Virus record (IMG/VR): IMGVR_UViG_3300032117_000135
Span: 1-26,230 of that record
Source of the DNA: a virus
Length of the DNA stretch: 26,230 nucleotides
Direction: 5' to 3' (one strand)
Shown here: positions 1 to 26,230 of the stretch, in pieces
How the letters are laid out: each line of letters opens with the position of its first letter
Numbering within the stretch: position 1 is the first letter of the stretch
Notes under the pieces: generated by a model
What the model was told of the DNA's origin: nothing
The model's database searches: none
The model's input: only the letters and a program-made list of their open reading frames with translations
Made by a program: the position numbers and the translations under genes

Positions 1-42
1 TGGTTTAGCGGAGCGAGAGGCCGTTAAATCAAACCGAAATGC

Positions 43-72
43 TTGACTTTGGGATATAAAAGGTGTTATGGT
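43..72 (+). promoter_or_regulatory. Sigma70-type promoter of the left-edge small gene
   Basis: A TTGACT -35 box lies at 43-48 and an extended -10 (TGT then TATGGT) at 64-72, with an 18-base spacer. Transcription would start near 79 and give a leader of about 170 bases before the ATG at 252. The -35 is strong; the -10 matches the consensus at four of six positions plus the TG extension. Confidence 0.55.
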
Positions 73-76
73 TATG

Positions 77-251
77 GACAGTTCTGTCGTAGCCAACTGC
101 CCGTGGCGTACGACGCCGTTGGGTAGAACCTTTCTCTACCCCAACGAGGCGGTGGCATTGGGAAGGAACGACTCAATGCCACCGCTACTCTCTCACTAAA
201 CGCGGACAAACCGCAATCAGTTTTTAAAAAATCTTAGAAAGGAAAAAATAC
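77..251 (+). ncRNA. Structured 5' leader or small RNA with serial hairpins
   Basis: The leader before the small basic protein folds into consecutive hairpins: 77-88 (GACA/TGTC), 105-117 (GGCGT/ACGCC), 117-146 (11-base arms with one bulged C), 149-185 (12 perfect pairs, 13-base loop) and 202-214 (GCGG/CCGC). The 7-base loop of the third hairpin, ACCTTTC at 128-134, is complementary to GAAAGG in the Shine-Dalgarno site at 236-243. That could sequester the ribosome site in cis, or the loop could act in trans because AGAAAGG-like sites recur in this phage. Only complementarity is visible; regulation is inference. It does not fit a tRNA cloverleaf and matches no riboswitch class I recognise. Confidence 0.5.
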
Positions 252-584
252 ATGAGTAACTTGACTGATGAAATCAACCCATTGAAGGCTGAGAAGCCAC
301 GTCCACGCAATTCTGCCGGAGGCCGTGGCCCATCTGCTAAGACGATTGCTCGTCGCCAGCAGTTGCAGTCAAAGCCAGGCAACTGGTTTGTATGGAAGCA
401 AGATTCAAAGACCGGTGGAGACACTGGACAGGCGCTTCGTACGCTTCTTGGTCTTAACAACATCACTGGTGTTGACCGTTCAAACCTTCCATACGAGGCT
501 ACTGCTCGTTTGAATGAGCAGGGAAGTTGGACAATCTACGTTCGCTACGTTGGCGAGCAACGAGAGTTTGCAACTGCCGAATAA
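252..584 (+). CDS. Small basic protein of unknown function
   Basis: This 110-residue protein is not recognised. The first 45 residues are rich in Lys, Arg, Pro and Ser and probably disordered. The C-terminal half looks like a compact beta-rich segment, for example EQGSWTIYVRYVGEQ near the end. The ATG at 252 follows an excellent AGAAAGGA Shine-Dalgarno site at 236-243. Codon choice is strongly biased (CGT, AAG, CTT, GAG), which suggests high expression. The gene has its own promoter, a long structured leader and a terminator right after it, so it is an isolated single-gene transcript. A nucleic-acid-binding role is possible from the basic N-terminus but unproven. Confidence 0.8.
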   Translation: MSNLTDEINPLKAEKPRPRNSAGGRGPSAKTIARRQQLQSKPGNWFVWKQDSKTGGDTGQALRTLLGLNNITGVDRSNLPYEATARLNEQGSWTIYVRYVGEQREFATAE

Positions 585-605
585 TTGTTCCGTGTCGGAC
601 AAAAA

Positions 606-646
606 GAAATCCCCCGCCGAGTTTTTCGTTTGGCGGGGGATTTCTT
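606..646. terminator. Bidirectional intrinsic terminator
   Basis: A perfect 13-bp stem pairs 606-618 with 632-644 around a 13-base loop, and its core is CCCCCGCC/GGCGGGGG. On the plus strand it is followed by TT only. On the minus strand the stem is followed by TTTCTTTTT-like sequence, so it may also stop leftward read-through. It ends the transcript of the gene at 252-584. Its right arm overlaps the -35 of the next promoter. Confidence 0.8.
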
Positions 647-658
647 ATGTGGTATCAT
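630..658 (+). promoter_or_regulatory. Promoter placing the transcript start at the next ATG
   Basis: A -35-like TTGGCG at 630-635 (four of six consensus bases) and a -10 TATCAT at 653-658 are 17 bases apart. The same TATCAT hexamer serves as the recA -10 at 7576. Only six bases separate the -10 from the ATG at 665, so the transcript would begin at or next to the start codon. The -35 lies within the right arm of the terminator of the previous gene. Confidence 0.5.
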
Positions 659-664
659 GGTTGC

Positions 665-946
665 ATGAATAACACGAATGGAATTACATACATAGCGCAG
701 GACGGTTCTTACGGCAACGCCAATGGAATCATTATTCTCAAGAATTCTGACCTACCAGAGGGCTTCCTAGAGGAACTGGAATTAGCACCTGACAAGCGTG
801 AATGGGCTTTTGGCCGTTTGCACGAAGTGAATTCCAAGAACGTTGTTATCGAACACTCCGGCGTATTTGTTACCGAAGAACAGCGTGAAAGTCTTAATCA
901 CCAAGTTAGAGAGTTCTATCTTGGCAAAAACTACGTTCTCAATTAA
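665..946 (+). CDS. Small protein of unknown function, probably from a leaderless mRNA
   Basis: The 93-residue product starts MNNTNGITYIAQDG and is not recognised. It has a mixed alpha/beta look, with GIIILKNSDLPEGF in the N-terminal half and a C-terminal helix. The ATG at 665 is chosen over an in-frame ATG at 647 and earlier starts because it lies six bases after a good -10 hexamer, and the earlier starts read through the terminator. There is no Shine-Dalgarno site upstream of 665. The gene converges on the left-arm operon, and its last eight bases overlap the end of the gene on the other strand. Confidence 0.65.
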   Translation: MNNTNGITYIAQDGSYGNANGIIILKNSDLPEGFLEELELAPDKREWAFGRLHEVNSKNVVIEHSGVFVTEEQRESLNHQVREFYLGKNYVLN

Positions 947-1643
947 TAACTTCAGCGTCTACAATTCCTGAAGCCCAACTGGGTTCCATGTCTCCGCCGA
1001 GTTCAATCATTCGGTTTGCAAACATCTGACGAGCAGTATCAATCTGCGCTTCTGACAACTTCAAGTCCTTGCTGAGAATGATGGCCATAAAAGCCGCACC
1101 AACAAGGTTTGCTTGGTGTTCTTCAAGTTCGATTACACGCTTGCGCAAATCGTACTTCATCATAAACTCCAAAGCGCCTTGATAGCGTTCCCAAGCACGT
1201 TCCATGACTTCAATCAAAGCACGGACGTGCTCCACTCCGGCCTTGTCAGTAACTTCAAGAATGCCGTTGAGTTCGCTCATCTTGTCTTCAAGGATTAGCG
1301 TCCACTGCTTCATCTTGGAAGCAAGTTGGAACGCCTCAATCTCTGGTGGGCCTAGTGGCTCTGGTTCTCCCAGTTTCTCTGAGAGCGTTAGGAGTTCTTT
1401 CTTCATAACGGTCTGGATAGCGCCAGTGGTGTGCTTGGCTGTATTGCCAAGATGCCACTTGCACGTCCCTGCTCCAAGATGATTGGTTCCCATGCCCGCT
1501 GTCTTGTAACAGTAGCGTGTGATACCAAGTTCTTTGAGTTCTTTATTTTTTAGCCTTGCTCCGCATTTGCCTTCTAATGGCTCTGCGCTTCCTGGCAATT
1601 TTTCGTCTGGGTGTATTTGTGCCCAGCGTTCTTCGTCTGTCAT
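939..1643 (-). CDS. Cys/His-containing protein, possibly terminase small subunit-like
   Basis: This 234-residue protein has an N-terminal zinc-binding-like cluster: C27, C45, H55 (GTNHLGAGTC), C61 and H64 (CKWH). The rest is long, charged and helical. An N-terminal CxxH(G) module followed by helices is seen in several actinophage DNA-packaging or DNA-binding proteins, so a small-terminase-like role is possible. No large terminase is in the window to support it. Its ATG overlaps the stop of the WhiB-like gene by four bases (ATGA), and it is the last gene of the left-arm operon. Existence as a gene is secure; function is not. Confidence 0.65.
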   Translation of the reverse strand: MTDEERWAQIHPDEKLPGSAEPLEGKCGARLKNKELKELGITRYCYKTAGMGTNHLGAGTCKWHLGNTAKHTTGAIQTVMKKELLTLSEKLGEPEPLGPPEIEAFQLASKMKQWTLILEDKMSELNGILEVTDKAGVEHVRALIEVMERAWERYQGALEFMMKYDLRKRVIELEEHQANLVGAAFMAIILSKDLKLSEAQIDTARQMFANRMIELGGDMEPSWASGIVDAEVIN

Positions 1644-2056
1644 GCGGCAGTCCTTCTTTTCTCTTTGTACTTTCTCATAAATTCACGGTTTGCTTGCTTG
1701 CATTCTTGACAAGTAGGCATACCGATATTTACTTCTTGCAAGTAGCCTTTTCTTGTGCCGTGAATAATGTCGTTGGGGTGAGTGCCTGTTCCGTTCTTTC
1801 GACGCATTACGGTTCTACGCATGTCGTCGTTCTTTTCAGGTTCCGGTATGCCGAGTTCCCTCCGCTTGTGAAAGCGCTCCTTCTCGGTCATACCGCCCTG
1901 ATAACCAAAGGCTTCGTTATAGAGTGCGTTTTTTGCACATTGCTCTAAGACGGGACATTCCTCACACATCTGTACTACTTCTTTGCGTGTTACACCCTGA
2001 GTGTAAAACAACCGTACGTCTGCACCCCGACAAAGTGCGTTAACTCGCCATGACAT
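1640..2056 (-). CDS. WhiB-like iron-sulfur regulator with an extra C-terminal Cys pair
   Basis: WhiB-family proteins hold a 4Fe-4S cluster on four cysteines and regulate transcription with the actinobacterial housekeeping sigma factor. This 138-residue protein has C9, C31, C34 and C40 (CEECPVLEQC), then the turn GYQGG at 51-55 in place of the usual GVWGG, then an ErrxxRR-like basic stretch. A second module near the C-terminus, C116xxC119 followed by a basic helix, is not part of the usual family. The ATG at 2056 is chosen because it overlaps the upstream stop as TAATG. A longer reading to 2125 adds a tail inside the previous gene. Phage WhiBs can antagonise host WhiB proteins, so a host-modulating role is a reasonable inference. 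Confidence 0.85.
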   Translation of the reverse strand: MSWRVNALCRGADVRLFYTQGVTRKEVVQMCEECPVLEQCAKNALYNEAFGYQGGMTEKERFHKRRELGIPEPEKNDDMRRTVMRRKNGTGTHPNDIIHGTRKGYLQEVNIGMPTCQECKQANREFMRKYKEKRRTAA

Positions 2057-2253
2057 TAATTTGCAAACCACCAGTCTGGAAGAATCCAATCTGATGGGGT
2101 TCCTAGTCGAACCATGTGTGCGCATGGGTCACTGCCCTCTTCCCATGCTCGTTCTTCAGTTTCGTGCATTGGATATGCGTCGTGAGTGTTGCAAAACTGC
2201 TCACTGCAAAATCCATTTTCAAGTCCGTACTTTAACCACTCTTCAAAATTCAT
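2056..2253 (-). CDS. Small conserved actinophage-type protein
   Basis: The 65-residue product starts MNFEEWLKYG. It contains two Cys (FCSEQFC), a THDAYPM motif and a DPCAHMVRLG motif. Similar small Cys/His proteins with a THD and DPC pattern occur in actinophage genomes as unknowns. A bound metal is possible but unproven. The ATG at 2253 follows an AAAGGAA ribosome site; upstream in-frame ATGs lack such spacing. The stop overlaps the WhiB-like start by one base (TAATG), so translation is likely coupled. Confidence 0.75.
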   Translation of the reverse strand: MNFEEWLKYGLENGFCSEQFCNTHDAYPMHETEERAWEEGSDPCAHMVRLGTPSDWILPDWWFAN

Positions 2254-2270
2254 TCTTGTTCCTTTCATTG

Positions 2271-2816
2271 TTAGCAAGCATCTCCTGCCCACTCTGGGTA
2301 AAACCCATGATTCTTATCATATACGTTCACCGCAACTTGGTCCTGCTCGATTCCCGTTGCTTGTTGTGGTGTCGGTGCATATTGTAGTCCACCAAATGCC
2401 TTCCAAATGAAATAGGCAAATTGGTAAAGACCCGCATCACCTGAGTAAGCATTAACGCTCGTCAAGTGATTGCGACTTTCGTGATACCTAATGCAAGCAA
2501 ACGTTACCTGCGCTGAAACTGGTAGTGAGGCCATTGGACTAGCCTCGCTTGGCCAGTAAGCCGTGCTGTCTGTTGATTGTGTATCCCACTGTGCTTCCCC
2601 TGGAAGAACCGGACTTGATTCTTTCGCAAGGATTGCTTTTGCGGTTACTACTTGTTTTTGGGGAACTGCCACTGGCGTTGATAGTGCCGGTGGATTCCAT
2701 GCTGTCGTTTCGACGTGAGGGGTTTCCGTTGTGGATACCGTGTGCTCTGATTGCAGTGTGCTAGAACCAGCATTCAAAACAGCCAATGACAAAACAACAA
2801 TAGAGAGGTATTTCAT
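2271..2816 (-). CDS. Secreted Rpf-like transglycosylase
   Basis: Resuscitation-promoting-factor domains are lysozyme-like folds that cut the glycan strands of actinobacterial peptidoglycan. The C-terminal domain (about 104-181) shows the family layout: C108, the catalytic-type E113 (RYHESRN), AGLYQF at 128-133, WKAFGG at 138-143 and a final C181 able to pair with C108. Residues 1-20 look like a signal peptide, and 21-100 form a Thr/Pro/Ser-rich linker. Position inside a replication operon is unusual for a lysin. It might act on the host wall from inside late in infection, or alter host growth state. The start has an AAAAGG ribosome site. Confidence 0.8.
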   Translation of the reverse strand: MKYLSIVVLSLAVLNAGSSTLQSEHTVSTTETPHVETTAWNPPALSTPVAVPQKQVVTAKAILAKESSPVLPGEAQWDTQSTDSTAYWPSEASPMASLPVSAQVTFACIRYHESRNHLTSVNAYSGDAGLYQFAYFIWKAFGGLQYAPTPQQATGIEQDQVAVNVYDKNHGFYPEWAGDAC

Positions 2817-2829
2817 TTAACCTTTTCTA

Positions 2830-3321
2830 CTACGACCCGCAGTAAAGACTTTTTACTGGGCCAGTCACGAACGGTGAGTATTTAACTGCTACTTCCACGG
2901 CGTAACTTAGTTCGTTTGGGCCTATGTCCTCGCAACCTTCTAAGTATCCGAGTGCATAGGGGGAACCGCTACCAATCGCCAAGAATGGCGATTCCATTTC
3001 CACCGCCGAAAAGTCATTTTGAACAATGACCAACGGACGGTTTGGCCAAGCACAAAGAATCTCCGTATCCTTCACGGAATCATCTTCGCCCTTGATTTCT
3101 CTGAGCATACTCACGATTGTTTCGGGAGTACACTTTCTTTTCTCTAACTTCGAGAGAAGATTTATGATGCGCCAAGAACCGGCTGCACCTATAATGCCGT
3201 TACCGGCATGAATGAACGCTTTTGGTGTCGAAGAAACCAGCAAGGCGTCTTCGTCCCCGACTGCGGAATCAAACGCCATACCACAACTAAATTCATTTGT
3301 AAAAGCGGCTACAACAGTCAT
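2830..3321 (-). CDS. Proteasome beta/HslV-like Ntn threonine protease
   Basis: This 163-residue protein looks like the catalytic subunit of HslV or the 20S proteasome. After Met removal, Thr2 becomes the N-terminal nucleophile. D18 (AFDSAV) and K34 (STPKAF) then fall at mature positions 17 and 33, exactly the proteasome catalytic numbering. GAAGSW at 45-50 corresponds to the HslV AGG turn, and AIGSGSPYALG at 115-125 matches the HslV AIGSGG-YA strand. There is no prosequence. No HslU or Mpa ATPase partner is in the window. The gene sits between the DnaB-like helicase and the Rpf-like gene with a weak ribosome site. It may degrade host or phage proteins; the target is unknown. Confidence 0.8.
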   Translation of the reverse strand: MTVVAAFTNEFSCGMAFDSAVGDEDALLVSSTPKAFIHAGNGIIGAAGSWRIINLLSKLEKRKCTPETIVSMLREIKGEDDSVKDTEILCAWPNRPLVIVQNDFSAVEMESPFLAIGSGSPYALGYLEGCEDIGPNELSYAVEVAVKYSPFVTGPVKSLYCGS

Positions 3322-3336
3322 TAGGAAAGCCTATCA

Positions 3337-4533
3337 TCAATCGTAGATTCCGTCAACCAGCCAGTTGCGGTCACGGATAATTCGGTCAGGCCAAGAAACG
3401 CCCTGCAAACGGTCTCCACGGTAACGCTTAACGTGAAGCATTGTGGGGTCTGTGCTGTCCTTGTAGAGGGAGATACCAACTTCAGGCCAAGCCATCCAAC
3501 GCTGTGAACCCATTGGGGTCAACTCACGCTCTCCTGCTTTGCCCTTAGCGGCGTGGTGCTCCATAACGAGGGCGAACTGGTACTTCGTACGCAACTCGTC
3601 CAAAACACCCATTGCGGCGTCAGCAGAATCTTCGTAGGTCTCATTAGCGCCACGACGGTACATCTTGTAAATAGGTCCAATGCAAACGAGGTCAGGTTGG
3701 TGAGCCGCAATCTCTCGCTGAACCTCCGCCTTGTCTGCAAGGCTTCGGATTTCGATTCCACCTGGGCGACGGAAGAACTTAAGTCGCTCTTCGTCAAAGT
3801 TCTCACCGGCACGCTCTCTCATCATCTGCATAAAAGGAGCACCGGTCTGCGTAATCGCTTGCGTTGGGTTTTCAAGGTCAATAATCAGAACACGCTGTGG
3901 TTCAATTCGCTGGTGGCTAAATGGGTGGAAGCCCTGTGAAGCCGACATAGCAATCGTTCGTAGCAAAAGCGACTTACCCGAACCTTCTTCAGCAACAACA
4001 ATGGTACGGTAGTCCTTGTTCATCATTCCTGGAATAACAACCGGAGCAATGGCGTCTGCGTTGCTAACTAACTGGCTCATTGTCATTGATTCTGGCTCTG
4101 AAGAACGCATTGTTCCAACGCCACTCAAAGCCTTGGTCAGACCAGCCGCAACTTCGTACGGGTTCTCACCAAGCATAAGCAAGTTGTTGTATTCGTGAAG
4201 GTCGTGAAGCATTTTGCGACTTGAACTGTGCTTCAAAATAATTGCGCCGTAATCTGCTGCGTTGCTCGCAGATGGGCAGTTCAAAGACATTGATACCAAC
4301 TTAGGTATCGATTCGTTGTCCTTCATCTCTGAAGCAACTGTCACTGCGTCAATCTTCATTCCACGACTAAAGAGACTGATGATGGCACCAAAAGCCCTAG
4401 CGTTAAGTGGGTTGTAAAAATCCTCTGCCCTACAAGAATCAATACCGACCATTGTTGCTTCTGCTGAAATCAGCATTGCGCCGATAAGCGCTTCCTCTGC
4501 TTCAAAGTCATGTGGAATTTTCTGCCCGCTCAT
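3337..4533 (-). CDS. DnaB/RepA-like replicative helicase
   Basis: This 398-residue protein is the likely fork helicase. Residues 5-110 resemble the DnaB N-terminal domain (IPHDFEAEEALIGAML, then EDFY-NPLNARAFGAI). The second half is a RecA-fold ATPase closer to RepA/AAA_25 proteins: Walker A EEGSGKS at 182-188, Walker B-type LIIDLEN at 216-222, and a histidine sensor region (VMEHHAAKGKAG). It is shorter than bacterial DnaB (about 450-470). AGAAAGGG precedes the ATG. It lies directly downstream of the O-like initiator, the usual loader-helicase order. A primase role is not evident. Confidence 0.85.
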   Translation of the reverse strand: MSGQKIPHDFEAEEALIGAMLISAEATMVGIDSCRAEDFYNPLNARAFGAIISLFSRGMKIDAVTVASEMKDNESIPKLVSMSLNCPSASNAADYGAIILKHSSSRKMLHDLHEYNNLLMLGENPYEVAAGLTKALSGVGTMRSSEPESMTMSQLVSNADAIAPVVIPGMMNKDYRTIVVAEEGSGKSLLLRTIAMSASQGFHPFSHQRIEPQRVLIIDLENPTQAITQTGAPFMQMMRERAGENFDEERLKFFRRPGGIEIRSLADKAEVQREIAAHQPDLVCIGPIYKMYRRGANETYEDSADAAMGVLDELRTKYQFALVMEHHAAKGKAGERELTPMGSQRWMAWPEVGISLYKDSTDPTMLHVKRYRGDRLQGVSWPDRIIRDRNWLVDGIYD

Positions 4534-4545
4534 TTAAAACCCTTT

Positions 4546-5475
4546 CTAGTTTGTTGCGTACTTTACCGACTGGCGCTTGCCCTGATTGTCCAGTTGGTAT
4601 GGTTTGCCGTTGATATCAACGGTCTGATTCTTAACGTTGGTTGGACGAGTGTAGCCAAACTTGATTGGGTTGTCAACCCTTTGTTCCTGTGTCTTGGGGT
4701 CAATCCATCCACCAAAGAAATCCCAGTCCTCGTAAATCTCTGCCAATACCAACTGTGCTTCAGTCAGGCTAGACATTTCCTCTACCTTTGGCAGGTAGTC
4801 CTCGTAACGACGGTTCGGTCCGTAGAACGTCTTTGCTTGAAGAGTGAACTTGTCATCTTCGTTGGCTCGCAACTTGACGTAAGCCTCAGTAGCACGTAGA
4901 AGAACCTCGTAGGGAATCTTGTCGTCTTTGATTCGCCCGTTGTAAGCCTCGTAAGCACCTGGCTTGTTTTCCTTGCGTGGGTAAATAGCCCATAGTGCGT
5001 CAAACTCAGGTGTGTAAACCTTAGCCTTACGGGTCTTTTTTACTTCCGTTTTTGGCGAGATAATATCTTTCTTTAATGTTCTTTCTATTAATGTTCTTTC
5101 ATGTTGTACCGTTTCGTTCCCTACCCCTATACCGTTTGGCGGACTACCTAGTACCGTTTCATTCCCTACCCCCTCCCGTATCATGGGCCACAGGTAGTAG
5201 AAATTACTGGTGTATGAACCGTCTTCACGCTTGCGCTTTGTAGTCGAAATTGCACCAAGTTCAACTAATTCCTTAATGGAAGAATCAACTGTCTTGATGT
5301 TGCAGTGCATACGCTCTGCTAGAAGTTTGCGGGAGGGCCAAGCGGCCTCGTTGCTCCCAACGTATCGGCTAAGAACCCCAAAAAGTCGAACCGCATACGG
5401 ACTAATATCTGCGTCCAGAATCCACTCTGGGATAGTGGTGTAGATAAACCCCTCAACGCCGAATGGCTTATTCAT
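4546..5475 (-). CDS. Phage replication initiator (lambda O-like) with winged HTH
   Basis: The 309-residue protein has an N-terminal winged helix-turn-helix (about 25-85; LLAERMHCNIKTVDSSIKEL is the HTH). A low-complexity linker follows at about 95-140, with GVGNETV twice and ERTL twice. The C-terminal domain (about 150-240) has the FDALWAIYPRK motif found in many phage replication O/loader proteins. Such proteins bind origin iterons and recruit the DnaB-like helicase encoded next door. The repeated peptides reflect DNA repeats that look like an origin inside the gene. The ATG overlaps the helicase stop by four bases (ATGA). Confidence 0.8.
   Translation of the reverse strand: MNKPFGVEGFIYTTIPEWILDADISPYAVRLFGVLSRYVGSNEAAWPSRKLLAERMHCNIKTVDSSIKELVELGAISTTKRKREDGSYTSNFYYLWPMIREGVGNETVLGSPPNGIGVGNETVQHERTLIERTLKKDIISPKTEVKKTRKAKVYTPEFDALWAIYPRKENKPGAYEAYNGRIKDDKIPYEVLLRATEAYVKLRANEDDKFTLQAKTFYGPNRRYEDYLPKVEEMSSLTEAQLVLAEIYEDWDFFGGWIDPKTQEQRVDNPIKFGYTRPTNVKNQTVDINGKPYQLDNQGKRQSVKYATN
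5061..5172 (-). other. Candidate replication origin: iterons plus AT-rich element
   Basis: A 22-base direct repeat with one mismatch occurs at 5106-5127 and 5151-5172. Its core TACCGTTT occurs a third time at 5130-5137, giving three cores at 22-23-base steps, about two helical turns. Next to it lies an AT-rich stretch (5061-5101) with a 13-base direct repeat, TTAATGTTCTTTC, at 5073-5085 and 5088-5100. The order along the initiator gene (DNA-binding domain, iterons, AT-rich element, partner domain) is that of the lambda origin inside gene O. Repeats are seen directly; origin function is inferred. Confidence 0.6.
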
Positions 5476-7514
5476 CTGTTAATGCCCCTCTCTGCAAGCG
5501 TTCTTGCCAGTTCGCCAATCATACTTGTGTCGTCAATCACGTCAATGCCATCAGTAACCGAATTGACTACTCGACGCTTATTTTCTAGCAGTCCGTAGAT
5601 GTCTTCGTCAATGGTTTGAGGTGCAAGCAAATACCACGCTGTTGCACCGTGCATGTCATTGATTCGACCATAGCAACGACTAGCGCACTGCTCGTGAATG
5701 GCAGGTGTCCATCCTAGTTCGCAGAACACAACGTCAGACGCCGCAGTGAGGGTAAGGCCTTCAGAGGCCGCAGTCATGTTGGCAATAAAAACACGGCAGT
5801 TGGGGTCGTTCTGAAAAGAATCAACAGCCCTCTGGCGGTCTTCAACGCTCACTCCACCACGAATCTTCACGGCGAAGTTTTTGTAGCGGTCAAACAACTT
5901 CTCGACCATCTCAATGTGCTCGGCAAAAACGATTACCTTTTCGCCATCACTTGATTCAAGGAAGTTGTCAATCCATTGAGTGGTGCTATCAAATTTTATT
6001 TTTGAAACGGCGTCTCGAAGCGCAGTAATGCGTACCAAGTTGACCGAGTTCTCCAAAGCAATTTTTTTGCCCCAGTAAGCACTATCGCCACTGCCACCTT
6101 CTTCTTCGGCAATGTCTCTAGCACGCTGAGCAAAGTATTCAACAACGTCGTCCTCAATAGACTTGTACATCTTCATGTCTTCGGGGGAGACCGAAAGGTA
6201 CTGAACGGCGTTGCGCAGTTCCGGCAGTTCACCGTACACATCACGCTTATTGCGACGGACGAAGCAAGATTCACGCATCTTGTCGTTAAGTTCCTTGGTG
6301 TTAAGGGCAATGTTGCGCTTCGGGGCATAGCGATTCTTAAAACGCCACACGCCACCAAAGTTGTCCAACTGACCAATCGCTTCCAACTGCGGAATCAACT
6401 CATCAGGTCGGTTAGTAATCGGGGTGCCAGTCAGCAACAGCACAAAATCGTTTTTCTTAAGTCGCTTCGCCAAACGCATAACTGCGTCAGTCCTTTTCAC
6501 CGTCCAACTCTCACGGGGGCGAATTCCTAGCGCACCGCAACCCTTGCAAGAAACGCTATTAGAACGACACGGGGCTTCACACTCAGGACACACATGCTTC
6601 TTCTGCCCATTTTTAATAGCATGAGATTCGTCCACAATTAGAGAAACATATCCATGTTCAATAATGTCATCTGTACGTTGGAAGGCAATGTCGTAATTAA
6701 CAACAACAACGTCTGACTTATTAATCGTTTCAGACTTACCACCAGTAAGGATGGAAACGGTTAAATTTGGAAAAAATTTTTTAATCTCCCGCTCCCAATT
6801 TATTTTTAATGTATTTGGACATATAACAACAGCAGGAAAAGCGTTCTCACTTGCTACCGTTGCAATTGCTTGGGCTGTCTTACCTAATCCTGGTTGGTCA
6901 CCCAAGATGCCCTTGCGAACCCGTTGCATGTATGCCACGCCAGCCCTTTGATATGGAAGGAGCGGGATTTGGATTCCTGGAACCTCAATGTCGGCGTCTA
7001 GGGCCTCAGAAGCCTCACGCATTTCTTTCGCCTCATTAGCAACCCTGCGGGCTTCCTCCATAAGGGAATCTTCGATTGTGAGATTGTGAACTAGTGCAAA
7101 GCGCAAGACATTGAGAATCTCCGACTTATCTACTCTCCAGTAACGAGCCTTGCTGTCCCACTTAGCCATAGGAATACCGGCCTTAATAGCGGTAATCATC
7201 TTTGGGTTGTAGTTAAAGCAGACAGTGAGTTGGTCGTCAGTAATTTCTACTTGAAATGCACGTCCGGAATCAGTAAAGTCTTGGCGTACTTCGTTACCCT
7301 GGAGTTCCGGCGAAAGTTCAAAGTGGTACTTTTCCGACAGTTTGCGGATGCTTTCAAGGGCCGTCAACGGGAACCGGTTAACCTTGTTGTTTGCGTCCCA
7401 GCGACGACCAGGAATAAGCCGACTTTCCTCAACTAAATATTTGTTGAAACTGGTTTTCAGGATAATCTCTTTACCCTCAACCCATGCGTAATTGTTTGTT
7501 TGCCCGTTTTGCAT
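5472..7514 (-). CDS. SNF2-family helicase/translocase with HARP-like modules
   Basis: This 680-residue superfamily 2 protein resembles SMARCAL1-type annealing helicases. Two HARP-like modules lie in the first 145 residues (IPGRRWD near 34-40; IPMAKWDSKARYWRV near 114-128). The motor follows: Walker A GDQPGLGKT at 205-213, DESH at 295-298, TGTP at 362-365, and a C-terminal helicase domain with a QCASRCYGR motif. A Cys cluster at 309-326 (CPEC, CKGC) inserted after DESH forms a likely zinc ribbon. The ATG at 7514 lies six bases after the -10, so the mRNA looks leaderless; a longer reading to 7559 would start upstream of the promoter. It may remodel forks or anneal DNA at the origin in the next gene. 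Confidence 0.88.
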   Translation of the reverse strand: MQNGQTNNYAWVEGKEIILKTSFNKYLVEESRLIPGRRWDANNKVNRFPLTALESIRKLSEKYHFELSPELQGNEVRQDFTDSGRAFQVEITDDQLTVCFNYNPKMITAIKAGIPMAKWDSKARYWRVDKSEILNVLRFALVHNLTIEDSLMEEARRVANEAKEMREASEALDADIEVPGIQIPLLPYQRAGVAYMQRVRKGILGDQPGLGKTAQAIATVASENAFPAVVICPNTLKINWEREIKKFFPNLTVSILTGGKSETINKSDVVVVNYDIAFQRTDDIIEHGYVSLIVDESHAIKNGQKKHVCPECEAPCRSNSVSCKGCGALGIRPRESWTVKRTDAVMRLAKRLKKNDFVLLLTGTPITNRPDELIPQLEAIGQLDNFGGVWRFKNRYAPKRNIALNTKELNDKMRESCFVRRNKRDVYGELPELRNAVQYLSVSPEDMKMYKSIEDDVVEYFAQRARDIAEEEGGSGDSAYWGKKIALENSVNLVRITALRDAVSKIKFDSTTQWIDNFLESSDGEKVIVFAEHIEMVEKLFDRYKNFAVKIRGGVSVEDRQRAVDSFQNDPNCRVFIANMTAASEGLTLTAASDVVFCELGWTPAIHEQCASRCYGRINDMHGATAWYLLAPQTIDEDIYGLLENKRRVVNSVTDGIDVIDDTSMIGELARTLAERGINR

Positions 7515-7520
7515 ACTACT

Positions 7521-7549
7521 ATTGTAGCACAGAAAGTTCCGTTTGTCAA
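7521..7549 (-). promoter_or_regulatory. Leftward promoter for a leaderless helicase mRNA
   Basis: On the minus strand a perfect TTGACA lies at 7549-7544 and TACAAT at 7526-7521, with a 17-base spacer. The start ATG at 7514 lies six bases after the -10, so transcription should begin at or within a base or two of the A of the start codon. No Shine-Dalgarno site is possible. Leaderless mRNAs are common in actinobacteria. This promoter would drive the whole left-arm operon. Confidence 0.8.
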
Positions 7550-7552
7550 TAC

Positions 7553-7581
7553 TTGACACTGAACAATTGTTCGGGTATCAT
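7553..7581 (+). promoter_or_regulatory. Rightward recA promoter
   Basis: A perfect TTGACA at 7553-7558 and TATCAT at 7576-7581 are 17 bases apart. The start site should be near 7588, giving a leader of about 28 bases with GGAG before the GTG at 7616. The -35 lies only four bases from the -35 of the divergent helicase promoter. An SOS-type palindrome fills most of the spacer. Confidence 0.85.
7561..7572. promoter_or_regulatory. SOS (LexA) box-like palindrome
   Basis: The 12-base perfect palindrome GAACAATTGTTC fits the GAAC-N4-GTTC core of Gram-positive and actinobacterial LexA boxes. It lies between the -35 and -10 of the recA promoter, where a bound repressor would block transcription. It is also 12 bases from the -35 of the divergent helicase promoter. 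Candidate ligands are host LexA and the LexA-like protein encoded just after recA. Confidence 0.75.
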
Positions 7582-7615
7582 GTAGGAAAATTTGAAATTT
7601 GAAAATGGAGAAACC

Positions 7616-8650
7616 GTGGCAAGAAAGTCAGCAAGCCAGTCAAAAGACTCGCTAGCCTCTGTACTAGAGGAAATCAATAAGCAATTTGGTGCAGGTTCTA
7701 TTATGAGCCTTTCCGAATCAGATGTAGTGCCAGTAGATGTAATCCCTACTGGAATCCTTCCCCTCGACCTTGCGCTCGGCGTTGGTGGTCTTCCAAGGGG
7801 TCGCATTGTGGAGTTCTTTGGCCCACCTTCTTCCGGTAAGTCAACGCTCGCACTTCATGCAATCTCAGAGGCGCAGAAGATGGGGTTGACTTGTGCCTAT
7901 GTTGATGCAGAGCACGCTCTTGACGCTGTTTATGCAAACGCAGTTGGCGTTGACCTGCCTAGTCTTTTGATTAGTCAGCCCAGCACCGCAGAGCAGGGTT
8001 TGGAAATCACCATTCGCCTTGTTGACAGTGGCGAGATTGGGTTGATTGTTATTGACTCTGTAGCCGCTTTGGTTCCCCGTGCGGAAATTGAGGGAGAAAT
8101 GGGTGACGCTCACGTTGGTCTTCAGCCACGCCTTATGGGTCAAGCGTTGCGAAAGTTGACAGGAACCGTATCAAGAACGAATACATTAGTTATTTTCATT
8201 AACCAGTTGAGGGAATCAATTGGCAAAATGTACGGCCCTAGCGAGTACACACCTGGTGGCAAGGCTCTTCCCTACTACTCATCAGTACGACTTGATGTTC
8301 GACGCATTCAAACAATCAAGAAGGGTGAGGAAGCAACAGCAAACCGCACTCGTGTCAAGGTAGTGAAGAACAAAGTTGCTCCACCGCTTAAGCAAGCAGA
8401 GTTTGACCTTGAGTTCGGTGTTGGGGTTCCAAAGGCTAACGCCTTGTTGGACTGCGCCATTGACGCTGGAATTTTGCGACAGGCTGGCGCTTGGATTTAC
8501 TACGAAGGTGAGCAGTTTGCCAACGGACGAATCAAGGCTAAAAACAAGTTGGAAGAACAGCCAGAGTTGTACGAATCAATCTACAATCAGGTAATTGCCA
8601 CGCTCGGAAATGAAAAGTTGAATAAGGCTATTGACAATGACGAAGATTAA
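7616..8650 (+). CDS. recA: RecA recombinase
   Basis: RecA coats single-stranded DNA, drives strand exchange and triggers LexA cleavage. The 344-residue protein has Walker [10 protein letters not shown] at 69-77, the catalytic-type E99 (DAEHALD), Walker B IVIDS at 144-148, and a DNA-binding loop L2 region around [12 protein letters not shown] (196-207) followed by [18 protein letters not shown]-like sequence. The C-terminal tail is short and mildly acidic. The GTG at 7616 is chosen because GGAG lies six bases upstream. A longer TTG reading starting at 7592 lacks a ribosome site. The gene opens the recombination operon behind an SOS-type box. Its own RecA could sense or amplify damage signals. 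Confidence 0.95.
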
Positions 8651-8659
8651 TGCTAAACT
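8631..8659 (+). promoter_or_regulatory. Possible internal promoter at the recA end
   Basis: TTGACA at 8631-8636 and an extended -10 (TGC then TAAACT, 8651-8659) are 17 bases apart. It would start near 8666, inside the LexA-like gene, so it could serve the exonuclease gene downstream but not a full LexA-like protein. The sequence also encodes the RecA C-terminus, so it may be chance. Confidence 0.3.
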
Positions 8660-8852
8660 AGATAATGAAAAGAAAATTGTTAAAGCCATTGAGAAGTGGT
8701 ATCGTAAGAATCCTTACGGTCCAAGTTACAGAGATTTGTCCGAAATGACAGATATGTCACTCGGAACCGTTTTTACCGTTTGCCAAGAACTTCGTGAGAG
8801 CAAGGTTATTTGGTTCCAAGACGGTGTGGCAAGAACAATTAAGTTACTTTAG
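8637..8852 (+). CDS. Orphan LexA-type DNA-binding domain
   Basis: The 71-residue product matches the winged-helix N-terminal domain of LexA. It has a basic first helix, then [20 protein letters not shown] (the PSxRE-like helix and recognition helix), then VARTIKLL, which matches the LexA wing strand (RGIRLL in E. coli). It stops there: there is no Ala-Gly cleavage site and no Ser-Lys protease dyad. The ATG at 8637 overlaps the end of recA by 14 bases, so translation is probably coupled. An ATG at 8665 is out of frame. It may bind the GAAC-N4-GTTC box near recA as a repressor that RecA cannot cleave; this is inference. Confidence 0.75.
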
Positions 8853-8864
8853 AAAGGGGTAATT

Positions 8865-9887
8865 ATGAATAAGGTAAATGTAATCCCAGTGTGGGATATG
8901 ACCGAAGAAGAATGGCTTAAGGCTCGTGAGGGCGGTGTCGGTGGCTCAGACGCCGGTACCGTTTGCGGTGTTAATAAGTACAAGTCTGCTTACGCTTTGT
9001 GGGCGGAGAAGTCAAACATTGTAGAGCGTGACTTTGTTGGCAACGAAGCAACCAAGTGGGGTCACCGCTTGGAGCGCATTGTTGCTGAAGCATACGCAGA
9101 GGACTACAACAAGGCTGTTGTTGAATGGCCTGTAATTCTTTGGTCAAAGGAAGACGGACGTGAATTCATGTTCGCTAACCTTGACTTCGTTATTGTTGAG
9201 CCCAGTGAGCAATTTCCTGCGGGAGTTGTAACTGACTGGCGTAGCGTTGAAGAACCAAGTGGTGTTCTTGGCATTCTTGAAGTAAAGACTGCTGGCATTG
9301 CCAGTCCTGGAAACCCAGCGTCTTGGGCGGGTGACAAAATTCCTGAGAGTTACATGCTTCAGGGATACCACTACGGAGTTGTCACCGGATGGAATTCTAT
9401 TACTTTTGCGGCATTGGTTGGCGGTTCCGGACTTCAGGTTCGTGAGATGACATGGGACGAAAACATTGCCGAGAACATGGTAATTGCAGAGCAACAGTTC
9501 TGGGACTGCGTTCAGTTTGGCGTAGCACCTGAGACTGATGGTTCAGAAGCAACTGAATCAGCGCAACAGAAGCGTTATCCCCGCCACGAAGAAGGAAAGG
9601 GCGTCGAGGGTGGCGCAGAACTGGGTCAACTGTGGGAAGCCTTTTCCCAAGCGAAGCAGGAAGCGGACGAAGCGGACACTAAGCGCAAGGCTTTGCGTGC
9701 TCAGATTCTTGAGATTGTTGGCAACGCTGAATTTGCAACCGTTGACGGCAAGGCAATTCTTTCTTACAAGGCCAGTAAGGACGTAGAATCCCTTGACACA
9801 GACCGCTTGAAGAAGGAAGCACCTGAAATCTTTGAGCAATTCAAGAAGGTTCGCCCAGGTTCACGAACTTTGCGAGCGGTCAAGTAA
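8865..9887 (+). CDS. YqaJ-type lambda exonuclease-like recombinase
   Basis: This 340-residue protein belongs to the PD-(D/E)XK YqaJ family, which resects double-strand ends to give 3' single strands for an annealing partner. Motifs in order are GVGGSDAGTVCG (24-35), WGHRLE with E70, NLDF with D107, LEVK with E139 and K141, and the Q166 helix (MLQGYHY). The tail from about 250 is a charged coiled coil ending in PGSRTLRAVK. AGAAAGGGG lies just before the ATG at 8865. The partner would be the ERF protein two genes downstream, with SSB. Confidence 0.9.
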   Translation: MNKVNVIPVWDMTEEEWLKAREGGVGGSDAGTVCGVNKYKSAYALWAEKSNIVERDFVGNEATKWGHRLERIVAEAYAEDYNKAVVEWPVILWSKEDGREFMFANLDFVIVEPSEQFPAGVVTDWRSVEEPSGVLGILEVKTAGIASPGNPASWAGDKIPESYMLQGYHYGVVTGWNSITFAALVGGSGLQVREMTWDENIAENMVIAEQQFWDCVQFGVAPETDGSEATESAQQKRYPRHEEGKGVEGGAELGQLWEAFSQAKQEADEADTKRKALRAQILEIVGNAEFATVDGKAILSYKASKDVESLDTDRLKKEAPEIFEQFKKVRPGSRTLRAVK

Positions 9888-10087
9888 TGATTGAAAATTT
9901 ATCAATTTCATTTTGGCCAGGCGACATTGTTGAACATTTGCCATCAAGGGCTGTTTTTCGTATTGACGCAATTACCATTTACGAAAATGGCGATTACAGG
10001 TATTACACTTCAGATTCAAGGGTCTACAGTTCCAGTAATCTTCGTTTGATTCAAACTAGAAAAGAAAATAGTGAACTTGACAAGTAG
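9887..10087 (+). CDS. Small beta-rich protein of unknown function
   Basis: This 66-residue protein starts MIENLSISFWPGDIVEHL and has alternating hydrophobic strands (VFRIDAITIYENGDYRYYT), like a small SH3-type barrel. It is not recognised. Its ATG overlaps the exonuclease stop by one base (TAATG), so it is translationally coupled. The -35 of the ERF promoter lies in its last codons. Confidence 0.7.
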   Translation: MIENLSISFWPGDIVEHLPSRAVFRIDAITIYENGDYRYYTSDSRVYSSSNLRLIQTRKENSELDK

Positions 10088-10105
10088 CGGTAGTTGTGCT
10101 ATACT
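10077..10105 (+). promoter_or_regulatory. Strong promoter of the ERF-SSB operon
   Basis: A perfect TTGACA at 10077-10082 and TATACT at 10100-10105 with a TGC extension are 17 bases apart. Transcription from near 10112 gives a leader of about 35 bases with a GAAAGGAAG ribosome site before the ATG at 10147. It has no GAAC-N4-GTTC box, so ERF and SSB may be made independently of the recA promoter. Confidence 0.85.
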
Positions 10106-10146
10106 TGTATTAGTCTCAAATAAGACGCTAACGAAAGGAAGTAAAA

Positions 10147-10830
10147 ATGAAGAGCAGTGAAATCAATGAGTTGGTTACCGCACTTGTTGCAGCGCAGAGT
10201 GAGTTTTCTGCAATCCCCAAGACTTCGGATAACCCGTTTTTTAAGTCTAAGTACGCCGCATTGCCAGACGTTGTGGCAGTAGCCAATCCAATCATTACTA
10301 AGAACGGTCTTTCCGTCAGTCAGTTTATTGGTATTGACCACGAGGGTCGTGACATTCTCACGACGTATCTCATGCACACATCAGGTCAGTTCATTTCTCA
10401 GGACATGCTTCTGCACCTTGTACCTGACAAGAACAATGTAATTACGCCTCAGGGTCAGGGGTCAGCCGTAACCTATGCTCGTCGCTATTCTTACATGTCA
10501 GTTCTTGGCTTGGTTGCAGACGAAGACGACGATGGCAACACCGCGTCTCAGTCTCACCCAAAGGCAACACAGTCCTCAGCACCAGCACAGAACAACAATC
10601 TTGGCAACTCAGTTGCAAAGGCGGCTGGTAAGCCATCAACCAACATGGCTACCGAGAAGATGTGCAAGATGATTTGGGCAATTGCTCACACATCTCTTGG
10701 TTGGGACGACGCAACTATGTACGACACGCTTGACCATTTGACAGGTCACAAGGTTGACAAGTTGGAGAGCCTGACTTTCGAGGAAGCCAAGACCGTTATT
10801 ACACACCTACAATCGCTACAAAACAATTAG
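10147..10830 (+). CDS. erf: ERF-family single-strand annealing protein
   Basis: ERF proteins bind single-stranded DNA and anneal complementary strands during phage recombination. The 227-residue product has the family core: FFKSKYAALPDV at 31-42, the G-L-S-V-S-Q-F strand at 54-60, QGQGSAVTYARRY at 102-114 and an acidic DEDDDG at 125-130. A Gln/Ser/Ala-rich linker (about 132-160) leads to a small helical C-terminal domain. GAAAGGAAG precedes the ATG. It is expected to act with the YqaJ nuclease and SSB. Confidence 0.9.
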   Translation: MKSSEINELVTALVAAQSEFSAIPKTSDNPFFKSKYAALPDVVAVANPIITKNGLSVSQFIGIDHEGRDILTTYLMHTSGQFISQDMLLHLVPDKNNVITPQGQGSAVTYARRYSYMSVLGLVADEDDDGNTASQSHPKATQSSAPAQNNNLGNSVAKAAGKPSTNMATEKMCKMIWAIAHTSLGWDDATMYDTLDHLTGHKVDKLESLTFEEAKTVITHLQSLQNN

Positions 10831-10839
10831 GAGATACAA

Positions 10840-11232
10840 ATGAATTCAACAGTTACCGTTAGCGGGAACCTAACCCGTGACCCAGAATTGAAGTTCGGAG
10901 ACAGTGGCTTGGCCCGTGTTCGATTTGGACTTGCTTCAACTCGCCGTGTCAAGGAAAAGGAAACCACAAGTTTCTACGACGTAATTGCTTTTGGTAAGAC
11001 TGCCGAGAACATTCACGCATCACTTTCAAAGGGCTCAGGAGTTCTTGTAAGTGGTCGCATTGAAGTCAAAGAGTTTGAGCGCAAGGACGGAACAAAAGGC
11101 ACTGCGGTTGAAATCGTTGCAGAAGACGTAGGGGCACTCTTGCGTTTTGCTAGCGTCAACGTTCAGAAGAACGAGCGTGGTGCAAACTCAGCACCTGCTG
11201 GCAAAGACCCATGGGATGAAGACGACTTCTAA
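10840..11232 (+). CDS. ssb: Single-stranded DNA-binding protein
   Basis: The 130-residue protein has one OB fold (about 1-105): VSGNLTRDPELKF, then FYDVIAFGKTAENI and LVSGRIEVKEFERKDG. It ends in a short linker and the acidic tip DPWDEDDF, the usual docking site for replication and repair partners. TAGGAG overlaps the ERF stop and lies at good spacing from the ATG. The stop overlaps the next ATG as TAATG. Confidence 0.93.
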   Translation: MNSTVTVSGNLTRDPELKFGDSGLARVRFGLASTRRVKEKETTSFYDVIAFGKTAENIHASLSKGSGVLVSGRIEVKEFERKDGTKGTAVEIVAEDVGALLRFASVNVQKNERGANSAPAGKDPWDEDDF

Positions 11233-11612
11233 TGTCTGACCGTACTAACTACTCAGTTCCGCTTAGTTACCAGCGTATTGAAGAAACAATGCGTCACGCC
11301 ATCAATCAGATGGAAGACCTCACTTCTTCATTCGCTGTAACTGCGGACGAGTTTGGTAATGCAGAAGCAGCCTATGAGGTTGCCTTCGCTAAAAGCAGGT
11401 TGTCGGCCCGCTATGAAGGCAGTCACAATGGAATAAAAATAACGGCTGACATGGCAGCGGACATTGCTGCAACAGAAACCGAACCTCAGCGTTTGGCGAT
11501 GGAAGCGGCTAAGGCAAAAAATGATGCTACACGCCAAGCACTCATGTCGGTTCGTAGCCGAATTGAAGCCCTGAGAAGCCTTATGGCTTCCTACCGAGAA
11601 GCAGGGGGATGA
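11232..11612 (+). CDS. Helical protein of unknown function
   Basis: The 126-residue product is Ala/Glu-rich and almost fully helical, with heptad-like stretches around 15-60 and 85-120 (RIEETMRHAINQMEDL; SRIEALRSLMASYRE). It is not recognised. A one-base TAATG overlap couples it to ssb, so a role alongside SSB in recombination is suggested by context only. Confidence 0.75.
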   Translation: MSDRTNYSVPLSYQRIEETMRHAINQMEDLTSSFAVTADEFGNAEAAYEVAFAKSRLSARYEGSHNGIKITADMAADIAATETEPQRLAMEAAKAKNDATRQALMSVRSRIEALRSLMASYREAGG

Positions 11613-11615
11613 TGA

Positions 11616-11771
11616 ATGTCATACGAAGATGAAATCCAGACGTATGTAACCGAGTTAGAATCAATTATTCGAGAACTTCAAGCAGAAATTGAAGAGCAGG
11701 AATATGAGATTAACCAGTTGCACCGTTTAGTTGCGATTCTTGACACTCAGCAACAGCACATCGACTTCTAG
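11616..11771 (+). CDS. 51-residue coiled-coil protein
   Basis: This short gene reads MSYEDEIQTYVTELESIIRE and continues as a Glu/Gln-rich coiled coil to an HIDF end. A GGGGG run at 11604-11608 lies seven bases before the ATG. Its TAG overlaps the GTG start of the HNH gene by one base (TAGTG), as is common in this operon. Acidic coiled coil and position suggest a partner of a neighbour; function is unknown. Confidence 0.75.
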   Translation: MSYEDEIQTYVTELESIIRELQAEIEEQEYEINQLHRLVAILDTQQQHIDF

Positions 11772-12163
11772 TGAAACGTAAAAAACCACTTGCATCTCGC
11801 AAGTCGTTGCAGAGTAAAACACCGTTAAAACAAAAGACCGGTTTAAAAGCAGGCAAGGGGCTGAAAGCGACAAAATCGCTTCAGCCCCGTTCTGCTAAGA
11901 TGAAAGAAATATATAAATCCCGTTCTAGTTTTGTCAAAGAATTTCTTGAATTGCATCCAGTTTGTCAAGCACGCTGGGACAATAACTGCTATATTAAGGC
12001 AGTTGATGTTCACGAAATATTGCCTCGTAGCGCAGGTGGAAAAATAGTAGACACCAACTGGGACAATTTTATGGCAGTGTGTAGGTATTGCCATACAATG
12101 ATTACGGACAATCCCAAGGAAGCACAACAACGAGGACTCAGGAAATGGTCATGGGAAAAGTAG
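11771..12163 (+). CDS. HNH endonuclease with a basic N-terminal tail
   Basis: This 130-residue nuclease has a basic N-terminal tail (about 1-45) with repeated Lys-Ser-Leu/Lys-Thr-Pro-Leu units that probably binds DNA. The HNH core follows: C65 and C73, H81 in VDVHEI, NWDN at 96-99, and C104, C107 and H108 in VCRYCH. It starts at a GTG overlapping the previous stop. A 13-bp hairpin lies within the coding sequence of the basic tail. A recombination-nuclease role fits its operon better than homing. Confidence 0.85.
   Translation: MKRKKPLASRKSLQSKTPLKQKTGLKAGKGLKATKSLQPRSAKMKEIYKSRSSFVKEFLELHPVCQARWDNNCYIKAVDVHEILPRSAGGKIVDTNWDNFMAVCRYCHTMITDNPKEAQQRGLRKWSWEK
11848..11896 (+). repeat. Strong inverted repeat inside the HNH gene
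   Basis: GGGGCTGAAAGCGA at 11857-11870 pairs with TCGCTTCAGCCCC at 11876-11888, with one bulged A and a five-base loop. An outer AGCAG/CTGCT pair (11848-11852 with 11892-11896) extends the stem across a small internal loop. There is no T tract. It could slow ribosomes or polymerase after the coupled start, or bind a protein. Confidence 0.7.
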
Positions 12164-12318
12164 CGACAGAAAAACACTACGTTGAGTACGTTTTTCAAAA
12201 TGGAAAGTACGACGCTGTTTGCTCGTGCTATTGGCGGTCTTCTTCTGAAGTCCGTGGAACAATCTTAAGTGAAATCCACATGCACATGATTAAAGAAACT
12301 TCTGGGCTCAATGATTAG
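12151..12318 (+). CDS. Small Cys/His protein of unknown function
   Basis: The 55-residue product has CSC followed by YWRSSSEVRG and an EIHMHMIK helix, like small actinophage proteins with a Cys pair and a late His that may bind zinc. AGGA at 12140-12143 favours the ATG at 12151 over one at 12145. It overlaps the HNH end by 13 bases and the next gene by eight. Confidence 0.65.
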   Translation: MGKVATEKHYVEYVFQNGKYDAVCSCYWRSSSEVRGTILSEIHMHMIKETSGLND

Positions 12319-12634
12319 TTATACCGAGTATGAAATCTTAGAGTTCATTCGAGTTCTTGAAGAATCAAGGCCTAGTTTTTATTGGCTTGCTCTGTGTCGT
12401 AATTCAGATACAAGCGAGTTTTTCCCTGGAAGAGGCCAGTCCTCAAAGATTAAAAAGGCAATTGAAGTGTGCACTTACTGCCCAGTTCAATATGAATGCC
12501 ACGAATACGCAATTGAAAACAAGATAGAACACGGAGTTTGGGGTGGTTCTACCCCAGAGCAAAGGGCACGATGGATACAGGACGATACTTTGGTATACGA
12601 CGCATGGATGGAAATAAGTCCAGAACTAGAATAA
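12311..12634 (+). CDS. WhiB-like iron-sulfur regulator
   Basis: This 107-residue protein is a clear WhiB-family member: C29 (LALCRNSDTSEFFPG), C54, C57 and C63 (CTYCPVQYEC), then the invariant turn GVWGG at 75-79 and TPEQRARW. It lacks the extra C-terminal Cys pair of the other WhiB at 1640-2056. It ends the recombination operon and its last nine bases overlap the convergent gene. It probably redirects host sigma-factor-dependent transcription or blocks a host WhiB; this is inference from known phage WhiBs. Confidence 0.88.
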   Translation: MISYTEYEILEFIRVLEESRPSFYWLALCRNSDTSEFFPGRGQSSKIKKAIEVCTYCPVQYECHEYAIENKIEHGVWGGSTPEQRARWIQDDTLVYDAWMEISPELE

Positions 12635-12874
12635 AGAAATTTTTGCTTCTTCTGCTCGTTGTTTTTTTAATTTTCTAGCCATTGCCTCGTATTCAGGTTC
12701 ATACCTGCAAGTCATGTGAACTGAATCAAACTCAAGAAAAGGCTCTTGACCCTGGGGGCAAAGGTCACCGCAAATTATGCACGGTGTCCATTTGTATTTG
12801 CGCTCCCTGTTTCGACGCAAGTTAATCTGCCTTGCAACCTCAACATTGGTTGGCTCTTTAATTCTTTTGGCCAT
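12626..12874 (-). CDS. Small zinc-finger-like protein
   Basis: The 82-residue product has a basic first half (VEVARQINLRRNRERKYKW), then PCIICGDLCPQ and HMTCRYE, giving four Cys and a His able to bind zinc, and a basic helical tail. A nucleic-acid-binding role is plausible. The ATG at 12874 is set by a TAATG overlap with the phosphoesterase stop; a longer reading lies inside that gene. Confidence 0.7.
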   Translation of the reverse strand: MAKRIKEPTNVEVARQINLRRNRERKYKWTPCIICGDLCPQGQEPFLEFDSVHMTCRYEPEYEAMARKLKKQRAEEAKISLF

Positions 12875-14109
12875 TAAGGATGGCCCTCGTAAGAACCAAG
12901 GACAGCAAAGTCGGACCAACCACGGGGGTCGTGCTCACCAACAAGGAACGTAAGTGTTCCTGGTGTGCTCCACTTGCCAGATGAATCAGAGTACCACTTA
13001 GAACCACCGTCTTGGCTTGGGCATTGCAAACGCCAGAAAGGGCCGTAGTCATCAACACGAACGTGGTGACGGTGCGCTGTAATCCATAGTCTTGGCATTA
13101 CACCTTCTTCGTATTGAAGACGCTGACCTTGACCACGAAGATATTCAAATTCTTTTGAATCGCTAGTGATTTTGTGGCCGTGTGTAAATGCAATAGGAAC
13201 GCCGGACAATTCCATAGTTTGCACAAACTCGTCGTGTGCGATTACCCATTCTGAAGGGCCGTCTGTGCGTCCAGTGAAAACACGCTTAAGGGTGTCACCA
13301 AGGTAACCACCAACGTTGTCTGAGTCAGTCGTAATTGGCTTACTGCCACCATTGCGAGTCCACTCACCGTGGTTGCACAAAACGGAAGCAAAGGCGTCAG
13401 GATTGATAGCCATTATTCCGGCAATCCATAAATCAAGAACAAGATTAAGTTGTTCACGTTGAGTAAGTTGAACGGAAAACGTCTGGGAACTGTAGTTCCC
13501 GGAGCATCCTTCCGTGGGGTCACCCATATTAATGACAACAACACGCTCGATGTTTCGACCCATTTTGCGCAATTCTTCAATTCGCTCAAGGGTTAGTTCA
13601 AAACTTTCTTGGATTCGTTCAACTGTTTCTGCAACGCCACCACCAGCAGACTTTCCAATTTGCCAGTCAGACCAACAAACAACAAACGTTGATGGCTTCA
13701 TAACCATTACGTTCTTTGGGAACGTTGGTTTCTTTGAGGGGCGCCACTTGTCAATCTTTGCCTGTAAAGCCTTGATGTCTAGGGGCTTTGCTTCGGAAAC
13801 ACGACGAGCAAACTGGGCTTTGTAGGAATAAAGCCAAACAATGTCACGGTTGCCATCTTCAGTGCGCTTTGATTGTTGCCACTTGCTCATACGAACAGTG
13901 TCATTGACAACGTAGAAAACTTCTGGGTCAAGGCCAAAGCCCTTAAGGACCTCCGTCCAATCACCTGAAAGGTCTAGGGGTTTACGAAGGGTTCCCGTTG
14001 AGAACTCACCGCCATCTGGACCAACTTCTACAAACGGCTTAGGGTCAGATGCTTTTGTTTCTGGCTCTGGGCGTTCAAATTCACTAATGTCAATTTTCTT
14101 TTTAGACAT
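12874..14109 (-). CDS. Calcineurin-like metallophosphoesterase
   Basis: This 411-residue protein has the two-metal phosphoesterase motifs in order: SDWQ with D148 and Q150, GD at 196-197, NHGE at 246-249, THGH at 309-312 and AHRHH at 345-349. The N-terminal ~140 residues are a separate region with a Lys-rich start. Such enzymes in actinophages are usually unassigned; candidate substrates are nucleic acid ends, cyclic nucleotides or nucleotides. GAGGAA lies before the ATG. It lies between an HTH protein and a zinc-finger protein in a three-gene operon, which favours a nucleic-acid or signalling role. Confidence 0.85.
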   Translation of the reverse strand: MSKKKIDISEFERPEPETKASDPKPFVEVGPDGGEFSTGTLRKPLDLSGDWTEVLKGFGLDPEVFYVVNDTVRMSKWQQSKRTEDGNRDIVWLYSYKAQFARRVSEAKPLDIKALQAKIDKWRPSKKPTFPKNVMVMKPSTFVVCWSDWQIGKSAGGGVAETVERIQESFELTLERIEELRKMGRNIERVVVINMGDPTEGCSGNYSSQTFSVQLTQREQLNLVLDLWIAGIMAINPDAFASVLCNHGEWTRNGGSKPITTDSDNVGGYLGDTLKRVFTGRTDGPSEWVIAHDEFVQTMELSGVPIAFTHGHKITSDSKEFEYLRGQGQRLQYEEGVMPRLWITAHRHHVRVDDYGPFWRLQCPSQDGGSKWYSDSSGKWSTPGTLTFLVGEHDPRGWSDFAVLGSYEGHP

Positions 14110-14123
14110 GGGGTTCCTCGTCC

Positions 14124-14351
14124 CTAGTTATTTTTGCAGCAACAAGCGCCACGGCGATGCACTGAAAGTGAGGTTCTCTTAATTGAGAATCCCCAATTTT
14201 TCAATACCTTTTCAATGTCTGAAGTCATAATCAAACTGTTTGGTTGCTTCATTGCGTATTCAAATTTCTCTCGTTGTTCTTCCGACAATTCAAGAGAACC
14301 CACTACACATTTCTTAACTCGTACAAATTCTGACAAATCTGGCTTTACCAT
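14124..14351 (-). CDS. Helix-turn-helix protein with a CCC tail
   Basis: The 75-residue protein has a C-terminal helix-turn-helix-like region (SDIEKVLKNWGFSIKRTSLSVHRR) followed by GACCCKNN. A terminal HRRGxCxC pattern after an HTH recurs in actinophage DNA-binding proteins of unknown role. AGAAAGGTG is the ribosome site. It may regulate its own promoter, which carries a large inverted repeat; this is inference. Confidence 0.7.
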   Translation of the reverse strand: MVKPDLSEFVRVKKCVVGSLELSEEQREKFEYAMKQPNSLIMTSDIEKVLKNWGFSIKRTSLSVHRRGACCCKNN

Positions 14352-14363
14352 ACCGACACCTTT

Positions 14364-14397
14364 CTGATAGCCTTTCGTTATAGAAAGGTTATATCAG
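14364..14397. repeat. Operator-like inverted repeat at a promoter
   Basis: CCTTTC-GTTATA-GAAAGG at 14371-14388 is a 6-6-6 inverted repeat, extended outward by CTGATA (14364-14369) and TATCAG (14392-14397). It overlaps the predicted -10 of the leftward promoter, as an operator would. It could also form part of a leader hairpin presenting GAAAGG. Confidence 0.55.
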
Positions 14398-14414
14398 CGT
14401 TACCGAAATGTCAA
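14388..14414 (-). promoter_or_regulatory. Leftward promoter of the HTH-phosphoesterase operon
   Basis: On the minus strand TTGACA lies at 14414-14409 and TATAAC with a TGA extension at 14396-14388. The spacer is only 15 bases, shorter than ideal. It lies directly after the stop of the upstream structural gene and separates this early-type operon from the late genes. Confidence 0.55.
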
Positions 14415-14417
14415 GCA

Positions 14418-14798
14418 TTAACCCAAAGCAAATGGTGCTGGGTTGACAACCAATTGACCCATTTCACGAATTTTTGTTTTAGTTGTGTCGTGGTTAATTG
14501 AAGAACTAGGTTCGCAAGCAATACTGTAAACCCAAACTCCAGTTGGATAGGCACTGGTGTCAAATGTTGCTTGGTAAAGACCAAGGCCAGTGCGAACAAT
14601 GGTGCCAGTTGGGTCACCAGTTCCGTAGGTGTAAGTAAAGGTGTATGTCTGGCTGGAGTCGCCATCAACTTGAAATCCAAAAAGAACAACGTCTGGGTCA
14701 ACAATTGTGGTTCCATCAACTGCCGTAATTGGATTAGTGGTGGTAATAGTTACTGCTGTTCCCTGTGTGTAGGTATTGGTTGTAACTGTTGCTGTCAT
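14418..14798 (-). CDS. Beta-rich, probably virion structural protein
   Basis: The 126-residue protein is Thr/Val/Gly-rich with alternating strands and an Ig-like look (YTQGTAVTITTTNPI; VLFGFQVDGD; TGLGLYQATFDTSAYPTGVWVYSIACE). It fits small tail or neck proteins encoded after fibres. CAGGAG is the ribosome site, and its ATG overlaps the previous stop by one base (TAATG). Exact role unknown. Confidence 0.75.
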   Translation of the reverse strand: MTATVTTNTYTQGTAVTITTTNPITAVDGTTIVDPDVVLFGFQVDGDSSQTYTFTYTYGTGDPTGTIVRTGLGLYQATFDTSAYPTGVWVYSIACEPSSSINHDTTKTKIREMGQLVVNPAPFALG

Positions 14799-15061
14799 TA
14801 TTGCTCCTGTGGTATTAGTTCTTCTAGTTCAATTGTGTCGGCAAAATCATAAAGGGTCATGTACGCTGAAGTGTCTCCCGCAAAAAGCGTTGCCTTCAAA
14901 ACAACAGGCACAAAACAAGCGGAGTTGTCTTCTATCTTTGTGGTACCCGAAACGTCGCCAATTGATACAGTCCCCGGCTGGGGAAATGACTGACGATACG
15001 TTGGACTTACATACCATGGTTGCGGTAAGTTGAAATACCCCGTATTGAATCCGCTGGTCAT
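14798..15061 (-). CDS. Small protein after the fibre, probably structural
   Basis: The 87-residue product starts [20 protein letters not shown], with VPVVLKATLFAGDTSAYMTL in the middle and an acidic end. It is not recognised. TAATG overlaps couple it to the fibre upstream and the beta-rich protein downstream, so a fibre-assembly or tail role is likely from context only. Confidence 0.7.
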   Translation of the reverse strand: MTSGFNTGYFNLPQPWYVSPTYRQSFPQPGTVSIGDVSGTTKIEDNSACFVPVVLKATLFAGDTSAYMTLYDFADTIELEELIPQEQ

Positions 15062-18000
15062 TAGTAAGCACCCATAATTTGCATGGTTTGAATGTCGTTG
15101 TCCTGCATGGCTCCTGAACCGTTAGTGGCAACAACCGTACCGTTGAGGGTGATTGTTCCTGTAAACGTTGGAGAAGCAGCAGGGGCAAGCGTTGTGCTGG
15201 ATGGAATGGTTGTGCCATTAACACTTGTAACGTTTGGCAATGAAGTTGTCGAAGAGGTTATAAGTGTTGCGCTTGACGGAATCGTTGTGCCGTTAACGGA
15301 AGTTACGTTAGGCAAAGATGTTGTTGAAGTGGTAACAAGCGTTGCGCTTGACGGAATTGTTGTTCCGTTGACAGAAGTAACGCTTGGCAACGATGTTGTG
15401 GTGCTTGTAATTAACGTTGCGGACGAAGGGATTGAAGTCCCGTTAATTGACGTTGCGGTTGCAACTCCAAGAACTGGTGTAACCAGCGTGGGGGAAGTAG
15501 AAAGAACGTTTGCACCGCTACCAGTTGAAGTTGTTACTCCAGTACCACCATGCAAAATACTAAGAGTTCCAGTCGTGACATTTCCTACTCCAACTACGGT
15601 CGGGGATGAAGCGGTTCCGCCAAGGTCGCCCGAAAGTTGGATGATTCCTTCTACGCTCGATGTTGCGGCGGTAGGAATCTGACCAAATGCGGCGGCATCA
15701 GTAGATGCAGTTCCATTGGCAAGACCAGTAATCTTTTGACTATTCATAGCAAGAGTGCCATAAATTGTCGTGTTACCGGCTGCGCTAATGGTCATCGCAT
15801 CAGTTGCGCCGTTATTAACAACAAAGTGAATCGGCTTTGAACTGTATGTACCAATTGCAAGGTCTGTGGTTGCTGATGCAACGTAAACGTTGCCTGGGGA
15901 GTTAAAAGCACCAGAGCCTTGGAAGCCTGAAGAGTTAATACCAATTTCACCATAGTTGGAGTTGTTGGTTCCCTGGTCATTAGAAATGTTGAAGTTTGCG
16001 CTGGACTGGTATCCACTGCTAAGGTTTTGAATAATTACCTGAGTGTAGTTATTCACATTCTCCGCAATTGACTCCATAATGTTTACGTCGGAGTAGCCCA
16101 ACGCTGAACCAATTTGAGAAGGGCCAGCATTTGTCGAAACCGTACTTGAAGGTACGTTGGTTACGCCAATGCTTGGAACAGATAGAGCACCAGTCATTGT
16201 TCCGCCAGAAGTTTGTAGCGCACCGGCTACGGTCGTGTTGGCAGAAATAATTGACTCAACGTTTGTTGTTGCAACAAGCGTAGGGTTAGGGTAGGAGCCT
16301 GTAAGGTCACCGCCAGCAGAACCCGTGGAAGGGCCCGTTGCGCCTTGGTAGCCCTGGTATCCTTGGTAACCTTGCGAACCTTGCGAGCCCGTGTTTCCCT
16401 GGTAACCTTGCGGACCTTGTGCGCCAGTTGCACCGGTGGAGCCTTGTGAGCCCTGTGAACCCTGTGAACCAGTGGAACCCTGAACGCCCTGAGGGCCTGT
16501 GTTTCCTTGGTAGCCCTGAACTCCTTGATTCCCCTGGTAGCCCTGAACTCCTTGCGTACCCTGGAAACCCTGAGAACCTTGAGCACCCTGTACGCCAACT
16601 GCTCCGTCAAGGTTTACAGTCCATGCAGAGTAAGTTCCCGAACCAACAACGTCACCAGGGGTTGTTCCAACTGTAAAGTTGAAAGCACCAGTGATGGAGT
16701 CATATGTGTTAACAGTTGCTACAACGTAGTTAGAACTATCGTAGGCAATTACAGCACCTTGTCCCGGAGTCCATGAAAGACCCGTTGCAATAGTTATGGT
16801 TGCAGTTCCAGTTCCTAGCGTGTAAGAAGTTGTACTTGTGCTTGCGTAGTGGTCGCTGTACCCCTGGAAACCCTGATTTCCCTGGTACCCCTGGTACCCT
16901 TGCGTTCCTTGATTGCCCTGATAACCCTGCGGTCCCTGGGCGCCGGTTGTTCCTTGGTATCCCTGGGAACCAGTAGCACCCTGGACGCCCTGAGAACCAG
17001 TAGCGCCCGTGGAGCCTTGTGGTCCGGTTGCGCCCTGAGAACCCGTTGCGCCCTGAGCGCCGGTTGAACCTTGCGCACCGGTACCACCTTGGTACCCTTG
17101 ATATCCTTGCGAGCCCTGAGAGCCTTGTGCACCTGTAGAACCCTGAGAACCAGTTGAACCCTGGTACCCCTGTGGACCTTGCGCACCTTGGTAACCTTGG
17201 TTTCCCTGGGCACCAGTATTACCTTGTGCACCAGTAGCGCCTTGTGCGCCAGTGGAACCCTGTGCTCCAGTTGAACCCTGAGCACCAGTCGAACCTTGGA
17301 ATCCTTGAGTACCTTGATTACCTTGGAATCCTTGTGGGCCAGAATCACCTTGATACCCTTGCGCTCCCATCGTCCCCTGTGCACCAGTAGCACCAGTGGA
17401 CCCTTGGGCACCAGTAGAGCCCTGATAGCCCTGATAACCTTGTGTTCCCTGAGCACCAGTTGCACCGGTTGCGCCTTGCGTACCTTGGTATCCCTGAGTT
17501 CCCTGAGCGCCTGCCGAGCCTTGAGCACCAGTAGAACCTTGGTAGCCCTGAACGCCTTGGAAACCCTGGCTTCCTTGCGCTCCGGTGGAGCCCTGTGCTC
17601 CAGTCACACCCTGGTAGCCTTGGCTACCTTGTGCGCCGGTTGAGCCCTGATTGCCTTGGTATCCTTGAAATCCCTGGTTGCCTTGAGAACCCTGGGCTCC
17701 AGTGGCTCCTGTAGAACCTTGTGCTCCAGTCGAGCCTTGAACCCCCTGATAACCTTGATTTCCCTGAGTGCCCTGAGAGCCAGTGGCACCTTGAGCGCCG
17801 GTAAAGCCTTGTGCTCCTTGATTTCCCTGTGAACCTTGCGAACCTTGAAAACCTTGTGCGCCTTGAACGCCCTGGTAGGTGATTTGCTGTGCCGTTACAA
17901 TTACGCCAGGAGTTTGGGGTGTTGTTGGGGTAGTGCCTGCCGCAAGCGTGTCAATTTGGACACTTGTTGAAGAAGCAGTCCACATAAGTTGCAGATAATC

Positions 18001-21000
18001 GCCTGCACTCAAAGTCAAAACATAGTTGATAGCAGCAATCATTGCACCGGTACCACCGTGTGAGGTACCTGGAAGTCCATATTCAGAATTGGTATCTACA
18101 ACATCTGTGCCGTTCTTGCGAAGCCATACGTCAACCGTGTCACCATTGCTGTCGCTGCTGTAGAACTGAATTGAATATTGTAAATTGTAAGTACCAGCGT
18201 AAGCAAAAGTAATTTGATTACCGCTAACAATTGTAACTCCGTTACTTTCGGCAACAGTGTTTATGTTTACTGGGTAGGCGGTTGTTGTGCTGCTAATCGT
18301 TTGAATAGTTGTGTCGTACGCTGAAATGTAGTGGGCAATAACGCCGCCAGCGCCAGGAACACCTTGAGGACCTTGAGGGCCCTGACCTGAAACCTGCGTC
18401 CAGTTAATGTTGTCGGTGCCAATAACAATTGAACCGTCCGAGTAAGAACCTGATGAAATCATTTCATAGGTCTTACCCACATTTGTCGTACCGGCGATTA
18501 CGAGTGTGTAGTCACCAGCAGAAACTTCGCTTTTAACGCTGTCGTTGTAGTCTGACGCACGAGTAAGAACCCATTTGGTCGAACCCGAACCTGTCGCTGT
18601 TACGGTGTAGATACCGTTGTACTTAGCATTCGTGTTTGATGCAACAAGTACGCGTTGATTAGCGGTAAGGGTTACACCGTCAATTACAAGAGCGCCGTTT
18701 GCGGTTGCGGTAAGGGTTGCACCAATGCCATACCCACCGTTTGCGTCAATGGTACCGGCGGTGTAAGTGGAAGAGTTTGTTGTGCCAAAAGTATCTGCAA
18801 CCTGAACTGATGCGTGAGCATTCAAAGCAGATGGAGCACCCTGAGCACCTTGAAAACCTTGATTGCCTTGGTTGCCTTGACTGCCCTGAACGCCTTGGTA
18901 ACCTTGATTTCCTTGACTTCCCTGTACTCCCTGTACACCTTGAGTGCCTTGGTAACCTTGGTTTCCCTGTGAACCCGTGGCGCCCTGAGCGCCTGTTGAG
19001 CCCTGTGCTCCCTGGTAACCTTGATTACCTTGAAAACCCTGGTTGCCTTGCGTACCTTGTGTACCTTGTGCACCAGTCGAGCCTTGCGCACCTTGTGAAC
19101 CAGTAGTACCTTGGTAACCTTGTGCTCCTTGTGCGCCCGTAGCGCCTTGAGTACCTGTCTGGCCTTGGTAGCCCTGGTTTCCTTGATAGCCCTGGAATCC
19201 CTGTGCACCAGTCACACCTATTGAACCTTGAGCACCAGTGCTTCCTTGAGCACCTTGGTATCCCTGGTATCCCTGGTAACCTTGCGAACCAGTTGCTCCG
19301 GTCGAACCCTGGGCGCCCTGAGCACCCGTGGAGCCTTGCGCTCCGGTAGAACCCTGAGAACCAGTGCTTCCCTGAGCGCCTTGATTTCCCTGCGCACCTT
19401 GCGTACCTTGGTAGCCTTGAGTTCCTTGAGCGCCAGTGTTTCCAGTTGCGCCTTGAACGCCCTGATAGCCCTGCGCACCCTGCGCACCAGTTGAACCTTG
19501 GAAACCTTGATTTCCTTGATAACCCTGAGCACCTGTGGAGCCAGTTGCACCCTGTGAGCCTTGTGAACCTGTTTGTCCCTGGTTACCTTGAGTTCCCTGG
19601 TTTCCCTGAGTGCCTTGATAACCTTGAACACCCTGGGCTCCGGTCGAGCCTTGGTAGCCTTGTGCCCCCTGTTGGCCTGTTGAACCCTGAGCGCCCTGAG
19701 CACCAGTAGAACCGGTTGAACCTTGAGAGCCCTGCGAACCCATTGGGCCTTGTGCGCCTGTTGCGCCTTGTGAGCCCGTTGCACCGGTTGAACCCTGCGC
19801 TCCAGTTTGTCCTTGGTAGCCTTGCGTGCCCTGATTACCCTGGAACCCCTGGTTGCCTTGAGTGCCTTGACTACCCTGAGCGCCTTGGAACCCTTGGTTA
19901 CCTTGGCTACCCTGGAATCCTTGCGTACCCTGAACACCGGTTGCACCGTCAAGGTTGACACTCCAAGAAGAATATGTGCCAGAACCCATAATGGTATTAA
20001 CGGCAACGACCATAGCGCCAGTACCGGCGTTGTAGGAAGTAACCAAACCATTCATGTAATTTGACGTGTTGTATGCGATTACAACGCTTTGACCAGCGGT
20101 GTAGGCAAGGCCGGTTCCAATCGTAAGCGATTGAGATGTGGCGGAAATAGTTAATGATGTAGTCGAAGAAGTGTGGTAAATGTCACCAGTGACGCCCTGA
20201 ACACCTTGGTTACCTTGGTAACCTTGGGTTCCTTGTGCACCTGTAGAACCCTGGTATCCCTGGGCGCCTTGAACGCCCTGAGTTCCTTGAGTTCCCTGAG
20301 AACCTTGAGCACCCGTTGAGCCCTGAGCACCGGTAGCACCGGTCGAGCCTTGTGCTCCGGTAAAACCCTGAAAGCCTTGATTACCCTGTGTGCCCTGGAA
20401 ACCTTGAGGACCTTGAGCACCAGTGTCACCCTTGGTACCGGTGGTACCAGTTACACCTTGAGTACCTTGGTTACCTTGAAAACCCTGATGTCCTTGTGTA
20501 CCCTGAAAACCTTGACTACCTTGAACGCCTTGAGAGCCTTGATAGCCCTGAGGTCCCTGTACGCCGGTTGCGCCTTGCACACCCTGGGCTCCAGTTGCTC
20601 CGGTCGAACCCTGTGGTCCAGTTGAGCCTTGTAATCCCTGAGGACCCTGAAAACCCTGAGGCCCTTGGTTCCCCTCTGCGTAACTTAATGCTTCGTTTGC
20701 AATTTCAATTGCTTCAACTACGCCTCGGTTAAATTGAAGGCTTTCAACGGCAGATGCGCCGTGGTAAACGTCAGGAGTTTTTACCTGAGTTGTTTGGTGG
20801 TAGTGGGTCTGAATAATTGTTGAGTCATATCCACGACCGTTATTTCCTTCACCGTCGTACCATACTGTAATAAAAGAATTCTCTATATCAACCGCAGAAC
20901 AAAGGATGCGCTCTTCATTTGAGGCTCCAGGGTTCAGGGTAATGACAAAAGGCCCAGAGGTGCCAAGCGGCGTAGTTGACGCTTGACCCAATGGGCTGAC

Positions 21001-21135
21001 CTCGTACCAACCAGAGGCGGACGAAATTGGAATTGTCTGAAGAGACGTGTAGTAATCCGGCACGTCTGTAGTGATATAGGCCGGTGGTACTGAGCCACCG
21101 TATGAGCGTATGGTAGTTTCGTTAGGAAATGCCAT
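15061..21135 (-). CDS. Giant collagen-like tail fibre protein
   Basis: This 2024-residue protein is a composite fibre. Residues 1-154 form a head domain with a [15 protein letters not shown] motif like the virion-proximal ends of other phage fibres. Gly-X-Y tracts run at about 155-317, 397-766, 917-931, 1089-1426 and 1511-1601, near 975 residues in total. Between them lie two copies of a related beta domain (318-396 and 1427-1510; DIYHTSS/SDHYAST start, [16 protein letters not shown] end), a DNA-fibre-like domain (767-916) and a C1q-like domain (932-1088). Residues 1602-2024 form a tip with [19 protein letters not shown] and four copies of a 25-residue repeat. The triplets are rich in Gln, Thr, Ser, Tyr and Phe but poor in Pro. 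It probably reaches the host receptor. Confidence 0.9.
15187..15456 (-). repeat. Tandem 75-base repeat at the fibre tip
   Basis: Three full and one partial copy of a 25-residue unit, [12 protein letters not shown]-centred and ending TSLPN, occupy fibre residues 1894-1983. The copies differ by a few synonymous and conservative changes. They probably form a beta-helical or spiral stalk before the last 41 residues. Confidence 0.8.
16333..20673 (-). repeat. Collagen-like GXY repeat tracts
   Basis: Gly-X-Y-coding 9-base units recur across four long tracts (20673-20185, 19947-18838, 17871-16858 and 16605-16333) and one short tract (18387-18343), broken by globular domains. On the plus strand these appear as repeated CCTTGG/CCCTGG units and create long spurious open frames. 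Such tracts favour unequal recombination, so tract length should vary between related phages. Confidence 0.85.
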
Positions 21136-21143
21136 TGTTTAAC

Positions 21144-21590
21144 CTATTCTTTGGTTTCTGTTACGGGGCTGATTAACCCTCGTACGTACTTCTCCGCTTC
21201 AAAATCCGAAGCACTTGCTGTGTGGATTCCACCAGCGCCTCTGTGGTGCGCTTCGCAAAGCCACATAAGATTGTCGGCACTTTCAACCCAAGCACCAATT
21301 GTGTCTGGGTTTGATACGCCTGGGTAATCTGCCTCAAGCCATTTAAGGTCAACGCCATTTTGCAAAGAAAATTCAATGTGAGCGTGGTGAAGTTCAAGAG
21401 GCTTGTCTAGAGAACATTCGCTAAAGTCATTGCGATGCAAACCAATAGCGCACTTAGCAGTGCCCTTCGTACGGCGTCTGTATGCATTAAAGTCCCTGTA
21501 GTGCGGGTCTGATTCACGAGGTTCGTGGTCAGGGTAGTGAACAACGTAATGATGTGTGACCGTCTGGTCATGTGCCGGTGTCCCGGCCAT
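21144..21590 (-). CDS. HNH endonuclease of the tail region
   Basis: The 148-residue protein has HNH nuclease features: C47 and C59, ELHHAHIEF with H68 and H69, NLMWLCEAHH with N107, C112, H115 and H116, and GAGGIHTASASDFEAEKYV. Very similar proteins are common in actinophages. It lies between a beta-rich virion protein and the collagen-like fibre. It may be a free-standing mobile nuclease or a processing enzyme. It shows no link to the other HNH gene at 11771-12163 beyond the fold. Confidence 0.85.
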   Translation of the reverse strand: MAGTPAHDQTVTHHYVVHYPDHEPRESDPHYRDFNAYRRRTKGTAKCAIGLHRNDFSECSLDKPLELHHAHIEFSLQNGVDLKWLEADYPGVSNPDTIGAWVESADNLMWLCEAHHRGAGGIHTASASDFEAEKYVRGLISPVTETKE

Positions 21591-21591
21591 G

Positions 21592-22017
21592 TTAGAAAGA
21601 GCCTTCGGTCAGTACGTTGACAGAACTAATGGTTGCACTGTTGGTTGTAGTTACCTTGATGTACCAACTAGATGGAACACGAACGGTAATAACGTGGTTG
21701 TTTACTGCGTTTCCAGCCGATGATGGAATAATAAAGTTTGCGCAAGCACTTGTCGCTCCAATGGCAACTGCTACAGTTCCGCTTGCAGCCCCACCAATGA
21801 AGATGTAGTAGGTTGCGTAGCAAGGAGCCAAGTTTTGGATTGCGGTGCCAGAAGTCATTGATACGCCACTGGTGAATGATGGGGCAAAGCCACCAACTTG
21901 GGTGTTCGCCGTTCCATTAAAGTGCTGAATTGAACCGGTTGTGGTGTCAACAAATACTGGGTATGGTGAGACTGGGTGCCAAGTGGCGTTGTTGAAAGTT
22001 TCGTTTGATGAAGTCAT
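21592..22017 (-). CDS. Beta-rich virion or tail protein
   Basis: The 141-residue protein is rich in Thr, Ser, Ala and Val with alternating strands (HVITVRVPSSWYIKVTTTNSATISSV near the end, split by turns). A beta-sandwich tail or capsid-decoration protein is likely. AAGGA lies before the ATG at 22017. It is not recognised more precisely. Confidence 0.7.
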   Translation of the reverse strand: MTSSNETFNNATWHPVSPYPVFVDTTTGSIQHFNGTANTQVGGFAPSFTSGVSMTSGTAIQNLAPCYATYYIFIGGAASGTVAVAIGATSACANFIIPSSAGNAVNNHVITVRVPSSWYIKVTTTNSATISSVNVLTEGSF

Positions 22018-22026
22018 AAATAGTCC

Positions 22027-22545
22027 TTATTGAATTTGGGTTCCGACTCGTCCAATAACTTCCCAAAATTGTCCGGGAGTAATTTGGAATGGGTCAACTG
22101 GGCAGTTCCATCCGCCATGCTCCCAGCAACGTGCTACGAGCGCGGAACAAATAAGAGTTCCTTCACGACGAATGTCAAAAATCATAAAATCTGGAAGCAT
22201 TAGATTCAGTCCAATGCTAAAAATGGTCAAAACTCCGTAGTCTTCTCCGACCTTGCCCATTGCGTAATCAACTGCACGCTGACGGTCAAGTTCATTTGGC
22301 ATTGGAGTCCACCAAAGTTCGCCGTTTGGGGCAACGTCTTCTAGTTTTACGAGTTCTCCGTGGCGAGCCATCTGGACAACCCAAATTTGACCATTAGGGT
22401 CAACCTTTACAACAATTGCCATGTGGTTCTTTGCGTGTCCTTGCCACCAACGTGTGGCTTGAGCAGCGCGAATCATGGTGCCGTAAAAGTTATTGGTTTT
22501 GGCGAAGATTGCATCGCCTGGTTTGATGTTGGGATTAACTATCAA
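22027..22545 (-). CDS. Permuted papain-fold (YiiX/NlpC-like) protein
   Basis: The 172-residue protein resembles circularly permuted NlpC/P60-type amidases. GDAIFAKTNNFYG opens the fold, H41 (NHMAIVV) is the likely catalytic His, and C133 (LICSALVARC) the likely nucleophile. The start is a TTG at 22545 that overlaps the previous gene by 11 bases; no ATG fits, and the nearest AGGA is rather far. Context suggests a second wall or peptide hydrolase of the lysis cassette, or a virion-borne entry enzyme. Confidence 0.7.
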   Translation of the reverse strand: MIVNPNIKPGDAIFAKTNNFYGTMIRAAQATRWWQGHAKNHMAIVVKVDPNGQIWVVQMARHGELVKLEDVAPNGELWWTPMPNELDRQRAVDYAMGKVGEDYGVLTIFSIGLNLMLPDFMIFDIRREGTLICSALVARCWEHGGWNCPVDPFQITPGQFWEVIGRVGTQIQ

Positions 22546-23269
22546 GGTTTTTCAAGTCCTGTTGCAGTGTAAGAATGTCAATGTTCCAAACCGGACCGTG
22601 GTCTGTTTCAACAAAGATTTCTGGGATAACTACCCATGCCTCTGAGCCGTAACGCTTCCACCAGTCCCATGTCATTGCGGTAGTTGCACCCCAAGTAACG
22701 ATTTCAATACCGAAACTGTTGCAACCCGTAGCAATAACGCAGTGTCCGCCAGTTGGTTCTTCGTCTTTAAATGTTGTGTGCCAGTTTTCGCCGCGTTCGA
22801 ATTGTGTTTCTGCATCTGGTGGCAATTCGACGCCAAGGTAAACGGTTCCAAACAAGTAAATAGCAGCAGCCATTTCGTTCTTGTTTTTAATGTTTACCGG
22901 GGCGTAGGCTGAAATCTTGTTGTTAAACAATCCTTCAGTCATCCAGGTCTTCAAAACATCTGCCTCTACAAGGCCTCCATCAGCGCCACCGGTCAACTTA
23001 AAGTATTCTTCCTTGACCGCTTCGTCGCCGGGGTATTGGAATAACTCACCAATTTCCGCATACTGAAGTTGAAGCATGTGAATGATTCCGGCAATAGTGC
23101 AGTCACCGTATGTGTCATTCAATGCCATTGGGTAGTTTGCTACCTTGTTTGAATAGTCAAATGACCTTGGAATGTTAGGAAGGTTTCCCTTAACATATGT
23201 CTCCAAGGTACCCATGGCCAGTTTCTTTGCGGGGCCTTTTCCGCGTAGTCCAGAAATGCGTTCAGTCAT
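22535..23269 (-). CDS. Papain/C39-like cysteine peptidase
   Basis: The 244-residue protein has NDTYGDCTIAG with C57 as the likely nucleophile, GGHCVIATG with H176 and a TWG strand typical of papain-fold enzymes (192-194). It ends with a WGxAWVVIPEIF-like strand. Related proteins occur in actinophage lysis or tail regions. Substrate is unknown: peptidoglycan stem peptides or a virion protein. The ATG overlaps the holin-like stop by one base (TAATG). Confidence 0.75.
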   Translation of the reverse strand: MTERISGLRGKGPAKKLAMGTLETYVKGNLPNIPRSFDYSNKVANYPMALNDTYGDCTIAGIIHMLQLQYAEIGELFQYPGDEAVKEEYFKLTGGADGGLVEADVLKTWMTEGLFNNKISAYAPVNIKNKNEMAAAIYLFGTVYLGVELPPDAETQFERGENWHTTFKDEEPTGGHCVIATGCNSFGIEIVTWGATTAMTWDWWKRYGSEAWVVIPEIFVETDHGPVWNIDILTLQQDLKNLDS

Positions 23270-23568
23270 TAGTCTTCCTCTTTAATGTTTTTGTGTGACC
23301 ACTTAACTGCATGTTCGGTGGTGAACTTTCCTACAATTCCAATGGGCAAAATACCTAGCCAGCCACGCCAGCCGAGATGAATAAGTTGAACGCCGGAAAA
23401 CGAAGCAAGGACAATGTTTACAATGTCACTCAATCCGTCCATGTCACCAGCCAACTTGTGTCGGCCATTCGCAATGGCGTCAGTGAGAACAGTGTTAAGA
23501 ATGTCTCGTGCAACCATGGCAATACAGCCGATTCCAGAGTAAAGAAGTACGTCTAACCAAATTTTCAC
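23269..23568 (-). CDS. Holin-like membrane protein
   Basis: The 99-residue protein has two or three hydrophobic segments (about 5-21, 47-65 and 69-83) and a charged tail (KWSHKNIKEED), as in small phage holins. The start is a GTG with GAGAGG upstream and a GTGA overlap with the DUF1003 gene. Position among lysis genes supports the call, though family membership is not recognised. Confidence 0.65.
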   Translation of the reverse strand: MKIWLDVLLYSGIGCIAMVARDILNTVLTDAIANGRHKLAGDMDGLSDIVNIVLASFSGVQLIHLGWRGWLGILPIGIVGKFTTEHAVKWSHKNIKEED

Positions 23569-23957
23569 TTAATAAGCCTCTCAAGCATTTGTCGGTGTTC
23601 CTCCAGCATTTGCTTTGTTGATTCACTGACTTCCAAGTGATACTTTGCTAGTTCTGCCGAAATGCGGTCAGCACGCTTTGCGGCAATAAGTAAGATTGCT
23701 CCTTGGAGTCCTGCCAACGTAGAAAGGGCCAGGTTAAGCAAAATAAATGGGTAAGGGTCAAATGCCTTGTGTGAGCCAACAATACCGTTGTAGCCCATCC
23801 ATAAAGACATCATTACTACAAATGCAAAAACAAAGGGCCAACTTCCCATACCGTGACGCATTGCATCAGCGGCTCGCTCCCCTAATGTCCTGTCCTCACC
23901 CGAACGTACATGCGGGTGGAACTCCCAGTGACTTTGCCGTTTAGGCATTTCAATCAT
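23565..23957 (-). CDS. DUF1003-like membrane protein
   Basis: The 130-residue protein has two membrane helices (about 39-58 and 72-92) joined by the motif FDPYPFILLNLALST, which is characteristic of DUF1003 proteins. A long basic-acidic helix follows (93-130). The family's function is unknown. Here the gene lies between a membrane-anchored coiled coil and a holin-like protein, suggesting a lysis or membrane role. AAGGA favours the ATG at 23957. Confidence 0.8.
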   Translation of the reverse strand: MIEMPKRQSHWEFHPHVRSGEDRTLGERAADAMRHGMGSWPFVFAFVVMMSLWMGYNGIVGSHKAFDPYPFILLNLALSTLAGLQGAILLIAAKRADRISAELAKYHLEVSESTKQMLEEHRQMLERLIK

Positions 23958-24336
23958 CAATTCCTTCGTGGTATCCAAAGTGCCTTTCAAGCGCCTTGTC
24001 TAGTTTTTGAATGTATCGTTCCAGTTGTTCTTGTTGTTCCTCAATTTTGCGGAAGCCCTTTTCAGTGCTTTCCTCTAGACGCTTAAGAGCGTCTTTCATA
24101 CTGCTACCCCCGTTATGTTGGGTTTCGTGGTGGATTTGTTCAACTTCTCTGGCAAGTTTTTCAATGAAGTCTTTATCTATTTCACTGTTAACTTCTTTTT
24201 TAACTACTTTGGCAAGGGCTTTACGGTGTTGATTCCAAATGAAACCACCAACCGCAATAACACCACCGCCAAACCAAATCCAGTTGTCTGCGTAGTTAGT
24301 CCAAAAACTTGAACTGTTAATAAATGAGGCGAACAT
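23950..24336 (-). CDS. Membrane-anchored coiled-coil protein
   Basis: The 128-residue protein has one N-terminal membrane segment (about 18-35) and a long charged coiled coil (about 80-120; EEQQEQLERYIQKLDKALER). Such proteins often accompany holins as spanin-like or antiholin factors, though an inner-outer spanin pair is not expected in an actinobacterium. One base separates it from the endolysin stop. Confidence 0.65.
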   Translation of the reverse strand: MFASFINSSSFWTNYADNWIWFGGGVIAVGGFIWNQHRKALAKVVKKEVNSEIDKDFIEKLAREVEQIHHETQHNGGSSMKDALKRLEESTEKGFRKIEEQQEQLERYIQKLDKALERHFGYHEGIDD

Positions 24337-24337
24337 A

Positions 24338-24901
24338 CTATGCAGCCGGAGGTGTGTGCGCAGTTCCTACTACGGTCTTGTTGACTCTGAGGAAGGTTTG
24401 TGGTTCACGTCCGTCTACCGCATAGTGGTGAGGATTGGCGCTAGGAGTGTTAACCCAAACGTATGATGGGTCGCCCTGCTCGCCGTGAGAAACGGTAAGA
24501 ATGTCCTTGCCGTTAACTTCTACGATTGTTGCTACGTGCCAACCTGTTCCGGGGCCATAAACAACATGGTCTCCAGGGACAACTTCTTCAATGGTAATTC
24601 CTTGAGCGTTTTTTACAAACAATGCAAGGTGCTCTTCATGGCCAAGAAGTGTGCCGGTGTACCCCTCGTGGTCAAACTTAAGACCATTAGGGTCTGCAAA
24701 TCCAGCCAACCAGCAAAACAAAGTAGCCGAGCCGGAGCAGTCAGTTGTAACGGGGAACTTAATTGGCCATTGACCAATGTTATTCATGCGGTCGTTGGAC
24801 TCGCTATAAATCCAGTGAAGGGGATTGGCAATTCGATTAGCAACTGCCCAATGAGCCCATGCAACGTTGCCGGGAACGGGCGTGGTAACGGGTGTGGTCA
24901 T
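24338..24901 (-). CDS. NlpC/P60-like endolysin
   Basis: The 187-residue protein has an NlpC/P60-type catalytic core: C55 in TTDCSGSATLFCWLAG, H122 in GWHVATI, and a following SHG at 138-140. These enzymes cut peptidoglycan stem peptides or cross-links. There is no signal peptide, so release would need the holin-like protein. AAAGGA lies before the ATG. A terminator lies just upstream, so the lysis cassette may depend on read-through or on a separate start. Confidence 0.8.
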   Translation of the reverse strand: MTTPVTTPVPGNVAWAHWAVANRIANPLHWIYSESNDRMNNIGQWPIKFPVTTDCSGSATLFCWLAGFADPNGLKFDHEGYTGTLLGHEEHLALFVKNAQGITIEEVVPGDHVVYGPGTGWHVATIVEVNGKDILTVSHGEQGDPSYVWVNTPSANPHHYAVDGREPQTFLRVNKTVVGTAHTPPAA

Positions 24902-24922
24902 GTTTTTCCTTTGTTCAGGTAC

Positions 24923-24951
24923 AGCAAAAGACCCCCCGCATAGCGAGGGGC
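24923..24951 (-). terminator. Leftward intrinsic terminator before the endolysin
   Basis: On the minus strand CCCCTCGC at 24950-24943 pairs with GCGGGGGG (24939-24932) around a three-base loop with one wobble pair, then TCTTTT follows. It ends the short transcript of the small gene upstream, before the endolysin. Confidence 0.75.
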
Positions 24952-24978
24952 CCTGCTTAGGTTGTAAGTAGGTAAGTT

Positions 24979-25260
24979 TTAGTTAGATGCAGGTGGCGTT
25001 GGAACTGGAGCGTTTACAAAGTGCTCGTCAATCCATGCGTCAGCAAAGGCCTGAGCGGTTTCCTGGTCTGGCCAGGCGTTGCCCTGAAGGTCGTGTGGCT
25101 GGTGCCAGAATGGTGCGTTGTCAGGATTAGGCGTAGCAGCGTTCCAAGCGTTGATGGCAAAAGGTGCAGTAACGTCAACGGAATAAGTAATCTGGTCGCC
25201 GTTTGATGCGGATACCGTCTTTGCGCCTGGTGCTGGTTCTGAAGGATAAGTAATTGACAT
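24979..25260 (-). CDS. Small protein with its own promoter, unknown function
   Basis: The 93-residue protein starts MSITYPSEPAPG, contains SNGDQITYSVDVTAPFAI and ends with a helix (DQETAQAFADAWIDEHF) and PTPPASN. It is not recognised. The ATG at 25260 follows AAGGAG, and a longer reading lies upstream of the promoter. A dedicated promoter and terminator make it a one-gene transcript between the fibre and the lysis cassette. Confidence 0.75.
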   Translation of the reverse strand: MSITYPSEPAPGAKTVSASNGDQITYSVDVTAPFAINAWNAATPNPDNAPFWHQPHDLQGNAWPDQETAQAFADAWIDEHFVNAPVPTPPASN

Positions 25261-25292
25261 GTTTTTTCTCCTTATTTGAGTTCTTTTAAAGA

Positions 25293-25320
25293 AGTATACC
25301 ACAAATTTGCGTTTTGGCAA
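25293..25320 (-). promoter_or_regulatory. Strong leftward promoter of the small late gene
   Basis: On the minus strand TTGCCA at 25320-25315 and TATACT with a TGG extension at 25301-25293 are 16 bases apart. The start should be near 25286, giving a leader of about 25 bases with AAGGAG. It lies right after the fibre stop at 25325. Confidence 0.75.
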
Positions 25321-25324
25321 GGAT

Positions 25325-26230
25325 TTAGTGGATTGTTGTTGGTCCTTCGTAAATACCAAAGGAAATGGGAAGTGATGAATTTGTTGTTGACAAATAACTT
25401 TTATTTACAGTATTGGTCAAAGCCACAAATTGATTGTTTCCGTAACCAATACTTCCTGCTGGCACTCCAGTGAATGCGGTCCAGGTAGTTCCATTGGTCG
25501 AATATGCGCCCGAACCGCTTGGAAGAACCGCTACAAAATATCCATTTGCAAATATAAAACCGAAATAACCCGTGTCACCTAAATATGATACGGGCAAAGG
25601 CAAGGTTTGAGATGTCCAAGTTCCGTTTGGGCTCGAAGCGTAATAACCGGTGTTGTTGGAATAGTTAATTGCAACAAAAAGACCGTTCCCATATTGAATC
25701 ATGTAGGGAAGAGTAGAAGAAGATATAACTTGATAGGCGGTCCAACTTGTTCCGTTAGTTGAGTAAGCAATATACCCGTTGCCTCCGGAACCTGCAACCA
25801 GATATGTTCCACTCCAACAAACCCCATAATCCCACCCACCGCTAGTAGGCATTGTTCCGGCTGTCCAACCAGAAGGCGTTGTTGAGTAATAGTAACTGGA
25901 AGAAGCCGAAGAGGTCATTGCAATGTATTTTGACAATGATGAAACATAAATTATACTTTGACTCGCTGCGACGGTTCCTGTTCCAACTGCATTGGTAAGA
26001 CTTAAAAGCGTCCAAGAAGAAAGGGTGTTGGTGTAGGCAACATATCCCCCGCCCATTGCAACAAAATAACCGTTGCCGTAACCTAAAGAAGACCATGTTG
26101 CCGTACTTGGCATTGTTCCTGCAATCCAAGTTTTTCCATCTGTTGAATAATTAAAAAGCGTATTTCCAGATGCTTGAACAGCGACCCAATAGCCGGTTCC
26201 GCTTATTGTTCCATAGTTTACGCCAGCCCA
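25325..26230 (-). CDS. Beta-propeller-like fibre or receptor-binding protein (partial)
   Basis: The reading frame is open to the right edge, so the N-terminus lies outside the window; 301 residues and the stop are visible. It shows at least seven repeats of about 35-45 residues with the pattern YGNGxFVA, then YSTNGTTWTA, as in beta-propeller or sialidase-like repeats of phage fibres. Ser, Thr, Tyr and Gly dominate. It is probably a receptor-binding or minor tail protein. An internal ATG at 26113 is not the start because the repeat pattern continues upstream of it. Confidence 0.8.
   Translation of the reverse strand, partial: WAGVNYGTISGTGYWVAVQASGNTLFNYSTDGKTWIAGTMPSTATWSSLGYGNGYFVAMGGGYVAYTNTLSSWTLLSLTNAVGTGTVAASQSIIYVSSLSKYIAMTSSASSSYYYSTTPSGWTAGTMPTSGGWDYGVCWSGTYLVAGSGGNGYIAYSTNGTSWTAYQVISSSTLPYMIQYGNGLFVAINYSNNTGYYASSPNGTWTSQTLPLPVSYLGDTGYFGFIFANGYFVAVLPSGSGAYSTNGTTWTAFTGVPAGSIGYGNNQFVALTNTVNKSYLSTTNSSLPISFGIYEGPTTIH

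Follow-up and report, generated by a model that had tools for sequence, protein, structure and literature searches.

A probable lambda-type replication origin within the initiator gene of an environmental virus

The replication initiator gene of the virus studied here very probably contains the phage's origin of replication in the part that encodes its interdomain linker, and this origin appears to be of the lambda type. The conclusion draws on sequence comparison and on analogy with lambdoid phages, in which the origin lies within the initiator gene. We analysed a stretch of 26,230 nucleotides (the window; IMG/VR record IMGVR_UViG_3300032117_000135), where the candidate origin was narrowed to about 135 bp. 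For most environmental phages, those that infect uncultured freshwater hosts among them, no origin is known.

The repeat array in the linker of the initiator gene

The initiator gene (4546..5475, minus strand) encodes a protein of 309 amino acids. Its product matched Pfam HTH_36 (E 1.2e-8) and, weakly, DnaD_N, and the phrog_270 'replication initiation protein' profile (E 5.5e-35) covered residues 11-231, spanning both of its domains. An AlphaFold model, built from 24 aligned sequences, contains a winged-helix DNA-binding domain at about residues 12-97 (5185..5442, minus strand), with confident helices and wing and a Pfam match at residues 23-74, and a C-terminal domain at about residues 154-305 (4561..5016, minus strand), which is also confident in the model and would contact the helicase. 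The recognition-helix region is residues 59-70, NIKTVDSSIKEL. The first-pass annotation had placed the repeats in a linker between a DNA-binding and a partner domain, and the model agrees: residues 100-148 have pLDDT values below 50, as expected of a disordered linker between two confident domains. The iterons and 13-mers encode about residues 94-135, so only a degenerate first iteron extends into the end of the N domain. Among solved folds, the winged-helix domain came closest to the N-terminal domains of DnaD and of Rep initiators, with modest E-values (0.0027-0.026); among predicted viral proteins, the nearest were initiators from Arthrobacter phage Bumble and Gordonia phage VanLee.

A letter search of the window located TACCGTTT at 5107, 5130 and 5152, giving three copies of the core AAACGGTA on the coding strand of the initiator gene at steps of 23 and 22 bp. 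In the direction of the gene these exact cores belong to iteron 2 (5151..5172, minus strand), iteron 3 (5129..5150, minus strand) and iteron 4 (5106..5127, minus strand), the last of which adjoins the A+T tract; iterons 2 and 4 are 22-base repeats identical at 21 of 22 positions. A tolerant scan added a fourth, degenerate core, TCCCGTATCAT at 5174, which agrees in 9 of 11 letters and lies 22 bp from the neighbouring copy; it marks iteron 1 (5173..5194, minus strand), whose core reads ATGATACGGGA. The three regularly spaced cores and the 22-base repeats reported by the first-pass annotation were thus found at their coordinates, and the total is probably four rather than three. The adjoining AT-rich tract with 13-base direct repeats was likewise as described. 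It holds two exact copies of TTAATGTTCTTTC; the first in gene direction, GAAAGAACATTAA, is at 5088..5100 (minus strand) and has the same codons in relatives, and the second is at 5073..5085 (minus strand). A+T content peaks over the 40 bp at 5060..5099, at 82% compared with 53% gene-wide, and this stretch represents a candidate unwinding element, to which no strand is assigned. A DNA pattern search found the 27-bp pair of 13-mers in 12 viral stretches.

The significance of the array was examined against several nulls. A two-copy periodic score overlooked the spaced array of the window and a chain score was added. In the tolerant scan of the window the linker array ranked first with a score of 12 (runner-up 6), the collagen-like gene being excluded from this ranking. 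None of 200 dinucleotide shuffles (20 kb) yielded an exact 8-mer in three copies regularly spaced by 15-30 bp. Synonymous-codon shuffles that kept the protein reached the window array in 4 of 60 and 6 of 60 cases, and the array by itself is only suggestive against this protein-preserving null. The result is modest because the outer two copies share a frame and encode the same peptide (iterons 2, 3 and 4 are in frames 1, 2 and 1); the middle core is translated in the other frame, as PNGI and not NETV. Since the window array alone is insufficient against the synonymous null, the weight of the DNA-level case is carried by the relatives. The dyad symmetry of the iterons is weak in the window and clear in the relatives L033/L105, L049 and L103. 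As palindrome strength over whole genes was generally not above that of shuffles, dyad symmetry was dropped as evidence for the window.

The downstream neighbour of the initiator (3337..4533, minus strand) carries a DnaB N-terminal domain and an AAA_25 ATPase (Pfam E 6.4e-19 and 4.5e-19) and is a putative replicative helicase. Its product also matched phrog_19, DnaB-like helicase (E 1.4e-20), and DnaB N-domain structures. This fusion has no Pfam match to DnaB_C, an unusual helicase build that is common in relatives, and a DnaB/AAA_25 gene adjoins the initiator in many of them. With this gene as the downstream neighbour, a P-like helicase loader is absent beside the initiator; a SNF2-type helicase gene lies upstream. 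Other genes of the window encode a full-length RecA including its C-terminal domain (7592-8650, plus strand), near a YqaJ exonuclease, an ERF annealing protein and an SSB, an HslV-family peptidase-like product (2830-3321, minus strand; phrog_1040 E 9.3e-17), and a 2024-aa collagen-like repeat protein of GXQ/GXT triplets (15061-21135, minus strand), probably a fibre or appendage protein.

A pair of WhiB-family genes (1640-2125, minus strand, and 12311-12634, plus strand; Pfam E 2.2e-13 and 1.1e-18) and an encoded Rpf-type transglycosylase domain bear out the actinobacterial look noted at first pass. It is on these features, and not on a host genome, that we consider the window to derive probably from a freshwater virus with an actinobacterial host. 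A bacterial genome scan with the SNF2 helicase did not assign a host because its matches were just 23-36% and spread over many phyla. No named phage with DNA similarity to the candidate region was found.

Relatives and searches by DNA pattern

Two scans that made use of neighbouring genes produced 110 viral loci, 98 of which contained the initiator. These initiators comprised 43 unique sequences and 23 distinct relatives, with N domains 18-81% identical to that of the window; two contigs in which the window's initiator gene recurs at 100% add nothing. In 21 of the 23 distinct relatives the A+T maximum fell within 0.39-0.50 of the gene's length. While the iteron sequence was wholly changed (types GTAGCCGCYAA, CTATCACCNGTGATAG, CCCCCTACCCA, CCTCACCAGTGAGG and GGTGGCAGCCAGTTGCCA), the order of iterons and then A+T tract was kept in the linker, and the copies lay at steps of about 22 bp in changing frames. 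This comparison of linkers, which had been proposed as a check, therefore came out in favour of the DNA repeats. The identity of the C domain to relatives varied independently of that of the N domain. Two alignments proved too divergent to be scanned for patterns.

L036/L101 and L041, which are closest to the window (79-81% N-domain identity), have GTAGCCGCYAA iterons, with four copies in the stretch that matches the window's array, and an unchanged pair of 13-mers. Within the 13-mer segment the shared codons were identical in 13 of 13 (L036) and 14 of 14 (L041) cases, compared with 57% and 49% of same-residue codons elsewhere. In L052 the 13-mer repeats are 14 bp apart and the copies are consequently read in two frames. 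Together with the differing frame of the middle core in the window, these observations uphold the earlier view that the repeated peptides GVGNETV and ERTL are by-products of the DNA repeats.

Among named-phage relatives, the linker array was beyond every protein-preserving shuffle in 12 of 21, and a linker repeat was so in a further 4 of the 21, as it was in lambda O. When entire loci were scanned, the top-scoring array lay in the linker in 13 of 28, a set that takes in all the nearer relatives. In several distant relatives (e.g. L058, L056, L064, L060 and L069) two weak copies or none were detected; some distant relatives without a scan-visible three-copy array show two palindromic copies by eye. 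The initiators of phages Andrew, DatBoi, PMBT6 and JBD68 have linker iterons with the core ACGGGGTG, and cores are found in differing frames in the window, Andrew, DatBoi and JBD68.

The core ACGGGGTG was then used as a DNA pattern, three times at exact 22-bp steps, and at least 120 stretches were recovered. Among the matches listed, 136 of 136 arrays sit within an ORF classed as initiator-like (a match to the initiator profile or a known member) and are on its coding strand. At least 95 distinct complete ORFs in at least 17 clusters were represented. These loci were found without protein similarity, although the scoring profile does include members that carry this core. The median array start was at 0.43 of the gene for the 119 complete ORFs among the matches listed from both pattern searches. 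For one iteron type, the layout thus recurs at every array listed from a search by DNA only. With AAACGGTA as the pattern, just 7 of 17 arrays were in initiator-like ORFs, so this core alone is neither specific nor diagnostic. The AAACGGTA arrays of L294 and L299 are in lambda O-related genes (34% and 40% identity), and their iterons are possibly convergent.

Iteron type, DNA-binding domain and tract repeats

Over 35 genes, iteron similarity correlated with recognition-helix identity when the rest of the domain and the C domain were removed (partial Mantel r 0.23, p 0.0005). For the remainder of the N domain the correlation was r 0.15 (p 0.002), and for the C domain it was absent (r -0.05, p 0.79). 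Physical linkage of the iterons and the domain can produce part of the correlation with the helix. The window and L096 form a mosaic pair in which the N domains are 36% identical, the linkers differ and the C domains are 61% identical; identity is 10% at residues 121-140 and 85% at residues 141-160, with the switch directly beyond the A+T tract. This pair suggests that such genes recombine just beyond the origin, and reader and site would therefore travel together.

It is possible, although we think it rather unlikely, that the link between iterons and domain reflects nothing more than the shared descent of one segment, with no co-adaptation of reader and site; such an addition to the origin reading does not contradict it. 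The iterons directly adjoin the domain and move with it in recombination, as the mosaic pair illustrates. However, recognition-helix identity remains partially correlated with iteron similarity once the rest of the domain is accounted for, and the ACGGGGTG core is common to Pseudomonas, Bifidobacterium, Gordonia and Arthrobacter phages with R[ST]VQ-type helices. Because the relatives are natural pairs of a DNA-binding domain and its cognate sites, a change of initiator specificity in a functioning gene is directly testable.

Repeats confined largely to one strand were observed in the tracts. At least three GAAC repeats within 55 bp of the linker occurred on the coding strand in 11 of 41 genes (shuffle mean 3.9), and TAAT repeats in 13 of 41 (shuffle mean 2.0). 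Their reverse complements were rare (1 and 3 of the 41 genes, respectively), an asymmetry to which one-strand codon use contributes. The initiator genes of Mycobacterium phage ByChance (L018, ~862-910) and Rhodococcus phage ReT1v-2 (L021, ~925-970) have GAACAG repeats that fall in all three frames, with spacings of 8 and 14 bp. Since RK2 TrfA binds one strand of the oriV 13-mers (PMC4081077), a single-strand reading of the 13-mers is plausible here. We tentatively suggest that, family-wide, the strand-specific GAAC- and TAAT-type repeats may be read single-stranded by the initiator or the helicase, and that iteron sequence may be predictable from a few residues of the recognition helix. If this is true, phage sequence alone would give both origins and their specificity. 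The resemblance of TAA/TAC tracts to DnaA-trios is a lead.

The origin model and known systems

Based on the precedent of lambda (PMC7466680) and on gene order, we propose that the winged-helix domain would bind the three or four 22-bp iterons inside its own gene and that the resulting complex would strain and open the adjoining A+T tract. The opened 13-mers could possibly be held single-stranded by the initiator, and the C-terminal domain would recruit the phage's own DnaB-like helicase from the next gene. GC skew, which had been put forward as a check, gives this origin no support since it does not switch at the linker: it is negative across 4.5-7 kb and turns only near 7.0-7.6 kb, at a boundary between divergent genes. 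In this record, which is probably a fragment, GC skew tracks the coding strand.

The skew without a switch at the array would also fit repeats that are operators for repression or tuning of the gene by its own product, with replication starting elsewhere; autoregulation is indeed conceivable for a winged-helix protein whose sites lie in its own gene. We regard this explanation as improbable, as the sites occupy the middle of the gene, a long way from its start, and the A+T maximum of the gene comes next, as in lambda, and phased arrays with strand-specific tract repeats are origin-like; operator and origin roles may coexist. A repetitive linker peptide, grown by duplication as a flexible spacer without a DNA role, is highly improbable. 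In its favour, linkers are disordered and length-variable, the outer copies both encode GVGNETV and 4-6 of 60 protein-preserving shuffles reach the window array. Against it, cores are retained in differing frames (window, Andrew, DatBoi, JBD68 and L052), conservation of codons exceeds that of the protein, and the ACGGGGTG arrays among the matches listed all fall in initiator ORFs, on the coding strand.

The lambda-type origin that we favour can be compared with several systems. The initiators of Arthrobacter, Gordonia, Bifidobacterium and Pseudomonas phages (phrog_270/phrog_1032; Andrew, DatBoi, PMBT6 and JBD68) are of the same family by profile and have the linker iteron layout of the window. 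They differ in their core, ACGGGGTG, and several have tract repeats of the GAACC type, spaced by about 11 bp. An annotated origin was absent from the stretches examined in records of these phages (Andrew, DatBoi, PMBT6 and JBD68 types), and no description of an Arthrobacter phage origin was found in the open-licence literature, a prior description elsewhere being possible. RK2 oriV/TrfA is similar in having iterons and a tract with 13-mers, the window being known from its repeats alone; oriV has four 13-mers and lies outside the initiator gene, and its initiator is unrelated to that of the window. For extrachromosomal mycobacteriophage prophages, an origin in or beside repA has been suspected by analogy with lambda, and a repeated motif was not found in the regions that the authors examined (PMC7157519). 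The window is like these RepA prophages in its actinobacteriophage initiator and in a candidate origin in or beside the gene; unlike the regions examined there, it has yielded repeats.

In lambda, O binds iterons that are 19-bp imperfect inverted repeats, the A+T tract is required for unwinding, and two iterons plus the tract are the minimum for unwinding (PMC7466680). When the annotated lambda iterons were analysed with the same scripts, four copies in differing frames were located at 0.39-0.47 of the O gene with the A+T maximum at 0.48; in the window, iterons at about 0.30-0.40 are followed by the A+T maximum at 0.40. Measured against the annotated origin, the lambda-like order and placement claimed by the first-pass annotation are therefore supported. 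Both systems have mid-gene iterons at 20-24-bp steps with copies in differing frames, an A+T tract on the C-terminal side, and an initiator made of DNA-binding and partner domains. Unlike lambda O, which scores 123 bits against Pfam Phage_rep_O (PF04492), the window protein did not match this family; its hhalign comparison with lambda O was not significant and its matches to the O-like phrogs 391, 678 and 345 were weak only. Judged by sequence, the initiator falls outside the Pfam family of lambda O. The window also differs in lacking an adjacent P-like loader and in its weak iteron dyad. What holds of the earlier description as an O-like protein is thus the lambda-type layout, and not Phage_rep_O membership or a P-like neighbour. 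The proposed origin is of a known kind, and the regularity added here is the breadth of the pattern across phages and the link between reader and site.
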